From positions 1-64,000 of the forward strand of contig NZ_RYFD01000007.1 of assembly GCF_004138135.1 (NCBI RefSeq): 64,000 nt of DNA, written 5' to 3'. Below the pieces are notes generated by a model. The model saw only the letters and a list, made by a program, of their open reading frames with translations. It made no database searches and was not told the origin of the DNA. Source of the DNA: Candidatus Oscillochloris fontis (GTDB lineage: Bacteria; Chloroflexota; Chloroflexia; Chloroflexales; Chloroflexaceae). Position 1 is the first letter of the stretch, and every line of letters begins with the position of its first letter. The translations under genes and the position numbers were made by a program. Positions 1 to 64,000 of this stretch are shown piece by piece.

Positions 1-32
1 GTGGCTCGTCCATAGCGGTAGTATGCCGGATT

Positions 33-956
33 CTACTGATTCTCGCAACTCAGGAGTGACCCACCCTGAACGGATACGCGCCGACTAGCCAAAAGGTAGA
101 CCATGGTGCGATCAAACATGGCAATCGCCGCCGGGGCATGCTCGACAAAGAGGCGCAGGCGCTGTTCACTCTCCATCAGGGCAATCTCGGTCTGCTTATG
201 CTTGGTGATGTCATGCGCATGATCATTGACGATGAGCGGACGCCCCTGAGTATCAAAGATCACCCAAGAACGCCGTAAGAGCCAGCGCACTGACCCGTCA
301 GGAAGAAGCATGCGGTGTTCAAATTCAATATGTCCATCGGTGAGGGCTTTCTGACGCATCGCAATAGCGAGATCGAGATCGTCAGGATGCACCACGCGCA
401 TAAAGAAGTTGGGATCATCCACAAAACATTGGAGTGGGTAGCCCAAGACCCGCTCAAAAGCGGCACTCGAAAAGAGAATGCGGCGTTCAGTCAAGGAGAA
501 TGATGTAAACGCATCGAGCATCGTATCCAGAATAGATCGGACATGGAGCATATACGCATCACGTCCCGTTAGGTGTGTGTAGGCCAACTCCTGTTCTACG
601 AGTTCAGCAAGGCGATCATAATCATTGCGCTCGACCACCCCACACGCACCGAGGCGCATCAGATCAACCACCGTATTCAGGCTAACCTCTGGCATAACCA
701 GCAGCAGGCGCGGGTGGGGTTGGTGGGCAGCAAGGGTATGAAGGAGTTGGGTGGGGTACTGAAGGTTGATGCCTAGGATAAGATCCCATTGGTGTTGTTC
801 CAAAATCGAAGAAAGTTGAGTAATTTCAACCACATGTTCGTGGCGAAATCCCACTATTCCTCGCTCTTGTAAGCATGCAACCACACCTGCAACCTCGACA
901 GCATCAACACCGACGATCAGGATATTCTTCATATGTAAATAATTGGTATATTCCAT
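33..956 (-). CDS. Truncated pseudo-receiver/PAS sensor protein
   Basis: A 307-residue protein. The N-terminal ~120 residues have a CheY-like fold pattern (KNILIVGVDA, WDLILGINL), but the usual phospho-acceptor Asp is Gly and the beta5 Lys is absent, so it looks like a pseudo-receiver. A PAS domain with its PAC segment follows (about 130-265: VVHPDDLDLAI, RMLLPDGSVRWLLRRSW, HDITKHKQ). A second PAS domain starts (EQRLRLFVEHAPAAIAMFD) and stops abruptly about 20 residues in. In PAS proteins of this type the second PAS normally continues into further PAS/GAF and kinase domains, so this looks like a frameshift or truncation close to the window edge. An open frame without the stop continues to base 1, but I do not recognise its sequence. 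An internal ATG at 932 is an alternative start. Sensor role is inferred from domains only. Confidence 0.6.
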   Translation of the reverse strand: MEYTNYLHMKNILIVGVDAVEVAGVVACLQERGIVGFRHEHVVEITQLSSILEQHQWDLILGINLQYPTQLLHTLAAHQPHPRLLLVMPEVSLNTVVDLMRLGACGVVERNDYDRLAELVEQELAYTHLTGRDAYMLHVRSILDTMLDAFTSFSLTERRILFSSAAFERVLGYPLQCFVDDPNFFMRVVHPDDLDLAIAMRQKALTDGHIEFEHRMLLPDGSVRWLLRRSWVIFDTQGRPLIVNDHAHDITKHKQTEIALMESEQRLRLFVEHAPAAIAMFDRTMVYLLASRRVSVQGGSLLSCENQ

Positions 957-1047
957 GAGCGCTACCAGGGAAAAGAATGGTGAGTAGGATGAAGATCAGC
1001 GCTTAGTTAAGATGACATATACAGAGATCATCTAGCCATACTAGAGT

Positions 1048-1077
1048 ATCATGCAGAATAATGGTTCCATTTGTCAA
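1048..1077 (-). promoter_or_regulatory. Possible sigma70-type promoter for the PAS gene
   Basis: Read on the minus strand there is a perfect TTGACA at 1077-1072. It is followed after 18 bases by CATGAT (1053-1048), four of six matches to TATAAT. It would give a leader of about 90 bases before the PAS gene. This is sequence resemblance only. Confidence 0.35.
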
Positions 1078-1118
1078 GGTTAAAGTAAAAAATGTCATGT
1101 TAAGGTGAGATCACCCCA

Positions 1119-1197
1119 GGGCATGTGCAAAGTCACCTCCGGTGGGGGTGTGGGGGCGGCTGCGCCGCCCCAAGCCCCAAGGACTTTGCACATGCCC
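1119..1197. repeat. PE-F palindromic element upstream of hypA
   Basis: A perfect 16-bp inverted repeat (GGGCATGTGCAAAGTC, 1119-1134; complement at 1182-1197) encloses the module CACCTCCGGTGGGGGTG and a GC-rich inner hairpin with centre GGCTGCGCC. The same module recurs at 50850-50870. A second partial arm (GGGCATGTGCGGCTGCGCCCC type) follows at about 1209-1230. The rest of the 957-1291 gap (AT-rich 957-1110) shows only the possible minus-strand promoter. The element may end transcripts or simply be a dispersed repeat. Confidence 0.75.
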
Positions 1198-1291
1198 TGA
1201 GTGTGTATAGGGCATGTGCGGCTGCGCCCCAGACCCAACCAAAAATTGGTATAATCCTCCTATCCACCACCTGCGACAAGGCAACCTCACG

Positions 1292-1636
1292 ATGCACGAA
1301 CTTTCCGTTGCGTTGAGCCTCGTACAACTCGCCGATGATGCCGCCCGCCAAGCCGGGGCCAGCCAGGTGATTGCACTCCACCTCCGCATTGGCGCACTGG
1401 CCGGGGTTGTTCCCGATGCGCTGCGCTTCAGTTTTGACCTTGCCGCCGCTGGGACGCTGGTCGCCGGGGCGCGCCTGGAGATTGAGGAGGTGCCGGTGCG
1501 CATCTTTTGCGACCTATGCAATGCCGAGGCTGATCTGCCTAACCCACAATCCTTTGTCTGCCCGATCTGCCAGCAACCGGCCATGCGGATGGTGCAGGGC
1601 CGCGAGCTTCAGCTTATCTCTCTGGAGGTGCCATGA
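1292..1636 (+). CDS. hypA: Hydrogenase nickel incorporation protein HypA
   Basis: A 114-residue protein beginning MHELSVA, the conserved HypA N-terminus whose His2 is a nickel ligand in the family. Two zinc-finger CxxC pairs are visible (FCDLC and CPIC, about residues 74-94), as expected for the HypA zinc site. The family length is 110-120, so ATG 1292 is preferred over an upstream in-frame start at 1214 that would add 26 unrelated residues from a repeat-rich leader. HypA delivers nickel, with HypB, to the large subunit of NiFe-hydrogenases. It overlaps hypB by four bases (ATGA), which suggests translational coupling. It is first in the run hypA-hypB-hypD-hypE. Confidence 0.95.
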   Translation: MHELSVALSLVQLADDAARQAGASQVIALHLRIGALAGVVPDALRFSFDLAAAGTLVAGARLEIEEVPVRIFCDLCNAEADLPNPQSFVCPICQQPAMRMVQGRELQLISLEVP

Positions 1637-2286
1637 GTGAATCCCCGCGTCTGGTGGAGGTGCGCCAGAATGTTTTAAGTAAGAACGATCAACTGGCACT
1701 CGAATTGCGCCAACGCTTTGATCAGGCAGGGGTGCGGGTGATCAATCTGCTCTCTAGCCCCGGTGCGGGTAAGACGCGCCTGCTCGAAGAGACATTACGC
1801 CAACTCGGTACGCGCCACCGGGTGGCGGCGCTGGTGGGCGATCTGGCGACCGATAATGATGCGCGACGCCTCGCCCGCAGTGGGGCTGCCGTGCGCCAGA
1901 TTGAGACGGCTGGCATGTGCCACCTGGAAGCCGATATGGTGATGGGCCACTTGGAGGGCTGGCATCTGGCCGATTTCGACATCCTCTTTATTGAGAATGT
2001 GGGTAATCTGGTCTGCCCGACCAGCTACGATCTGGGGGAACATGGCCGCGTGGTGCTGATGGCGGTGACGGAGGGCGAGGATAAGCCGCTCAAGTATCCC
2101 GGTACGTTCCAGTGGGCCAATTTGGTGCTGCTCTCGAAGCTGGATATGGCCGAAGCCGCCGAGTTTGATGCCGCTGCCGCGCATACCAACATCGCAGCGG
2201 TGCATCCGGGTGTGCCGATCATTGCAACCTCGGCCCGTACCGGTACGGGCATGGCCGAGTGGTTGGCCTGGGTTGAGGATCTATGA
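1633..2286 (+). CDS. hypB: Hydrogenase maturation GTPase HypB
   Basis: A 217-residue G3E-family GTPase. The Walker A motif SSPGAGKT lies at residues 41-48. The HypB metal-site region is recognisable in [10 protein letters not shown] and the segment [10 protein letters not shown], and a base-recognition region LLSKLD follows. It lacks the histidine-rich or CxxCGC N-terminal nickel-storage extension of some HypB proteins, so it is the short form. In the family, GTP hydrolysis drives nickel transfer with HypA. It overlaps both neighbours by four bases (hypA stop/hypB start and hypB stop/hypD start), so the three genes are a tightly coupled unit. Confidence 0.95.
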
Positions 2287-3392
2287 AGTATCTTGATGAG
2301 TACCGTGACCCAGTACTGGCCCAGCGGATCTTCGAGGAGATCCGCCGTATCACGACGCGCCCCTGGGCGATCATGGAGGTGTGTGGCGGTCAGACCCACG
2401 CGATCATTCGGAATGGTATTGATCAACTCCTACCCGACCAGATCGAGTTGATCCACGGCCCCGGCTGCCCGGTGTGTGTCACGCCCCTAGAGGTGATTGA
2501 TAAGGCGCTGGCGATTGCGGCGCGCCCGGAGGTCACGTTCTGTTCGTTCGGCGATATGCTGCGCGTGCCGGGCAGTGCGGGCGATCTCTTTCGGGTGAAG
2601 AGCGCTGGTGGTGATGTGCGGGTGGTCTATTCGCCGCTCGATGCGGTCAAACTGGCCCAGCAGCACCCCGAACGCCAGGTGGTCTTCTTTGGGATCGGAT
2701 TTGAGACGACCGCCCCGGCCAATGCCATGACAGTGGTGCAGGCGGCCAAGTTGGGGCTGACCAACTTCTCCATGCTGGTCTCGCATGTGCTGGTGCCGCC
2801 CGCCATCCGGGCGATTATGGAATCGCCCACCTGCCGGGTGCAGGGCTTCCTTGCCGCTGGTCACGTCTGTAGTGTGATGGGCACACACCAGTATGGCCCG
2901 CTCGTCGAGCAGTACCACGTCCCAATTGTGGTGACGGGCTTTGAGCCGCTGGATGTCTTGGAGGGTATCCGCCGCACAATCGTGCAGCTTGAAACCGGGC
3001 AGCCTGCGTTGGAGAACGCCTACGCCCGCGCCGTGAGTGCGCCCGGCAACCTGCCCGCGCAACAAGTGCTGGCCGAGGTCTTTGAGGAGACTGACCGCAC
3101 CTGGCGCGGGATCGGGCGCATCCCCAACAGTGGCTGGCGGCTCAGTGGGCGCTACCGCGCCTTCGATGCCGAGGAGCGTTTCGATGTCGGCCACATCCAG
3201 ACTGCCGAGTCGGCGTTGTGTCGCAGCGGCGAGGTGCTGCAAGGCTTGATCAAGCCGAATCAGTGCGCCGCCTTCGGCAAGGAGTGTAGCCCACGCACCC
3301 CCCTCGGCGCGACTATGGTGAGCAGCGAGGGCGCCTGCGCGGCCTATTACCAGTATGGGAGATTTGAGGATAAGCGTTCACTTTTGGGGTAA
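2283..3392 (+). CDS. hypD: Hydrogenase maturation protein HypD
   Basis: A 369-residue protein with the HypD signatures: [11 protein letters not shown] near residue 32, [10 protein letters not shown] near residue 60, and the C-terminal cysteine region [14 protein letters not shown] with [11 protein letters not shown] that holds the 4Fe-4S cluster. HypD works with HypC to assemble the Fe(CN)2CO unit. No hypC or hypF is present in the window although hypC commonly neighbours hypD. The last codons and the stop (KRSLLG, TAA at 3390-3392) lie in sequence matching the end of a PE-A palindromic element, so the C-terminal tail appears to be repeat-derived. Confidence 0.95.
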
Positions 3393-3500
3393 ACAGAAAC
3401 TTCGCGTTGACGCAAAGGCGTGAAGACGCCAAGATTTTGATTAGGGTTCTATAAAAGGCTTTGCGCCTTGGCGTCTTTGCGTTAAAACCGGGATGTGAGT
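3371..3500. repeat. PE-A element between hypD and hypE
   Basis: Inverted copies of GACGCAAAGGCG and CGCCTTGGCGTCTTTGCG flank a short loop. The left end (GCGTTCACTTTTGGGGTAA) matches the terminal part of the complete PE-A copy at 8372-8506 and overlaps the 3' end of hypD. The right end (AAAACCGGGATG) matches the copy at 40344-40472. It may separate hypABD and hypE transcripts or be stable intercistronic RNA. Confidence 0.75.
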
Positions 3501-3519
3501 ATACATCTGAGGCACAACT

Positions 3520-4569
3520 ATGATAGATCTTGATGGCTGGGTCTGTCCGGCTCCGCTACGCGACTACCCCACGATTGTGATGGGCCATGGTGGGGGCGGC
3601 AAGCTCTCGGCGGAGTTGGTCGAGCATATCTTTTTGCCCGCCTTCCAGAACGGTACGCTGGCGCAACTCGGCGACTCGGCGCTGCTTGAGGTGGCCGGGG
3701 CGCGGCTGGCCTTCTCGACCGATTCGTTCGTGGTGCGGCCACTCTTCTTCCCCGGTGGCTGTATCGGTGATCTGGCGGTCAATGGGACGATCAACGACAT
3801 CGCTATGAGCGGTGCCCAGCCGCTCTACCTGAGCGCCGGATTCATTCTCGAAGAGGGCTTGGCGATCAGCCAACTCGCCACTATCGCCGAACGGATGGGG
3901 GCCGCCGCCCGCAACGCCGGGGTCACCCTGGTGACGGGCGACACCAAGGTGGTAGATCGCGGCCACGGCGATGGGGTCTACATCACCACGAGTGGGATCG
4001 GGGTGGTACCGACGGGGCTGCGCATCGCCCCCGACCAAGCGCGCCCCGGCGACCTCGTGCTGGTGAGTGGAGAGATCGGGTTGCACGGGATGGCGATCAT
4101 GAGTGTACGTGAAGGGCTGGAGTTTGGTAGCCCGCTCATGAGCGACTGCGCCCCGCTGCATGATCTGGTAGCGACGATGCTGGCAGCAAACTCCAACATC
4201 CACGCCCTACGCGACCCGACACGCGGCGGGTTGGCCTCGGCACTCAACGAGATTGCCGCCGCTTCACGGGTGGGGGTGCGCGTCATCGATTCGGCGGTGC
4301 CGGTACCCCCAGAGGTGCGCGCCGCCTGCGAGATTCTGGGTCTCGACCCCTTCTATGTGGCGAATGAGGGTAAGTTGGTGGCCTTTGTGGCGCGTGAGGC
4401 GGGCGAGGCGATCCTCGAAGCCATGCGCGCCCATCCGCTGGGACACCACGCGGCGATCATCGGCGAGGTGGTGACCGAGCATCCGGGGATGGTCGTGGCA
4501 CGCACCGGCATCGGCGGGACACGGGTGGTGGATACGCTGGTCGGCGAGCAGTTACCGAGGATCTGTTAA
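3520..4569 (+). CDS. hypE: Hydrogenase maturation protein HypE
   Basis: A 349-residue PurM/AIR-synthetase-type protein. MGHGGGGKLSAELV, FSTDSFVV and LAVNGTINDIAMSGAQP form the ATP site of the family, and RDPTRGGLASALNEIA is the second conserved block. The protein ends in PRIC, the invariant C-terminal Cys that receives the carbamoyl group and is dehydrated to thiocyanate for the cyanide ligands. The length is normal. It lies 127 bases after hypD, with a PE-A element between. HypF, the carbamoyltransferase partner, is not encoded here. Confidence 0.95.
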   Translation: MIDLDGWVCPAPLRDYPTIVMGHGGGGKLSAELVEHIFLPAFQNGTLAQLGDSALLEVAGARLAFSTDSFVVRPLFFPGGCIGDLAVNGTINDIAMSGAQPLYLSAGFILEEGLAISQLATIAERMGAAARNAGVTLVTGDTKVVDRGHGDGVYITTSGIGVVPTGLRIAPDQARPGDLVLVSGEIGLHGMAIMSVREGLEFGSPLMSDCAPLHDLVATMLAANSNIHALRDPTRGGLASALNEIAAASRVGVRVIDSAVPVPPEVRAACEILGLDPFYVANEGKLVAFVAREAGEAILEAMRAHPLGHHAAIIGEVVTEHPGMVVARTGIGGTRVVDTLVGEQLPRIC

Positions 4570-4599
4570 TGACACACCATCGGCGTTCGTAGGGGCGCG

Positions 4600-4745
4600 T
4601 CGCGACGAAGCCCCGGTTTTTGACCGCAAAGGACGCAGAGGAACGCAGAGGAAGAACCACAGGTTGTAGGTAGCCCGACCCCTCTGCGTACCTCTGTGTC
4701 CTCTGCGGTTGATATGGCTTATGCGCTCCTTAACCGAATGCACAA
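4600..4745 (-). repeat. PE-B element downstream of hypE
   Basis: The arms ACCGCAAAGGACGCAGAGG and CCTCTGTGTCCTCTGCGGT form a long inverted repeat. Its right edge carries TAACCGAATGC (4731-4741), the terminal inverted repeat that bounds the copies inside the glycosyltransferase genes at 44530-44697 and 47424-47591. The left terminus is degenerate and merges with a PE-C-like GTAGGGGCGCG stretch at about 4590. Confidence 0.8.
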
Positions 4746-4823
4746 CCCCCTCTGCGGTCAACCAGTTACGGTATCTTCACCCTAGGTGTTACCGCGCCCC
4801 ACCCACCAAGCACCTCCACTTGG

Positions 4824-4829
4824 TATGAT
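4824..4829 (+). promoter_or_regulatory. Possible -10 box for the riboswitch transcript
   Basis: TATGAT lies about 12 bases before the first conserved base of the riboswitch aptamer (GGGGAGTAGC), a fitting distance for a transcription start. No convincing -35 hexamer is visible at the right spacing. Confidence 0.3.
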
Positions 4830-4837
4830 CATCATGG

Positions 4838-4966
4838 TAGGGGAGTAGCCACCCGCCCTTGGGGCTGGTCAGTCGTCATCACGGAGCTTGCTCCCGGCTG
4901 ACCGAATGTGCAGATGCACTCTTGGCGAGACCACCACGTTTGGTCGTGGGGGTACTCGCTTTTTTG
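4838..4966 (+). ncRNA. yybP-ykoY family Mn2+ riboswitch
   Basis: The leader carries the family hallmarks in order: GGGGAGTAGC (4840-4849), then a P3 helix GGTCAG/CTGACC enclosing TCGTCATCACGG and CCCGG, then GGCGAGACC (4924-4932). In this Rfam family the two conserved internal loops bind Mn2+ and dock side by side. The 3' part can fold as an intrinsic terminator (GCGAG 4925-4929 with CTCGC 4955-4959, then six Ts). The closing P1 helix would use GAGTA (4843-4847) with TACTC (4953-4957), and these two pairings share bases. Metal binding would therefore be expected to favour P1 and read-through. The downstream P-type ATPase is a typical target of this class. Confidence 0.92.
4925..4965 (+). terminator. 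Riboswitch expression-platform terminator
   Basis: GCGAG-ACCACCACG pairs with CGTGGGGG-TACTCGC and is followed by TTTTTT at 4960-4965. The stem overlaps the 3' strand of the aptamer closing helix, so terminator and ligand-bound aptamer are mutually exclusive. Confidence 0.8.
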
Positions 4967-4993
4967 TACCCTATCTAAGCAAGGTGGAACGCC

Positions 4994-7663
4994 ATGCAAA
5001 CACCACAACCCTGGCATACCCTCGATGCCGATGCCGCCATTGCGCAACTTCAATCTAGCCCCGCAGGACTGAGTGCCGAGGAGAGCCTGCGGCGTCAAGC
5101 CGAGTATGGCCCGAATGAACTCAAGGCGAGTGCGCGGGTCTCGCCATGGGCCATCCTGGCAGAACAGTTTCGCAACGTGCTGGTGATCATCCTCCTCGTC
5201 GCCACACTCCTCTCGGCCTTCATGGGCCAAGAGGTTGAGGCCATCGTCATCGCGATCATCGTGCTCTTCGCCATCTTCCTCGGTTTCATCCAGGAGTATC
5301 GCGCCGAACGGGCGATTGAGGCGCTGCGGAAGATGGCCGCGCCCACCGCCACGGTGCTGCGTGATGGTGAAGAGGTCGAGGTTCCCTCCCGCGATCTGGT
5401 GCCCGGCGATCTCATCCTGATCCAGGCCGGTGATCGCATCCCCGCCGACGCCCGCCTCATCGAGGCGATCAATCTGCAAATCGAAGAGGCCGCCCTTACC
5501 GGCGAGTCGCTGCCGGTTGAGAAGCATACCAACGCCCTCACCGACCCCAAACTTGGGGTTGGGGATCGCAAAAACATGGTTCACTCCGGCACCGTTGCCA
5601 CCTACGGGCGTGGACGGGCGTTGGTGATCGCTACCGGCATGCAGAGCGAGTTCGGCCAAATTACCGGTATGCTCCAGGGCGTCGAGACGAGCCGCACCCC
5701 GCTGCAAGAGAACCTCGACCGCGTCGGCAAGACCTTGGCCAAAGCCGCGCTGGTGGTGGTGGCGGTCGTGGTCGGCTTGGGCTTGACACGCGGCCAGCCC
5801 TTCCTAGAGATGTTGCTCTTCGGGATTGCACTGGCCGTCGCGGTGGTGCCCGAAGCCCTTCCAGCGGTCGTCACCATCTCGCTGGCGATTGGGGTTCAGC
5901 GCATGGCGCACCGCAACGCACTCGTGCGCCGCCTGCCCACCGTCGAAACGCTCGGCAGCACCTCGGTGATCTGCTCGGACAAGACCGGTACCCTAACCAA
6001 AGACGAGATGACCACCCGGCGCATCTTCGTCGCTGGTGAGATGATCGAGGTCACCAACACTGGCTACGAGCCATCCGGCACCTTCCTGCGTAATGGTACG
6101 CTGATCACCCCCAGTGGGCCGCTGGCCGAACTGCTGCGTGCCGGGGTGCTCTGCTCCGACGCGCACCTCAGCCAGCGCGAGGGGCGTTGGCACATGAAGG
6201 GCGATCCCACCGAAGGCGCGCTGATCGTGGCAGCGGCCAAAGCGGGAATCCACAAAGCCGATCTGGAGTCCCACGCGCCGCGTATTGACGAGATCCCCTT
6301 CACCTCCGAGACCAAGCGCATGACGACGCTGCACGAGACCCCCGAAGGGCGCGTGGCCTACGCCAAAGGTGCCCCGGAGATCCTGTTGGAGTCGTGCGTG
6401 AGCCTGTTGACCCCAGAGGGGGTGCGTCCGCTGGATGCGGCGGGGCGCGCCGCGATTCTCGCCCAAGCTCAACAGATGGCCAGCGACGCCCTGCGCGTGC
6501 TGGGGTTAGCCCGGCGGCGCGCCGCCAACATCACCGAGGCGACCCAGGATCTGACCTTCATCGGGCTGGTCGGCATGATTGACCCACCGCGCCCAGAAGC
6601 ACGCACAGCCATCGCCAACTGCGTCCACGCCGGGATCAAAACGATCATGATCACCGGCGACCACCCAATTACAGCCCAGGCTGTCGCCCGCGAGTTGGGA
6701 CTCCTCACCGATGGCCGCGTCGTCACCGGCGCGGAGTTGGAGGCCATGAGCGATGAGGAGTTGACCAACGCCATCGAAACGATCCAGGTCTATGCACGGG
6801 TCTCGCCAGCCCACAAACTGCGCGTGGTCACTGCGCTGCAAGCCCGTGGCCACATCGTCGCCATGACGGGCGACGGCGTGAACGATGCCCCGGCGCTCAA
6901 AAAAGCCGACATCGGCGTCGCCATGGGCATCACCGGCACCGACGTGAGCAAAGAGGCCGCCGCGATGACCCTCACCGACGACAATTTTGCCTCGATTGTG
7001 GCCGCAGTTGAGGAGGGGCGCGGGATCTTCGGCAACATCAAGAAATACCTGATGTACCTGCTCTCCTCCAACATCGGCGAGATCGGCCTGATGACCGGCG
7101 CGACCCTGCTGGGAATGCCGTTGCCCCTCACCGCTGTCCAGATCCTCTACGTCAACCTCGCCACCGACGGCCTGCCCTCACTGGCCCTCGCCGTAGATCC
7201 GCCCGAAGACGATCTGTTGGAGCGCCAACCCCGCGACCCACGTAGCGGCATCTTCACCCGCCCGGTGGTCATCCTGATGCTCGTGGGCGGCATCTGGTCA
7301 ACCCTGGTGAACCTAGGACTCTTCGCGTGGGCGATCAACTCCGGGCGCGCACTGAGCGAAGCGATGACCATGGCCTTCGTCTCGCTGGTGCTAATCCAGT
7401 TCTTCAAAGCCTACAACTACCGCTCAGATCGCCACTCGATCCTGCGGCGGCCCTTCGCCAACCGCTGGCTCAACCTCGCCATCGTGTGGGAACTGCTGCT
7501 CCTCGTGGCGATCATCTACGTCCCGTTCCTCCACGACGCCTTCGGCACCTTCAGCCTGCCCCTAATTGATTGGCTGATCATCCTCGGTGTCTCACTGACC
7601 ATCTCGCCGGTGATCGAAATCGCCAAGTGGATGGAGCGGCGCGGCTGGTTTGGGGCGATTTAG
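4994..7663 (+). CDS. P2-type cation-transporting ATPase (likely Mn2+/Ca2+ efflux)
   Basis: An 889-residue P-type ATPase of normal length. It has the N-terminal cation-ATPase domain, an actuator with TGES, the phosphorylation motif CSDKTGTLT with Asp329, the nucleotide-binding region (KGAPE), and the hinge TGDGVNDAP. SERCA-type ion ligands are conserved: Glu in the M4 motif (PEALP in place of the usual PEGLP), Asn and Glu in M5 (SSNIGE), and Asn and Asp in M6 (VNLATDGLP). This fits Ca2+/Mn2+ transport out of the cytoplasm. The upstream yybP-ykoY riboswitch argues that Mn2+ is the physiological signal. RBS AAGGTGG at 4981 supports ATG 4994. Confidence 0.93.
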   Translation: MQTPQPWHTLDADAAIAQLQSSPAGLSAEESLRRQAEYGPNELKASARVSPWAILAEQFRNVLVIILLVATLLSAFMGQEVEAIVIAIIVLFAIFLGFIQEYRAERAIEALRKMAAPTATVLRDGEEVEVPSRDLVPGDLILIQAGDRIPADARLIEAINLQIEEAALTGESLPVEKHTNALTDPKLGVGDRKNMVHSGTVATYGRGRALVIATGMQSEFGQITGMLQGVETSRTPLQENLDRVGKTLAKAALVVVAVVVGLGLTRGQPFLEMLLFGIALAVAVVPEALPAVVTISLAIGVQRMAHRNALVRRLPTVETLGSTSVICSDKTGTLTKDEMTTRRIFVAGEMIEVTNTGYEPSGTFLRNGTLITPSGPLAELLRAGVLCSDAHLSQREGRWHMKGDPTEGALIVAAAKAGIHKADLESHAPRIDEIPFTSETKRMTTLHETPEGRVAYAKGAPEILLESCVSLLTPEGVRPLDAAGRAAILAQAQQMASDALRVLGLARRRAANITEATQDLTFIGLVGMIDPPRPEARTAIANCVHAGIKTIMITGDHPITAQAVARELGLLTDGRVVTGAELEAMSDEELTNAIETIQVYARVSPAHKLRVVTALQARGHIVAMTGDGVNDAPALKKADIGVAMGITGTDVSKEAAAMTLTDDNFASIVAAVEEGRGIFGNIKKYLMYLLSSNIGEIGLMTGATLLGMPLPLTAVQILYVNLATDGLPSLALAVDPPEDDLLERQPRDPRSGIFTRPVVILMLVGGIWSTLVNLGLFAWAINSGRALSEAMTMAFVSLVLIQFFKAYNYRSDRHSILRRPFANRWLNLAIVWELLLLVAIIYVPFLHDAFGTFSLPLIDWLIILGVSLTISPVIEIAKWMERRGWFGAI

Positions 7664-7665
7664 AA

Positions 7666-7944
7666 TTACAATGTTTTCTGATGCGGAATAAGATCGATAA
7701 GGCCACGTAAGGCACGGTTCACCGTCTCTGAGTCAGGAAAGTAGACTTGCACATCAGGATCAAGCGCTACTACCCCTTCGGGGAGGGTAAAATGACGTTC
7801 TTCTGTCGTCCCATCCACCTTGTGAACAATCACGGTATACCCTCGACTCATTGCCTTGGCATGTTTTCCGCGTACACCATGGGAAAAATCATATTCTGCG
7901 TCCATGTCATCTTCATGGCGAACATCAGGCGTCTCGTTGCTCAT
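7666..7944 (-). CDS. Putative antitoxin partner of the BrnT-like toxin
   Basis: A 92-residue acidic protein (YDFSHGVRGKHAKAM, then VDGTTEERHF and a DPDVQVYFPDSETVNRALRGLI tail). It resembles small Chloroflexi/cyanobacterial proteins found next to DUF497 toxins, with a YDF-GVRGK motif and an acidic C-terminal helix. It does not look like the classical ribbon-helix-helix BrnA. Its start overlaps the 3' end of the upstream brnT-like gene by 20 bases, so the two are co-transcribed with the toxin first. Antitoxin function is inferred from that arrangement. Confidence 0.65.
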   Translation of the reverse strand: MSNETPDVRHEDDMDAEYDFSHGVRGKHAKAMSRGYTVIVHKVDGTTEERHFTLPEGVVALDPDVQVYFPDSETVNRALRGLIDLIPHQKTL

Positions 7945-8212
7945 AGGATTTCCGTTCTACCGTAGTGGCTTGACGCGGACTAATGATACGGATACGATTC
8001 CGACGCTCAGTATAGACAACCACCAGAAGGCGGTTATGTATTGAGCGTCCAATGTCAATGTAACGATCTTCATCAATAGAATGTATTTCATCATATATAG
8101 TAATTGAAAAATCATCACTAAAAACTGTTATTGCTTCTTCAAAGCTCATCCCATGCTTAGCAATATTCTTGAGAGCTTTCTCCTCATCGTATTCAAACCG
8201 TGTGTTGGACAT
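7925..8212 (-). CDS. BrnT-family toxin (DUF497)
   Basis: A 95-residue protein with the DUF497 pattern: N-terminal FEYDEEKALKNIAKHGMSFEEA, central RYIDIGRS, then LLVVVYTERRNRIRIISPRQAT. BrnT proteins are ribonuclease toxins with a RelE-like fold. ATG 8212 is chosen because AGGAG lies seven bases upstream on the minus strand and the protein then starts MSNTRFEYDEEKA as in the family; a longer frame to 8284 adds a non-conserved stretch. It is followed by the overlapping antitoxin-like gene. Confidence 0.85.
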   Translation of the reverse strand: MSNTRFEYDEEKALKNIAKHGMSFEEAITVFSDDFSITIYDEIHSIDEDRYIDIGRSIHNRLLVVVYTERRNRIRIISPRQATTVERKSYEQRDA

Positions 8213-8284
8213 ATAAACTCCTACTACCACACAAGTGTGTCCAGTGTACCACAAATAGGAAGCCACCAAAAAAATCTGTGCCAA

Positions 8285-8376
8285 CGTAAGTGTTCACGAT
8301 TGGGGTAAAAAACCTTCGCGCCTTCGCGTCTTCGCGTGAACAATAACGTTTCTCTTCCCCCAAGTGTGAACGTAAC
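8285..8376 (-). repeat. PE-A element, inverted neighbour of the complete copy
   Basis: GTGTTCACGATTGGGGTAAA at the left and AAGTGTGAACGTAAC at the right bound a CTTCGCGCCTTCGCGTC core. This is a diverged, shorter PE-A in the opposite orientation. Its right terminus overlaps the left terminus of the next copy. Together they fill the 8213-8588 gap, where I see no gene. Confidence 0.7.
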
Positions 8377-8506
8377 TGTTCACACTTCTCCTAGCCTCCA
8401 GGCTTTGACGCAAAGACGCCAAGGCGCAAAGCCTGCAACAACCCTTTGCGTCTTCGCGCCTTTGCGTCAATCAGAAGCTTCCTTTACCCCAAGTGTGAAC
8501 AGTTAC
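8372..8506 (+). repeat. PE-A, complete copy with 16-bp terminal inverted repeats
   Basis: GTAACTGTTCACACTT (8372-8387) is the exact reverse complement of AAGTGTGAACAGTTAC (8491-8506). Inside are TCTCCTAGCCTCCAGG, the arm GACGCAAAGACGCC, the loop, and the arm CTTTGCGTCTTCGCGCC. This 135-bp copy is the reference for defining the others. An extra half-terminus, GTGTGAACAGTTAC, follows at 8507-8520. There is no ORF for a transposase. Confidence 0.85.
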
Positions 8507-8588
8507 GTGTGAACAGTTACGTGCCAACCCCTCCAACATGCGCTACTATACGGGTGTGTAGTCCACCAACAAGCACAACGAGGTGATT

Positions 8589-9344
8589 ATGCCCATCATT
8601 GACCTCTCGGCGACAATTCGGAGTAGCCCGCCCGGTACGATGGAGGCGGTGCGGGTTGATCTCGCCAACCACGATCATGCCCTGGGGGCAGCCCAGATCC
8701 AGGCGCTCTTCCAGGTGCCCGCTGCGCTGTTGCGCAATGGCGAGGGCTGGGCCACCGACACCTTCACCCGCCTGGGCACCCACGATACCACCCACGTTGA
8801 TGCCCCCTGGCACTACAACTCGGTCATTCAGGGCCAACCCGCCCAGACGATTGATGCGTTGCCGTTGGAGTGGTTCTTCGCGCCGGGGGTGGTGCTCGAT
8901 ATGCGCCATAAGGAAGATGGCGACGCGGTGCGCGTCGAAGAGGTGCAGGCGGCGCTACAAAGCAGCGGCCACACCCTGCGCCCCGGCGACATTGTGCTGG
9001 TGCATACCGGGCGCGATGCCTTCTACGATCAACCCGATTATCTCTTCCGTGGCCCTGGGGTGACGCCCGAAGCGACCCGCTGGCTCTACGATCAGGGGGT
9101 GCGGGTGATGGGGATTGATGCCTGGGGTTGGGACGCGCCGCTGGATCGGCAGGCCCGCGCAGCCCTGACCCGCCAGGAAGCGGGGATCTTCTGGGCCGCG
9201 CACCAACTCGATCTACCCTATTGCCAGATCGAGCGTCTGGTGAATCTGGCCGCCTTGCCACCGAGTGGCTTTATGGTCGCCTGCTTCCCACTCAAAGTTG
9301 CAGGTGGTAGCGCCGGGCCGTGTCGGGCAGTGGCGATTTTGTAG
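8589..9344 (+). CDS. Cyclase-family hydrolase (KynB-like)
   Basis: A 251-residue protein of the cyclase superfamily (PF04199), which includes the metal-dependent arylformamidase KynB. The metal-binding signature is clear in RLGTHDTTHVDAPWHY (about residues 59-74), and GDIVLVHTGRD is the second conserved block. Family members hydrolyse amide or ester bonds in kynurenine and related pathways. No tryptophan-degradation gene is nearby, so the substrate is open. ATG 8589 is used because GAGG lies just upstream; a GTG two codons earlier is the alternative. PE-A repeats fill the upstream gap. Confidence 0.85.
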   Translation: MPIIDLSATIRSSPPGTMEAVRVDLANHDHALGAAQIQALFQVPAALLRNGEGWATDTFTRLGTHDTTHVDAPWHYNSVIQGQPAQTIDALPLEWFFAPGVVLDMRHKEDGDAVRVEEVQAALQSSGHTLRPGDIVLVHTGRDAFYDQPDYLFRGPGVTPEATRWLYDQGVRVMGIDAWGWDAPLDRQARAALTRQEAGIFWAAHQLDLPYCQIERLVNLAALPPSGFMVACFPLKVAGGSAGPCRAVAIL

Positions 9345-9354
9345 CAAGAAGATC

Positions 9355-9813
9355 TCATCCCAGCCACTTCTCGAAGAAGATGCTCTGTGGATCGAGCTTG
9401 TAAGCGCCAAATGGCCCCACCTCAATAAAACCCATGGTGCGATAGAGACCAATCGCCGCATCCTGCAAAACGCCGGTCTCCAAACGTAACAGATTGACTC
9501 CCTGGGCACGAGTGAAGCCCTCGATGTGGTGGAGTAAGAGGCGACTCAACCCGCGTTCGCGGTAGGCAGGGCGAATATACATCCGCTTGAGTTCGCCATA
9601 CTCACCAGCATAGATCTTGACCCCACCACATCCAGCGGCAACTCCATCCAAACGTAAGACAAAAAAGGAGACTCGCTCGGCGACAAGCGCACTTACATCC
9701 AGGCCATGGTGGCTCTCAAGCGGGTAGAGCGGAAGAAGGTAGGCATCTAACTCGCGCACTAATGCCGCCGCCTCGTGAGTATCCGGTGATTCATGACAGA
9801 TCGTGATGGCCAT
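9355..9813 (-). CDS. GNAT family N-acetyltransferase
   Basis: A 152-residue acetyl-CoA-dependent acyltransferase. The GNAT core is visible: beta-strand FFVLRLDGVAAGCGGVKI, then ELKRMYIRPAYRERGLSRLLL (motif A, the acetyl-CoA pyrophosphate loop in R-x-x-G-L form), then LLRLETGVLQDAAIGLYRTMGF. The substrate cannot be told from sequence. It is convergent with the cyclase gene and six bases downstream of the TPR gene on the same strand, so probably co-transcribed with it. Confidence 0.85.
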   Translation of the reverse strand: MAITICHESPDTHEAAALVRELDAYLLPLYPLESHHGLDVSALVAERVSFFVLRLDGVAAGCGGVKIYAGEYGELKRMYIRPAYRERGLSRLLLHHIEGFTRAQGVNLLRLETGVLQDAAIGLYRTMGFIEVGPFGAYKLDPQSIFFEKWLG

Positions 9814-9819
9814 AGTTCG

Positions 9820-10563
9820 CTATTCTTCAGCCGCAGGCGTCTCAAGGATGGTCAAAATACGCTGCACCAGCGCGGCATCACTCGGATCAAGCTGAAAGAG
9901 CAGTGCGCTACTATTGCGTACCCCCTGCCAGATCCGCAAAACGGGCTGCCGGATCTGCCAACCCTTACGTTCCAGATCCTCCAATGCCTGCTCGACATCG
10001 GTGCGTTCGCTCGCATCACCACGGGCAACCGTCGCAATCGCTTGGAGCAGCGGTTCAAATTGCTGCACCGCCGCTGCGGCCTGCTCCTCGCTCACGTCGC
10101 TGATCACCCCCGCCGCACTGAGTTGCTCAAAGATCAACTGCTGTTCCGCAATTGGCAGGGCGTCAATCGCGGCCTGTAAGCCTGCTCCGTCGCCCCGTTC
10201 GAGTGCCCCACGCACCGCCGGGGGCAAATTCGCCAAAAAGTCTGGCTCAAGCACACTCGCCACATCATTAGCGGCGAAACGGTGGCGCTCGGCAAAATCA
10301 GCCAAGCCGATCTCATCAAAGATCGTGGCCGCATGCTCCAAGTAGGGCCGCGCCAGATCGGCACGCCCCAGACGCCGTAATAACCAACCGTAATTGCCGG
10401 TCTGCGCCGCAGCACTATAGAAGTCGCCTGCGGACCAATAGAGCTTCACCGCCTGGTTGAGCAACTTGGTCGCCTCAGGCAACTGCCCCTGTTCGATCAG
10501 CGTGCGTCCACGAGTGATCAGGGCGTCTGCGTCGGCCTTGAGTTTCGGATTGATATGGGACAT
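9820..10563 (-). CDS. TPR-like helical repeat protein
   Basis: A 247-residue, all-helical protein. Residues ~8-100 fit TPR units (LITRGRTLIEQGQLPEATKL, YSAAAQTGNYGWLLRRLGRADLARPYLEHA). The second half is helical and acidic with no recognised domain. ATG 10563 is preferred over 10605 because the protein then begins MSHINPKLKADADAL at a helix start. It is probably a scaffolding protein, function unknown. It follows the small zinc-ribbon ORF by 14 bases. Confidence 0.7.
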   Translation of the reverse strand: MSHINPKLKADADALITRGRTLIEQGQLPEATKLLNQAVKLYWSAGDFYSAAAQTGNYGWLLRRLGRADLARPYLEHAATIFDEIGLADFAERHRFAANDVASVLEPDFLANLPPAVRGALERGDGAGLQAAIDALPIAEQQLIFEQLSAAGVISDVSEEQAAAAVQQFEPLLQAIATVARGDASERTDVEQALEDLERKGWQIRQPVLRIWQGVRNSSALLFQLDPSDAALVQRILTILETPAAEE

Positions 10564-10577
10564 ACACGACTCACTAT

Positions 10578-10691
10578 CTAGAGCGGCACGTTGCACCGCT
10601 GGCAAACCAAAACACCGCGCATCTGGCCGAAAGTGACCGTGCGCCTATTGCACGCAACACAGCGCCCAACGCACGCAGATACGTGAGCCAT
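10578..10691 (-). CDS. Tiny zinc-ribbon protein
   Basis: A 37-residue ORF with two CxxC pairs (CVAC and CQRC, 15 residues apart), the spacing of a zinc ribbon. Minus-strand GAAGG lies five bases before ATG 10691, a good Shine-Dalgarno. It directly precedes the TPR gene on the same strand. It is too short for most gene callers. It could be a genuine micro-protein or the remnant of a longer zinc-ribbon protein. Confidence 0.45.
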   Translation of the reverse strand: MAHVSACVGRCVACNRRTVTFGQMRGVLVCQRCNVPL

Positions 10692-10787
10692 TGAGCCTTC
10701 GCCTATCGTCAAACGTAAGTGGGGAGTATACCACGATCTGATCGGATGTACGTACAGATCTGAATAAGATCTTGCGCCAACCCGGCC

Positions 10788-11033
10788 ATGCCGATCACCC
10801 CCGATGTGATCAACGCGGCCAAGGAGGTGCTGATCCAGCGCCAGGACACCCACCTGGACAGACTAGCCGAGCGGCTGCACGAACCCCGCGTGCGGGCGGT
10901 TATCGAGCCGTTGCTGGCCAACATGGTACCTGCCGCCCTGCCCCCCGATGACATCCAGTTCGTGTTGGATCTGGGCTTGGTACGCATGGACGCAACCCAC
11001 GGCCTCGTGATCCCGCGCACGCCCACCAGGTAG
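10788..11033 (+). pseudogene. C-terminal fragment of an AAA-like ATP-binding protein
   Basis: The 81-residue translation (INAAKEVLIQRQDTHLDRL, LHEPRVRAVIEPLLANM, DDIQFVLDLGLVRMD, GLVIPRTPTR) resembles the C-terminal region of the AAA-like ATPases (P-loop NTPases of about 500 residues) common in Chloroflexi. The P-loop, Walker B and everything N-terminal are missing. An in-frame TGA lies shortly upstream and there is no good RBS. It also stops before the usual end (normally VIPREL and beyond). Best read as a decayed remnant; a short independent protein is less likely. Confidence 0.6.
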
Positions 11034-11049
11034 TTACGCCGGAGCATTA

Positions 11050-11083
11050 TGAACCGTAGGGGCGCATCGTGATGCGCATGGGT
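11050..11083. repeat. Degenerate PE-C palindrome before argD
   Basis: GTAGGGGCGCATCGTGATGCGC contains an inverted repeat, GCGCATC/GATGCGC, and the GTAGGGGCG head typical of PE-C. It is a short remnant compared with the full copies at 41709-41782 and 52807-52905. Confidence 0.5.
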
Positions 11084-11149
11084 CAAGCCCGGCAAGAACG
11101 TGTATAATCTGTGCCAATAAACTACTCGTCCCGTAAGAAAGGATCGCCC

Positions 11150-12349
11150 ATGCCAGCCGATACTGCTGCGGCCGTCATCCAGGCCGACCGCGAATATATT
11201 CTTCAGACCTACATCCGCCCCGATACGGTCATCGAGCGCGGTGAGGGGGTCTACCTCTACGATACCGAGGGCCGTGAATACCTCGACTTTGTGGCCGGCA
11301 TTGCCGTCAATGCGCTCGGCTATGGCGACCCCGACGTGACGGCGGCGATCAACCAGCAGGCCACCAAGCTCATCCATACCTCCAACCTCTTCCACAATGC
11401 CCCCGCCACCGACCTCGCCCGCATGCTCGTCACCAGTAGCGACGCCTTCGACAAGGTCTTCTTTAGCAACAGCGGAGCCGAAGCAGTAGAAGGAGCGATC
11501 AAGTTTGCGCGCCGCTATGCGCGTGAATACTACGGTGAGGGCAAAACCACCATCATCGCCTGCGACGGCGCGTTCCACGGGCGTAGCATGGGTGCGGTGG
11601 CCATCACCGCCCGCGAGAAGTACCGCGAACCCTTTATGCCGGTGATGCCGGGGGTGCGCTTTGCCAACTATAACGATGTGGCCTCCTTAGAGGCCGCCAT
11701 GGGCGCAGATGTCTGCGCCCTCTTCATCGAACCCATCCAGGGCGAAGGCGGGCTGCGCGTTGCCAGCGACGAGTTTCTGGCAGCCGCCCGCGCACTCTGC
11801 AACCAGCACCACGCCCTGTTGGTGCTTGATGAGATCCAGTGTGGAATGGGCCGCAGCGGCAGTCTCTGGGCACACCAACCAAGCGGCGTGCGCCCCGACA
11901 TGATGACCGTGGCCAAGCCACTGGCGGGGGGGATGCCCATCGGCGCAGTACTGCTCAACCAGCGTATCGCCGACACCATCCATCCCGGCGATCACGGCAC
12001 CACCTTTGGCGGCAACCCGCTTGTCACCGCCGTGGCCGGGGCGGTCTTCAACAAAATCAACACCCCCGAATTTCTCGCCCATGTGTGCGAAGTGAGCAAC
12101 TACCTCGGCGAATCACTCCAGGATCTCGCCGCTGCCATGCCCAACCAGATCCGCGAGATCCGTGGGCGTGGCCTCATGCGCGGATTCCAACTCAACGGCT
12201 CCGCCGCCGATGCCCGCACTGCGGCCCAGCACCAAGGTCTCCTCGTCGGCACCTCCGGTGAGGATGTCATTCGGCTGCTGCCTCCGCTGATCATCACCAA
12301 CGCCCATGTGGATGCGGCCCTAGAAAAGCTACGCGCCGCGTTGCAATGA
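11150..12349 (+). CDS. argD: Acetylornithine aminotransferase
   Basis: A 399-residue class-III PLP aminotransferase of normal ArgD length. It shows YLDFVAGIAVNALGY, FFSNSGAEAVEGAIKFARRY, ACDGAFHGRSMGA, LVLDEIQCGMGRSG, and the PLP lysine in VAKPLAGGMPIGA (Lys256). ArgD converts N-acetylglutamate semialdehyde to N2-acetylornithine in arginine synthesis and can also act in lysine pathways. ATG 11150 follows GAAAGGA by seven bases; the longer frame from 11111 adds 13 residues without an RBS. No other arg gene is adjacent. Confidence 0.92.
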   Translation: MPADTAAAVIQADREYILQTYIRPDTVIERGEGVYLYDTEGREYLDFVAGIAVNALGYGDPDVTAAINQQATKLIHTSNLFHNAPATDLARMLVTSSDAFDKVFFSNSGAEAVEGAIKFARRYAREYYGEGKTTIIACDGAFHGRSMGAVAITAREKYREPFMPVMPGVRFANYNDVASLEAAMGADVCALFIEPIQGEGGLRVASDEFLAAARALCNQHHALLVLDEIQCGMGRSGSLWAHQPSGVRPDMMTVAKPLAGGMPIGAVLLNQRIADTIHPGDHGTTFGGNPLVTAVAGAVFNKINTPEFLAHVCEVSNYLGESLQDLAAAMPNQIREIRGRGLMRGFQLNGSAADARTAAQHQGLLVGTSGEDVIRLLPPLIITNAHVDAALEKLRAALQ

Positions 12350-12356
12350 TAATATG

Positions 12357-12384
12357 GTAGAGACACAATATATTGCGTCTCTAC
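12357..12384. repeat. PE-D palindrome downstream of argD
   Basis: GTAGAGACACAA-TATA-TTGCGTCTCTAC is a near-perfect 12-bp-arm palindrome just past the argD stop, followed by an extra half-arm TTGCGTCTCTAC. It matches the palindrome at 54671-54702 in type. It may act as a transcript end. The rest of the gap to purA (12385-12542) shows no other feature apart from the purA RBS. Confidence 0.65.
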
Positions 12385-12542
12385 TTGCGTCTCTACCACC
12401 CTACCCCACCGATACAGATATCTGCTACAATTGCAAAGCAAGCCCCCCCGTGGCATGCTTGCAACTCGGAAATCTTCACGGCCTCCGCCAGCGTCCGACC
12501 TGTACGACGCGCCCGGAAGCCCTTCGCGTGAAAGGGACGGCC

Positions 12543-13838
12543 ATGTCTGTCGTCGCACTAATCGGCGCCCAATGGGGCGATGAAGGCAAAGGCCACCTGG
12601 TTGACCTGCTCGCTAGCAAGGCGCGCCTGGTGGTTCGCTATGGTGGCGGGAATAACGCGGGACATACGGTGGTCAACCACCTCGGTACCTTCAAACTGCA
12701 TCTCATCCCCTCAGGGATTTTTGATCCATCTACCGTCAATGTGATCGGGAGCGGCGTGGTGATCAGCCCGGAAGGACTACTCCAGGAACTTGACGATCTC
12801 AAGAGCCGGGGCATCAATACCAGTAAGCTCTTCATCAGCGAGCGCGCCCACGTGATCATGCCCTACCATATTATGTTCGACCGGTTTCAGGAAGATGCGC
12901 GGGGTGACGATAAAATCGGCACCACCGGGCGTGGGATTGGCCCCGCCTATGCCGACAAGATGAACCGCAGCGGCATCCGTATGGCTGATCTGCTCCACGA
13001 AGAGACCCTACTCAACCGCCTGCGCAGTGTGTTGGAGGAAAAGAACCGCCTGCTCACCAAACTCTACGGTGCCAAGCCGCTCTCGCTTCACGACACATAC
13101 CTGCGCTACCTCGACTTTGGCCACAAACTGGCCGATCACATCACCGATACCCATCCGATCATTATGCGCGCCTTAGAGAAGGATATGCCCATCCTGCTCG
13201 AAGGTGCCCAGGGTTGTCTGCTCGATGTGGACTATGGCACCTACCCGTATGTCACCTCCTCACCTCCCGGTGCGGCTGGGGCATGCCAGGGCGCTGGGAT
13301 CGGGCCAACCCGTGTTGACTCGGTCATCGGCGTCTATAAGGCATACACCACCCGCGTCGGTCAGGGGCCGTTTCCCACCGAACTCGCCGATGGCCCCGAT
13401 GCGGATGCACTGCGCCAGATCGGTAAGCCTTGGGCTGAAGTCGGAACAACCACCGGGCGCTTGCGGCGCGTCGGCTGGTTCGATGCGGTGATGGCGCGCT
13501 ATGCCGCCCAGGTGAATGGGATTGACACCCTGGCGATCACCAAGCTCGATGTGCTGGATGAACTCGCCAACATCAAGATCTGTGTCGGCTATAAATTGCA
13601 CGATGCAACTCTCGAATACCCACCGGCAACCACCGCCGTTCTTGATCAGGTAGAGCCGGTGTATGAAGAGATGCCGGGATGGATGAGTCCGACCAGTGAC
13701 GTGCGCCGCTTCCAGGATCTGCCAGAGGCTGCCCAAGCCTATGTCGCTCGCATCTGTCAGTTGGTCGGGGCACGCCTAGGGATCATCTCGGTCGGCCCAG
13801 ATCGCGAACAGACGATCATCGCTAGTGAGGTCTTTTAA
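12543..13838 (+). CDS. purA: Adenylosuccinate synthetase
   Basis: A 431-residue enzyme of normal length. It has the P-loop-like GAQWGDEGKG at residues 8-17, GGNNAGHTVV with the catalytic His, the IMP-binding GTTGRGIGPAY, the SSPPGAAGACQGAGIGP segment, and the GTTTGRLRRVGWFDAV region. PurA condenses IMP and aspartate using GTP in AMP synthesis. ATG 12543 is taken because AAAGGGA lies nine bases upstream and the protein then begins MSVVALIGAQWG; the 63-codon upstream extension (to 12354) includes repeat sequence and has no homology style. Confidence 0.96.
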   Translation: MSVVALIGAQWGDEGKGHLVDLLASKARLVVRYGGGNNAGHTVVNHLGTFKLHLIPSGIFDPSTVNVIGSGVVISPEGLLQELDDLKSRGINTSKLFISERAHVIMPYHIMFDRFQEDARGDDKIGTTGRGIGPAYADKMNRSGIRMADLLHEETLLNRLRSVLEEKNRLLTKLYGAKPLSLHDTYLRYLDFGHKLADHITDTHPIIMRALEKDMPILLEGAQGCLLDVDYGTYPYVTSSPPGAAGACQGAGIGPTRVDSVIGVYKAYTTRVGQGPFPTELADGPDADALRQIGKPWAEVGTTTGRLRRVGWFDAVMARYAAQVNGIDTLAITKLDVLDELANIKICVGYKLHDATLEYPPATTAVLDQVEPVYEEMPGWMSPTSDVRRFQDLPEAAQAYVARICQLVGARLGIISVGPDREQTIIASEVF

Positions 13839-13897
13839 GATCTGTCACGGTGCGGGATGCCGCGTCCATCCCGCACCCACCACCGAACGAGGCCCCG

Positions 13898-14506
13898 ATG
13901 AAGACCTCCATCCGTCCAATTATTGAGAACGTTCTCTTGGGCGTTCTCTTCACCTTCTTTACCTTGGCGGCCTTCAATACATGGCGCAGCACCGGTCAGA
14001 TCCAGATGCTCCTGCTGGCCATCCAAGAAGCTCTGCTGATCGGGTTAATCATTACCCGCCGCAACACCACCGATATCAGCCGTTCATGGCTCGACGCCGT
14101 GATCGCCCTCGCCGGAACCGCCGCCCCATTACTGCAACGCGCCGGTGGTTGGCACCACCCTCTCATGATGCAGGTGGGTATCGGGGTGCAGATCGTTGGC
14201 CTCGTCATCTCGATCATTGCGGTGGCCAGCCTGGGGCGCAGCTTCGGTATCCTGGCGGCCAACCGTGGCGTCAAGACCAATGGCCTCTATCGGCTAGTTC
14301 GCCACCCACTCTATGGTAGTTACCTCTTCAGTTACCTCGGTTTTTTGCTTGGAAATGCGAGTCTACTTAACCTATTGGTGATTATCTTCTCAATTGCATT
14401 CCAATACCTGCGCACCAAGGCGGAAGAGCAAGTACTCCTCCGTGATCCTACCTACCAAACCTATATACAAAAGGTGCGCTACCGCTTTATTCCATTTCTG
14501 ATCTAA
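13898..14506 (+). CDS. ICMT/PEMT-like membrane methyltransferase
   Basis: A 202-residue protein with about five predicted membrane segments. The C-terminal part has the isoprenylcysteine methyltransferase-type signature GLYRLVRHPLYGSYLFSYLGF followed by a hydrophobic stretch and AEEQVLLRDPTYQTYIQKV. Bacterial members methylate small-molecule or lipid acceptors that are usually unknown. ATG 13898 follows GAGG; an upstream frame from 13850 adds a Pro-rich unlikely leader. It may be co-transcribed with purA, 59 bases upstream. Confidence 0.8.
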   Translation: MKTSIRPIIENVLLGVLFTFFTLAAFNTWRSTGQIQMLLLAIQEALLIGLIITRRNTTDISRSWLDAVIALAGTAAPLLQRAGGWHHPLMMQVGIGVQIVGLVISIIAVASLGRSFGILAANRGVKTNGLYRLVRHPLYGSYLFSYLGFLLGNASLLNLLVIIFSIAFQYLRTKAEEQVLLRDPTYQTYIQKVRYRFIPFLI

Positions 14507-14531
14507 GATCTGCGATCATAGCGTAGAACCA

Positions 14532-14587
14532 AAGCATCGCCCGCCAATGTAGTTCGTGTTCCCCAAGCCACATGGTGGGCGATGCTT
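14532..14587. repeat. PE-C palindrome between ICMT-like gene and glutaredoxin
   Basis: AAGCATCGCCC (14532-14542) and its complement GGGCGATGCTT (14577-14587) flank a 34-base loop related to the loop of the copy at 41709-41782 (GCCAATGTAGTTCGTGTTCC type). It sits between convergent genes and may serve as a two-way terminator. Confidence 0.7.
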
Positions 14588-14592
14588 AATCC

Positions 14593-14838
14593 CTACAAGG
14601 TCAGCTTGGCCTGTAGTTGTGCATTCGAAGGCTCGACCAGAATCGACCCATCGGGAAAGACTATCGTCGGTACACTGCGGTTGCCCCGATTGACCTGCAT
14701 GACATAGGCGGTCGCAGCGGGATCAGACTCAATGTTCACATAGGTGTAGGCATGACCAAGCTGATCGAGTAGGCGCTGGGCACGCCGACAATCCGAGCAC
14801 CAGCGCGTTCCGTAAAAGATAATCCCCGCGTTCTCCAT
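14593..14838 (-). CDS. Glutaredoxin-like protein (mycoredoxin type)
   Basis: An 81-residue thioredoxin-fold protein with the redox motif WCSDC (about residues 13-17), the cis-Pro region SVPTIVFPDG, and the closing helix. Size and CxxC spacing match mycoredoxin/NrdH-like glutaredoxins that reduce mixed disulfides with low-molecular-weight thiols. The thiol used here is unknown. It is convergent with the ICMT-like gene. A cttccgggaag palindrome lies upstream at 14868-14882. Confidence 0.85.
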   Translation of the reverse strand: MENAGIIFYGTRWCSDCRRAQRLLDQLGHAYTYVNIESDPAATAYVMQVNRGNRSVPTIVFPDGSILVEPSNAQLQAKLTL

Positions 14839-14867
14839 CTGTTTCCTCTCTTATGTTATAGATACAC

Positions 14868-14882
14868 AGCTTCCGGGAAGCT
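14868..14882. repeat. PE-E palindrome
   Basis: AGCTTCCGGGAAGCT is a perfect short palindrome, one of at least four sites in the window sharing CTTCCGGGAAG (also 16278-16318, 24088-24120, 32875-32890). All are intergenic. Confidence 0.6.
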
Positions 14883-14969
14883 CAATTCTCATCGAGTATA
14901 CCATGCTTTTGGTGCCATTTTCAAGCATATTTTCACCATTTGCACATCTTTTGCCCATACTCATCATGT

Positions 14970-14999
14970 TTGACATCTCTATTCACGATATGCTACCAT
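14970..14999 (+). promoter_or_regulatory. Possible sigma70-type promoter for sucC
   Basis: A perfect TTGACA (14970-14975) is followed after 18 bases by TACCAT (14994-14999). It would give a leader of about 130 bases before sucC. Within 14883-15135 I see no other clear structure. Confidence 0.4.
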
Positions 15000-15135
15000 A
15001 GTGGTATCAATGTTCGCATCGTAATCGTTGTAATTCCGAGTTGATGGCAGATCGATACAAACTAGTGCCATCACAACTAAAGAGTCGTTGCGTCCGTTCG
15101 GCACAGGCCGAATGTAGAGGAGTGCGTCACTACCT

Positions 15136-16272
15136 ATGAAGCTGCACGAGTACCAGGCCCGTGACCTATTAGCCCGCTATGGCATCCCTGTGACCGGCGG
15201 CGGCGTTGCCAGCACCCCAGCGGAGGCCCGCACGATTGCCGAGCAGATCGGCGCGAAGGTAGTGATCAAGGCACAGGTGTTCGTCGGTGGGCGTGGCAAG
15301 GCAGGTGGGGTCAAACTTGCAGAGACCCCAGAGCAGGCCGAACAGGTTGCGTCCCAGATCCTGGGTATGGATATTAAAGGCTTGACGGTAGAGAAGGTGT
15401 TGGTTGCCGAGGCGATCAGCTACCAGAAGGAGATCTACCTGAGTGCCATTCTTGATCGCACCACCAAGCGGGTCATGATGATCGCCTCGTCCGAGGGTGG
15501 GGTCGAGATCGAGGAAGTAGCCAAAACCAATCCCGACGCGATCATCAAGATTGCCGCACATCCCCAACTCGGGCTGCTCGACTACCAGGCGCGTGAGTTG
15601 GCCTTTGCGATTGGGCTGAAGGATGGTAAACAGGCGCGTCAGTTTGCCCAGATCGCCAGTGCCCTCTACCGTGTCTTTGTGGAGACAGATGCTTCGCTGG
15701 CCGAGATTAACCCGCTCGTCATCCGCGATGATGGTAGCCTCCAGGCGCTCGACTCGAAAGTACTGCTTGATGACAGTGGCCTCTTCCGCCATCCCGATCT
15801 TGAGGCGCTGCGCGATTCATCCGATGAGCCGGAGGCCGAGCGACAAGCCCGTGAGTCCGAGATTACCTTCATTAAGCTCGATGGCACCATCGGCTGTATG
15901 GTCAATGGGGCTGGGTTGGCCATGGCTACCATGGATGTCGTCAAGCTCTATGGCGGCGAACCCGCCAACTTCCTCGATATTGGTGGCGGTGCCGGTAAAG
16001 ACAAGGTCAAGGCAGCCCTTCAGATCATTCTGGCTGACCCCAATGTCAAGGCGGTGATGTTCAACATCTTCGGTGGCATCACCCGCGTAGATGAGGTCGC
16101 CCGTGGTATCATCGCCGCCCTCGAAGAAGTGGATACCCAGGTACCGATGATCGCTCGCCTCACCGGCACCAACGAGGAAGAGGGCCGCCGATTGCTGGCC
16201 GAGTCGCGCCTGATCCCCGCAGCAACCTTGGCCGAAGCCGCCCAGAAGGCCGTCGCTGCGGCCCAAGCCTAA
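15136..16272 (+). CDS. sucC: Succinyl-CoA ligase (ADP-forming) beta subunit
   Basis: A 378-residue ATP-grasp protein of normal SucC length. It opens [19 protein letters not shown], has [16 protein letters not shown] in the nucleotide region, AEINPLVI near residue 195, and the C-terminal CoA-ligase lid [16 protein letters not shown] and [14 protein letters not shown]. SucC pairs with SucD to interconvert succinate and succinyl-CoA with ATP synthesis. sucD normally follows directly but here the next gene is on the opposite strand, so the alpha subunit must be encoded elsewhere. Confidence 0.95.
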
Positions 16273-16277
16273 TTGTG

Positions 16278-16318
16278 AAGCTTCCCGGAAGCTTCTAGCT
16301 TCCGGGAAGCTTCTAGCT
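16278..16318. repeat. PE-E tandem palindromes between sucC and the XRE gene
   Basis: Two overlapping copies of AAGCTTCC-GGAAGCTT type sequence (AAGCTTCCCGGAAGCTT then AGCTTCCGGGAAGCTT) fill the convergent gap. The arms could form alternative hairpins and end transcripts from both sides. Confidence 0.6.
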
Positions 16319-16321
16319 TGG

Positions 16322-16831
<510 letters not shown>

Positions 16832-16881
16832 TCATCGGTTCTGAGAGTCCGTCGATCTGTCTGTGATGTGAGAGGGCTGAC

Positions 16882-17853
16882 ATGAAGAAACGTGCATTAA
16901 TTACGGGTATTACCGGCCAAGATGGTAGTTACCTGGCCGAGTTCTTACTTTCCCAGGGCTATGATGTGATCGGGATGGTGCGCCGTACCAGTACGGTCAA
17001 TTTTGAGCGCATTACCCACATCCAGCCGTACCTGACACTGGTCACCGGCGATCTGCTCGATGAAGTCTCGTTGATCAATATGCTGCGCGAGCATCGCCCA
17101 TCCGAGGTCTACAATCTGGCCGCACAGTCCTTCGTCCAAACCTCGTGGCCCCAGCCGGTCTTCACGGGTGAAACCACCGCCCTGGGTGTGACGCGGATGC
17201 TGGACGCAGTCCGACTCGTCGATCCTGACATTCGTTTTTACCAAGCGAGTAGCAGTGAGATGTTCGGGAAGGTGGTTGAGGTTCCTCAAAAGGAGACCAC
17301 CCCCTTCTACCCCCGCAGCCCCTATGGGGTTGCCAAGGTCTATGGCCACTGGATCACGGTGAACTACCGTGAGAGCTACAACATGTTCGCCTGTAGCGGT
17401 ATTCTCTTTAACCACGAAAGCCCGCGCCGAGGGCTGGAATTTGTGACCCGCAAGATCTCGCACGCCGTTGCACGGATCAAACTTGGTCTTGACCACGAGT
17501 TACGTCTGGGGAATCTCGATGCCCAGCGTGACTGGGGCTTCGCTGGAGATTATGTCGAAGCCATGTGGCTGATGCTCCAGCAGGAACAACCGGACGACTA
17601 TGTGATTGCCACCGGAGAGACCCACTCGGTACGCGAGTTCTGCGAACTGGCCTTTAGCCACGTCGGCCTGAATTACCAGGAGTATGTGGTGATGGATGAG
17701 CGCTTTATGCGCCCCGCTGAGGTCGATCTGCTGATCGGTGACCCCTCCAAGGCACAGAAGGCGCTGGGTTGGCAACCCAAGACGCCATTCCCGACCCTGG
17801 TACAGATGATGGTTGATGCGGATGTGCAACTACTTAAGGAGCAGAACCGATGA
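16882..17853 (+). CDS. gmd: GDP-mannose 4,6-dehydratase
   Basis: A 323-residue extended SDR. It has the NAD(P) motif [16 protein letters not shown] at residues 8-23, [11 protein letters not shown], the substrate loop ASSSEMFGK, and the catalytic Tyr148-x3-Lys152 in [30 protein letters not shown] is characteristic of GMD. The enzyme makes GDP-4-keto-6-deoxymannose for fucose, rhamnose or related sugars of surface glycans. Length is slightly shorter than the usual 340-370. RBS GAGAGG precedes ATG 16882. It overlaps the next small gene by four bases. Confidence 0.93.
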
Positions 17854-18065
17854 CTCAAACGGAGATGCGACTGATTGAAGAGGGATGGGATGCCTTGGTG
17901 GAGCGGCTCGGTATCGCTGAAGCGACCCGCTTCGTGATGCTGTTGGATCGCCGCACGGGTGGGGCGCTGCAACATCTGCGCACGCTCTGGTCTACATCGG
18001 GTTCGCCTGGGCAACGCCGCTCAGCGCTGAACCAACCCCAGACTCTCAACCACGTCGACCTCTAA
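17850..18065 (+). CDS. Small hypothetical protein coupled to gmd
   Basis: A 71-residue protein ([41 protein letters not shown]). Its first ~50 residues resemble short helical proteins of the EGMDAL..LG..EA.RF type that are common in filamentous phototrophs and often neighbour toxin genes, but here no partner is present. It overlaps gmd by four bases (ATGA), which suggests coupled translation. Function unknown. Confidence 0.55.
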
Positions 18066-18093
18066 TCTCCATCGCCATATTCTTCTCAATGAT

Positions 18094-18125
18094 GAGCAGG
18101 CTAGGGGTTACCCCCTAGCCTGCTC
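18094..18125. terminator. Hairpin terminator after the gmd unit
   Basis: GAGCAGGCTAGGGG-TTAC-CCCCTAGCCTGCTC is a perfect 14-bp stem. No strong T-run follows on the plus strand. It lies between convergent transcription units, so it may work in both directions. Confidence 0.65.
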
Positions 18126-18143
18126 GGTGTTTCTGTTCAATGG

Positions 18144-18182
18144 GTATTGGTTTTTGGCTGCTTCGCCGCCAAAAACCAATAC
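18144..18182. repeat. PE-F hairpin with unique arms
   Basis: GTATTGGTTTTTGGC (18144-18158) and its exact complement (18168-18182) flank the centre TGCTTCGCC. It is followed by CGAAGATCTTCGGGGGCGG, a module also seen at 50881-50893. The arm sequence differs from all other PE-F hairpins while the centre is alike. Confidence 0.65.
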
Positions 18183-18225
18183 CGAAGATCTTCGGGGGCG
18201 GCGCGTCACAACGCGACTCTCTCCC

Positions 18226-19281
18226 CTACGGTATGCCGATGTCGCGGTCGCGCTCGATCTGATCGAGCCGTGCGGTTATGTCGCGCCGCCAAGCTTCATC
18301 CTCGACCTGGATCGACCGCACTCGGTAGAGGATCTCTTCTTGCACCCGCCGGACTCCACCCACCCGATCCGCTAAGAGGCCGATCAGAAAGGTGACTAGC
18401 GCCATCACGATCAAGACGCCGCCGACAAAGAGTGATTGATCGTTGGAGCGCGATTCGAGGAACCAGTTGAGCCGCCGCCCAATGAAGATGTAGGCCGCTG
18501 AGAGTAGGAAGAAGAGGCCAGGGATGAAGAGCACCAATGTAATGTAACTGAAGGTCTTGAGTGGCTCGTAGGTGGCGTAGGTGCGCGCAATAATCGCCGC
18601 CTGACGTTTGATGAAGTTCCAGTTGCCCCGGTGGAGCCGCGAGGGCCGTTCGACGATGTTGGTGCGGATCGGCACGGCGGTGATCGTCAGGCGACGTTTG
18701 CCGGCCTGGATCAGGTTCTCCACGGTGTAGGAAAAATCGGTGGTGACAAAGGTGCGCAACGCTGCCTGCCGCGAGAGCGCCCGAAAACCACTCACCGTAT
18801 CGGGGACGTTCGTCTCGGAGGCCCAACGAACCACGCTGCTGCCCACATATTGCAACGTGCGTTTGAGTGGCGAAAAGTGCTCGATCATCTGCACCTGACG
18901 GTCACCGATCACGATGTCGGCTTCTTTGGCCAGAATGGGCGCAATCAGGCGCGGGATCTCACTACCAGGGTATTGATGATCAGCATCGGTGTTGACAATA
19001 ATGTCCGCACCTAGCCGTAACGCAGCGTCAATACCGGTCTGATACGCGGTGGCCAAGCCTTTGTTTGAGGTGTGGCGGACGACATGGTTGGCCCCCGCTT
19101 GAAGCGCGACCGTAACGGTATCGTCGGTGCAGCCATCGTCAATGATCAAGACTTCGACACTGCTAACCCCAGGAATCTGGCGCGGGATGTCTGCAATGAC
19201 GGTGCTGATCGTCTCACGCTCATTCAGCGCGGGGATCTGGACGATCAGACGCACGGAAGGTTGTTGCTGCTGCTGGGTCAT
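18226..19281 (-). CDS. GT2 glycosyltransferase, polyprenol-phosphate type
   Basis: A 351-residue protein. The GT2 domain occupies residues ~8-230: VQIPALNERETI, VLIIDDGCTDDT, SNKGLATAYQTGIDAALRLGADIIVNTDADHQYP with the DxD-type metal site. Two hydrophobic helices follow (~245-270 and 285-310), as in DPM1/GtrB-like enzymes that load a sugar onto a lipid carrier, and a charged coiled tail (RVQEEILYRVRSIQVEDEAWRRDI) ends the protein. ATG 19281 gives MTQQQQQPSVRLIVQIPALNE; a longer frame to 19335 is not conserved in style. It would feed lipid-linked sugars to GT-C enzymes such as those at 37517-49069. Confidence 0.85.
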   Translation of the reverse strand: MTQQQQQPSVRLIVQIPALNERETISTVIADIPRQIPGVSSVEVLIIDDGCTDDTVTVALQAGANHVVRHTSNKGLATAYQTGIDAALRLGADIIVNTDADHQYPGSEIPRLIAPILAKEADIVIGDRQVQMIEHFSPLKRTLQYVGSSVVRWASETNVPDTVSGFRALSRQAALRTFVTTDFSYTVENLIQAGKRRLTITAVPIRTNIVERPSRLHRGNWNFIKRQAAIIARTYATYEPLKTFSYITLVLFIPGLFFLLSAAYIFIGRRLNWFLESRSNDQSLFVGGVLIVMALVTFLIGLLADRVGGVRRVQEEILYRVRSIQVEDEAWRRDITARLDQIERDRDIGIP

Positions 19282-19383
19282 GGTAGGCGCTATTGTAGCA
19301 TAAGTAGAAGCGACGCATCGCCTGAGAACAACCACTTGCTGAGCTTCCCAGAAGTTTGGAGGTCAGAGGGCATTTACCAGCAG

Positions 19384-19402
19384 CATCTTTGCACATGCCC
19401 TA
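19384..19402. repeat. PE-F arm remnant
   Basis: The stretch ATCTTTGCACATGCCCTAAG matches one arm of the 1119-1197 element (CTTTGCACATGCCC). No opposing arm is present. The rest of the 19282-19493 gap shows no other feature. Confidence 0.4.
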
Positions 19403-19493
19403 AGGACGATGCTTCTCCTACTTGACCCCTACCTAGCTTTCAGTGTATGCTCATAGTTAAGCCAAGCATCCGTGCCAACCACTAAGCCATTTC

Positions 19494-19946
19494 ATGTCAA
19501 GTAGTGAGCCACGAAGCGAAGAATACCTCGTTGTGCGTCTGGGCGACGAGTATTATGCGTTGGCGGGCAGTGCCGTGCGCGAAGTAGCGCGCTGGCGACC
19601 ACCGACGCCGGTTCCGGGTGCGCCAGCGATCCTGCCGGGGATCATCAACCAACGTGGGGTGGTGCTTCCGGCGGTGGATCTACGCCACCTTTTGGGTTTA
19701 GCAGCCACCCAATCTGATCGCGCCACCCGCCTGGTGATCATCCATCAGAATTCGGTGCGCCTCGCGCTGATTGTTGATGCCGCGCTCGATCTGCTTGTGC
19801 TCCAACGTGATGATCTGCTCCCGCCACCGGTTGGCCTGAGTCCACAACGCGCCCGGCTCCTGCACGCAGTAACCCAGTATGAAGCGCATCCGCTCCAGGT
19901 CTTCAGTATGGAGGCGTTAATGACCACCATTCAGGAGGCTGAGTAG
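19494..19946 (+). CDS. CheW-like coupling protein 1
   Basis: A 150-residue CheW domain: EYLVVRLGDEYYALAGSAVREVARW, then PGAPAILPGIINQRGVVLPAVDLRHLLGL (the central CheW signature), then LVIIHQNSVRLALIVDAALDL. CheW proteins bridge receptors and the CheA kinase in the chemosensory array. It is the first gene of a long co-directional signalling block (19494-32868) and is followed after four bases by a second CheW-like gene. Confidence 0.88.
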   Translation: MSSSEPRSEEYLVVRLGDEYYALAGSAVREVARWRPPTPVPGAPAILPGIINQRGVVLPAVDLRHLLGLAATQSDRATRLVIIHQNSVRLALIVDAALDLLVLQRDDLLPPPVGLSPQRARLLHAVTQYEAHPLQVFSMEALMTTIQEAE

Positions 19947-19950
19947 ACGT

Positions 19951-20367
19951 ATGCAGAGCGAGTATTGTATCCTGGGAGTGGCGGTGGGGGGCGCACTATT
20001 TGGAGTTGTACAGTCACACGTACAGACGGTGAGCCTGATTGATCCCACCGATCCCCCGACGGACATGCATGATCGAACCCTGATCTGCCGCGAACTTGGC
20101 CCTATGCTGGGTGGCCCGCCACATCAGGGGGCAGGCCGCCGCCACGCCCTGATCATTGCTCTGCGCCGTCGCTCGGTAGCCCTGTTGATTGATCGTGTTG
20201 ATAGCCTACACCTGGAGAACCAGTCCGAAATTCAAATGCTCGCCCCGTTGCTGGCCCAGCGTCTGGCCCGCCCCTGGTTCATCGGAGCGGTGATCTATCA
20301 GGATGCCCCGTTGCTCCTGCTCGATCTGCGCCGGATTGCAACTGATGTCATGATTGGTGCGGTATAA
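19951..20367 (+). CDS. CheW-like coupling protein 2
   Basis: A 138-residue, more divergent CheW domain: [26 protein letters not shown], then [24 protein letters not shown], then [22 protein letters not shown]. The N-R-G turn of typical CheW is not obvious. It might be a specialised adaptor that caps or modulates the array. It ends one base before the receptor gene starts. Confidence 0.78.
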
Positions 20368-20368
20368 C

Positions 20369-21826
20369 ATGAAGAGCTCATTGCTGCACGAACCGAGTAG
20401 TCTGCTCAAAGATAATGTCGGGGTGATGCGCCTGCTGATTGCCGTGGGCATGACGACGGCGCTCGTTTTTGTGCTGGTGGTAGGCGTTCTGCGCGTTGGT
20501 GAGCAGATCAGCGAGACGCTGGTGATCATCAGTGGCCTGATCGGAATCGGGGCACTCGGCTGTTTTGGCGGGGCGTTCTGGCTCTTGCAGCGCCATCTGG
20601 CCCGCCAATCCAGTCAACTCATCTTCTATGGCATGCTGCTTAGTTGTCTGCTTGGGACGGCGATCTTTGGCGGCGCGAGTGGGCCATTGAGTCTCTGTTT
20701 CTTTGTGCCGATTGTGAGCACAGGGTTGTTCGGGCGTGGGCGCGATAGTATCCTGGTTGCCGCTGGATCGCTCGTCTCGATTGCGATTCTGCTCCTCGCA
20801 GAACAGAGCTTTGGCTACCAACCACCCGTCAGGAGCAGCGCGAATATGGCGTTTGCCATCTTCAGCTTGGCCACGCTGCTCCTCTCGCTGCTGGCGTGGC
20901 TCAGTGGACGTGATCTGCGTACCACCCTGGCTGAGTCGCAGGGGCGCGCCCAGGAGTTGCTCAATAAGACCGAGCAACTGATGGAGAAGAATATTCAGCA
21001 GGTGGAACTGGGGAGTGAACTGGCTGCCGCCGCTGCCGAGATGCAGATGACCTCGCAGCAGCAGGCGGGGGGGGCCGCCGATCAGGCCAGCGCGGTCTCG
21101 CAGGTTTCAACCACGATTGAGCAGTTGGGCAGTACCGCACGCCAGATTGCTCAGGCGAGCGAGCATGTGGCGCTGGCCGCCCAACAGACGTTGGAAAATC
21201 TGAGTAGTGGCCAGAGTGCGGTGGACGAGAGCATTCAGGCGATGGAGCGCATCCGTGGACGGGTGCAGGATGTCAGTTCGCGGGTGCTCAGCTTGGGCGA
21301 ACGTTCGCAGCAGATTGGCGAGATTATTGACCTGATTGATGACATCTCCGATGAGACCCACCTGCTCGCCCTCAATGCCGCGATTGAGGCCGCCGGGGCG
21401 GGTGAGCATGGCCGCCGCTTTGCCGTGGTTGCTGCTGAAGTGAAGAGCCTCGCCAACCGCACCCTCGCCGCCGCCAAGGAGGTCAAGGGGGTGATCGCCG
21501 AGATCCGTCAGGCAACCAGTGTGGCGGTATTGGCGGCTGAAGAGGGCAGCAAGGCGGTTGAGCGCGGTGTCGAACTGGCCCATCGCGCCGGACAAGTGAT
21601 GGATAGCATCGTAATGGTGGCCGAGCGCACCGCACAGTCGGCGGCGGAGATTGGCTTGGCTACCGCCCAGCAGCAGAGTGCGAGTGAGCAGGTGGTCGAG
21701 ACGATGCGGGAAGTGGCGGAGGTGGCGCGGCAATCTGCGCTCGGTGCGCGCCAGATGGCCGAGTCGGCGGCGACTCTGACGGCGATTGCCGACCGTTTGC
21801 ACGGTATTGTGGTGAATGACGAGTGA
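20369..21826 (+). CDS. Methyl-accepting chemotaxis protein with membrane-integral sensor
   Basis: A 485-residue receptor. Residues ~20-180 contain about six hydrophobic helices with no periplasmic sensor domain, so sensing would be within or near the membrane. A coiled-coil ([27 protein letters not shown]) leads into the signalling domain. The hairpin tip is close to consensus ([20 protein letters not shown], then [16 protein letters not shown]). There is no clear HAMP domain and no C-terminal CheR-binding pentapeptide. ATG 20369 follows the CheW2 stop by one base. It sits between cheW and cheA. Confidence 0.9.
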
Positions 21827-21828
21827 CT

Positions 21829-24084
21829 ATGGATCTCTCCGCCTTCTATAATCAGTTTCGCGAAGAGACCGTTGAGAATGTGCGCACACTCAACGATGGA
21901 TTGTTGGCGCTTGAGTCGCTCACCGATAACCAAGCACGACGCGAACAGATTGACCGCATCTTCCGGGCGGTGCATACGATCAAAGGCTCGGCACGCATGC
22001 TGGGTTTCGAGACGGTAGGCCGACTGGCGCACGAGATGGAGAGCATCCTGAGCGAGATGCGCCAGGGGCAACGCGACCTGGATCATGATCTGGCCTCGCG
22101 CTTCCTGCGCGGTGGCGATGCCTTGCTGACTCTGACCACAGCAGCGATTGAGGGCCATCCATCGCATCTGGATGTTGAGGCGCTCATCCGGCTTATTCAG
22201 GGGCGCACTGAGACTCTGCCCCTCTCCACGCCAACGCCCCCCCCCTCCCCACAACCGATTCCGCCGCCCGCCCCGCCTGAACCCGCGCCTACCCCTAGCC
22301 CGCGCCCACCCATGGCCCCGCCCACCACCCGTTCAGGCGGCGGGCGAACCGTGCGCGTGCGGATTGATCGCCTGGATCGCATACTCAATCTGACTGGGGA
22401 ACTCATGGTCAGCCATCAGGTGCTCGTTAACCATGCCGACGAGATCAACCAGTTGCGCCACGCGATGAACCAGCAGGCGCGTGTGATCCGCGAACTCGAA
22501 GACGAACTGAACCAACTACGCTTTTCGGCATCACAACGCCACGCACTTGATCAGCGCCTCAGTGCCATCCATAGTGTTGCGCAGCAGATTCAGGGCCGCA
22601 TCCAGCGCCAGAGTGAACATATCGGACGCCATGTAAACCAGAGTGACCTGCTGGTGCGCGATCTGGAGCAGGAGGTGATGGCGGCACGCTTGGTGCCGAT
22701 TGCGACGATTTATGCCGGGTTGCCGCGCCTCGTGCGCGATGTCGCCGATGCGACCGGGAAGCTGGCGCGGATTGAGATGCGTGGTGAGACGGTGGAACTA
22801 GATCGGAAGGTGCTCGAACTACTCCAAGATCCGCTCATGCATCTGATCCGGAATGCGGTTGATCATGGTATCGAACCTATGCAGGAACGCCAAGCCGCAG
22901 GCAAGCCCGCAACTGGCACAATTATGATCGAGGCTGAAGCCGCAAGTAGCGAGGTGCGCGTCGTCATCCACGATGATGGCAGCGGGATTGATCCCGCCAA
23001 AATCCGCGAACGCGCCATCCACCTAGGGATGCTGCGAAGCGATGATGCGCTGCGCCTGAGCGACCACGAGATCTTCGACCTGATCTTCCAACCCGGCTTC
23101 TCGACCGCCCCGATTGTCACCGACATCTCTGGGCGTGGCGTGGGCATGGATGTGGTGCGCGCGAATATCAATGAGCTCGGTGGCCATGTAGCAATCGAAT
23201 CGCACCTGGGGCAGGGAACCCAGATCATCCTCACTCTGCCGCTTACGCTGGTCACTACCCGCGTCCTGCTCGTCCAAGTCGGGCCGATGAGCTTTGCCCT
23301 GCCCGCTAGTGGCTGCCGTGGCACAACCTGGGTGCAGGCCGATCAGGTGCGCAGTATTGAGGGCCAGCCAACGATGATGTATGCTGGCCAGGATCTTATG
23401 GTGCGCTCGCTGGGAGAAATCCTGGGGGTGGACACCAATCATACCCTCACCAACCGATCACGCCTCCCCGCGCTCCTCATCGGCAGCGCCCAACGCATGC
23501 TGGTCGTGGTAGTAGATGCCCTGCTCGACGAGTGCGAAGCGGTGGTCAAACCGCTAGGGCCAGTCCTGGCCAAGCAGCGCATCTATAGTGGAGCCATGCA
23601 ACTCGGCGATGGCAGCCTCGTCCTGCTGATCAATCCGATCATTCTGATGCAGATGAGCAGCAACCTGCACCCGCTCGTGGCCACCGAAACCAACCACACA
23701 CCACGCCGCCAACCCCAACTCCTCGTCTGCGATGATAGCTTCACCACCCGCGAGATGATCCGCAGCATCCTCCAATCAGCGGGCTACCTCGTAACCGCTG
23801 CGGTTGATGGTGCAGATGCGCTTGACAAACTGCGTTCACAAGCCTACGATCTCGTGGTAAGTGATGTTGAGATGCCGCGTGTGGATGGATTTGAACTGAC
23901 CACCCGCATTCGCAACGAACTTGCCCTACCCGAACTCCCCGTTGTGCTGATCACCAGCCTCGCCTCTGAGGAACATCGTCGTCGCGGCCTTGAAGCAGGA
24001 GCGCATGCCTATATCGTGAAGAGTCAGTTTGACCAAGGCAGTCTGCTGGGGGTGATTCAGCAGTTATTGGGGAACGATCTCTAA
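21829..24084 (+). CDS. cheA: CheA-type hybrid histidine kinase with C-terminal receiver
   Basis: A 751-residue hybrid. The Hpt domain (1-~110) carries the phosphorylated His49 in RAVHTIKGSARMLG. A Pro-rich linker (~130-165) follows, then the dimerisation domain (GELMVSHQVLVNH), then the HATPase with HLIRNAVDHGIEP, DDGSGIDPAKI and GRGVGMDVVRANI. Then come a CheW-like domain and a receiver with acceptor Asp679 (LVVSDVEMPRVDG). A fused receiver is typical of array systems controlling type IV pilus or gliding motility (FrzE, PilL/ChpA), where it can act as a phosphate sink. Its start overlaps the receptor stop region; TGA of mcp is two bases before ATG 21829. Confidence 0.93.
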   Translation: MDLSAFYNQFREETVENVRTLNDGLLALESLTDNQARREQIDRIFRAVHTIKGSARMLGFETVGRLAHEMESILSEMRQGQRDLDHDLASRFLRGGDALLTLTTAAIEGHPSHLDVEALIRLIQGRTETLPLSTPTPPPSPQPIPPPAPPEPAPTPSPRPPMAPPTTRSGGGRTVRVRIDRLDRILNLTGELMVSHQVLVNHADEINQLRHAMNQQARVIRELEDELNQLRFSASQRHALDQRLSAIHSVAQQIQGRIQRQSEHIGRHVNQSDLLVRDLEQEVMAARLVPIATIYAGLPRLVRDVADATGKLARIEMRGETVELDRKVLELLQDPLMHLIRNAVDHGIEPMQERQAAGKPATGTIMIEAEAASSEVRVVIHDDGSGIDPAKIRERAIHLGMLRSDDALRLSDHEIFDLIFQPGFSTAPIVTDISGRGVGMDVVRANINELGGHVAIESHLGQGTQIILTLPLTLVTTRVLLVQVGPMSFALPASGCRGTTWVQADQVRSIEGQPTMMYAGQDLMVRSLGEILGVDTNHTLTNRSRLPALLIGSAQRMLVVVVDALLDECEAVVKPLGPVLAKQRIYSGAMQLGDGSLVLLINPIILMQMSSNLHPLVATETNHTPRRQPQLLVCDDSFTTREMIRSILQSAGYLVTAAVDGADALDKLRSQAYDLVVSDVEMPRVDGFELTTRIRNELALPELPVVLITSLASEEHRRRGLEAGAHAYIVKSQFDQGSLLGVIQQLLGNDL

Positions 24085-24087
24085 CCT

Positions 24088-24120
24088 GATCTTCCGGGAA
24101 GATCCAAGCTTCCCGGAAGA
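24088..24120. repeat. PE-E palindromes between cheA and cheY
   Basis: GATCTTCCGGGAAGATC (24088-24104) is a perfect palindrome, followed by AAGCTTCCCGGAAGATC. They lie inside an otherwise continuous signalling block and could partly attenuate or stabilise the transcript. Confidence 0.55.
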
Positions 24121-24176
24121 TCAGAGTATCCATCCGGTCTTCGCGGGCATCTGCGCCGCGTAGGAATGAGGGTGCT

Positions 24177-24536
24177 ATGCCAGCCAAGATCTTGGTTGTT
24201 GATGATAGTAAACTTGTCACCGATATTGTCAAGCTGCGCCTCGAAATGTTCGGCTTTCAGGTGCGCCTCGCCCACAGCGGCGAAGCCGCACTCGCCGCCA
24301 TCGCCCAGGACGTTCCCGATCTGATGGTGCTCGACGTGCAGATGCCCGGCATTGATGGCTATGAGGTCTGTCGGCGGCTGCGCGATGACCCCCTGCTTGA
24401 TGATCTGCGCATTATTATGCTCACCTCCAGCGATGATAAACGCGCCGCCTTTGAGGCCGGAGTGGACGACTACCTGAACAAAGATATTGACCTGCTCAAT
24501 CTGCCGAACCGGGTCAAAATGATTCTTGAGATGTAG
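24177..24536 (+). CDS. CheY-like single-domain response regulator
   Basis: A 119-residue receiver: acidic pair Asp9/Asp10, phospho-acceptor Asp53 (LMVLDVQMPGIDG), Thr in IIMLTSSD, and Lys in YLNKDID in the beta5 position, although the usual KPF is replaced. There is no output domain. It is a likely phosphate target of the upstream CheA hybrid and ends five bases before cheB. Confidence 0.88.
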   Translation: MPAKILVVDDSKLVTDIVKLRLEMFGFQVRLAHSGEAALAAIAQDVPDLMVLDVQMPGIDGYEVCRRLRDDPLLDDLRIIMLTSSDDKRAAFEAGVDDYLNKDIDLLNLPNRVKMILEM

Positions 24537-24541
24537 GTACT

Positions 24542-25618
24542 ATGGCTCACCCGCTACGCATCCTGATTGTTGACGACTCAGCCCTGATGCGGCGGCTTAT
24601 TCGCACGATGCTGGAACAAGATCCCGAATTGACGGTGGTCGGTGAGGCGGCTGATGGTCGCGAGGCATTGATCCGGGTCGCCGAACTACGCCCCGATCTG
24701 ATCACACTCGATGTGCGCATGCCGGTGATGGATGGCGTCGAGACCACCCGCCAGATCATGGCCTATCAGCCCACGCCGATCTTGGTACTCACTGCTTCGC
24801 TTTCGCGCTACGATATTGACATCACCTTCCAAATGCTCGATTCGGGTGCGTTAGATGTGATGGAAAAGCCCGCCTTAGGCGACAATGACGCGCTCGAACG
24901 GGCGCGAATAGCATTGATCCGCAAGATCAAACTGTTGGCGCGTGTGAAGGTGGTGACCCACCTGCGCGGGCGACGCAAACTGCAAGAGGCGCAGGCCGTG
25001 CCACCTCCCGTTTCCCCACCACCGAGCCGCCCCAGCGGCACCTTCCCGGTGGTGGTGATCGGAGCCTCAACCGGCGGACCACGCATCGTCCAACAGATTC
25101 TCGCCGGGTTGCCCGCCAATTATGGTGCCGCTGTCCTGGTGGTTCAACATATTGCCCAAGGATTTAGCGCAGGTATGGTAGAGTGGATGCGTACCCGTTC
25201 GGTCTTGCCGATCAAGCTGGCGCAAGCTGGAGAGACGTTGCAGATCGGGACGGTGCTGGTGGCTCCGGATCGTCTGGATATGACCTTTGAAACTGATGGG
25301 CGAATCAAACTGAGTGACCATCCGTTGCTGCTGCAACGCCCTTCGATTGACATTACCATGCAGTCAGTGGCCGAGATCTATGCCGCCCAAACAACTGGAG
25401 TGTTGCTGACCGGCATGGGCCGCGATGGTGCGATGGGGATGCGCGCAATCCGGCGCGCCGGGGGTTATACGATTGCCCAAGACGAGGCTAGTTGTACCAT
25501 TTTTGGCATGCCCAAGGCCGCCATTGACCTCGGCGTGGTCGAGGCGGTGTTAGCCCCAGAGAAGATCATCGAAGCATTAATTAACCGCATCGCACCCAAG
25601 TGGGGAGGTTCCGGGTGA
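24542..25618 (+). CDS. cheB: Protein-glutamate methylesterase CheB
   Basis: A 358-residue protein with an N-terminal receiver (Asp57 in LITLDVRMPVMDG), a Pro-rich linker (~155-170), and a CheB methylesterase domain. The catalytic triad is in view: Ser in VVIGASTGGPR, His in VVQHIAQGFS, Asp in TGMGRDGAMGM. CheB demethylates or deamidates receptors when phosphorylated, resetting adaptation. The stop overlaps the start of cheR. Confidence 0.95.
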   Translation: MAHPLRILIVDDSALMRRLIRTMLEQDPELTVVGEAADGREALIRVAELRPDLITLDVRMPVMDGVETTRQIMAYQPTPILVLTASLSRYDIDITFQMLDSGALDVMEKPALGDNDALERARIALIRKIKLLARVKVVTHLRGRRKLQEAQAVPPPVSPPPSRPSGTFPVVVIGASTGGPRIVQQILAGLPANYGAAVLVVQHIAQGFSAGMVEWMRTRSVLPIKLAQAGETLQIGTVLVAPDRLDMTFETDGRIKLSDHPLLLQRPSIDITMQSVAEIYAAQTTGVLLTGMGRDGAMGMRAIRRAGGYTIAQDEASCTIFGMPKAAIDLGVVEAVLAPEKIIEALINRIAPKWGGSG

Positions 25619-27072
25619 GCCAGGGAGTGGCCCCAAGTAGCGAATTGAGTTCGGTGCAACTGACCACCTTGCGTGACCTGTTGGCCACCTACTGCGGAGT
25701 CTATCTGGACGGCTCGCGCCATGAGACGCTGCGCAGCGCGGTGCGCCGCCGCGCCACGCAGCGCGGAATGCAGGTGGTGGTGTATGCCGATGCGCTGACT
25801 AGTGAAGCCGAACGCCCGGAGTTGCATGTTCTGGCCGAACTACTCCTGAACCACGAGACGGTCTTCTTTCGCCATCGCCAGCATATGACGGCCCTCGGCA
25901 GGACGATCATCCCCGAACTGCACCGCAGGCTCCCTCCAGAGGTGCCGATCCGCATCTGGAGTGCTGGGTGCGCCACTGGTGAAGAGGCCTATTCGATTGC
26001 TATCACGGCCCTCGAAACACTCGGCAACCCGCCGACTCGCCCGCTAGAGATCCTCGGCAGCGACCTCAGCGCAACCGCCCTGGCCCGCGCACGTGCCGGA
26101 CGCTATCGTGGGCGCACGCTGGGCAACCTGAGTGAATCCCAGCGCCGCCTCTTCTTTCGCCCCTTTGGAAGCGATGGCTTGGAGGTCAATGAGCACCTAC
26201 GCCGCTGGGTTCGTTTCGAGCAGCGCAATCTACTCGAACCATTTCCGACAGAGTTTCAGGGCATGCAGATCATCTTTTGTCAAAATGTGACGATCTATTT
26301 TCAGATTGAAACTTGTCGTACCCTGATGCAGCACTTCTATGAGATGATGGCCGAGGGCGGTACGCTCTTCCTTGGTTTCTCCGAAACGCTGTGGAACATC
26401 TTCAATCGTTTTCGTTGGCGTGAAGTGGACGGGACATATGTCTACCAGAAAGATCGGGCGCTGCCGCTCCCACCGCCACGCTGCCCGGCACCACTCCCCA
26501 GCCCATCATTCAGCACGCGCCCTGAACAGGTGGTACGCCCCAACCCCAACTCAACCCGCACCACCAATGATGTAGTAGCCCAAGGGCGTGGCCTGATTGA
26601 TGCGGGCAAGAGTGAGGCCGCACTTGATGTGATCGAGAATGCCCCACTGGGCGGCCCGCAAGTCCCGCAGATCCTGGCCCTCTCGGCACATGCCCATGCC
26701 AATCGCGGCGACCTCGATCTGGCGGCGGCTGAGGCCCATCGTGCGCTCGAACTTGACCCGCTCACCACCGAGGCGTATCTACTGATCGGCCTGATCTATG
26801 CGCGCCAGGATCAACCTGCTCAGGCGATCAGCCATCTCGAACGGGCACGCTACCTTGACCCGAACGCTGCGCAAATCTCGTTCCACCTCGCCGAATGCTA
26901 CCGCCATGTTGGGCGTATAGATGCCGCCCGCCGCGAATATCGGAACACGATCCAAAAACTGGCCGGACAACCTCCCGAACGCCTAATTGATGGTGTCGCC
27001 GTTGGATGGCTGGCCGAGACCTGTCAACGCTACTTGACAATTTTAGGCGGGCGAGACGACAAAAAGGGGTGA
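25615..27072 (+). CDS. cheR: Chemotaxis methyltransferase CheR with C-terminal TPR
   Basis: A 485-residue fusion. Residues ~10-270 are a CheR methyltransferase: ETVFFRHRQHMTAL, IWSAGCATGEEAYSIAI (SAM site), ILGSDLSATALARARAGRYRGRT, FCQNVTIYF in place of the usual CRNVLIYF. A Pro-rich linker leads to three or four TPR units (~320-450). CheR-TPR fusions use the TPR to act on receptors without a tether pentapeptide, which matches the adjacent receptor. GTG 25615 overlaps the cheB stop and has GGGGAGG upstream; a GTG at 25600 would bury that RBS. Confidence 0.93.
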   Translation: MSQGVAPSSELSSVQLTTLRDLLATYCGVYLDGSRHETLRSAVRRRATQRGMQVVVYADALTSEAERPELHVLAELLLNHETVFFRHRQHMTALGRTIIPELHRRLPPEVPIRIWSAGCATGEEAYSIAITALETLGNPPTRPLEILGSDLSATALARARAGRYRGRTLGNLSESQRRLFFRPFGSDGLEVNEHLRRWVRFEQRNLLEPFPTEFQGMQIIFCQNVTIYFQIETCRTLMQHFYEMMAEGGTLFLGFSETLWNIFNRFRWREVDGTYVYQKDRALPLPPPRCPAPLPSPSFSTRPEQVVRPNPNSTRTTNDVVAQGRGLIDAGKSEAALDVIENAPLGGPQVPQILALSAHAHANRGDLDLAAAEAHRALELDPLTTEAYLLIGLIYARQDQPAQAISHLERARYLDPNAAQISFHLAECYRHVGRIDAARREYRNTIQKLAGQPPERLIDGVAVGWLAETCQRYLTILGGRDDKKG

Positions 27073-27082
27073 AAGCCCCTTT
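27060..27082 (+). terminator. Small hairpin after cheR
   Basis: AAAGGGG-TGAAA-GCCCCTTT forms an eight-pair stem that straddles the cheR stop. There is no T-run, so it could be a weak terminator or a processing site between cheR and the phosphatase gene. Confidence 0.4.
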
Positions 27083-27100
27083 ACTACATGTTGAAGTACG

Positions 27101-28177
27101 ATGATAGATCGTCATACCAATCCAACTGCATGGCGTTCACTGCTTGGCCACCGCCCACCCCGACGGCGCGGCAAAACTCGGCGTGTTCAGCCTGCCTCCA
27201 TCCCTAGCGCGGAGCAGCGGCGCGCCGATGAGATCCAACAAGAACTCATGCTGGCCCGCGATATCCAGCAGGGCTTGTTGCTCGAAGCCGCCCCGCACCT
27301 CGTGGGTTGGGAGATCAGCGCGATCTCGTTGCCCGCTCGCGATCTGGGTGGCGATCTGTATGATTTTCTGCGCCTCAGCGAACGCACTCACGGGATCATG
27401 ATCGGGGATGTGAGCGGCAAAGGGCTACCCGCCGCCCTGCGTATGGCGGTGGCACGCACCGTCTTTCGCCACGAGGCACGCCGGAATAACCCACCCGCCA
27501 TCACCTTAGCTGGAGTCAACCAGGGAATATTGAGCGAAATCCCCCAGGGTATGGTCACAATGCTCTATGCACGTTTGGACATCCTCAGCGGTGAGTTGCA
27601 CCTCGCGAATGCCGGACATACCTTCCCCTTATTAGCGTACAACGCGGTGCAAGAGATCGAGATCTGCGGGCTGCCTCTGGGTGTTGATGCCGACAGCGAC
27701 TACTCCGAGGCGACAGTGGGGCTGCATCCGGGTGAGAGTGTGGTGCTCTATACCGATGGGGTGCTTGAGGCCGAGAATGCCGCCGGAGAGATCTTTGGCT
27801 ATGAACGGCTCGAAGCGGTGGTCGCCGCTAACCCACATCTCAAACCGCGTGCCATGGTTGCCATGCTGCTACGTGAAGTACGCGAATGGGCAGGCGCAGC
27901 CGTTCAGAGCGACGATATTACGATTGTGGTACTGCGCCGCCGCCTGACGGATCTGAGTGCGGAGTTACGCACTATTGTACTGGATGTCCTGGGCCACGAG
28001 ATCGGCCACACCCTCTGGAATAGTGAACTCGCAGCGCTCAGCCAGAACAATGCACTGACCTGGATTAGTCTGCTACCCGACATTATGAAGCGCACCCAGA
28101 GCCACCTGGGACGTGGCCTCACCCGCGAACTGAATCAGCAACTTCGGTTGGCTCTAGAGGACTATCGGGGGGGATAA
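27101..28177 (+). CDS. SpoIIE/RsbU-type PP2C phosphatase
   Basis: A 358-residue protein. A basic ~35-residue N-terminus and short coiled segment (ADEIQQELMLARDIQQGLLL) precede a PP2C-type SpoIIE domain (~65-290) with metal-site motifs GGDLYDF, IGDVSGKGLPAAL, LANAGHTFP, VVLYTDGVLEA and SDDITIVVL. A helical ~70-residue tail follows. Such enzymes dephosphorylate STAS proteins in partner-switching circuits. An RsbW-like kinase and a STAS protein follow at 29993 and 30418, which makes them the likely partners. No receiver is fused, so the upstream chemosensory genes could provide the input, an inference. Confidence 0.88.
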   Translation: MIDRHTNPTAWRSLLGHRPPRRRGKTRRVQPASIPSAEQRRADEIQQELMLARDIQQGLLLEAAPHLVGWEISAISLPARDLGGDLYDFLRLSERTHGIMIGDVSGKGLPAALRMAVARTVFRHEARRNNPPAITLAGVNQGILSEIPQGMVTMLYARLDILSGELHLANAGHTFPLLAYNAVQEIEICGLPLGVDADSDYSEATVGLHPGESVVLYTDGVLEAENAAGEIFGYERLEAVVAANPHLKPRAMVAMLLREVREWAGAAVQSDDITIVVLRRRLTDLSAELRTIVLDVLGHEIGHTLWNSELAALSQNNALTWISLLPDIMKRTQSHLGRGLTRELNQQLRLALEDYRGG

Positions 28178-28340
28178 GTCGGGGCGAAGCATCGCCCTGC
28201 ATAGGATTTGGGGGTGGAGGGCACTATTTCATCCCTACATCATGAACAGGTACGATACATTACGTTCTATACATGTGCAGATCAGCATGCTATAGTAGAA
28301 AACCCGACCCCATTCGGGTTCTGTAGGTACGGAGACTCCT
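28178..28340. repeat. PE-C half-site and hairpin upstream of TPR gene
   Basis: GGGGCGAAGCATCGCCC at about 28181-28197 is a PE-C arm that begins at the phosphatase stop. Farther down, AACCCGA-CCCCAT-TCGGGTT (28300-28321) forms a short hairpin before the next start. TATAGT at 28291 is a possible -10 box with no clear -35. Confidence 0.5.
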
Positions 28341-29918
28341 ATGGCTGTCAATGAGCAGTTACACTTTATGCCCCTCGACCTCGATACCTTTGCGGGGAGT
28401 GAGCGGTTTATGACCGGCACGCGTCTCGGGGCGGCCTTCAGCCAAGGGATGCGTTCCTACCTGCGAGCAGCCTATGCCGAGGCAATCGAGCACTTCAAGG
28501 CGGCACTGATCGCGGCCTATGTGGATGGTGAGGAGCAGGCCCAGATCTACGAACGTGAACGGGCGATCATCTACCTCTATATCGGCAATGCCCTGGCCTT
28601 CCAGGATGATTGGGAGAGCGCACTGCGCGAATATCTGGAGGCGGTGCAGACCGACCACCAACTTGCTGAAGCCCACTACAACTTGGGGGTTGCGTTTGCG
28701 GCACGGGGTCAAGTGGATCGGGCGATTGCGGCCTTCCGCGAAACCTTAGAGCACAACCCGAATCTCTACGAGGCCCACTTTGCGCTTGGGCGCTGCTACC
28801 AACATGTGGATGATGCAGGCCGCGCCTACATTCACTACAACAGCGCCTGTAACGCCCGCCCCCAAGCCGCCGAACCGCTCTACTATATGGGGTTGATGCA
28901 CCAGAGCCACGGTGCCCACGAATTGGCCCAGAAGTGTTTCGCCGAAGCCCTGCGGGTTGAGCCAACCTTCATCTCACCCGACAGTAGCATCATCGAAGAT
29001 ACGCTGATCAGCCGCTCGGAGGAGGAGGTCTCACAATGGTACTACCGCTTGAGCCAGGCGCTCAAGCAGCAAAACTATGAGGAGGATGCCGAACGCATCT
29101 ACCGCGCCCTGCTACAATGGCGGCCCCAAGAGCATTATGCGCACTACTTGCTAGGCAACCTGTTGGCCCGTCAGCGCCGTTGGGATGAGGCACTGGAAGA
29201 GTATCGGCACATCCCGCCCCAAGACAAATACTATGTGCAGGCCCGCCTGCGAATGAGTGCAGTGATGCGGCTGCTTAAGCGGCCCAAACAAGCCTATGAT
29301 CTGCTCTTTGAGTGTGCCAAGCTCAATCCGGGTAATGGGATGCTCTTCCTAAATATGGGTAAGTTGCTCTACGATATGGGCCTTAATCCAGCCGCCGCAC
29401 GCGCCTTCGAACGCGCCGTGCAACTCCTCCCCAACGATCCACACGCCAACTACCTGCTGGGCTTTATCTATAATATGCTGGGCCGCGAAAATTGGGCCTT
29501 GGCCGCATGGCGGAAGGCCGTCGAGTTGAACCCCAATGCCCACTCGCTACGCTACGATCTGGGCTATATGTATGCTCGCCGCAGCCGGTTTGATCTGGCC
29601 GCGAACGAGTTTACCCACGTGCTGGAGCACTGGCCAGAGGATGTTGAGACCAACTTTATGCTCGGATTGTGCTATAAAGAACTGAGCGAGCCGGGCAAAG
29701 CCATTCCGCTCTTTGAGAAGGTGCTGCGCCGCAATCCGCGCCACGCCCAAGCCCTCTACTATCTCGGAGCCTGCTACCTCCAGATCGGCAATACCTCGCT
29801 GGGCAAAGCCTACCTGCGCCGCTATGACCACCTCGCTCGCCAAAGTGAGGCCCTCTCCAATCTCGCCGGTTCGCGGCGGCGGCAGGTTGTCAATCCAACC
29901 AATGCGCCAGGGGGCTAG
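28341..29918 (+). CDS. Large TPR protein in the signalling block
   Basis: A 525-residue protein composed almost wholly of tetratricopeptide repeats, at least ten units (for example LAEAHYNLGVAFAARGQVDR, PNAHSLRYDLGYMYARRSRF, PRHAQALYYLGACYLQIGNT). There is no signal peptide or membrane segment, so it is cytoplasmic. It probably scaffolds protein contacts. RBS GGAG precedes ATG 28341. It lies between the phosphatase and the RsbW-like kinase, so it may link the chemosensory and partner-switch modules; that is position only. Confidence 0.85.
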   Translation: MAVNEQLHFMPLDLDTFAGSERFMTGTRLGAAFSQGMRSYLRAAYAEAIEHFKAALIAAYVDGEEQAQIYERERAIIYLYIGNALAFQDDWESALREYLEAVQTDHQLAEAHYNLGVAFAARGQVDRAIAAFRETLEHNPNLYEAHFALGRCYQHVDDAGRAYIHYNSACNARPQAAEPLYYMGLMHQSHGAHELAQKCFAEALRVEPTFISPDSSIIEDTLISRSEEEVSQWYYRLSQALKQQNYEEDAERIYRALLQWRPQEHYAHYLLGNLLARQRRWDEALEEYRHIPPQDKYYVQARLRMSAVMRLLKRPKQAYDLLFECAKLNPGNGMLFLNMGKLLYDMGLNPAAARAFERAVQLLPNDPHANYLLGFIYNMLGRENWALAAWRKAVELNPNAHSLRYDLGYMYARRSRFDLAANEFTHVLEHWPEDVETNFMLGLCYKELSEPGKAIPLFEKVLRRNPRHAQALYYLGACYLQIGNTSLGKAYLRRYDHLARQSEALSNLAGSRRRQVVNPTNAPGG

Positions 29919-29992
29919 GCTAGGCGCTGGTTCACTCGATTTGCTATATTGTAGGTAGATAAACATAACGACGTAGCAGAACAGGGTGTGGC

Positions 29993-30421
29993 ATGCACCG
30001 GGTCGAATTGAACATCCCTTCACAACCAATCTTTGAACGAGTGGTACGCGCCAGTGCCGCAGAAGTTGGTGCGGCTTTTGGTTTCTCTGATGAGCGGGTT
30101 GAGGATCTCAAGCTCGCAATCAGCGAAGCGGTCAATAATGCGATTGATCACGGCAACCGGGGCGAGATCAGTAAACTGGTTGCGGTGGTCTTTGAGATTG
30201 ATGGCGATAAATTGGAGATCCGCATTAGCGACCAGGGCCAGGGGCTTGAACAGTTCAATCCGACTCGCCACGTCGTTGATGAACAGAATCTCGAACAAGG
30301 CCAATTACGTGGTTTTGGGATGTACCTGATTAGTGAACTTGTTGATGACTACGAAGTGACTTCGAGCCAGAAGGGCACTGTCCTCACCCTACGGCTCTAC
30401 CGCAGAGAAACACAGCCATGA
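29993..30421 (+). CDS. RsbW-like anti-sigma serine kinase
   Basis: A 142-residue GHKL ATPase. The N box LAISEAVNNAIDHGN, G1 box ISDQGQGLE and G2 box LRGFGMYLISELVDDYEV are all visible, the RsbW/SpoIIAB arrangement. Such kinases phosphorylate a STAS antagonist and, when free, bind a sigma factor or other target. The gene overlaps the STAS gene by four bases, so stoichiometry is probably coupled. No sigma factor gene is nearby. Confidence 0.9.
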   Translation: MHRVELNIPSQPIFERVVRASAAEVGAAFGFSDERVEDLKLAISEAVNNAIDHGNRGEISKLVAVVFEIDGDKLEIRISDQGQGLEQFNPTRHVVDEQNLEQGQLRGFGMYLISELVDDYEVTSSQKGTVLTLRLYRRETQP

Positions 30422-30744
30422 GCGATATTATTCGACGCGAAGAGTTTGGTGAGGTCGTAATTCTGCATATCACCACCACCAGTGTTGATGCGGTCTCGGC
30501 AGCCGCAATCTCGACAGAATATACGGCCATGCGCCCCATCACTGTGCTCGATTTCCGTGAGGTCTCGTTCATCAACTCGGCGGGTATTTCGGCCCTGCTC
30601 AAATTTGTGGTCTCAGCGCGCAAATCGGGCTATAAACTCTTCGCCATGCACGTCAGCCCGCACCACCAGAAGATCTTCAAAATGGTCGAGATGTCGCGCT
30701 TTATGCCAACCATTGATGAGCGTGATCTGGCAGAATATCGCTAG
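30418..30744 (+). CDS. STAS anti-anti-sigma factor (RsbV-like)
   Basis: A 108-residue STAS domain: VVILHITTTSVDAVSA, then TVLDFREVSFINSAGISALLKFV with the phosphorylatable Ser54 in the N-S-A-G loop, then a closing helix (HHQKIFKMVEMSRFMP). It should be phosphorylated by the overlapping kinase and dephosphorylated by the SpoIIE enzyme at 27101, completing a partner switch. Confidence 0.9.
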   Translation: MSDIIRREEFGEVVILHITTTSVDAVSAAAISTEYTAMRPITVLDFREVSFINSAGISALLKFVVSARKSGYKLFAMHVSPHHQKIFKMVEMSRFMPTIDERDLAEYR

Positions 30745-30836
30745 ATGATGGGTGTGGTATCATACGAGGGTATGAGCATTGGTTGTTCATGCTGGTCGCA
30801 TTCTTTCCCTTCTTGATGTAACGAAGCGAGGCCCAC

Positions 30837-31211
30837 GTGTCGCCCACGGTCATGATCGTTGAAGATGATCCGGCAACCCGCCGTCTCTACCGTTTCTTGC
30901 TGACAAACAGCGGTTATGTAGTTCTCGAGGCGGAGGATGGGATGGCCGCACTTGAGCGCCTCGCCACGACACCCTGCGATGTCATTATTACCGATATGAA
31001 TATGCCCCGTATGGGTGGGATCGAGATGGTGCGCACCCTACGACAGCAGCAATCAACCGTGCATGTGATCATGGTTACGGCTTTTGGGACACCGGATACC
31101 GAGAAACATGCCTATCGCGCCGGAGTGAATGAGTACCTGACCAAGCCCTTCGATTTTGAAGAGCTTGAACAGCGAGTTCAAATCTTCTTTGCGCACAAAC
31201 AGATACCGTGA
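30837..31211 (+). CDS. Single-domain response regulator
   Basis: A 124-residue receiver with acidic pair Asp10/Asp11, acceptor Asp53 (VIITDMNMPRMGG), Thr in IMVTAFGTPD, and Lys in YLTKPFDFEEL. The start is GTG 30837, with GCGAGG about seven bases upstream. There is no output domain. It may relay phosphate within the upstream system. Confidence 0.88.
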   Translation: MSPTVMIVEDDPATRRLYRFLLTNSGYVVLEAEDGMAALERLATTPCDVIITDMNMPRMGGIEMVRTLRQQQSTVHVIMVTAFGTPDTEKHAYRAGVNEYLTKPFDFEELEQRVQIFFAHKQIP

Positions 31212-31267
31212 GGTTCCATCTGCACGTACCACCGATGTCCATTGATCCTCAAACTACAGGCATAGGC

Positions 31268-31314
31268 AAGGTTGCCGCAGGTACCATGCAGGTACCATAA
31301 CGGCAACCTTTTGA
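31268..31314 (+). terminator. Hairpin between the two response-regulator genes
   Basis: AAGGTTGCC pairs with GGCAACCTT and is followed by TTG. The loop holds two copies of GCAGGTACCAT. It resembles an intrinsic terminator with a long loop. Confidence 0.5.
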
Positions 31315-31332
31315 ATGTTGCGGAGGGATGGT

Positions 31333-32868
31333 ATGTCCGAGTTGCTCATCAATGCCACCACAACCCAACGACCACGTATCTTGGTGGTTGAGGACGACAC
31401 CACCATCCGCACCTTCTGCCAACGTCTGCTCCAAATGACCTACGATGTCACAACCGCCGAAAATGGTGCAGTGGCGGTCAATCTCCTCCACTCCCACTCC
31501 TTCGATCTGGTGTTGACCGATATGCAGATGCCGCTGATGGATGGAATGCAACTTCTGCAACACATCCGCCAGAATCATCCAGAAATTGATGTGGTGATGC
31601 TGACGGCCTTTGCGACAGTCGAGACCGCACGCCAAGCGCTGAAGATGGGGGCACTCGATTATCTCTCGAAGCCGATTGAGGCTGAGCAGCTCGAACGCAC
31701 GGTACGCACCAGCCTCGAACTGCGCCGCATCCGCCAAGAGAAGGAACGCCTCTCCGATCTGGTCTTTATGTACCAGTTTAGCCAGATGATCGCGACTTCG
31801 CTGGATATTGAGACCCAGGTGGATCAGATCGTCGAGTTCCTCTGGCAACGCTTTGCTCCCGAAGCTCTGGCGCTCTCGATGCACATGACCGACACCGGCA
31901 AACTGCATCTGCTGGCCATGCGCTCAGCGGCGGGGTGGGGCGATTTGGGCACGATCAACCTGCCCGCTGAATGTAGCGATCAGCAGTTGTTGGCCGCCCA
32001 CATGCGCCTCGCCGGGGGGCCGGGGACGAATGATGAGAGTCTCTTTGCCGGAACGCTCCTGCGCAGCCACGACACCCCGATTGGCTATTTACATATGGCG
32101 CGTCGTTCTGAGCAACCGCACTTCGATGCCTCTGAACGCCGTCTGATCGGGATCTTCGCAACCCAGATTGCAACCTCGCTCGATAATGCACGGCTCTACC
32201 AAGCCCTCAAGGATCAGAACCGCCAGACTATCGAGGCGCTGACCGAGGCGATTGAGGCGCGTGATGCGTATACCTATGGCCATTCGCGTCAGGTCACGCG
32301 CTATGCGATTCGTCTGGCGCAGGAACTGGATCTGCCCCCCGAACGGATTGAACTGATTGACTATGCGGGGTTGCTCCACGATGTGGGCAAGATCGGGATT
32401 CGGGATTATGTGCTACTCAAACCGGGAGCGCTCTCCGATGAGGAGTTTGATGTGATGAAGCGCCATCCGGGGATCGGGGTGAAGATTATTGAGCGCGTGC
32501 GTGGCTTGCGGGCCACGCTGCCGATCATTGAGTACCACCACGAGCGCGTTGATGGCAAGGGTTACCCACGTGGCCTTAAGAGCGAGGAGATCCCACTAGA
32601 GGCGCGCATCCTGGCGATTGCCGATTCGTTCGAGGCCATGACCTCGGATCGGGCCTACCGCCCAGCTATGGAGCCAGAACGCGCGCTCCGTATCCTGATT
32701 GAGGGTCGTGGGACACATTGGGACCCGGAGTTGGTGGATCGCTTTGTTGATATTATTCGCCGCGAGGGTGAACGGCTGAAGGTGAGTACCAAGCCGCTGC
32801 GCCAAAAGGCGATGCCAATTGAGCAGATGGCACCGCCAGTCGGTGAGGTACGGGATGTGCGGGATTAA
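31333..32868 (+). CDS. Response regulator with GAF and HD-GYP domains
   Basis: A 511-residue protein. A receiver (1-~125, acceptor Asp63 in LVLTDMQMP) leads via a coiled helix to a GAF-like domain (~155-290) and an HD-GYP domain (~295-480) with His349-Asp350 in LLHDVGKIG, HHERVDGKGYP and GYP at 410-412 (GKGYP). RpfG-type HD-GYP enzymes hydrolyse cyclic di-GMP. In filamentous gliders this would link two-component input to surface behaviour. RBS GGAGGG is followed by ATG 31333, six codons after a first ATG at 31315. Confidence 0.9.
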   Translation: MSELLINATTTQRPRILVVEDDTTIRTFCQRLLQMTYDVTTAENGAVAVNLLHSHSFDLVLTDMQMPLMDGMQLLQHIRQNHPEIDVVMLTAFATVETARQALKMGALDYLSKPIEAEQLERTVRTSLELRRIRQEKERLSDLVFMYQFSQMIATSLDIETQVDQIVEFLWQRFAPEALALSMHMTDTGKLHLLAMRSAAGWGDLGTINLPAECSDQQLLAAHMRLAGGPGTNDESLFAGTLLRSHDTPIGYLHMARRSEQPHFDASERRLIGIFATQIATSLDNARLYQALKDQNRQTIEALTEAIEARDAYTYGHSRQVTRYAIRLAQELDLPPERIELIDYAGLLHDVGKIGIRDYVLLKPGALSDEEFDVMKRHPGIGVKIIERVRGLRATLPIIEYHHERVDGKGYPRGLKSEEIPLEARILAIADSFEAMTSDRAYRPAMEPERALRILIEGRGTHWDPELVDRFVDIIRREGERLKVSTKPLRQKAMPIEQMAPPVGEVRDVRD

Positions 32869-32874
32869 TAATTC

Positions 32875-32890
32875 CCTAACTTCCGGGAAG
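32875..32890. repeat. PE-E palindrome between HD-GYP and gyrA
   Basis: The stretch AACTTCCGGGAAGCT contains CTTCCGGGAAG and separates convergent genes. Confidence 0.5.
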
Positions 32891-32900
32891 CTCTGGCCTC

Positions 32901-35363
32901 CTACTCCTCCGGGCTGATGATCGTCGGTGACTCGCCCGCGTCTTCCTCTGGGTCTCCGACTGAGAGCGCCGCCACCCGATCCCCGCTATCGGGGTTGATA
33001 ATCGTCACCCCCTGGGTTAATCGTCCTAGCTGCGAGATCTCCTCTACGGAGGTGCGCATCACAACCCCTGCGGCGGTGACAAAGGTGAGCAGCGAGCGCT
33101 GATTGACGATGGCCGCCCCCGCCACTTCATCACCGGGGCGCAGCTTAATCGTGATCACCCCGCCCGTGGCGCGGCCTTTGGGTGGGTACTCCTCCAACTT
33201 GGTGCGCTTGCCGAAGCCGCGCGCCGTCACCACCAGCAGATCACTGTCGGGGATCGCCAACTCCATGCTGATCACCCGATCACCGTCGCTCAGGTTCACG
33301 CCATTCACCCCGGTGGCCGGACGACCCATGGCGCGAACTTCTTTCTGGCGGAAGCGGATGGTCTGCCCCTGTACGGTGGTCATCAGCACATCCTCGTGGC
33401 CATTGCTGATGCGTACCCATCCCAACACGTCGCCCTCTTCTAGGCCAATCGCGATCAGGCCATTCGAGCGCACCTGGCTGTACTCACAGAGTTGGGTACG
33501 CTTGATCTTGCCACGATGGGTCGCCATCACGAGGTATTCGCCATCATAGTCGGGGACGGCGAGCATGGAGGTAACCTGCTCACCCGGATCGAGCGAGATC
33601 AGGTTGACTAGCGGTAAGCCCTTGGCAGTACGGGCGCTATCGGGTACCTCGTGGGCCTTGAGTTGGTAGACCTTACCTTTGTCGGTGAAGAAGAGCAGGT
33701 TGTCGTGGGAGCCGCAGGAGAGCAGGTGGCGCACGAGATCCTGTTCGCGGGTGATCATCCCCTTGATGCCGCGCCCGCCCCGGCGTTGGGTGCGGTAGAC
33801 ATCGGCGGCTTGGCGCTTAACGTAGCCGCGATCTGTCAGCGTGATCAGCACACGCACATCGGGGATGAGATCCTCATCGCTCACCTCCCCCGACGCATCG
33901 GGGATGATGCGGGTGCGCCGCTCGTCGCCATACTTCTCCTTGATCCGCGCCAGATCTTGTTGGATCATCTGCAACACCCGGCGTGGGTTGGCGAGAATAT
34001 CTTCCAACTCGGCAATCAGTTTGATCACCTCGGCATATTCATCTTCGATCTTCTTGCGCTCAAGTGCGGCGAGGCGACGCAGTTGCATGTCGAGGATAGC
34101 CTGAGCCTGAATCTCACTTAGGCTAAAGTTGCGAATCAGGTTGTTACGAGCGCTCTCAGCATTGCGCGACTCGCGGATAGTGCGGATGACCTCGTCAATA
34201 TTGTCGAGCGCAATCTTCAGCCCCTCCAAGATATGCGCCCGCGCCTGCGCCTTCTCCAGTTCGTACTCGGTGCGCCGCCGAATAACCTCCTGGCGATGCG
34301 CGACATACTCTTGCAGCATGCGTTTGAGCGTCAGCACCTTAGGCTGGCGGCCTTGCTCAACCAAGGCCAGCATATTGATGCCGAAGGTGGTCTGCATCTG
34401 AGTATGCTTGTAGAGCGCATTGAGGACGCGCTTGGGCTGGGAATCCTGCTTGAGTAGAATGACCAGCCGCATCCCGGTACGATCCGACTCGTCGCGGACA
34501 TCGCGGACACCCTCGATCTTCTTCTCCTTAGCCAGTTCGGCAATCCGTTCCTGGAGCCGCGCCTTGTTGACCTGATAGGGCAACTCGGTGACAACGATAT
34601 TGAAGGCCCCCCGGTTGGCCTCTTCAATATGCGCTTTGGCGCGCAAGGTGATCTGGCCGCGCCCGGTACCATAGGCCGCCACAATGCCCTCGGTGCCGAG
34701 GATATTCCCGGCAGTGGGGAAATCGGGGCCAGGGATGATCTTAATCAACTCCTCGACCGTCACCTCCGGGTTATCAATCAGGTGGGTGATCGCGTCACAC
34801 AGCTCTCTGAGGTTATGCGGCGGGATGTTGGTCGCCATACCCACAGCAATCCCGGCGGCACCATTCAGCAGCAGGTTGGGCAGCAACCCCGGCAGGACGG
34901 AGGGTTCGCGGTAGGAGCCATCGAAGTTATCGCGGAAATCTACGGTGTTCTTTTCAATATCGAAGAGCAACTCTTCAGCGATGGTAGAGAGGCGCGCCTC
35001 AGTATATCGCATTGCCGCCGGCGGATCGCCGTCAATACTGCCAAAATTCCCCTGCCCATCAATCAGCGGGTAGCGCATATTCCAGTGCTGGGCCAGGCGG
35101 GCTAGGGCATCATAGACCGAGGAGTCGCCATGAGGGTGCATCTTACCAAGCACATCACCGACGATACGGGCACTCTTTTTGTAGGAGGTGTTGGCCCGAA
35201 AGCCCATGTCCCACATGCCATACATGATCCGCCGTTGTACCGGCTTCATGCCGTCACGCGCATCGGGGAGTGCGCGTGAGACGATCACGCTCATGGCGTA
35301 ACTGAGGTAGGCTGTGCGCATCTCGGTGGTGATGCTGACCGGCTTGACAATCCCTATTTCCAT
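32901..35363 (-). CDS. gyrA: DNA gyrase subunit A
   Basis: An 820-residue type II topoisomerase subunit of normal length. The catalytic Tyr120 is in [11 protein letters not shown]. The quinolone-determining segment reads [12 protein letters not shown], with Ser81 and Asp85 matching E. coli Ser83 and Asp87. The C-terminal pinwheel includes [11 protein letters not shown], the GyrA-box that marks gyrase rather than topoisomerase IV. It cuts and passes DNA with GyrB to introduce negative supercoils. gyrB is not in the window. Confidence 0.97.
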
Positions 35364-35388
35364 ATATCTTCTATGCTCCTACAGGCTG

Positions 35389-35540
35389 GTGCCAGGGTAT
35401 GTGCAACGTCGTTGGGGCTGAAGCCCCAAACCTGCTTTTTTCTCATACGTTGGCGGCTTCGTCGCCAACGTATGAGAAAAAGAGTTCTTCGGGAGAGGCT
35501 TCGCCTCCCCCGAACCTCCACCGGAGGTAATAACCCGCTT
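35389..35540. repeat. PE-F composite of three hairpins upstream of gyrA
   Basis: Three hairpins in a row: TTGGGGCT/AGCCCCAA (35412-35429), a 19-bp perfect stem TTTTTCTCATACGTTGGCG (35437-35455 with 35463-35481; centre GCTTCGT), and GGGAGAGGCTTCGCCTCCCC, followed by a reversed CACCTCCGG-like module (AACCTCCACCGGAGG). The 35364-35622 gap has nothing else I can identify. It could end the metallophosphoesterase transcript or form a long leader for gyrA. Confidence 0.7.
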
Positions 35541-35622
35541 GTTACGCTTCACAACGCGCTAAAATGCTCCCTGCATTATACCGTACCAGGGAGCTTTTGG
35601 CAAGTATTTTACGAACGTGCGT

Positions 35623-36330
35623 TCAATTTACGCCACGTACCGCCACCGGCCCAAAGCCGAGATAGTCGCAGGCGGTGAGTTGGTACGAGACGCCCTCAAC
35701 CGTCTCGTTCATCGCGTGATCATGGTCGTGGCGGCGATGCAGGTGGCCGTAGATGCAGGCGCGGGCGCGGGCGGCGGCGATGCGGCGGGCAAATTCGCTG
35801 GGTTGGCGGTTGATGAAGGGGGGGTAGTGGAGCATCACGATGATCGGGAGGGTTCCGGCAGCGAGTTGGGTGGCGTGTTCTAACGCCCGATCCAGCATGG
35901 TGAGTTCGCGCTGGTAGATCGCCTCGTCGGTGGCCGGATCATACCCCGGCGTCTCCGGGGTGATCCAGCCGCGTGTGCCACACACCACCGCCGTTCCGAG
36001 ATGCAGCGCATCGGCGCTGAGCAGCGCAATGCTGGGGGGCAGTTGCGGGCGGATCGGGTTGACCCGCCGCGAGCACCAGTAGTCGTGGTTGCCCCGGATG
36101 AGTACCTTACGCCCCGGCAGCGCATCAATCCAGCGCAGATCCACGAGTGCGTCACGCAGCTTCATCGCCCACGAGATGTCCCCGGCGATCAACACCCAAT
36201 CATCCGGCGCAACCCGTTCGCGCCAGCGGCGTGCAATCTGCTCCGCGTGATCCTTCCAGTGTGGCCCAAAGATGTCCATCGGCTTGGGCTGGGCGAAGGA
36301 GAGGTGGAGGTCGGAGATGGTCCAGATCAT
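35623..36330 (-). CDS. Calcineurin-like metallophosphoesterase
   Basis: A 235-residue protein with the metallophosphoesterase motifs in order: DLHL (7-10), GDISW, RGNHDYW, MLHYPPF and GHLH. These bind two metal ions and hydrolyse phosphoesters. Close resemblance to the YmdB/YfcE type is not obvious, so the substrate is open. It is co-directional with gyrA and lies upstream of it, separated by 259 bases of palindromic sequence. Confidence 0.88.
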   Translation of the reverse strand: MIWTISDLHLSFAQPKPMDIFGPHWKDHAEQIARRWRERVAPDDWVLIAGDISWAMKLRDALVDLRWIDALPGRKVLIRGNHDYWCSRRVNPIRPQLPPSIALLSADALHLGTAVVCGTRGWITPETPGYDPATDEAIYQRELTMLDRALEHATQLAAGTLPIIVMLHYPPFINRQPSEFARRIAAARARACIYGHLHRRHDHDHAMNETVEGVSYQLTACDYLGFGPVAVRGVN

Positions 36331-36446
36331 GGTGCTCGTTGTTACTTGATGTTGCTTACCCGATTCTGCGCATCATAGCAGCCTGTGGCGTGGTGTGCAA
36401 ATTGGGAGCCTACTGGCGGGGGGAGATTCGCTTCATAGGCGACCCC

Positions 36447-36566
36447 TTGTGCCTCGGTTGTTGACCGCAGAGGACGCCAAGGAACGCAGAGGAAGAACCA
36501 GAGGCCGTAAGCACAAAACCTATCCCTCTGCGCACCTCTGCGGCCTCTGCGGTTGCTATGGCGTAG
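36447..36566 (+). repeat. PE-B element, tandem copy 1
   Basis: It begins TTGTGCCTCGGTTGTTGACC, then arm ACCGCAGAGGACGCC, a loop with AGAGGCCGTAAGC, and arm CTCTGCGGCCTCTGCGGT. The same unit starts again 149 bases later at 36596. The 36331-36792 gap consists largely of these two copies. Confidence 0.8.
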
Positions 36567-36595
36567 ACGTATGGGGCTTCGTCATGACGCGCTCT

Positions 36596-36711
36596 TTGTG
36601 CCTCGGTTGTTGACCGCAGAGGACGCCAAGGAACGCAGAGGAAGAACCAGAGGCCGTACCCACAGGGAGCACAAAACCTATCCCTCTGCGTACCTCTGCG
36701 GTTGCTATGGT
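36596..36711 (+). repeat. PE-B element, tandem copy 2
   Basis: It is nearly identical to copy 1 over the left arm and loop (with an insertion ACCCACAGGGAGC) and has a shortened right arm. The spacer from 36567 to 36595 contains CGTAGACGTATGGGGCTTCG. No terminal TAACCGAATGC is preserved in either copy. Confidence 0.78.
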
Positions 36712-36792
36712 GGGACTAGAATTTAGCCCCAAAGCGGGCTAGAATGGAAGGAAGATAGCCAAGAGCAACGCCCTAGAAGTGAGGAAGGGATC

Positions 36793-37023
36793 ATGACCAC
36801 CGAGACGATCACCATCCGCGTGACCCCACGCATTGCCCAACTCTTCCGAATTGCGCCCCAGGAGGTGCAACAGAAGATTGAGTTGCTCATCAATCATCAA
36901 ATAGATGCTGCGTTTGATAGCAGCGAAACACTTACTGCATTGATGACCCGTATCAGTCATATCGCCCAAGCACGAGGTATGACTCCTGAGATACTCCAGG
37001 ATATCCTCAATGACAATGATTAG
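36793..37023 (+). CDS. Putative antitoxin of the PIN-type pair
   Basis: A 76-residue protein with a beta-like start (ETITIRVTPRIAQLFRIAP) and helical rest (EVQQKIELLINHQIDAAF, ALMTRISHIAQARGM). It has the size and position of an antitoxin directly upstream of the PIN toxin, overlapping it by 14 bases. I do not recognise a named antitoxin family. The start is ATG 36793 with AGGAAGGGATC upstream. Confidence 0.7.
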   Translation: MTTETITIRVTPRIAQLFRIAPQEVQQKIELLINHQIDAAFDSSETLTALMTRISHIAQARGMTPEILQDILNDND

Positions 37024-37426
37024 GTGTGTCTTCGATACGAATGTTATTGTAAGCGCGTTGCTCTTCGACCAATCAACTCCTGCCCAAGCGATATTTTATG
37101 CTGTTCAGCATGGAATAATCCTGCTTTCAGCGGAAACATTGGCCGAATTAACCAAGGTCATTCGACGCAAGAAGTTCGAAGCCTATATTCCGCTTCATGA
37201 CCGAGAACACTTTTTGACCAAATTCGTGCTTGGATCTGAGATTGTGACCATTCACGAACAAATAGACCTTTGCCGTGATGCGAAAGATAACAAATTCCTG
37301 GAAGTTGCTGTGAATGGAAATGCAACCGTCCTCGTATCAGGCGATGAAGATCTGACTGTATTGCATCCATTCCGCAACATTCCCATCATCTCACCGCAAG
37401 CATTTTTGCAGCACTATGGCGGGTAG
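37010..37426 (+). CDS. PIN-domain toxin (COG1569 type)
   Basis: A 138-residue PIN nuclease: FDTNVIVSALLF with the first catalytic Asp, ETLAELTKVIRR with the conserved Glu, and DAKDNKFLEVAVNGNATVLVSGDEDL with the remaining acidic residues. These proteins cleave RNA when free of their antitoxin. ATG 37010 and ATG 37016 are both possible. Local GC content is lower than in flanking genes, consistent with horizontal gain. Confidence 0.87.
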   Translation: MTMIRCVFDTNVIVSALLFDQSTPAQAIFYAVQHGIILLSAETLAELTKVIRRKKFEAYIPLHDREHFLTKFVLGSEIVTIHEQIDLCRDAKDNKFLEVAVNGNATVLVSGDEDLTVLHPFRNIPIISPQAFLQHYGG

Positions 37427-37476
37427 AAATAAGAATAGGGGGAACGCCGCACAAGCCCTCCCACACATTTTGGCAG

Positions 37477-37482
37477 TATAAT
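37477..37482 (+). promoter_or_regulatory. Possible -10 box upstream of the first GT-C gene
   Basis: A perfect TATAAT lies 34 bases before the start of the 936-residue membrane protein. A TTGACA-like -35 is not visible at 16-18 bases, so this is tentative. Confidence 0.35.
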
Positions 37483-37516
37483 AGCCCGATGCTGCTCTGC
37501 TTAAGGTGGATGGATA

Positions 37517-40327
37517 ATGGGTGTTGCTGACTTTCAGCCAAAGTATGCCAACTGGCAATCGGTCTGGCCCACGCTGCGATCACTGGGGTTGGTGCTGCTC
37601 CTTGCGCTTGCCGTTGGGATGATGGCCTACCAGTCTCCACCGACAGGCAAGGTGCGCGTGGGATGGCTGGGGGATCGCCTCTTCCTCGGTAGTGATCCGG
37701 GGTTGGGTGCGCTGCCGCTTGAGCGCGGTGATTTTTTTGCCGATGACCTTACCCCCGACTCGCCTACCGGGCGCAGCCGTTGGACCCGTGAGCATGCGCG
37801 GGTGATCTTGCCCAATCTGGGGGCTGGGGCGGATCTGGATCTGGTGGTTCAGGCCCAGGGTTGGCCGAGTGATGTGCTGCGCCACGATCTCGATCAACCG
37901 ACGATTACCGTCTTTGCGGATGGTCAGCCGGTGGGTTCGTTTGTGCCTCAATCGGGTTGGGGTGCGTACCATGTGCGGATTCCCGCAGCCGTGCAGGTGG
38001 GTGGAGATCTTCAGATTGATCTCCAAGGTAGTGCGACCTTTACCGATACGCTCACGTTTGGGAACGATCCGCGCCTGAAGGCGCTGCGCCTCGCTGAGTT
38101 GCGGGTCTCGCCAACTGAGCAGCGGCTGTTGGCCTTTTATCCGCCCGCCTGGAATGCGATCTTCCTGCTCGGCCTGAATGCGCTGCTCTTCTTTCTGCTC
38201 GTCTCGTGCCTCACTTCTGCGCCGGTGATCACCTTTCCGCTGACGCTGGTTGCCGTGGGGCTGGCCGGGGTCGGGTTGGCCTTTACCCGCGTCTGGATGG
38301 GTGCGGCGCTCTCGGTGACGCTGCTCGCGCAGGCCGGGTTGTTGCTGCTGGCATGGCGCACGACGCTGTTGGCCTGGCTGCGGGCGCTGGTGCGTCGGTA
38401 TGGCCTTGGGAGTGGGCTGGGGTATGGGTTGGTGGCGGCGGCGCTGATCTGGTTTATAGCCAGTTTGAACCAACTCTTGGCCTGGTTCGGCAACCACGGC
38501 GGGCCGCTCTTCTGGACGATCTTCCCCGACTCGTTGCTCTATAGTCTGCTCGGTGCTGGTTTGTTGGTGTTGGCGCTGGTGTTGGGCCGCGAGGGTCTGC
38601 CCCGCCTGACGGATCGGGTTGTGGCGGGGCTGGGGTCGCCACGCGGGGCGGTGCTGCTGCTCACCACCTTCTGCCTGATCTGGATCGGCTATGAGGCGTG
38701 GGTGATCTTCCAACTGCCCTATGTGGGCCACGCCGATTATTCCGATAATGCGGTGGTGGCGCGCAATCTGGTAGCGGGGCGCGGGTGGGTGGTGGATTAT
38801 GTCACCCAGTTCTACACGGTCAATGCCGAGTTGACCCGCCCGCAGGAGACATGGCCGCTGCTCCAGCCGGTCTGGATTGCGCCCTTCTTTGCGCTCTTTG
38901 GGCCGACGCCATGGGCAGCGAAGCTGCCCAATCTGGTCTTCAACCTGTTGCTGGCGCTGCTGATCTTTCTGGTTGGTAGCCGCATCTGGGATCGGCGGGT
39001 TGGGTTGACGGCGGCGATCTTTGTGTTGACCAACTATCTCTTCTTCCGGCTGACGATCTATGCGACCAGCGATTTGGCTTTTGTGGTCTGGTGTATGGGG
39101 GCGATTTTTTGCCTCTATCAGAGTACGCAGGCTGAAGCTGCACCCGATCAGCGCTGGTTGATCGCGGCGGGGCTGCTGTGTGGCTTGATGATGCTGCAAA
39201 AGCCGAGTGGCGCGATCATGCTGGCGGGGATGGGGCTGTGGTTGTTGGGTTTCCTCTATACAACTCGCCCGCATACGATTAAGGCCGTCATCACGGCGGC
39301 GCTCAGTTTTGGCCTCCCGGCGCTGATCGTGCTGGCTCCCTATGTCATCCGCAACCTGCTCCTGTTTGGCAAGCCGGTCTTTTCGACTGAGAGCTATGAT
39401 GCTTGGGTGTTGGGCTACCGAGGCAACAGCGGCGATGCCTGGGAGGAGATCTATCGTGTCTTTACGCCGGTGTGGGGCGGGCCGGGGTTGCCGGATCGGA
39501 GTTGGATCATGCGCTGGGGCTTCGATGCGACCCTGGAGAAGCTGATCGCGCAGGTGCGCGAGCTACGCAACTACCTCATGCCGGTCTGGCATGGTGCGCC
39601 CGATGGGGTGGCGTGGCTCTTTAGTAATAACGAGCGTAAGAATATCGCCAGCGACCTGGGCGCGTGGATGGCGCTGATCGGCATGATCGCCGCGTTGCGC
39701 TCCCGTCGCCGTCTGGTGGGGCTGTTGGCGGCGGCCTATCTGCCCTATATGGTCTTTATGATTACCTACTGGCGCACCAACGAGGAGCGCTACTGGGTGA
39801 TGCTCATTCCCTGGTTGGCGCTGCTGGCCGCGTGGGCGATCTGGGGCGGGTATGACCGGCTGGCTCAGATCGGGGATCGCCGTTGGGCACCGCTGGGCTT
39901 GATCCTGGTGCTGGTGGCGATCAGTGGGGTGCTCGGTTTCTCGCGCCCTGATATTGCTAAGAAGGTGCGTGAAGAGACGGCAATCTGGGCACCCGATCTG
40001 GCTGCATACACGTGGATCGATCAGCATGTGCCCGCCGATGCCGTGCTGATGACGCGCATCCCCTGGCAGGCCAACTGGCATACCCAGCGCTCCACATTGA
40101 TGATTCCCAATACACCGAGCCGCGATCTGCTGCTCGAAATTGCCCACCACTATGGTGCCGATTATCTGGTGCTAGAGAATCAGCAACGAGTCAAGGGTGA
40201 TGGCGGGCGCCAGTTGAATAAACTGCTCGATCATGGGAATCAAGTGGGCGCTGTCATCGAGGGCTTTGAATTGGTGTATGCTAGTCCGAGCGCAGATTTT
40301 CGCGCCTTTGTGTATCGGATTCCATAA
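37517..40327 (+). CDS. GT-C type membrane glycosyltransferase 1
   Basis: A 936-residue protein. One N-terminal membrane helix (~20-38) is followed by a ~170-residue extracytoplasmic beta-rich region, then a large multi-helix membrane core (~215-790) and a short soluble end. The GT-C core shows acidic and aromatic residues in the first external loop (YVGHADYSDNAVVARNLVAGRGW), as in GT39/ArnT-like dolichol or polyprenol-sugar-dependent enzymes. It likely transfers a sugar from a polyprenyl carrier to a surface target. Unlike the next three GT-C genes it carries no inserted palindromes. Confidence 0.75.
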   Translation: MGVADFQPKYANWQSVWPTLRSLGLVLLLALAVGMMAYQSPPTGKVRVGWLGDRLFLGSDPGLGALPLERGDFFADDLTPDSPTGRSRWTREHARVILPNLGAGADLDLVVQAQGWPSDVLRHDLDQPTITVFADGQPVGSFVPQSGWGAYHVRIPAAVQVGGDLQIDLQGSATFTDTLTFGNDPRLKALRLAELRVSPTEQRLLAFYPPAWNAIFLLGLNALLFFLLVSCLTSAPVITFPLTLVAVGLAGVGLAFTRVWMGAALSVTLLAQAGLLLLAWRTTLLAWLRALVRRYGLGSGLGYGLVAAALIWFIASLNQLLAWFGNHGGPLFWTIFPDSLLYSLLGAGLLVLALVLGREGLPRLTDRVVAGLGSPRGAVLLLTTFCLIWIGYEAWVIFQLPYVGHADYSDNAVVARNLVAGRGWVVDYVTQFYTVNAELTRPQETWPLLQPVWIAPFFALFGPTPWAAKLPNLVFNLLLALLIFLVGSRIWDRRVGLTAAIFVLTNYLFFRLTIYATSDLAFVVWCMGAIFCLYQSTQAEAAPDQRWLIAAGLLCGLMMLQKPSGAIMLAGMGLWLLGFLYTTRPHTIKAVITAALSFGLPALIVLAPYVIRNLLLFGKPVFSTESYDAWVLGYRGNSGDAWEEIYRVFTPVWGGPGLPDRSWIMRWGFDATLEKLIAQVRELRNYLMPVWHGAPDGVAWLFSNNERKNIASDLGAWMALIGMIAALRSRRRLVGLLAAAYLPYMVFMITYWRTNEERYWVMLIPWLALLAAWAIWGGYDRLAQIGDRRWAPLGLILVLVAISGVLGFSRPDIAKKVREETAIWAPDLAAYTWIDQHVPADAVLMTRIPWQANWHTQRSTLMIPNTPSRDLLLEIAHHYGADYLVLENQQRVKGDGGRQLNKLLDHGNQVGAVIEGFELVYASPSADFRAFVYRIP

Positions 40328-40343
40328 GGTGCGGTCTATTTAA

Positions 40344-40472
40344 GTAACTGTTCACACGTGGTTGACGCAAAGGCGCAGAGACGCAAAGGGTTTAATTGGG
40401 GTCTATCTTGAAGGCTTTGCGTCTTAGCGGCTTTGCGTCAAAACCGGGATGCTAGGAGAAGTGTGAACTGTG
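40344..40472 (+). repeat. PE-A element between GT-C1 and GT4
   Basis: GTAACTGTTCACAC (40344-40357) opens the copy and GTGTGAACTG (40461-40470) closes it, with arms GACGCAAAGGCGCAGAGACG and TGCGTCTTAGCGGCTTTGCG and the motif AAAACCGGGATGCTAGGAG. It is the second most complete PE-A in the window. Confidence 0.8.
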
Positions 40473-40496
40473 ATTTATTCAACGGGAATTGGTTCT

Positions 40497-41735
40497 ATGC
40501 GCATTGTAATGTTGGCCTCGTCATATCCCAAGTATCCCGGTGAAACGACCGCGCCGTTCATTGAGGAGATCGCCGCCGGAGCGGTGGCACGCGGGCATCA
40601 GGTGACGCTGTTGGCTCCCTGGCACCCCGACCTCCGGCGTGCCCCGCAGGAGCGCGGGGTGGATCTACGCTTCTTTCGCTATGCGCCGCATCCGGCACTG
40701 AATATCTGGGGTTATGCTCAGTCGCTGCTGAGTGACACCCACATTAAGCGGCGGGCGCTGCTGGCGGCGCCCTTCGCCCTGGGTGCTTCGGCACTGGCGC
40801 TGCTGCGTACCCTGAATGCTGCTCGCCGCGCCGGGTCGCCCTTCGATCTGGTGCAGGCGCATTGGGTCTTGCCGAATGGGCCACCGGCTGCGCTGGTGGC
40901 GCGGATGCACCATCTGCCCTTGGTGATCAGTCTGCATGGCAGCGACATCTACCTGGCCGAACGGGGCCGCATCGCTGGCATCGTGGCACGCGCCGCCTTT
41001 GCGCAGGCCACTGCGGTGACGGCGTGTAGTGGCGATCTGGGTCAGCGCGGGATTAGGCTGGGAGCCGCTGCGAGCAAGAGTAGCATCATCCCTTATGGGG
41101 TGAATATCCGCGAGTTTCGCCCCGACCCGCAGGCACAGGCGGCGGTGCGCGCCGAGTTGGGTTTGGGTGAAGGTGTGCCGTTGGTGATCGGGTTGGGGCG
41201 GCTGGTGGCCAAGAAGGGCTTTGGTGTGCTGCTCGATGCATGGCCGCAGGTATTGCGCAGCTATCCGCAGGCGCTGTTGTGTATCGTCGGGTATGGCGAT
41301 CTGCGGGCGCAGCTTGAAGCCCAGGCGCAGCGGCTGGGGATCGCGGCCCAGGTGCGCTTCACCGGCCAATTGGATCGCCAGCGCACGGCGCGCTACCTCG
41401 CCGCCGCCGATGTCTTTGCGTTGCCCATCGTGCGCGAGGGGGTGGACGGGTTGCCGAATGTGTTGCTGGAGGCCATGGGTGCGGCGCGTCCGGTGGTGGC
41501 CTCGCGGGTGGCTGGGGTTCCCGATGTGATCGCGGATGGCGTGCATGGCCTGATCGTCCCCGAACGTGACCCGGCGGCGCTGGCGCAGGCGATCATGCGC
41601 CTGATTGCGGATCGCCCCTTTGCGGAAGGGCTTGGCCGTGCCGCTCGCCGCCGCATCGAAGAGGAACTGACCTGGGAAAAGACCTGCGAGCGCTTTGAGC
41701 AGGTTTACGTAGGGGCGAAGCATCGCCTACTGTAG
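40497..41735 (+). CDS. GT4 family glycosyltransferase
   Basis: A 412-residue GT-B enzyme: N-terminal MRIVMLASSYPKYPGETTAPF, acceptor-side VISLHGSDIYLAE, and the C-terminal GT4 signature LVIGLGRLVAKKGFGVLLDAW, VRFTGQLDRQ, and the E-x7-E motif in GVDGLPNVLLEAMGAARPVVAS. It transfers a sugar from a nucleotide donor to a glycan or lipid in the cytoplasm. ATG 40497 is used because upstream codons belong to a PE-A element. The last residues (VGAKHRLL) and the stop come from a PE-C palindrome. Confidence 0.9.
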   Translation: MRIVMLASSYPKYPGETTAPFIEEIAAGAVARGHQVTLLAPWHPDLRRAPQERGVDLRFFRYAPHPALNIWGYAQSLLSDTHIKRRALLAAPFALGASALALLRTLNAARRAGSPFDLVQAHWVLPNGPPAALVARMHHLPLVISLHGSDIYLAERGRIAGIVARAAFAQATAVTACSGDLGQRGIRLGAAASKSSIIPYGVNIREFRPDPQAQAAVRAELGLGEGVPLVIGLGRLVAKKGFGVLLDAWPQVLRSYPQALLCIVGYGDLRAQLEAQAQRLGIAAQVRFTGQLDRQRTARYLAAADVFALPIVREGVDGLPNVLLEAMGAARPVVASRVAGVPDVIADGVHGLIVPERDPAALAQAIMRLIADRPFAEGLGRAARRRIEEELTWEKTCERFEQVYVGAKHRLL

Positions 41736-41782
41736 AGTATGGGGAACACGAGCTAGATTGGCGGGCGATGCTTCGCCCCTAC
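41709..41782. repeat. PE-C palindrome forming the 3' end of the GT4 gene
   Basis: GTAGGGGCGAAGCATCGCC (41709-41727) is paired with GGGCGATGCTTCGCCCCTAC (41763-41782). The left arm is translated as the C-terminal residues of the GT4 enzyme, and the TAG stop at 41733-41735 lies in the loop. The loop sequence (GTATGGGGAACACGAGC) is related to other PE-C copies. Confidence 0.8.
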
Positions 41783-41808
41783 ACGATGATCGATAATCGA
41801 GGTTAGTC

Positions 41809-44124
41809 TTGCGTCGCCTACAGCATCCGCTTGTTGCCCCACTCGTCCTCTTCGGGTTCGCCCTCGCGCTACGCCTCTACCACCTGGATGCACAGAGCCT
41901 CTGGTTGGATGAGGGCAGTAGCTGGCAGGTGGCCAATCTGCCGTGGGCCGATCTGCTGCGCGATCTGGTGAGTCCCTCGGCGGCCTACCCGCTCTACCAC
42001 CTGCTGCTGAAGCTCTGGATCATGCTGGCCGGGGATAGTGAGGCGATGTTGCGCCTACCCTCAGCGCTGGCCGGGGCGGCAGCGGTGCCGGTGATCTACT
42101 TGGCGGGACGGGTAGGGAACCCGCATGCGCGGCTGGCGCCCCTGGCGTCCGCACTGATCGCTATGGTTGGCCCCTTCCCGCTCTGGTATGCGCAAGAGGC
42201 CAAGGCGTATAGTCTGTTGTTGCTGGCGGCGGCGCTGCTCGTCTGGGCGGGGATGCGGGCGCTGCACCCTCCTAGCCTCCAGGTTTTAACGCAAAGACGC
42301 GAAGGCGCAGAGCCGGCAACAAAACCTTGCATGGCTTCGACAAGCATGGCTTCGACAAGCTCAGCCACCGCCACCGCGCCGCTGGCTGAGCTTGTCGAAG
42401 CCATGCGGCGCATCCCAGAACTTCTTCGCGCTAACAAACCTTCGCGCCTTCGCGCCTTTGCGTCAATACGAGGTTTCTTTACATATGAATCTAACTGGCG
42501 CAGCTTTGCCCTGATCGCGCTAGTGGCGCTGAGCATCCACCGCCTCGCAGCGTTGGTGGTGTTGGCCATCGGCTGGGCGTGGGTGGTGCAACGCAGGCCG
42601 GGGTGGAAGATCGGGGTGATCGGGATGAGTCTGGCCAGTGCGGGGTTGGTGGGGGTGATGGCACTCGGACTCGGCAGTGACCGCGCCGCTACCGGAGCCT
42701 ACATCCCCGCTGGGCCGCTCGATGCGCTCTGGCTCACGTTTACCCGCTTTAGCCTCGACCGTTGGCCGGGGGATGCCGCCTGGTGGTGGCTGTTGCCGTG
42801 GGGGCTGCTCTTCATCTGGGGGATGCTGGGGCTGGTGCGGGATCTGCGCCGCCCCCTCGCGCAGACGTGGCTCTGTCTGCTGCTCGTGCCGCTCGTTCTC
42901 TTCGGTCTGCAATTGCTCTTCACGCGGCTCTATGAGGCGCGCTACCTGATCGTGGTCTATCCGATCTGGGTGTTGGTGTTGGGGTATCCGTTAAGGAGGG
43001 TATCATCCTCGGTAGTACGCCATAGCAACCGCAGAGGAGACAGAGGTACGCAGAGGGATAGGTTTCATGCTACCTCTGGTTCTTCCTCTGCGTTCCTCTG
43101 CGTCCTCTGCGGTCAACAACCGGAGCGCAAGAGAATGCCAATAGGGATCATCCCCCACCTGGCCCCAGCCATCCTACTTCTCCTCGCGCTCGCCACCAGC
43201 ACCTCGGCGCTGCTCACGCCGCCCTTCGGCCTCTTTTCGGGGGCGGCGGTGAAGGAGCAGTACCGCGAGGCCATCCGCGAGTTAGCGCTGCGGGTGCATC
43301 CCGATGATGCGGTGGTGGTGCATCCCTCCTACATCCGCCCGCTCTACGACTACTATATGCGGCAGATGAGTACCGATCCGGCTCCAACCCCACTCGTCTT
43401 TGCCGATTTCTGGCAGGGCGAAACCGCCTACGGCCAGCGCGAGTGGGACATCGAACGGCGCGCCAATCTGGCCGGGTATAGCCGCAGCTTCCTGCTGATT
43501 GCGCCCGACCATGCGCGCACGGTGGATGCGCCCGCACCGGGCGATGAGTATGGGCTGGTGGGTAACTTCTGGGCCTTCAGTCGCGAGCAGCGCACATGGC
43601 CATGTGGAATCTGGCGCTACCACGGGGTACATCTCTTCTGCCAGGAGGCTCCCGAAACCTACATCACCGGCGAGCGCATCAGTCCGGCCACCCCGGTTGG
43701 TGTCACCTTCGCACAGCAACTTATCTTCCAAGGCTTTACCCTGAAGGCATGGCAAACCGATCCGCCGGGGGTCTATCGCGCCGGGGGCAACCTGCCGATC
43801 AGCCTCTTCTGGGACGTAACCAGCCAACCGAGTGAGGATTTCAGCTTCTTTCTGCACCTGTGCCAGGATTGTAGCGCCCCACCGGTGGCCGGAGATGATG
43901 GCCAACCGCTCGCGGGCTACCTGCCCACCAGTACGTGGCTACCCGGCAAGCCCGCCCGCGATGATCGCACGATTGCGCTGCCCGCCGATCTCCCCGCTGG
44001 ACGCTACACCCTGCTCTTGGGGATCTATCGCCCCAGCAACCCAGCCCCGGATGCACGCTTGCAGGTCGAGGGCGGTATGGAGGATGGGCGATTCGTGTTG
44101 GGGAGTGTGGAGATTATTCGGTGA
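41809..44124 (+). CDS. GT-C type membrane glycosyltransferase 2, with two in-frame palindromes
   Basis: A 771-residue protein. The core resembles GT39 (LRLYHLDAQSLWLDEGSS in the first loop, SALAGAAAVPVIYLAGRV). It has about ten to twelve membrane helices and a ~200-residue C-terminal soluble region. Two non-native segments interrupt it: a ~70-residue PE-A insert (bases ~42270-42483) with another palindrome nested in its loop, and a ~50-residue PE-B insert (~42986-43138, SSSVVRHSNRRGDRGTQRD). Both keep the frame. The start is TTG 41809 after GAGG. Confidence 0.72.
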   Translation: MRRLQHPLVAPLVLFGFALALRLYHLDAQSLWLDEGSSWQVANLPWADLLRDLVSPSAAYPLYHLLLKLWIMLAGDSEAMLRLPSALAGAAAVPVIYLAGRVGNPHARLAPLASALIAMVGPFPLWYAQEAKAYSLLLLAAALLVWAGMRALHPPSLQVLTQRREGAEPATKPCMASTSMASTSSATATAPLAELVEAMRRIPELLRANKPSRLRAFASIRGFFTYESNWRSFALIALVALSIHRLAALVVLAIGWAWVVQRRPGWKIGVIGMSLASAGLVGVMALGLGSDRAATGAYIPAGPLDALWLTFTRFSLDRWPGDAAWWWLLPWGLLFIWGMLGLVRDLRRPLAQTWLCLLLVPLVLFGLQLLFTRLYEARYLIVVYPIWVLVLGYPLRRVSSSVVRHSNRRGDRGTQRDRFHATSGSSSAFLCVLCGQQPERKRMPIGIIPHLAPAILLLLALATSTSALLTPPFGLFSGAAVKEQYREAIRELALRVHPDDAVVVHPSYIRPLYDYYMRQMSTDPAPTPLVFADFWQGETAYGQREWDIERRANLAGYSRSFLLIAPDHARTVDAPAPGDEYGLVGNFWAFSREQRTWPCGIWRYHGVHLFCQEAPETYITGERISPATPVGVTFAQQLIFQGFTLKAWQTDPPGVYRAGGNLPISLFWDVTSQPSEDFSFFLHLCQDCSAPPVAGDDGQPLAGYLPTSTWLPGKPARDDRTIALPADLPAGRYTLLLGIYRPSNPAPDARLQVEGGMEDGRFVLGSVEIIR
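42270..42483 (+). repeat. PE-A inside GT-C2 with a nested palindrome
   Basis: The PE-A head CCTCCTAGCCTCCAGGTTTT and its arm ACGCAAAGACGCGAAGGCGC are matched by CCTTCGCGCCTTCGCGCC and CTTTGCGTCAATACGAGG at the far end. The loop contains a perfect 19-bp inverted repeat GGCTTCGACAAGCTCAGCC (42348-42366, complement 42384-42402), a repeat type known from many bacterial genomes. All is translated without a stop. Confidence 0.8.
42986..43138 (+). repeat. PE-B inside GT-C2
   Basis: The arms CAACCGCAGAGGAGACAGAGG and its mate CCTCTGCGTCCTCTGCGG flank GGTTTCATGCTACC. The left boundary reads CCGTTAAGGAGGGTATCATC. The terminal TAACCGAATGC is lost and only AATGCC remains. The copy is eroded, shorter than the 44523 and 47416 copies and has no clear flanking direct repeat, yet is still in frame. 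Confidence 0.75.
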
Positions 44125-44139
44125 AACCAGGATGATTGA

Positions 44140-44185
44140 TTTCACGCAAAGGCGCAGAGACGCAAAGATTCTTTGTGTTCTTTTG
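44140..44185 (+). repeat. PE-A fragment before GT-C3
   Basis: TTTCACGCAAAGGCGCAGAG and ACGCAAAGATTC is one arm of PE-A with no opposing arm. It lies between GT-C2 and the chosen start of GT-C3 and explains a spurious upstream extension of that gene. Confidence 0.55.
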
Positions 44186-44201
44186 CAACCACGAACCAGA
44201 C

Positions 44202-46769
44202 ATGACAGATTCTAAACCCCACAAACTCCTCTGGGTTGCTCTACTGCTCGGCCTAGGGCTACGCCTAGCCCTGTGGGGTCAATTGCCGCGCCTGGGGCTG
44301 ATCGGCGATGAGGCCGAGTACCTCGCCGCCGCTGATTGGCTGGCCCACGGGCGCGGCTTTGCGTGGCACCTGCACTACCTGTGGACACGCGCGCCACTCT
44401 ACCCGCTCTTCCTGGCGGCGCACCTCGCGCTCTTTGGCAACTCGCTCACCCCGATCTTCCTCAGTCAGATTGGGTTGAGCCTGCTCAATATCGGGCTGAT
44501 CTATGCCCTGGGGCGGCTGGTTCTCATACGCATTCGGTTAAGGAGGGTATCTTCCTCGGTAGTACGCCATAGCAACCGCAGAGGATACAGAGGTACGCAG
44601 AGGGATGGGTTTCGCGCTACCTGTGGTTCTCCCTCTGCGTTCCTCTGCGTCCTCTGCGGTCAAAAACCGGGGCACAAGAGGATGCGTAACCGAATGCCAA
44701 TGCGGCTGGTTCTCCCCACCAACGCCCAGCGCTATGCTCCCGGCAGCGCCGCGATCCTCGGCGCGATCTACCTGCCCTTCGCCACCTATCCGCAACTCAT
44801 CCTCAGTGAAACCCTCTTCACCAGCCTTTTGCTGGGCAGCCTCGTGGCGCTGGCGCGCTGGGCGGACATTCATGGTTTAACGCAAAGACGCAAAGACGCA
44901 AAGCCTGCAACAAAACCTTTGCGTCTTCGCGCCTTTGCGTCAATAGAGCGTGACACCTGGTTAATCATCGCGGGGCTACTCCTCGGTCTAGCCACGCTCA
45001 CCCGTGGCCTCACCTTGGGCTTCGTGCCACTGGTGCTGATCTGGGTTGGGCTACAGGCCAAGCGCCAGTGGCTCAGTGCGGTGGCGATCTTGGGCGTTAC
45101 CTTCACCCTCATCCTGGCTCCGTGGAGCCTCTACGCCAGCCGCACCTACGGCGGTATGGTGCTGGTGGACACCACTGGCGCGTTCAACCTGGCGCTGGGG
45201 GCGCGTACCGCTTATGATGGCGGGCGCAGTGATGCGCCGCTGCGTAACTTCATCTTGGCGCTGCTCGAACCGACATTGAGCCAGGAGCAGCGCACCGCGC
45301 TGGTTGCCGATCAGCGCAACGGGGCGTGTCTCTACGCGGCGGGCGATGCGCGGCTGTTGGCGGCGCTGGAAAGCCCAGTAGACCAGATCACCCAGGCTGA
45401 GCGCCAAGCCCTGCTGAATGCCGAGGCGTTCTGTCTGCTGCGCCAAGCCCCGTTGGCCTTCGTACAGAAGAGCCTGATCGAACTGGCCGACCTCTTTCAG
45501 ATCAACTATACCGGCGACGAGCGGCTGAGTAAGGGCTTTGCACTGGGTCGCCTGCCGCCTTGGTACAGTCTGGCCCTCTTTCTGCTCGATGACACGCTCT
45601 ATGTGCTCAGCCTGCCGCTGGCGGTGCTGGGCTGGGGCTGGCTGCGCCGCCAAGCCCCCCAGCAGACCGCGATCACCCTGGTTGGCCTGTGGCTGCTCTA
45701 CAACCTCGCTACCGCGCCGCTGCTCTTTGCGATCAACCGTTTTCGCGTCCCGCTCATGCCGCTGGTGGTGTTGCTGGCCGCCTACGCCCTAACCACGCTC
45801 TTCAGCCGGGTGCGCCGTGTACCGTCGGGCTACACCCGCGCCTGTGCTGCCCTCGCCCTCCTGCTGGGCCTGATCGCCACCGCGCCCTACGCCTACCTCG
45901 AACCCCGCGCAGCGGACGCGGCCTCGCGTTGGGCCTCGTACCTGGGGCCATACCCATCGAGCCTGGAGAATACGCGCATCGCCCTGCGCACCCGCCCCGC
46001 CTACCTGGCCGAGCAGCGGCTAGCCAGCGCGTTGGGCAGCGGCGATGTGGTAGCGGCTGCGGCAGCCCTGAATGACCCCGCCCTCCCGGCGTATGCGGTG
46101 GGTGTGGGCGCACCGTTGCTGGCCGGGTTGCAGGGCGATCCGGCTGGCGGGATGGATCGGCTGGCGCAGGGGCCAGAGCAGCCCTTAGAGGGTTGGCAGC
46201 GCAGCCTGATCGCGGGTCAACTCTTCCGCCAGATGGGCGACTTAGAGGCGGCGCGGCGCGAGTTTGGCCCAGCCCATGTGGATGACCAGAACCCGGTGGC
46301 GTGGGCATGGCAGTGGCTCGCCCCGCCCCCCACTAACCGCATTGATCTGGCCAGCGATAACGATCTGGGCTATATCCACGGCTTCTACCTGGGGCGCTAC
46401 GATCCCGACCTGGATGCCACTGTGCGTTGGGCGAGTGGCGACGCCGCGCTGCGCTTCCCCCGCGCTGCCAGCGGGCAACCCCAGCAACTCTGTCTGAGCA
46501 TCAGCGGCCTGGGTTGGCCCAGCGACATGGCGCTGCCCAGCGTGCAGGTTCGGGTTGGAACGACCAGCCTGGGCCAGATCGCGCTCAGCCGCGAGCTACG
46601 GAGCGAATGTCTGGCGCTGCCCGCCCAACCCGCCGGGAGTGACCTGATCGTCACGCTACACGCGGCCACCTTCGTCCCCGATGCGCTCGATCTGGTGCGC
46701 CAACAGGGGCCGCAGGTGGGTCAGTTGCGGCGTTTGGCCTACCAGTTAGACTGGGCGGAGGTGCGTTAG
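44202..46769 (+). CDS. GT-C type membrane glycosyltransferase 3, with in-frame PE-B and PE-A
   Basis: An 855-residue protein. The first loop after helix 1 holds the GT39-like acidic motif (GLIGDEAEYLAAADWLAHGRGF). About a dozen membrane helices are followed by a ~300-residue soluble C-terminus. PE-B (44523-44701) interrupts IYALGRLVL and PE-A (~44870-44950) interrupts a later loop (IHGLTQRRKDAKPATKPLRL). Deleting the PE-B unit reads RLVLPTNAQRYAPG with no other change. ATG 44202 is preferred to TTG 44136 because the latter translates a PE-A fragment. Confidence 0.74.
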   Translation: MTDSKPHKLLWVALLLGLGLRLALWGQLPRLGLIGDEAEYLAAADWLAHGRGFAWHLHYLWTRAPLYPLFLAAHLALFGNSLTPIFLSQIGLSLLNIGLIYALGRLVLIRIRLRRVSSSVVRHSNRRGYRGTQRDGFRATCGSPSAFLCVLCGQKPGHKRMRNRMPMRLVLPTNAQRYAPGSAAILGAIYLPFATYPQLILSETLFTSLLLGSLVALARWADIHGLTQRRKDAKPATKPLRLRAFASIERDTWLIIAGLLLGLATLTRGLTLGFVPLVLIWVGLQAKRQWLSAVAILGVTFTLILAPWSLYASRTYGGMVLVDTTGAFNLALGARTAYDGGRSDAPLRNFILALLEPTLSQEQRTALVADQRNGACLYAAGDARLLAALESPVDQITQAERQALLNAEAFCLLRQAPLAFVQKSLIELADLFQINYTGDERLSKGFALGRLPPWYSLALFLLDDTLYVLSLPLAVLGWGWLRRQAPQQTAITLVGLWLLYNLATAPLLFAINRFRVPLMPLVVLLAAYALTTLFSRVRRVPSGYTRACAALALLLGLIATAPYAYLEPRAADAASRWASYLGPYPSSLENTRIALRTRPAYLAEQRLASALGSGDVVAAAAALNDPALPAYAVGVGAPLLAGLQGDPAGGMDRLAQGPEQPLEGWQRSLIAGQLFRQMGDLEAARREFGPAHVDDQNPVAWAWQWLAPPPTNRIDLASDNDLGYIHGFYLGRYDPDLDATVRWASGDAALRFPRAASGQPQQLCLSISGLGWPSDMALPSVQVRVGTTSLGQIALSRELRSECLALPAQPAGSDLIVTLHAATFVPDALDLVRQQGPQVGQLRRLAYQLDWAEVR
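44523..44701 (+). repeat. PE-B inside GT-C3, flanked by a direct repeat
   Basis: GCATTCGGTTA (44530-44540) and its exact complement TAACCGAATGC (44687-44697) bound a 168-bp unit with the long CCGCAGAGG/CCTCTGCGG hairpin. GCGGCTGGTT occurs immediately on both sides (44513-44522 and 44702-44711); the copies stay identical three bases further (CTC). The repeat-to-repeat distance is 189 bp, a multiple of three. Confidence 0.88.
44870..44950 (+). repeat. PE-A inside GT-C3
   Basis: TTTAACGCAAAGACGCAAAG and CTTTGCGTCTTCGCGCC with CTTTGCGTCAATAGAG form the PE-A hairpin. It lacks the GTGTGAAC termini, so the boundaries are approximate. The translated segment is polar and basic, unlike the surrounding membrane protein. 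Confidence 0.72.
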
Positions 46770-49069
46770 TGGCAAGATCACACAAAACATGGCCGCTCCT
46801 GGTGATCATCCTGCTCGGCCTGGGGCTGCGCCTGCTCGCGTGGCACTGGCGCGAGTTCTACCCGCTGGGCGGCGACGAACACGAGTATCTGGATCAGGCC
46901 ATTCGGCTGCTACGCGACCATGAATATGTCGAGTTGCGGCTGATGCGTCCGCCACTCTACCCGCTCTTCCTGGCCGGATGGATCTACCTGATCGACTCGC
47001 TCGTCCAGAACCTGCGCCTCGTCCAAGCAATCATCAGTGCCGCGACCATCCCGTTGGTCTACCTGCTCACCCACGAAGTTGCGCAACAGAACGGCCACGC
47101 CCCGCGCCGCCCGGCACTGATCGCGGCGCTGCTGACTGCGCTCAGCTACACGCTGGCCGCCAACGCCACCGAGTTGCTCACCGAGGCACTCTTTCTCTTT
47201 GGGCTAAGCGCAGTCTTCTGGTTGGTGCTGCGCGCCGCCCGCACCGGCAGCGCCCGCCTCGCCGGGGCCGCCGGGCTAATCATCGGGGCGCTCTGTCTGG
47301 TGCGTTCGGTAGCGTTGCCGCTCCTGCCGCTCGGCACAGTCTGGTTGGTTTTGGCGGCGCTGAATCCCCCCCTCTCCCGCGTGCGGGAGAGGGGGGCTAG
47401 GGGGGTGAGGGCCATCCTCATACGCATTCGGTTAAGGAAGGTATCATCCTCGGTAGTACGCCCTATCAACCGCAGAGGATACAGAGGTACGCAGAGGGAT
47501 GGGTTTCGCGCTCCTTGTGGTTCTTCCTCTGCGTTCCTCTGCGTCCTCTGCGGTCAAAAACCGGGGCACAAGAGGATGTGTAACCGAATGCCTATGAGGG
47601 CCATGACTCCCGCCCTCACCCTGGCCCTCGCCTGCTGTCTGGTACTTCTTCCTTGGAGCACCCGCAACTACCTGACCTACGGCGGCCTCATCCTGATTGA
47701 CACCACCGGGGCCGAAAACCTGTGGCTCGATAACGATCCGGCTGGGCGCGAGGCGGTCAAGGCGCAGCTCTACGCCATGGGCGAAGACCGACTGGCGCGG
47801 CAACAGATCGCAACCCAACGCGGCATGGCGGTCATTCAGGCCGATCCGGGGCGCTTCCTACACAAAGCCGGGGGCGAACTGAAGAAACTCTTTGCCCTGG
47901 AGTTCAGCGACGACATGCTGGCCCGTCCGGCGATCTGGATACGCCCGGCGGAGGTCTGGGCACGCCTAGTGTTGGGCGATGGCCTCTGGTTGCTTATTCT
48001 GCTCGCCGGGGTGATCGGCATGGGCCAACACACAGCCCAAGGCGAGAAACCGCGTTCAGTGTGGGCATGGTTCCTACACACCTTTAGCCAACCGCGCTGG
48101 CTGCTGCTACCCTGGGTACTCTATGTCACCCTCACCACCCTGATCTTCCATGTCGAACTACGCTACCGCCTACCACTCTACCCGGCGCTGCTCGCCTACA
48201 GTGGGCTAATGCTGACCAGCCGCCAACGCCCGGCTTGGCCGGGGCTACTCGCCGCACTCTTCTGCCTCAGCATCACGCTCCTGCACGCCAACTACCCCGC
48301 ACTGGCGTGGCAACTGGCCAACAAACACTTCCACCTCGCCCGTGCCGAAGCCGCGCTGAGCCGGGGTGACGCAGATTCCGCCGAACGCGCCACTGAGGCT
48401 GCGTTGGAATGGGACAGCGACTCGGCACTGGCGCAGGTCGCCCTGGCCCGTGCCGCGCTTGCACGCGGGGAGAACCAAACCGCCCTGGCGTACCTTAACG
48501 CCGCGATCAAGTTGCTACCCGCGCACCCCTACGCGCACCTACTACGCGGCGATCTGCTGCGCCTTCAGGGTGAGACCAAGGCCGCCCGGCAGGATCTTGA
48601 TTACGAGAGTAGTGCCTTAGAAGATCTGCAAACCTGGGCATGGGAACGGATGATCAGCCCACCACCCAGCGAACTTAACCTCGGCGATGGGCTAGATCTG
48701 GGCTTTATCCGTGGATTTCACCAACTCGCCACCGAGGAGACGGGCTTCCGTTGGAGCCAAGGCACGGCCTACGTGCGCCTACACGCGGCTGCCGGTGCCC
48801 AGCAGATCCAGATCCGAGCCGCCTCAGGCCGCCCGGATGGCAGCAGAACCCCACTGTGGGTCAGACTGAATGGCCAAGTGGTGGGCACAATAATGCTCAG
48901 TGCGGAGGGCGACACTTACCGCCTGAATCTACCCCAACCGATCAGCAACCCCGGCGAAGTGGTCATCATGCTGGAGTCGCACACCTTCCACCCCCGCGAC
49001 TATGATCGCGCCAGTGGTGATGGGCGCAGGCTAGGGGTGCAGATTGCTACGGTGATCCTCCATCCATAG
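46769..49069 (+). CDS. GT-C type membrane glycosyltransferase 4, with in-frame PE-G and PE-B
   Basis: A 766-residue protein. The first loop has the GT39-like acidic motif (YPLGGDEHEYLDQAIRLL). A multi-helix core is followed by TPR-like helices (LARAEAALSRGDADSAERA, LARAALARGENQTALAYL) and a beta-rich C-terminal domain. Two palindromes lie side by side at ~47366-47604: PE-G, translated as NPPLSRVRERGARG, and PE-B, translated as SSSVVRPINRRGYRGTQRD. GTG 46769 overlaps the previous stop by one base, so the two genes are coupled. Confidence 0.74.
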   Translation: MARSHKTWPLLVIILLGLGLRLLAWHWREFYPLGGDEHEYLDQAIRLLRDHEYVELRLMRPPLYPLFLAGWIYLIDSLVQNLRLVQAIISAATIPLVYLLTHEVAQQNGHAPRRPALIAALLTALSYTLAANATELLTEALFLFGLSAVFWLVLRAARTGSARLAGAAGLIIGALCLVRSVALPLLPLGTVWLVLAALNPPLSRVRERGARGVRAILIRIRLRKVSSSVVRPINRRGYRGTQRDGFRAPCGSSSAFLCVLCGQKPGHKRMCNRMPMRAMTPALTLALACCLVLLPWSTRNYLTYGGLILIDTTGAENLWLDNDPAGREAVKAQLYAMGEDRLARQQIATQRGMAVIQADPGRFLHKAGGELKKLFALEFSDDMLARPAIWIRPAEVWARLVLGDGLWLLILLAGVIGMGQHTAQGEKPRSVWAWFLHTFSQPRWLLLPWVLYVTLTTLIFHVELRYRLPLYPALLAYSGLMLTSRQRPAWPGLLAALFCLSITLLHANYPALAWQLANKHFHLARAEAALSRGDADSAERATEAALEWDSDSALAQVALARAALARGENQTALAYLNAAIKLLPAHPYAHLLRGDLLRLQGETKAARQDLDYESSALEDLQTWAWERMISPPPSELNLGDGLDLGFIRGFHQLATEETGFRWSQGTAYVRLHAAAGAQQIQIRAASGRPDGSRTPLWVRLNGQVVGTIMLSAEGDTYRLNLPQPISNPGEVVIMLESHTFHPRDYDRASGDGRRLGVQIATVILHP
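47366..47409 (+). repeat. PE-G palindrome inside GT-C4
   Basis: CCCCCCTCTCCCGC (47367-47380) and GCGGGAGAGGGGGG (47383-47396) form a 14-bp stem with a tiny loop, followed by GCTAGGGGGGTGAGGG. This CCCCTCTCCC repeat type is widespread in bacterial genomes. It is in frame and abuts the left direct repeat of PE-B. Confidence 0.8.
47416..47594 (+). repeat. PE-B inside GT-C4, flanked by a direct repeat
   Basis: GCATTCGGTTA (47424-47434) and TAACCGAATGC (47581-47591) bound a 168-bp unit, exactly the length of the GT-C3 copy. TGAGGGCCAT flanks it at 47406-47415 and 47595-47604, 189 bp apart. The nucleotide sequence is about 90 percent alike to the GT-C3 copy by eye. Confidence 0.88.
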
Positions 49070-49093
49070 CCCGTACCCCGATCATCTCACACC

Positions 49094-49130
49094 AGACAGA
49101 AAGAGCCAGCTTGGCTGGCTCTTTCTGTCT
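49094..49130 (+). terminator. Strong terminator after the glycosyltransferase block
   Basis: AGACAGAAAGAGCCAGC (49094-49110) is perfectly paired with 49114-49130 across a three-base loop. It lies 25 bases past the GT-C4 stop and separates the block from xdhC. Confidence 0.85.
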
Positions 49131-49180
49131 GCTGAGTATTTTGTGAGCTTGAGGAAATACTACACGACCCAACCAGCAGG

Positions 49181-49199
49181 TATAATAGAGGTTAGGAGG
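49181..49199 (+). promoter_or_regulatory. -10 box and ribosome binding site of the xdhC-like gene
   Basis: A perfect TATAAT (49181-49186) and a strong AGGAGG (49194-49199) lie before ATG 49205. The leader would be very short. A TTGAGG at 49149 is too far away to be a standard -35. Confidence 0.5.
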
Positions 49200-49204
49200 T
49201 TGGT

Positions 49205-50224
49205 ATGCAGGAGTTGATTCCCCACATTGACGACTGGCTGGCACGCGGCGAAGCGATTGCCTCGGCAACGGTCGTGCGTACCATGGGTTCCTCACCCCGC
49301 CCGGTGGGAGCCAAACTGATCGTCTCCTCCGCTCAATCTCTGGCCGGATCAGTGAGTGGTGGGTGCGTCGAGGGCGCAGTGATCGAGGCATGCCAGACAT
49401 CTCTCGTCAACGATCAACCACGCCTGCTCCATATCGGAGTTGCCGATGAAGATGCCTGGGCACTTGGCTTGGCCTGTGGTGGCGAGATAGATATTCTTGT
49501 TGAACCACTCACCCACTATGCGGCGATCCGCCACGCCCTCACGACCGAATACCCCATCGCAACGGCAACCCGCATCACCGGCCCACACCTTGGCCGCAAA
49601 CTGCTCATCACCCCCGCTGGAATCGCCCACGGAAATCTCGGTGATCCCACGTTGGAACAACGGGTCAGCCGCGATGCCCAGACGCTCCTCACCCACGCGA
49701 TCACCAAGGTAGTTGAGTACCCCGATCTGGCGTGCAGCTTCCTGATCGAAAGTTTTGCACCTGCGCCACGCCTCTTTCTGATCGGTGCCGTCCATATCGC
49801 TATCAGCCTCGACACTCTGGCACAGGTACTCGGCTTCCATACCGTGATCGTTGATCCCCGCGCCAGCTTCGCCAACCGCGAACGCTTCCCCCACGCCCAT
49901 GAACTCCTCGTCGCGTGGCCCGATGAGGTGCTGCCCGGTCGCCTCGATGCGCGGAGTTGTCTGGCAGTGCTTACTCATGACCCCAAACTCGACGATCCCG
50001 CACTCCGCGTGGCCTTGGACTCACCCGCACGCTATATCGGTGCATTGGGGAGTAACAAGACCCATACCAAACGCCTCGCCCGCTTGCGCCAAGAAGGCTT
50101 CACCGAAGACCAACTCGCCCGTATCTATGCCCCAATTGGCATGCCTCTTGGTGGTAAGCGCCCCGAAGAGATCGCCCTCAGCATCTTAGCTCAGATCGTG
50201 AAAGTGCAACAAGAAAGGTGTTGA
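49205..50224 (+). CDS. XdhC/CoxF-family molybdenum-cofactor maturation protein
   Basis: A 339-residue protein with an N-terminal XdhC/CoxI domain (ATVVRTMGSSPRPVGAKLIV, SGGCVEGAVIEAC, ACGGEIDILVEPL) and a C-terminal Rossmann-like XdhC domain (LFLIGAVHIAISLDTLAQVLGF, then ARYIGALGSNKTHTKRLARL). The family binds Mo cofactor and sulfurates or inserts it into xanthine dehydrogenase or CO dehydrogenase-type enzymes. No such enzyme is in the window, though moaC is 1.1 kb away. The usual GxG of the Rossmann turn is GAV here. Confidence 0.88.
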   Translation: MQELIPHIDDWLARGEAIASATVVRTMGSSPRPVGAKLIVSSAQSLAGSVSGGCVEGAVIEACQTSLVNDQPRLLHIGVADEDAWALGLACGGEIDILVEPLTHYAAIRHALTTEYPIATATRITGPHLGRKLLITPAGIAHGNLGDPTLEQRVSRDAQTLLTHAITKVVEYPDLACSFLIESFAPAPRLFLIGAVHIAISLDTLAQVLGFHTVIVDPRASFANRERFPHAHELLVAWPDEVLPGRLDARSCLAVLTHDPKLDDPALRVALDSPARYIGALGSNKTHTKRLARLRQEGFTEDQLARIYAPIGMPLGGKRPEEIALSILAQIVKVQQERC

Positions 50225-50229
50225 CCGCC

Positions 50230-50481
50230 ATGAATAAGCAACTTGCAACATGGCTCTACGAAGGAGCCCTTGCGCTCAGCCAAGGCGATAAAGACCGCGC
50301 CCGCGACTTGTTGCTGCGCGTGGTCAGTGAGGACGAAGGCATCCCCGAAGCATGGCTCTGGCTCAGCGGTGCGGTTGATGATCCCGAAGACCAGCGTACC
50401 GCCCTTGAGAATGTCCTCGCCCTTGACCCCAACAATACCCACGCGCGCTATGGCTTGGCAGTACTCGACAATCAGGTTTAG
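50230..50481 (+). CDS. Small TPR-like protein downstream of xdhC
   Basis: An 83-residue helical protein that fits two TPR units (ATWLYEGALALSQGDKDRARDLLLRVV, AWLWLSGAVDDPEDQRTALENVLALDP). It starts five bases after the xdhC stop with GAAAGGTG upstream, so probably the same transcript. Proteins with this AWLWLSGAV motif are common in Chloroflexi as stand-alone or fused repeat modules; function unknown. Its end overlaps the convergent gene at 50478 by four bases. Confidence 0.72.
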   Translation: MNKQLATWLYEGALALSQGDKDRARDLLLRVVSEDEGIPEAWLWLSGAVDDPEDQRTALENVLALDPNNTHARYGLAVLDNQV

Positions 50482-50783
50482 GTCTGGCCCTTGCGCCGCT
50501 GCGGCTTAGATACGCTTGATGGCGGGGGGCTTGCAGCAGGTAGCGGCACCTCCGCTGAGGCATCCTCACGATCCAACCCAACCCATACGGTGTTGCGGTG
50601 TACGGTTGTCATACCCCGTACCTCAATTCCCGCTACTTCGATCACCTCCGCCTCATTCACCAGTACCAGCGTCGGTGCGGTCTTCGGGAAACGGTTGCGA
50701 TACGCCCCGATGGCATCCTCGATCTTGTGCGCTACGGTGAGTTTGGGGTTGTCGTCATACCACATGAGAAATGGTGGACTCAT
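50478..50783 (-). CDS. Orphan protein behind an SOS-box-like promoter
   Basis: A 101-residue protein I do not recognise. Residues ~7-75 look like a small alpha/beta domain (MWYDDNPKLTVAHKIEDAIG, RFPKTAPTLVLVNEAEV, GMTTVHRNTVWVGLD). A Pro/Ser/basic low-complexity tail ends it (PPPSSVSKPQRRKGQT). RBS GGGGCAGG precedes ATG 50783. The promoter upstream is close to consensus and carries a GAAC-N4-GTTC palindrome. Damage-inducible expression is therefore a reasonable guess, with function unknown. Confidence 0.65.
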   Translation of the reverse strand: MSPPFLMWYDDNPKLTVAHKIEDAIGAYRNRFPKTAPTLVLVNEAEVIEVAGIEVRGMTTVHRNTVWVGLDREDASAEVPLPAASPPPSSVSKPQRRKGQT

Positions 50784-50821
50784 AACCTGCCCCTTCGATA
50801 CTATTCAACGGATGTTTATAC

Positions 50822-50850
50822 AGTATAAAAGAACGTTTGTTCAGTGTCAA
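50822..50850 (-). promoter_or_regulatory. Consensus promoter with an embedded SOS-box-like operator
   Basis: Minus-strand TTGACA (50850-50845), 17-base spacer, TATACT (50827-50822). The spacer contains GAACAAACGTTC (50842-50831), an exact fit to the Gram-positive LexA box core GAAC-N4-GTTC, positioned where a bound repressor would block polymerase. The transcript start would be about 30-35 bases before ATG 50783. Confidence 0.7.
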
Positions 50851-50943
50851 GTCACCTCCGGTGGGGGTGCGGGGCGGCTACGCCGCCCCCGAAGATCTTT
50901 TTTGGTGTTGTTTGGCGGCTACGCCGCCAAACAACTTCGTGGA
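50849..50943. repeat. PE-F composite element
   Basis: AGTCACCTCCGGTGGGGGTG (shared with 1131-1150), a hairpin GGGGCGGC-TAC-GCCGCCCC, the module CGAAGATCTTTTTT, and a second hairpin TTGTTTGGCGGCTACGCCGCCAAACAA. The arms differ between the two hairpins while the GGCTACGCC centre is constant. It lies between divergent genes. Confidence 0.72.
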
Positions 50944-51011
50944 TCTAGCCCAGTCGCTCACCAACCTATGCTATCCTAAACCCAAACATTGTTCATGGGA
51001 TGGGGTAGCAC

Positions 51012-51332
51012 ATGAAACCAGGAAAATCAGAAACGGATCACTATACACAATTACGTCAACAGTACCAGGAGCAACTGAGCCGCTATAAGAGTGCCAACGC
51101 CGAACTCGCCGATGTCTCCTGGACACTCGCCGAGTTGGAGCAGCAGATCGCCAATCTGGCAGAGGACTATGAACGCAGCAACGATGAACGCATCGCCCAC
51201 CGCCTGCGCGATCTGCGCCGTTGGCGCGATGTGCTCGAAGAGACGGTGCTGCGCAATATGTACCGTACCGATGCGATCTCGGCTGAAGTGGCCCAATTGC
51301 GCCAGGCACTTGAAGCCGATTCCCCAAACTAG
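51012..51332 (+). CDS. Small coiled-coil protein
   Basis: A 106-residue, highly charged helical protein (YTQLRQQYQEQLSRYKSANAEL, WTLAELEQQIANLAEDYERS, RLRDLRRWRDVLEETVLRNM) with heptad-like spacing. No membrane segment or domain is recognised. RBS GGGATGGGG precedes ATG 51012. It is convergent with moaC, three bases apart. Function unknown. Confidence 0.68.
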   Translation: MKPGKSETDHYTQLRQQYQEQLSRYKSANAELADVSWTLAELEQQIANLAEDYERSNDERIAHRLRDLRRWRDVLEETVLRNMYRTDAISAEVAQLRQALEADSPN

Positions 51333-51335
51333 ATG

Positions 51336-51815
51336 CTACTCCAACACGATAGGCCCACTGCGCCCGCCATGCTTGGCCACGAGGCGAATCTCACCGATCC
51401 GCATCTCCCGATCTACCGCCTTGGCCATGTCGTAGATCGTCAGCGCCGCCACACTCACCGCCGTCAATGCCTCCATCTCCACCCCCGTCTGGCCCCGGCA
51501 GCGCACGGTGGCCTCGATCTCCAATCCGCTCCCGTCACCCGCCGCATGGATGTCGAGGCTCACATGGGTCAACAGCAGCGTATGGCAGAGCGGGATCAGT
51601 TCTGGGGTGCGCTTGGCCGCCATAATCCCCGCCACCCGCGCTACTGCCACCACATCCCCCTTGGGTAAGCCACCTCCCATGATCAGATCCAGCGTCGCCG
51701 CATGCATCCGCACCCGCCCCCGCGCAATCGCCTCGCGCTCCGTCTCCGCCTTCCCTCCCACATCCACCATCCACGCCCGTCCCTCTGCGTCTAGGTGGTT
51801 CAACCCCTCGTCCAT
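51336..51815 (-). CDS. moaC: Cyclic pyranopterin monophosphate synthase MoaC
   Basis: A 159-residue protein of normal length. [20 protein letters not shown] near the N-terminus, [34 protein letters not shown] with the active-site His, [25 protein letters not shown] and a final [12 protein letters not shown] are the MoaC signatures. MoaC forms cPMP, the first Mo-cofactor intermediate, from the MoaA product. It fits with the XdhC-like gene nearby. It is divergent from the ADP-ribosylglycohydrolase gene. Confidence 0.95.
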
Positions 51816-51874
51816 ACCATGCCCTCCTCGTGCTACAATAGGGCCGCGTAACCGCCATACGTTGGAGTTCTCCC

Positions 51875-52810
51875 ATGAGCCATCCCCATCCCTCCGACCA
51901 CCACCGAGGTGCTTTACTGGGCCTCGCTATTGGCGATGCCCTCGGTACAACCCTGGAGTTTACTGGCCCCCTCGATCCCTTCACCCCCCAGGTGACGCAG
52001 ATCGTCGGCGGTGGCCCGTTTAATCTCCCCGCAGGGTTCTGGACGGATGATACCAGTATGGCGCTCTGTTTGGGCCAGAGTCTGGTCGCTGTTGGCGATT
52101 TTGATCCGCGTGATCAGATCGAACGCTATGTGCGCTGGTGGCGCAATGGTGAGAATAGCTCTACCGGGCGCTGTTTCGATATTGGCAATGCTACCCGTGC
52201 CGCCCTCCAAACCTACCAGATGACCAATCAGCCCTATGCGGGCAATCCAAGCCCCAATACCGCCGGGAATGGCTCGCTGATGCGAATGGTGCCGGTCGTC
52301 CTGGCCGCTGCCAATGAGGCTGAGGCCATCACCTGGGCCGGTCATCAATCGCGAGTAACCCACGCCGCCCCCGCTGCCATTGATGCTTGCCGTCTCTATG
52401 CCCGCCTGATCTGGCGCGCCCTGGCCGGGGCCAGCAAAGCCGATCTCTTCGATACCAGTTTGGGTAATGATCTCGCCCTTGAGGCCGGGGTCGCCAAGGT
52501 GGCCCAGGGCAGCTACCAGCATGCCATGCCGCCTACAATCCAGGGGCTTGGCTATGTGACGGCGGCGCTCGAAGCGGCGCTGTGGGCCTTCTACCATAGC
52601 CACGACTTTGCCTCCGGTGCGATCCTAGCCGTCAATCTGGGCCAAGATTCCGATACCACTGGCGCGATCTATGGCCAGATCGGCGGTGCCTTCTATGGCC
52701 TTGAAGCCATCCCCGCCGCATGGCGTAGTGTCCTGCTCCGCGCCGATGAAATCGTCGCCCTCGCGGATGACCTAGCTGCATTGGGAGCGCGTCGCACCGG
52801 ATTCCTGTAG
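51875..52810 (+). CDS. ADP-ribosylglycohydrolase
   Basis: A 311-residue ARH/DraG-type hydrolase. The dinuclear Mg site residues are visible in [30 protein letters not shown] and the C-terminal [20 protein letters not shown]. These enzymes remove ADP-ribose from proteins or nucleic acids. No ADP-ribosyltransferase or nitrogenase gene is nearby, so the target is unknown. The TAG stop at 52808-52810 lies inside the PE-C arm GTAGGGGCG. Confidence 0.9.
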
Positions 52811-52905
52811 GGGCGAAGCATCGCCCCCAATCCTGTAGGGGCGAAGCATCGCCCCAATCCTGTCAGTTAGCCTCAATCACATGGTGGGCGATGCTTCGCC
52901 CCTAC
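52807..52905. repeat. PE-C element with doubled left arm
   Basis: Two successive GTAGGGGCGAAGCATCGCCC arms (from 52807 and about 52835) are followed by one opposing arm GGGCGATGCTTCGCCCCTAC (52886-52905). The first arm contains the stop codon of the ADP-ribosylglycohydrolase gene; the last arm ends 10 bases before the lipoprotein start. Confidence 0.82.
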
Positions 52906-52915
52906 GAGTCTCTCT

Positions 52916-54676
52916 ATGAAGATCACCCTGCTGGCACTGGTTCTCGCGGTGGCTCTTACAGCATGCGCCACCCCACCGCCGCCACCAAGCCCCAGCCCAA
53001 CACTATTACCCCCAACTAGTCTGCCAACCCCGTCGGCTATACCGACCGAGGCGGCTAGTCTCATACCGACCCCCATACCTCCCACCGCAATCCCCATCCC
53101 GCGTGATGCGCTCTTTGACCCACAACGCCTCAATTATGCCCATAACTTCAGTACGCCGGAGATCCAGGCGTTGCTGGAGGAGCGCGGTAGCCCCCTGGCC
53201 ACGGTGCGTATCCAGGTGGGTGAGCGCTCCCAACGCTTCACCGATGTCCTCGTGGGGCTCTCCAGCCTCTATAGTATTAACCCCAAGTTGCTGCTGGCGC
53301 TCATGCACTACCACGCGGGCCTGTTAAATGCCGGAACCAACGACAATCTGGCCTGGGCTATGGGCTACCAGGGTGATGGCGGCAACCGACGCGGTATCTA
53401 TAGCCAACTGCGCTGGGCTGCCCGTGAGATCCGCGCCGCTATGCGCGAGTATACCCTGCGCAACCCCAACGACCCGCCGCCACCCCTCGTCTTCGCCGAT
53501 GGTACCCGCCAACCAGTAAGTGCCGATATCGCCTTCAGTCGCTATGTCCTGGCCCGCGTCCTCGCCCCCACCACCAACCCCGGTGGGTTAGGCTCGCGAC
53601 TCGAAGGGCTGCTCAATACCTATGCGCGCATCTTCGGCGATCCACGTGAGCCACCCACCGATTGGCCCGCGTTGGCCCAGCCATTTATGGTGCAACCCAT
53701 GACGACGATCTTTCCAGTTACATCCTTCTTCGACCATGACGCGCCCTTCTTGCGTGAAAATGGCGGTATAGATACCTTCTGGGGTCGTCACGAGACCGAT
53801 ATCGCCTTTGCCTATGATGGCCATACCGGCTGGGATTATGCGATGGGGCCGCCCGATGCGATCCTGGCTGCTGCCGCAGGCAACGTCACCTTCGCCGGAA
53901 ACTCCGACGATGGCTGCCCCACACCTGCCAAGGCGGTGATCATTGACCACGGGAACGGCTACCGAACCCTCTATTGGCACCTGCATCGCATCAGTGTCGA
54001 GGCTGGTCAGCAGGTGGCCGCCGGGGAACAGATCGGGATCGCCGGGGATAGTGGCTGTGCCAATGGTGCCCATCTCCACTTCCAGGTGCAGTACCTGGGC
54101 CGCGATGTTGACCCCTATGGCTGGTGTGGAACCAACCCTGATCCCTGGGCTACCCAGGCCGCTGGGCAGGTGAGTGTCTGGCTCTGGGCCGACGCGCCTT
54201 CGCCGTGTGGCCCACCCGCCGCCGGGGTGGTGGTGGTGGATGATGCTGGCCCCGGCTTCAGTAGTAGTGGTGATTGGTTGCTCAATGAGGTGGGCTATGC
54301 GGGCGGTTCGCGCTATAGCGCCAGCAGTTTCCCCGGCAGCAACACCCAACCCTGGCGCAGCGCCGCCTTGGCCCCACCCCTCGTGGCGGCATGGCGGCCT
54401 CAACTGCCCAGCGCCGGGCGCTACCGCGTCCTCGCCTACATCCCCTACGCCCTCAACGGCCTCGATGAGTCCCGCGAGCAACGCTACCTCATTCGCCACC
54501 GCGACGGCGAGAGCCTCGCTACGCTCAACGCCGAGGATGCCCGCAATTGGTGGGCCGACCTCGGTACCTACGATTTCACCCCCACCAAGGCGCTGGTGAT
54601 AAGTGGAAGCCTCACTGGCGATCTGCGTCGCGGGGTCTGGATTGATGCTATCGCGTTTGTGCCGGTGAGGCCGTAG
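52916..54676 (+). CDS. M23 peptidase lipoprotein with golvesin-like C-terminal domain
   Basis: A 586-residue protein. The signal peptide ends in lipobox LTAC with Cys17, so it should be membrane-anchored outside. A Pro/Thr-rich linker (18-62) and a helical domain (~70-250) precede the M23 domain. Its metal site is in HTGWDYA (His303, Asp307) and HLHF (~385-388), with YWHLHRISV between. The C-terminal ~140 residues (VVVDDAGPGFSSSGDWLLN, WRPQLPSAGRYRVLAYIPY) resemble golvesin/xanthan-lyase carbohydrate-binding modules. It may remodel peptidoglycan or recognise a surface glycan. The stop is inside a PE-D palindrome. Confidence 0.87.
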   Translation: MKITLLALVLAVALTACATPPPPPSPSPTLLPPTSLPTPSAIPTEAASLIPTPIPPTAIPIPRDALFDPQRLNYAHNFSTPEIQALLEERGSPLATVRIQVGERSQRFTDVLVGLSSLYSINPKLLLALMHYHAGLLNAGTNDNLAWAMGYQGDGGNRRGIYSQLRWAAREIRAAMREYTLRNPNDPPPPLVFADGTRQPVSADIAFSRYVLARVLAPTTNPGGLGSRLEGLLNTYARIFGDPREPPTDWPALAQPFMVQPMTTIFPVTSFFDHDAPFLRENGGIDTFWGRHETDIAFAYDGHTGWDYAMGPPDAILAAAAGNVTFAGNSDDGCPTPAKAVIIDHGNGYRTLYWHLHRISVEAGQQVAAGEQIGIAGDSGCANGAHLHFQVQYLGRDVDPYGWCGTNPDPWATQAAGQVSVWLWADAPSPCGPPAAGVVVVDDAGPGFSSSGDWLLNEVGYAGGSRYSASSFPGSNTQPWRSAALAPPLVAAWRPQLPSAGRYRVLAYIPYALNGLDESREQRYLIRHRDGESLATLNAEDARNWWADLGTYDFTPTKALVISGSLTGDLRRGVWIDAIAFVPVRP

Positions 54677-54702
54677 CGACGCAAAATATTGCGTCGCTAC
54701 GG
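54671..54702. repeat. PE-D palindrome carrying stop codons for both convergent genes
   Basis: CCGTAGCGACGCAA-AATA-TTGCGTCGCTACGG is a 32-bp palindrome with 14-bp perfect arms. TAG at 54674-54676 stops the M23 gene and, on the other strand, TAG at 54699-54697 stops the ABC permease gene. The same structure could act as a two-way terminator. Confidence 0.85.
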
Positions 54703-55458
54703 CGCCCCATCACTAAACATCAAATCGCGCCGCGAAAACGAATAGATCGCCAATCCCAACAAGGCGATCAATAACGAAACCTGGGCCAGGATGTTCGCCA
54801 CCGCAGTCATCGAGCTATAATCACGGGTTACAGTAAGCTGAAAGCCGTAGAAGGCGGGCACCAATGGCCCCCCCAACACCGCCTGCACGGCGCGCAAGAT
54901 GGCCCGTACCAGTGACGGTAACGACTCGAAAATCGGCCCACCAATGAAGTTGCTCGAAAAAGCTAAGGCAATCAAGCCCAGTACCGTCAAACGCCACGCA
55001 CTCGGAAAGACGAGTGGCGAGAGCATCAGCATCAATGCCGCCAGTAGGGCAATATTCAACAATAAGGGTAACGTACCCAACATCCACCCGAAGATATTCA
55101 GATCCAGCGGACGGTTGAAGAGTGCGGCCATCACCGAAAGAATGCCATAGGAACCGGCAACAATGCTGAAGGCACTCCCAAAGATGCCCAGTAGGTAACT
55201 GGTTCGACTCATCCCGTGTGCAAGCAACACATAGCCCTGCGGACGATCCCCTAGGCCAATAAAGGCCGCTGTGGTGTAGAGCGTCAAGATGGGTGCATAC
55301 ACCCCCGTCACGCTAAAGAAGTACTCCGCGTTCATGCTGATTCCCACTCGGCGCAAAAAGACGAAAAAGACCACCAGCGTGGCGATGATCTCCAACGCCA
55401 CTCGGCCTGAGCGGATATATTCCAACAGCATAAAGCCAGTGAAGCGTAGGCTGCGCAT
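54697..55458 (-). CDS. ABC-2 type transporter permease
   Basis: A 253-residue membrane protein with about six hydrophobic helices and no other domain, the size and pattern of an ABC-2 exporter permease (GYVLLAHGMSRTSYLLGIFGSAFSI in the conserved middle region). It lies 15 bases after the ATPase gene. The substrate is not evident. Its stop is shared with the palindrome at 54671. Confidence 0.78.
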   Translation of the reverse strand: MRSLRFTGFMLLEYIRSGRVALEIIATLVVFFVFLRRVGISMNAEYFFSVTGVYAPILTLYTTAAFIGLGDRPQGYVLLAHGMSRTSYLLGIFGSAFSIVAGSYGILSVMAALFNRPLDLNIFGWMLGTLPLLLNIALLAALMLMLSPLVFPSAWRLTVLGLIALAFSSNFIGGPIFESLPSLVRAILRAVQAVLGGPLVPAFYGFQLTVTRDYSSMTAVANILAQVSLLIALLGLAIYSFSRRDLMFSDGAP

Positions 55459-55473
55459 ATCTCCGCTCTCCTC

Positions 55474-56550
55474 CTATTCAGGCTTATTCGTCTCACCATT
55501 CGCCGAACCAGAATTCCGCCGTAATAATTCATTCAGCAGCGTCTCACCCTCACCTGTCGGACGAGCAACTGGCATAGATTCATGCGCAGTTGTTGACAAG
55601 CCCGCATCGTCTGTACTACCAGCGTGCTGCATCTGAATCCGCGTTTGCACAGCCTGGCTGTAAAACTGTTCGAGCGGACTCTCAAGTGGAGCCAAAGAGA
55701 GGATCGCCACGCCCGCATTGATCAAAAGCTGCAATACCTCGGTCTGCAATTGGGGCGTATTCTGCCGAATCTGGATGATGCGCGGCTCACAGGTGATCCC
55801 CATACTGAGCGTCTGAAGCTGGGTACGTAATTCTGGCTCCAGCCGATCTACCTCGATCATCACGTTACTGCTCGGAATTCGCAGATCATGCACCCACGCT
55901 TCAGCAGCAATCTGGCCCCGCGCCAATACCCCGACCCGATCACACAAGTATTCGATCTCGTGCAGGTAGTGGGTACACAAAAAGACCGTATGGCCACGGT
56001 CACGCAGGCTGGCCAGCAGATCAAGTACCGCCCGTTGACCAACCGGATCAAGGCCACTGGTTGGCTCGTCAATCAGCAACAGGTTGGGATCACCCAGCAG
56101 CGCCTGTGCCACCCCCAACCGCTGGAGCATCCCCTTGGAGAAGGTGCTCAACATACGGTTGGCATCGGCTTCAAGATCAACCAAAATGATCAACTCATCG
56201 AGTCGGTTGCTTAATGCACTCCCATACAGCCCGTTCATTTCGCCCATAAAGCGTAGATATTCACGCGCTGTGTAGCGGGTGTGGTAGCGCTGCCGTTCGG
56301 GGATATAGCCAATCTGCGCCCGCATCCGTTCGAGATTGCTACTCCCCAAGACTCGTACATGCCCAGCAGTGGGCTTGAGAAAGCCCAGCAGCAGGTGGAG
56401 CAGCGTTGATTTACCCGCCCCGTTTGGCCCCAGTAATCCGTACACCTCGCCTGCCTCAACACGCAAGCTCAGTCCACGCAACACTTCGTGGTGGCCATAC
56501 GACTTGGAGAGATCGTCAATCTCAATCACCACGTCGTTCTCTCTGCTCAC
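55474..56550 (-). CDS. ABC transporter ATP-binding protein
   Basis: A 358-residue ATPase. Walker A GLLGPNGAGKSTLL (~38-51), a signature region STFSKGMLQRLGVAQALL, Walker B LLLIDEPTSGLDP and the H-loop CTHYLHEIEY are present. The signature reads FSKGM rather than LSGGQ, which is common in ABC-2 and NatA-type exporters. A ~120-residue C-terminal extension follows the nucleotide domain. It pairs with the next permease. It is 38 bases downstream of the hydrogenase-like operon on the same strand, so partial co-transcription is possible. Confidence 0.88.
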   Translation of the reverse strand: MSRENDVVIEIDDLSKSYGHHEVLRGLSLRVEAGEVYGLLGPNGAGKSTLLHLLLGFLKPTAGHVRVLGSSNLERMRAQIGYIPERQRYHTRYTAREYLRFMGEMNGLYGSALSNRLDELIILVDLEADANRMLSTFSKGMLQRLGVAQALLGDPNLLLIDEPTSGLDPVGQRAVLDLLASLRDRGHTVFLCTHYLHEIEYLCDRVGVLARGQIAAEAWVHDLRIPSSNVMIEVDRLEPELRTQLQTLSMGITCEPRIIQIRQNTPQLQTEVLQLLINAGVAILSLAPLESPLEQFYSQAVQTRIQMQHAGSTDDAGLSTTAHESMPVARPTGEGETLLNELLRRNSGSANGETNKPE

Positions 56551-56588
56551 GAGCTACTCCATGTCTTCAAGGCAAGCGACGGCACCGA

Positions 56589-57407
56589 TCAGGCCGCAAG
56601 CACCAACAACAGCGCCACGCACGCTGCCCCCGCGAGTGGGGCCGCATAGGCCCAGCCAATCCGCAGGCTAGTAGCCAACGGTAAACGTGGTAGCCGCCCC
56701 GCAAATCGCCGTAGGATCATCGCGACTACCACAAAGGCCGCCAGAATCTGGATGAGTGCCAGCCAAGGCGGTACAATCCCCGTCGGCAGCACAGCCAAGA
56801 GCATGATTGCCAAGAGGGCGGCACTGGCCACATCGCGCGCTAGGGTACTGAGGTGGCGCAACGCTAGGGGTAGGCCAGCATCAAGCCCCGATCCATTCAG
56901 GCTGACCTCGTCGTCAAATGGCCCCCAGCCCACTGCAAGCGGGAAGCCCACCACCGCCGTTGCCAGAGCCAACAGGTGAGTGGGAAGGGCCGCCAAGCTC
57001 CAGGTGTCATGAACAGTGAGCGCACTGCCCAGTGCGAGCCAGAGGAATGTGCGCCCAAAGACCCCGATCTGCGCCCGTCGCGCTGCGGCGCGCACCACTT
57101 TGGGAACGCCCGCCCCTAGTGCCGAGGCGAGTGGCAGCAGAAAGGCGATCTCCATAGCCGCCCAACTCCACACCCACCCATGGATCGCCCGCGCTGGGTG
57201 GTAGGGCCATGGGAAGCCCGCTAACCCCACCCCCGCCGCAACCATCCCCACGAGACACGCCAGACCCTCCCGCGAACGCAGCGCTTCACCGAGATGCATG
57301 CTCCCCGCCGCTCCTCCCAGCACGCGCCGGTAGAGCATCCCCAAGCCTATTGCGAACAGCAAGCCGGGGTAGGCCAACCCCGCGACAAGAACCAGGATAC
57401 GATCCAT
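56589..57407 (-). CDS. NuoH/HyfC-like membrane subunit
   Basis: A 272-residue membrane protein with about eight helices. Its N-terminus (LVLVAGLAYPGLLFAIGLGMLY) and the segment VGFPLAVGWGPFDDEVSLNGSG, then a run to RDVASAALLAIMLL, follow the NuoH/HyfC pattern in which PFD-E and a polar loop link to the Q module. Charged loop motifs are weakly conserved, so this is a divergent homologue. It is last in the operon and would connect the catalytic subunit to the membrane arm. Confidence 0.68.
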   Translation of the reverse strand: MDRILVLVAGLAYPGLLFAIGLGMLYRRVLGGAAGSMHLGEALRSREGLACLVGMVAAGVGLAGFPWPYHPARAIHGWVWSWAAMEIAFLLPLASALGAGVPKVVRAAARRAQIGVFGRTFLWLALGSALTVHDTWSLAALPTHLLALATAVVGFPLAVGWGPFDDEVSLNGSGLDAGLPLALRHLSTLARDVASAALLAIMLLAVLPTGIVPPWLALIQILAAFVVVAMILRRFAGRLPRLPLATSLRIGWAYAAPLAGAACVALLLVLAA

Positions 57408-57424
57408 CTTCGCCTGCCTCCTGC

Positions 57425-58876
57425 CTATAACGCCCGAATAAAGGCCAACTCGCGGATAACCCCATCAATATTGGCCAATAACGGACCCGGATAGAGGCCA
57501 ATCGCTAAACAGATCAAGACCAGGGTTATCGTCAACGCGGCAGCACTGGTTGGCTCTGGGGCCAAGCGCCGTGGCGCTGGCCGATCCAGTTCGGTCTCGC
57601 CTAGCATCAATGGCTCAGGCGCCGCCTCATCCTCGCCGGGGCCGAGCAACCGCTCCTGCGCCATCCGCGCTAACGCCAACCCCGCCAACAGTGTCGCGCC
57701 CAACAAGACCAACAATTCGACCCAACTCTGCTCGGCGGCGGCTTGATAGATCAGCAGCCGACTCATCGCCCCACCCAAGGGCGGCATCCCGATCAATGCC
57801 AAGCCACCCGCCAGAAACCCCGCCCCCGCCACCGGCCAGCGCCGAAGCAGATCGCGCCGCACCACCCCCGGCGGACGCCCATCGGGGCGCTCAAGCAACG
57901 CCAAACTGACCAGTAATAGCACGACCGCCAGGGTCTGGTTTAAGGCTCCAAACACCGCCCCGGCCAGCCCCAGGCTCGATACCGAGGCCAAACCATAAAA
58001 GACCATCCCGCCATCGTAGAGGATGAGATAGGCCATACTGCGCCGCAGCGAGTCGCCGCCCAATGCCATCCCCGCCCCCAGCACGGCGCTGAACAATGCC
58101 CCCATCCGCAACACCATCAGCGGGCCTTCATTCTCGACCAGGAGCGTTGGGAAGCTCTGAAAGACCAGCAACAACACCAGCATACTGCTCGTATTGAGTA
58201 GCGTTACCACGATCACCACCACCAACAGCGAGGCATGCTCCATCAGATCAACCAACCAGGCGTGGAAGGGGATGAGCGCCATCCGCAGCGCAAAGCTCAC
58301 CGCTAGCAACGCCAAAATGAAGCGCACCAGCGAAATCCGCCCCGGTAGCTCGCCGGGGCGGAAGATGTCGGTCAGCACAAACGCGATATACATCAGGATG
58401 GCCGCAAGCACCATCAACACCATATACTTCAGCGCCGCCGCAATCGTGCGTGTCCCCACCAGACTCCCCGTATCCACCGGGAGATCCACAATCGCCAACA
58501 CCGCACTCAGCCCAGTCAGGCCGAGCAGTAGGGTGGTTAGGAAGGTGTTCTGCAAGAGCAGTACCGCACACACCTCGCTCAGCAGCAGCAAGACGGCGGG
58601 AATAAAGTTTTCACCATGGGGTAAGTGCCATGCCGCCACAAAGGCAAAGCCACTAATCGCCAAAAAGAGCAGCATGAACATCCGGTTGAGCGAACTGAGC
58701 ATCATAGTGATCCCCAGAAAGCGCGTCGGATCATCGAGCGGGATCTGGGTCGCCACCAGCATCAGTGTGATCACCGTGCCCAAGCCGACAAAGATCACCT
58801 GACCACTATTCTTCCGTAACACAAAGGTACTTAGTGCCATTGTGATCGGAAAAAAGATGAGCAAAAGGTAGAGCAT
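57425..58876 (-). CDS. Antiporter-like membrane subunit (NuoN/HyfF type)
   Basis: A 483-residue protein with about fourteen hydrophobic helices of the proton-conducting antiporter-like family shared by complex I (NuoL/M/N), Mrp antiporters and group 4 hydrogenases. Recognisable pieces are FFPITMALSTFVLRKN, FALRMALIPFHAWLVDLMEHAS (the helix-5/7 region with the key Lys/Glu environment partly changed), and PPLGGAMSRLLIYQAAAEQS. It probably moves ions across the membrane. It starts 9 bases after the previous gene. Confidence 0.78.
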   Translation of the reverse strand: MLYLLLIFFPITMALSTFVLRKNSGQVIFVGLGTVITLMLVATQIPLDDPTRFLGITMMLSSLNRMFMLLFLAISGFAFVAAWHLPHGENFIPAVLLLLSEVCAVLLLQNTFLTTLLLGLTGLSAVLAIVDLPVDTGSLVGTRTIAAALKYMVLMVLAAILMYIAFVLTDIFRPGELPGRISLVRFILALLAVSFALRMALIPFHAWLVDLMEHASLLVVVIVVTLLNTSSMLVLLLVFQSFPTLLVENEGPLMVLRMGALFSAVLGAGMALGGDSLRRSMAYLILYDGGMVFYGLASVSSLGLAGAVFGALNQTLAVVLLLVSLALLERPDGRPPGVVRRDLLRRWPVAGAGFLAGGLALIGMPPLGGAMSRLLIYQAAAEQSWVELLVLLGATLLAGLALARMAQERLLGPGEDEAAPEPLMLGETELDRPAPRRLAPEPTSAAALTITLVLICLAIGLYPGPLLANIDGVIRELAFIRAL

Positions 58877-58885
58877 ATCTATACG

Positions 58886-59611
58886 CTAGCGCTTGTAGAG
58901 TTCATTCAAATCAAGGGTCTTGAGCCGCCCATAGAGCAGGCCACTCAGATAGGCGATGGCCAACGCCAACAGAATGTGCAGGTGGCTCAGCAAGGCCATC
59001 GGGAAGATATTCAATCCACTCGCGTTAGGCGTACTGACCACAATCGTATAGAGCACATCCACACCACTCGCACACAGCAACAGCCCCAAGCCGATCTTGA
59101 GCAGATCACTCGCTGTGGCGATGGTAAAGACTCCCGTGAGCAGCAGCCAGTACCACGCAAAATCGGCGGCTGGGGTAGGCGCAATCGCATAGACCCACGG
59201 TAGCGTGGCACTCGCAAAGAGCGCCAACACCCCGGCCCAAAACGGCACCACATAATCACTCAGATGGAACGGATCGGTAGCGCGTTGGCGCTGAGCAGCG
59301 CGAGCAGCACGGCGCAACTCCGATAAACCAAACTCATCCAGCGCCTCAAGACCATAGTCCCGCGAGAAGGTGAGCGCCGTAATCGCCAGGATCGCCGTCA
59401 CCGCAACCCCCGTGATCACCTTCACGGCAACCAACGTCCCGATTTGAGCCAAGACGCTCGCGTTGGCCAACACCGACTGTTGTTCAAACATAAAGAGCGC
59501 ACGGATGATATAGTTGAGCAGCAGCGCAGTGATCGTCAGACGCCAATCACGAAAGAGCAGCACCACGGCTGCCGTCACCCCTAGCCCAATCAGGAACCAG
59601 TTTATATCCAT
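58886..59611 (-). CDS. Membrane subunit, possibly HyfE-like
   Basis: A 241-residue protein with about six to seven hydrophobic helices and a charged middle loop (LDEFGLSELRRAARAAQRQR). The end (LKIGLGLLLCASGVDVLYTIVV and HLHILLALAIAYLSGLLYG) resembles the NuoK-like part of HyfE. I do not recognise the N-terminal half. It is flanked tightly by two antiporter-like genes, so it is likely part of the same complex. Confidence 0.6.
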   Translation of the reverse strand: MDINWFLIGLGVTAAVVLLFRDWRLTITALLLNYIIRALFMFEQQSVLANASVLAQIGTLVAVKVITGVAVTAILAITALTFSRDYGLEALDEFGLSELRRAARAAQRQRATDPFHLSDYVVPFWAGVLALFASATLPWVYAIAPTPAADFAWYWLLLTGVFTIATASDLLKIGLGLLLCASGVDVLYTIVVSTPNASGLNIFPMALLSHLHILLALAIAYLSGLLYGRLKTLDLNELYKR

Positions 59612-59614
59612 AGC

Positions 59615-61336
59615 TTATTGTGCCATCAACAGCATGACGGTGAGCAACGCCATCAGAACCCCCAACAGGTAATAGCGCTGTTCAAAGACCGACATGACCA
59701 TCTGGAGCAGGCGACTTGCCGCCAGCATCCCATTCCACAGCCATCCAAATAGCGCATCAGTACGCCCGAACCAAGCGAAGGGACGCAGACTCTGCGCCAA
59801 CCCGTCAGCCGCGAGTTGTACCGGTGCCTCTTCAGGATCACACACAATGTCACGTACCACAGGTAAACGCATGAACAACCATACCCCGCCCGCGATCAAC
59901 AGGCCGATCACCAAGGTTGCCACCTGAACAGTGACACTGATCGGCAAGCTCTCAGGGGCAGCGGGAAGCAGGTGTAACCATGCTTGCCACGCCACTTGGG
60001 GGGCCAAGCCAAAGATCAGCAGTGGGAGCAACACCACCATCCCCGACAGCGGATCAAAGCGCCCGGAGGCCGGCGGACGGCTGCGCAGGCCAGGAGCGGG
60101 CCAGAAACGCGCCAGGGGCAGCAGCAGGGCCAGACCTAACAAGGCATGCCCCACCACCACCAGCGGCATCGCCCACGCCGCCTGCGCCAACAATGCCTCG
60201 AAGAGCCACGAACGTCCCCAGAACCCCCACAGAGGAGGGAGGCCCACCGCTGCCAAGGAAGCCCCGATCCAGAGCGTGCCACTCCACTTTAAGCGCGGCC
60301 CCGGCTCCGTCTCCGCAAAGGTGTCGCTGCCCGTATTACGTTCGAGATCGACCACCGCCGCCGCCGCCGCAATCGTGGCCAGCATCAGGTTGAGCAGCAA
60401 CGCCGGGCCAGCCAACGTGGCGAATGGGCCACTCAGGCCCGCCGCGATCACCACGAGGCTGGCTTGGGTACTACTCACCCAACCCAGCAATGGGTGTAAG
60501 CGCCGTTCACCATATGCCGCCGCTGCGCTTGCGATGCTGCCCAACGCCCCCACACCGACCATCGTCATCGCCCAACTAGTAGGCAGATTGGGCAGCGCAT
60601 CAACCAAGCGCAATAGATAGCCCAGGCCCAACATGGGGAACAGGAGGCCATAGATCAACGCCCCCAGCGGAGCCGGGGCCGTTACCGCCTCGTCACGCGC
60701 CATGCCCAACGGGGCCACTCCAGTGATCGCCAGTACCGCCAAGAGGATCGCTAAAGCCAGACCAGGGGCCGGGAGTTCACCATCCGCCAGTGCCGCCCGT
60801 GCGCCCAGCAGCGCACCCAGCAATAGCCCACTCGCCAGCAAGCCCAGCGCCAACCCACGGGGCAAGCCATTCGGCTCCACCACTGTCCCGGTTGAACGCA
60901 ACGCAGCATAGCTAGACATCACCACCACCGCCCAGGCCAAGGGGGTAAACATCGAGAAGGGCGGAGCCGCTTGCACCAACAGGGTCGCCGCCGTTGCCAA
61001 ACTGGCCCAGCCAAAGATGCCGCCAAAGTCGCGCACCTTGGGCGCAATCGCCGCCGCTAATGCCGCCAATGCCAACCCCGCCCCCCATAGCAGCGCCACG
61101 ACCAACGCGACGTATCCGGCTGGCACCTGCCCCGCTACCTCGAAGGTGGCCGAACCAACCTGATAGGTCGGGAAGACCAGATCGGGTAAGGCGGTCGGGA
61201 AGAGGAACATCAAGAGGCCGCTCAGACCCAAGAGTGCCGCTACCCCCAAGCCGAGTTGGCGGGTGGGCACCAAACGGCTCAGCCCGACACAGGCCGCCGC
61301 GACGATCAGTAATAGAATGACGACGATAACTAGCAT
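59615..61336 (-). CDS. Antiporter-like membrane subunit (NuoL/HyfB type)
   Basis: A 573-residue protein with about sixteen hydrophobic helices. It is a second antiporter-like subunit (GVAPLGMARDEAVTAPAPLGALIYG, VGLPPLWGFWGRSWLFEALLA, then a tail past PVVRDIVCDPEEAPVQLAADG). Having two antiporter-like subunits of different length matches Hyf/Hyc and complex I membrane arms. It lies 21 bases after the large-subunit-like gene and three bases before the next. Confidence 0.76.
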   Translation of the reverse strand: MLVIVVILLLIVAAACVGLSRLVPTRQLGLGVAALLGLSGLLMFLFPTALPDLVFPTYQVGSATFEVAGQVPAGYVALVVALLWGAGLALAALAAAIAPKVRDFGGIFGWASLATAATLLVQAAPPFSMFTPLAWAVVVMSSYAALRSTGTVVEPNGLPRGLALGLLASGLLLGALLGARAALADGELPAPGLALAILLAVLAITGVAPLGMARDEAVTAPAPLGALIYGLLFPMLGLGYLLRLVDALPNLPTSWAMTMVGVGALGSIASAAAAYGERRLHPLLGWVSSTQASLVVIAAGLSGPFATLAGPALLLNLMLATIAAAAAVVDLERNTGSDTFAETEPGPRLKWSGTLWIGASLAAVGLPPLWGFWGRSWLFEALLAQAAWAMPLVVVGHALLGLALLLPLARFWPAPGLRSRPPASGRFDPLSGMVVLLPLLIFGLAPQVAWQAWLHLLPAAPESLPISVTVQVATLVIGLLIAGGVWLFMRLPVVRDIVCDPEEAPVQLAADGLAQSLRPFAWFGRTDALFGWLWNGMLAASRLLQMVMSVFEQRYYLLGVLMALLTVMLLMAQ

Positions 61337-61357
61337 AGGTCTTTCAGATCTCTTGCG

Positions 61358-62428
61358 CTACGCATCACGTAACGCCTGACACGCACTGCACGGGTCAGTG
61401 GAAAGCGCAATCAGCAGCGCATCATCGGGAGCCGCCTGGAGCAGAAGGGTGCGCGCCAAGAGGCGATCAAACTGCGGAGCCACTTCGACCCAGTAGTTCA
61501 GTTCGCCCTTGGCATCTCCCTCCACCCGGTAGCGCAACGCCCCGCGTGGGGCTTCGACTGTCGCCTCGGCCTGCGCCACCGGCAGGCTGTTGGGAAGTTC
61601 AACCATCACCGCCCCATCAGGCAGATTGTCGAGCGCTCGGTCACTCAGTTTCAGGCTCTCCAACACTTCGAGCAACAAGAGCACCAAGCGCGAGTAGACA
61701 TCGCCACTCGCCTGCACAATCATCTGGGGCGCAAGCGCCGCATACGCCCCATAGGGCGCATCCAGACGCACATCGGTCTTCAGCCCCGAAGCCCGCGCCA
61801 ACGGGCCACTCAGGCGAAATTGCGCCGCTGCGGTCTCACTCAGGCTACCCACCGCCACCGTGCGCGCCAGAATCAGGCGCTGATCAATCACCCGATCCGT
61901 CAGCCGGAAGATCGCGTCACTCAATCCAGCCATCAGGCTGCGCAGATCAGCACAATCGGCCGCCGTCGGGTCGCGCCGGATGCCCCCCGGTACCACCAGA
62001 ACCCCCTCGGCGACGTTGCCTACCAACTGCGCTAAGCCCTGGCTCAGGCGTGTTCGTAACTCGGCCAGGGTTGCGGCGGTGGTGGCAATGCCCATGAGTG
62101 CGAAGATCGCTTCCAGAGTCGTCAGGTGTGAGATGGCACGCTCACATTCGGCAGCCACGAGGCGTACCCGTGAGGCGCGTAAGGGCAGACTGACTCCCAA
62201 GAGCGACTCGACAGCCAGCGCAAAAGCAAGACTGTGGGCTTGGCTACAGGTGGGGCAACTCTGGGCCACCTCCTGAATCGGAGAGAGCTTGCTCACGGAA
62301 CGTGAACGGAGGGGCAGATCGAGCCGATATTCAACATCGGTAATCTGCTCAGCCACCACCTTCAATACGAGCCGTTGCGGGCCACGCCATGCCGCTACAG
62401 CCGGTTCAAGCGACAAAATATATGTCAC
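61358..62428 (-). CDS. NuoD/HycE-like large subunit with four hydrogenase-type cysteines
   Basis: A 356-residue homologue of the complex I 49-kDa/group 4 NiFe-hydrogenase large subunit. The L1-like motif is SCPTCSQAHS (Cys58, Cys61, His65) and the C-terminal L2-like motif is STDPCSACQAL (Cys347, Cys350). NuoD proteins have lost these cysteines; here all four metal ligands of NiFe enzymes are kept, but the Arg and Gly of RxCGxC are changed. There is no C-terminal extension beyond six residues. GTG 62428 is chosen for GGAG seven bases upstream; TTG 62464 is the other option. No small-subunit gene lies in the operon. Confidence 0.75.
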   Translation of the reverse strand: MTYILSLEPAVAAWRGPQRLVLKVVAEQITDVEYRLDLPLRSRSVSKLSPIQEVAQSCPTCSQAHSLAFALAVESLLGVSLPLRASRVRLVAAECERAISHLTTLEAIFALMGIATTAATLAELRTRLSQGLAQLVGNVAEGVLVVPGGIRRDPTAADCADLRSLMAGLSDAIFRLTDRVIDQRLILARTVAVGSLSETAAAQFRLSGPLARASGLKTDVRLDAPYGAYAALAPQMIVQASGDVYSRLVLLLLEVLESLKLSDRALDNLPDGAVMVELPNSLPVAQAEATVEAPRGALRYRVEGDAKGELNYWVEVAPQFDRLLARTLLLQAAPDDALLIALSTDPCSACQALRDA

Positions 62429-62633
62429 GCATATCTCCACAAGGAAGTAGGAAGCCACAAGCAAGGGGTATCAGAACCCGTAGCATTCATATGAGGAACC
62501 AGAATCCTGCCACCTACCCGCTGGCTTTCGCTTCTCAACGCCAATTATACCATACCACCCGCCGCAAAACCTGTGGTACCATGCATGGGCAAGGGCCACG
62601 CTGTGGCCTCTCAATCTGATGAAAGGGATTCCC
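62429..62633. other. Divergent control region
   Basis: The 205 bases between the hydrogenase-like operon and the malic enzyme gene contain TATACCATACC (62546-62556) and a hairpin AGGGCCAC-GCT-GTGGCCT (62591-62610) just before the malic enzyme RBS. No promoter pair is convincing and no ORF is present. Confidence 0.4.
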
Positions 62634-64000
62634 ATGTCCGCCGGAGTGGCCTATACTCTCACTCTGCGCTGCGAAATCCAGAACCAGCCCGGAATGCTCG
62701 GTCGTATCACCACCATTATTGGTGACCACGGCGGCGATATTGGGGCCGTTGATATTGTTCGCGCTGAACGCAATTGCGTGGTGCGCGATATTACTGTGCG
62801 GGTTCAGGATGAAAACCATGGCGAACGCCTGGTGGGCGCGATCAACACCACCCCTGGGGTGCGTGTCATTCGGGTGAGCGACCGTGTTCTGCTCGCCCAT
62901 ATCGGCGGGAAACTGGCGGTGCAGAGTCGGGTGCCGCTGAAGACCCGTGATGATCTCTCGATTGCCTATACCCCCGGTGTCGCACGTGTCTGTAAGGCTA
63001 TCGGTGATGATCTCAGCAAAGCGTTCACCTATACCTGGAAGCGCAATAGCGTGGCGGTGGTGAGCGATGGCAGCGCCATCTTGGGCCTCGGCAATCTTGG
63101 CCCCGAAGCCGCAATGCCAGTGATGGAGGGCAAGGCCATTCTCTTCAAGGAACTGGCCGATATTGATGCCGTCCCGATCTGTCTACGTTCACAGAACCCT
63201 GACATTATTATTCAGACGGTCGAACAGCTCACCCCCAGTTTCGGCGGGATTAACCTGGAAGATATTGCCTCTCCAAGCTGCTTCATCGTCGAGGGTCGCC
63301 TGCACGAGAGCCTCGATATTCCAGTCATGCACGACGATCAGCACGGGACGGCGGTAGTGGTGCTGGCCGCCCTGCGCAACGCGCTACGGATTGTCGGCAA
63401 GCCAATCAAAGATGTACGTGCGGTCGTCAATGGGGTCGGCGCTGCCGGTACCGCGATCATCCGCGCCCTACTCGAAGCCGGAATCGGTGATGTCACCCCG
63501 GTTGATCGCTATGGGATCATCCTTAGTGGCGATGACGCCCGCCAGACACCCATGCAGCGCATCATCGCCTCGCAGACCAACCGCGACCGCCGCAGCGGCG
63601 ATCTGGCTACCGCAATGGCTGGGGCCGATGTCTTTATCGGGGTCTCCCAGGGCAATATCCTCACCCCTGAGATGGTGCAAAGTATGGATCACGACCCGAT
63701 CATCTTCGCGTTAGCCAACCCCACCCCCGAAGGTGATCCCGATATGTTGCGCCACTATGCGCGCGTCGTCGCTACCGGTCGCTCCGATCAGCCCAACCAG
63801 ATCAATAACGTGCTCTGCTTCCCCGGTATCTTCCGGGGTGCCCTCGATGTCCACGCCACCAAGATGACCTCCGGCATGCGCCTAGCTGCCGCCGAAGCCC
63901 TCGCCTCCGTCATCCCTCCCGATGAGGTGAACGAGGAGTATATCATCCCCAGTGTCTTCAACCGCCACGTCGTCCCCATGATTGCCCACGCTGTGGCCCA
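62634..64000 (+). CDS. NAD(P)-dependent malic enzyme with N-terminal ACT domain (partial)
   Basis: The gene runs off the window; 455 codons are visible. Residues 1-~85 form an ACT domain ([33 protein letters not shown]). The malic enzyme core follows: [14 protein letters not shown], Lys/Asp catalytic region ([22 protein letters not shown]), [29 protein letters not shown] and the NAD(P) motif [10 protein letters not shown]. It oxidatively decarboxylates malate to pyruvate. An ACT domain suggests allosteric control by an amino acid or similar ligand. RBS GAAAGGG precedes ATG 62634. Confidence 0.93.

Follow-up and report, generated by a model that had tools for sequence, protein, structure and literature searches.

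PE-B, a MITE-like palindromic element with in-frame copies in membrane glycosyltransferase genes of Candidatus Oscillochloris fontis

Three consecutive membrane glycosyltransferase genes (GT-C2, GT-C3 and GT-C4) of Candidatus Oscillochloris fontis, a filamentous phototrophic chloroflexote, each contain one copy of a palindromic element, PE-B. They lie in the window, by which we mean the whole stretch of 64,000 nucleotides that was analysed, and all three copies reported in an earlier note on this DNA were recovered. By its anatomy, PE-B is a MITE-like element: it has inverted ends, duplicates its target, is short and multicopy and carries no transposase. We consider it probable that PE-B is an IS4-like non-autonomous MITE, which is moved in trans, whose insertions pass through selection and which variable loops of GT-C enzymes can tolerate. 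The assembly searched was a 139-contig draft of 4.46 Mb. The features of the window are as follows:

41809-44124, plus strand: GT-C2 gene, PMT_2-like membrane glycosyltransferase, 771 aa
42986-43138, plus strand: PE-B in GT-C2, both termini degraded, direct repeat absent
44202-46769, plus strand: GT-C3 gene, ATG at 44202, 855 aa, GT-C fold by prediction
44513-44525, plus strand: left target-site duplication of the GT-C3 copy, GCGGCTGGTTCTC
44526-44701, plus strand: PE-B in GT-C3, 176 bp, 15-bp imperfect terminal inverted repeats
44575-44660, plus strand: internal hairpin of PE-B in GT-C3, 31-nt arms and 24-nt loop
44702-44714, plus strand: right target-site duplication of the GT-C3 copy, GCGGCTGGTTCTC
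46769-49069, plus strand: GT-C4 gene, PMT_2 plus TPR, 766 aa
47407-47419, plus strand: left target repeat of the GT-C4 copy, GAGGGCCATCCTC
47420-47595, plus strand: PE-B in GT-C4, 176 bp
47596-47608, plus strand: right target repeat of the GT-C4 copy, GAGGGCCATGACT, 9/13 identical to the left one
4610-4741, minus strand: PE-B copy between genes, one terminus recognisable
36443-36710, minus strand: two copies of the PE-B core between genes, termini not recognisable

Ends, hairpin and target-site duplications

The copies in GT-C3 and GT-C4 had been described as 168-bp units with perfect 11-bp termini. These termini (GCATTCGGTTA/TAACCGAATGC) are indeed exact in both genes, and the units (44530-44697 and 47424-47591) share 95% identity over 168 bp, but the true element is longer. 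Setting the boundaries by comparison of end-bounded copies across the genome resulted in a unit of 176 bp with imperfect 15-bp ends (ATACGCATTCGGTTA ... TAACCGAATGCCAAT). The end-degraded copy in GT-C2 (about 42986-43138) retains 92% identity over 152 bp. With up to one mismatch allowed, the 11-bp terminus word matched five times in the window against 0.78 expected, a number reached in none of 100 shuffles.

Terminal inverted repeats, made up of ATWGGCRTTCGGTTA and, on the opposite side, its imperfect complement, were found at 13-14 end-bounded copies. Ends of the ATWGGCRTTCGGTTA type also enclose other internal REP-like palindromes (GTAGGGGCGCGTC..., GAAGGTAGCACCGGCTTCC...; loci L105 1776-1988, L106 1897-2077 and L108 1872-2082). 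As the same ends surround different insides, it is the ends and not the GCAGAGG hairpin that define the mobile unit.

Folded as RNA, the PE-B hairpin is very stable, with -55 to -60 kcal/mol and z-scores of -7.8 to -9.3 across copies (GT-C3: -59.7 kcal/mol, z -9.3). Such stability would fit a hairpin that influences how the glycosyltransferase operon is transcribed or translated, with the coding frame as a by-product. However, the majority of copies lie outside these operons, PMT_2-type genes elsewhere in the genome also carry PE-B, and fixed arm mismatches recur across copies, as expected from common descent and not from selection on pairing. We regard a regulatory hairpin as quite improbable. 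As a separate observation, the GCAGAGG hairpin core also occurs in head-to-tail arrays without PE-B ends (L041, L043, L045), some of them at contig ends.

The element is flanked by direct repeats, which the earlier note had given as 10 bp long and different in each gene. The repeat of the GT-C3 copy is perfect over 13 bp (GCGGCTGGTTCTC), whereas the flanks of the GT-C4 copy agree at only 9 of 13 positions. The reported repeat-to-repeat distance of 189 bp (63 codons) holds for both genes (176+13=189). A comparison of the flanks revealed no direct repeat at the GT-C2 copy, whose termini are missing. A lack of direct repeats at other copies had been named as evidence against mobility; instead, duplications of 12-13 bp occur at further copies. 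They are perfect over 13 bp at four copies (GT-C3, L016, L026 and L105) and match at 9-11 of 12-13 positions at the others. Among 13 end-bounded copies, the two 13-bp flanks of the same copy agree at 9.1/13 positions on average compared to 6.3 between copies, and perfect 13-mers were found in four own-flank pairs but in none of 156 cross-comparisons. The copies in GT-C2 and in the DUF2298 protein described below are without duplication, so for these two we infer transposition.

Self-complementarity is unusually high in the left 13-bp flanks (47 of 78 possible pairs versus 26.9 in shuffles) and less clear in the right ones (32 versus 25.2), and the left flanks in particular suggest that PE-B prefers palindromic targets. 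This preference, together with the hairpin structure and the high copy number, would also be in agreement with REP/RAYT-type palindromes mobilised by an IS200/IS605-related TnpA_REP. Target duplications of 12-13 bp and long inverted ends are, however, not expected from single-strand transposition of the IS200/IS605 type, and there is very little probability that PE-B belongs to this class.

Genic copies, empty sites and reading frame

A genome search with the 168-bp query yielded at least 40 matching places, and a copy table was built from such searches plus fetched loci. Five copies are located deep inside long ORFs and are spread over three contigs: those in GT-C2, GT-C3 and GT-C4, one at C132:33329 (2774 aa) and one at C92:61994 (943 aa). 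No end-bounded copy was seen breaking a gene. The others occupy intergenic positions or the borders of genes, and those tested at long ORFs are upstream of leuC-like, LLM-like or LuxR/MalT-like starts or at a CHAT-like C-terminal edge (names from our reading of the sequences). For this check the element was removed and, where a long ORF resulted, the position of the gene start was examined. Apparent gene disruptions at L004, L011, L021 and L108 were discarded in this way, the copies sitting upstream of starts or at the C-terminal edge.

As claimed earlier, removal of PE-B together with one repeat from GT-C3 joins GRLVL to PTNAQRY. In orthologues of GT-C2, GT-C3 and GT-C4 from about 20 Chloroflexales genomes (about 36-82% identity, depending on the segment), the insert is missing and the alignment continues across the site. 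Congeners without the insert were found for the C132 and C92 proteins, too. The same 63 residues in distant homologues would have spoken against an insertion, but the orthologues checked are without them. Loop lengths vary among orthologues regardless of PE-B. Taken together, the common inverted ends, the 12-13-bp duplications and the insert-free orthologues back the proposed non-autonomous mobile element. In a metagenome bin, the GT-C3 orthologue (L083 4845-7318) is split over two overlapping frames, reflecting a frameshift or an assembly error.

Three near-identical repeats within 5 kb of a 139-contig draft might also point to short-read contigs misjoined at a repeat. Against such an artefact, both halves around each insert match one orthologue in order and in frame, this holds for five genes on three contigs, and the GT-C3 copy is framed by its perfect 13-bp duplication. 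A misassembly has next to no likelihood.

All five genic copies are in frame and stop-free. Those in GT-C2, GT-C3, GT-C4 and C132 are read in the NRRG..RGTQRD frame, while the C92 copy has the opposite orientation and uses a different frame. End-bounded genic copies add a net 189, 189 and 222 bp, and non-genic copies measure 164-273 bp with lengths mixed modulo 3. Because non-genic lengths occur in any phase, the frame is kept by selection and not by the element. Two properties of the element itself were considered and dismissed: a construction in multiples of three by the mixed lengths modulo 3, and a surplus of open frames by a comparison with shuffles (10 open versus 8.4 expected for 14 copies). 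The NRRG frame is open in 7 of 22 non-genic copies compared to all four genic copies using it. The 176-bp variant is open throughout, and variants with an extra ~11 bp shift into a TAA. PE-B as such is thus not designed for coding: a single common length variant has this capacity, and those copies that do code are retained by selection. The earlier wording that the element "tolerates or selects in-frame insertion" thus holds for tolerance, and for selection only in the sense of purifying selection after insertion, since the lengths of the other copies are phase-free.

One enzyme superfamily as host

All five host proteins are of PMT_2 or GT-C type. The 2774-aa C132 protein contains two DUF2298 stretches plus PMT_2, and the 943-aa C92 protein scored above the PMT_2 cut-off in the genome search. 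We estimate from the listed PMT_2 ORFs that this class makes up ~1.5% of the coding sequence, so that five out of five is far from chance, even with three copies being close kin. In a tree of 29 copies, those of GT-C3, GT-C4 and C132 form one clade (support 100/99) apart from the 24 non-genic copies, indicating that a genic subfamily exists. The left half of the GT-C2 copy shows derived bases that also occur in GT-C3 and GT-C4; the tree puts this copy elsewhere with weak support. Subfamily membership amounts to 4/4 genic copies versus 1/25 of the rest (p = 2e-4, with GT-C2 grouped by our reading of the alignment).

The AlphaFold model of GT-C3 (18 orthologues, mean pLDDT 77.9) matches AglB, Pmt4, STT3 and ArnT outside the insert (Z 21.1-17.5, rmsd 3.5-4.6, ~310-340 residues). 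These matches indicate that GT-C3 is, according to the model, a GT-C enzyme, with a predicted CBM35-like C-terminal domain. For the earlier description of the hosts as surface-glycan enzymes, it is the predicted GT-C fold that suggests this putative role. The basic loop of ~60 residues was confirmed: the GT-C3 insert has 16 K/R versus 1 D/E in 63 residues and is disordered in the model, with residues 128-169 below a pLDDT of 50 between helices 83-120 and 173-194. Across the five enzymes, the predicted products gain a positively charged, floppy loop of ~50-70 residues. Known GT-C topology would place the insert-bearing loop on the cytoplasmic side; the GT-C3 loop is thus probably cytoplasmic, which suits a basic insert.

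PE-B is not the only palindrome in these loops. Three further in-frame elements were found in the window:

42280-42468, plus strand: PE-A in GT-C2, split by a nested REP-like palindrome, GGCTTCGACAAGCTCAGCC, at 42344-42406, all in frame
44871-44945, plus strand: PE-A, second palindrome family, ACGCAAAGACGCAAAG, in frame in GT-C3
47366-47410, plus strand: further palindrome, CCCTCTCCCGCGTGCGGGAGAGGGG, in the GT-C4 loop that holds PE-B, immediately upstream of the element

Besides GT-C2 and GT-C3, PE-A is in frame four times in the C132 protein and once in C92. It encodes the peptide HTSPSLQxLTxRRxxAKPATKPLRLRAFASIRxFxxxKSEQL, matches the genome strongly at more than 40 places and is in frame in several PMT_2/DUF2298 proteins; sites outside the window include L071 5740-11187, L038 1056-1218 and L154.

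The congeners G001, G002 and G005 carry unrelated in-frame palindromes in the same loops (NAKCKMQNAK..FCILTFAFC and KGKRQK..CLFTFTFCL; L065 3382-3468, L066 4668-4886 and L067 4166-4252). In these, one arm codes for a basic stretch and the right arm for the beginning of the hydrophobic helix that follows. The host genome lacks the KGKRQK..CLFTFTFCL palindrome, which is present in multiple copies in G002 and G005. Coding palindromes with arms of at least 24 bp were seen exclusively in GT-C genes within the fetched loci (a run of N in L069 was left out of the count); the loci were chosen around such genes, which makes this count supportive only.

From these observations, we tentatively propose as a possible scenario that Oscillochloris GT-C loops could serve as permanent landing pads, where palindromes particular to each species become coding (as the basic-loop arm and, in congeners, as the next-helix arm), and that the PE-B subfamily may spread from gene to gene within the class. 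A stronger version would be adaptive domestication, i.e. positive selection for a basic loop that alters topology, partner binding or expression of the GT-C enzymes. The confinement of all five genic copies to one superfamily, the supported clade of the GT-C3, GT-C4 and DUF2298 copies with its derived bases in the left half of GT-C2, and the palindromes with a basic arm and a helix-start arm in congeners are in agreement with this idea. On the other hand, the varying loop length of the orthologues is enough for tolerance, and the insert is predicted to be disordered. We consider domestication unlikely and take tolerance as the default reading of the added loops.

Mobility and relation to known elements

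The exact end pattern was found at 23 sites in the host genome compared to 2 in 399 other Chloroflexota genomes. With one mismatch allowed, 0 to 4 sites per relative were detected, and short matches to the hairpin core do exist in relatives. The PE-B ends are therefore essentially confined to the host genome.

The ends of E. coli IS4, as checked on an annotated E. coli IS4 copy, match those of PE-B at 12 of 17 positions (chance about 1e-4). This copy has a 12-bp duplication (CAGAACCAAGAT), and the 12-13-bp duplications of PE-B fall in the range of 10-13-bp direct repeats of the IS4 subgroup (PMC2266710, Table 1). PE-B agrees with the subgroup consensus -AATR--------WTW only in part, with one AAT position differing, and PE-B differs from IS4 in being transposase-free. 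No autonomous IS with PE-B ends was found in the 139-contig draft or, using the exact end pattern, in the 399 other Chloroflexota genomes. None of the four PF01609 hits in the assembly is flanked by PE-B ends, and the ORFs examined at these hits contain no YREK motif. In a fragmented draft, the absence of an autonomous partner is not decisive.

PE-B is a lineage-specific, MITE-like element with ~15-bp inverted ends that duplicates 12-13 bp of its target. According to the reading that we favour, a presumed DDE transposase of the IS4-subgroup type most likely mobilises it in trans. The 176-bp variant, with its frame open end to end, adds exactly 63 codons together with the 13-bp duplication. Gene-breaking insertions would be purged, and survivors would persist in intergenic DNA or, with the frame kept, in those loops of PMT_2/GT-C enzymes that are variable and probably cytoplasmic. 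A basic disordered segment may well be tolerated in such loops; here we infer tolerance rather than benefit.

In-frame insertion of palindromes is already established for Rickettsia palindromic elements (RPEs), intragenic REPs and ERIC. RPEs are palindromes of 100-150 bp that are in frame in ORFs and encode a solvent-exposed peptide, with different RPE groups close together in orthologues (PMC3767692, PMC10969869). The earlier comparison with RPEs holds for the way PE-B works, as in-frame insertion into ORFs is common to both (five genic copies of PE-B), but not for membership. What distinguishes PE-B are its defined inverted ends, its 13-bp duplication, its residence in a free-living phototroph and the restriction of its genic copies to PMT_2/GT-C genes. 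Many RPE insertions are old and sit at identical positions in orthologues; in contrast, none of the orthologues checked here contains PE-B. Intragenic REPs (GTAG/CGTC; Opitutus terrae, Thioalkalivibrio and others) are palindromes within protein genes that are thought to be neutral (PMC3733652). They measure 20-40 bp and occur in varied, unrelated proteins, in contrast to PE-B with its 164-273 bp, target duplications and single enzyme superfamily. ERIC and other MITEs occasionally form in-frame fusions with host genes and have intragenic, ORF-bearing copies (PMC10969869, PMC2759123). They have the MITE anatomy in common with PE-B but differ in sequence and host, and a single superfamily accounts for the five genic copies of PE-B.

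New are the PE-B family itself, its bias towards one superfamily, a clear-ended MITE in a free-living phototroph and the parallels in sister species; a search of the open-access literature yielded no paper describing Chloroflexales repeats of these kinds. PE-B offers a free-living system, with visible duplications and, in close relatives, empty sites, which allows palindrome insertion into proteins to be caught and dated. It also makes testable whether inserts are neutral passengers or new loops for membrane enzymes, and why one enzyme superfamily receives nearly all of them.

As a minor observation, the sequence ATACCCCTCAAGCTAAGAAAACAGCC...CATCATGGAAGTAGGAACAAA is shared by the ends of several contigs (L100 1-70, L047 1-70 and L022 1760-1830) and is probably an insertion sequence that was collapsed in the assembly.
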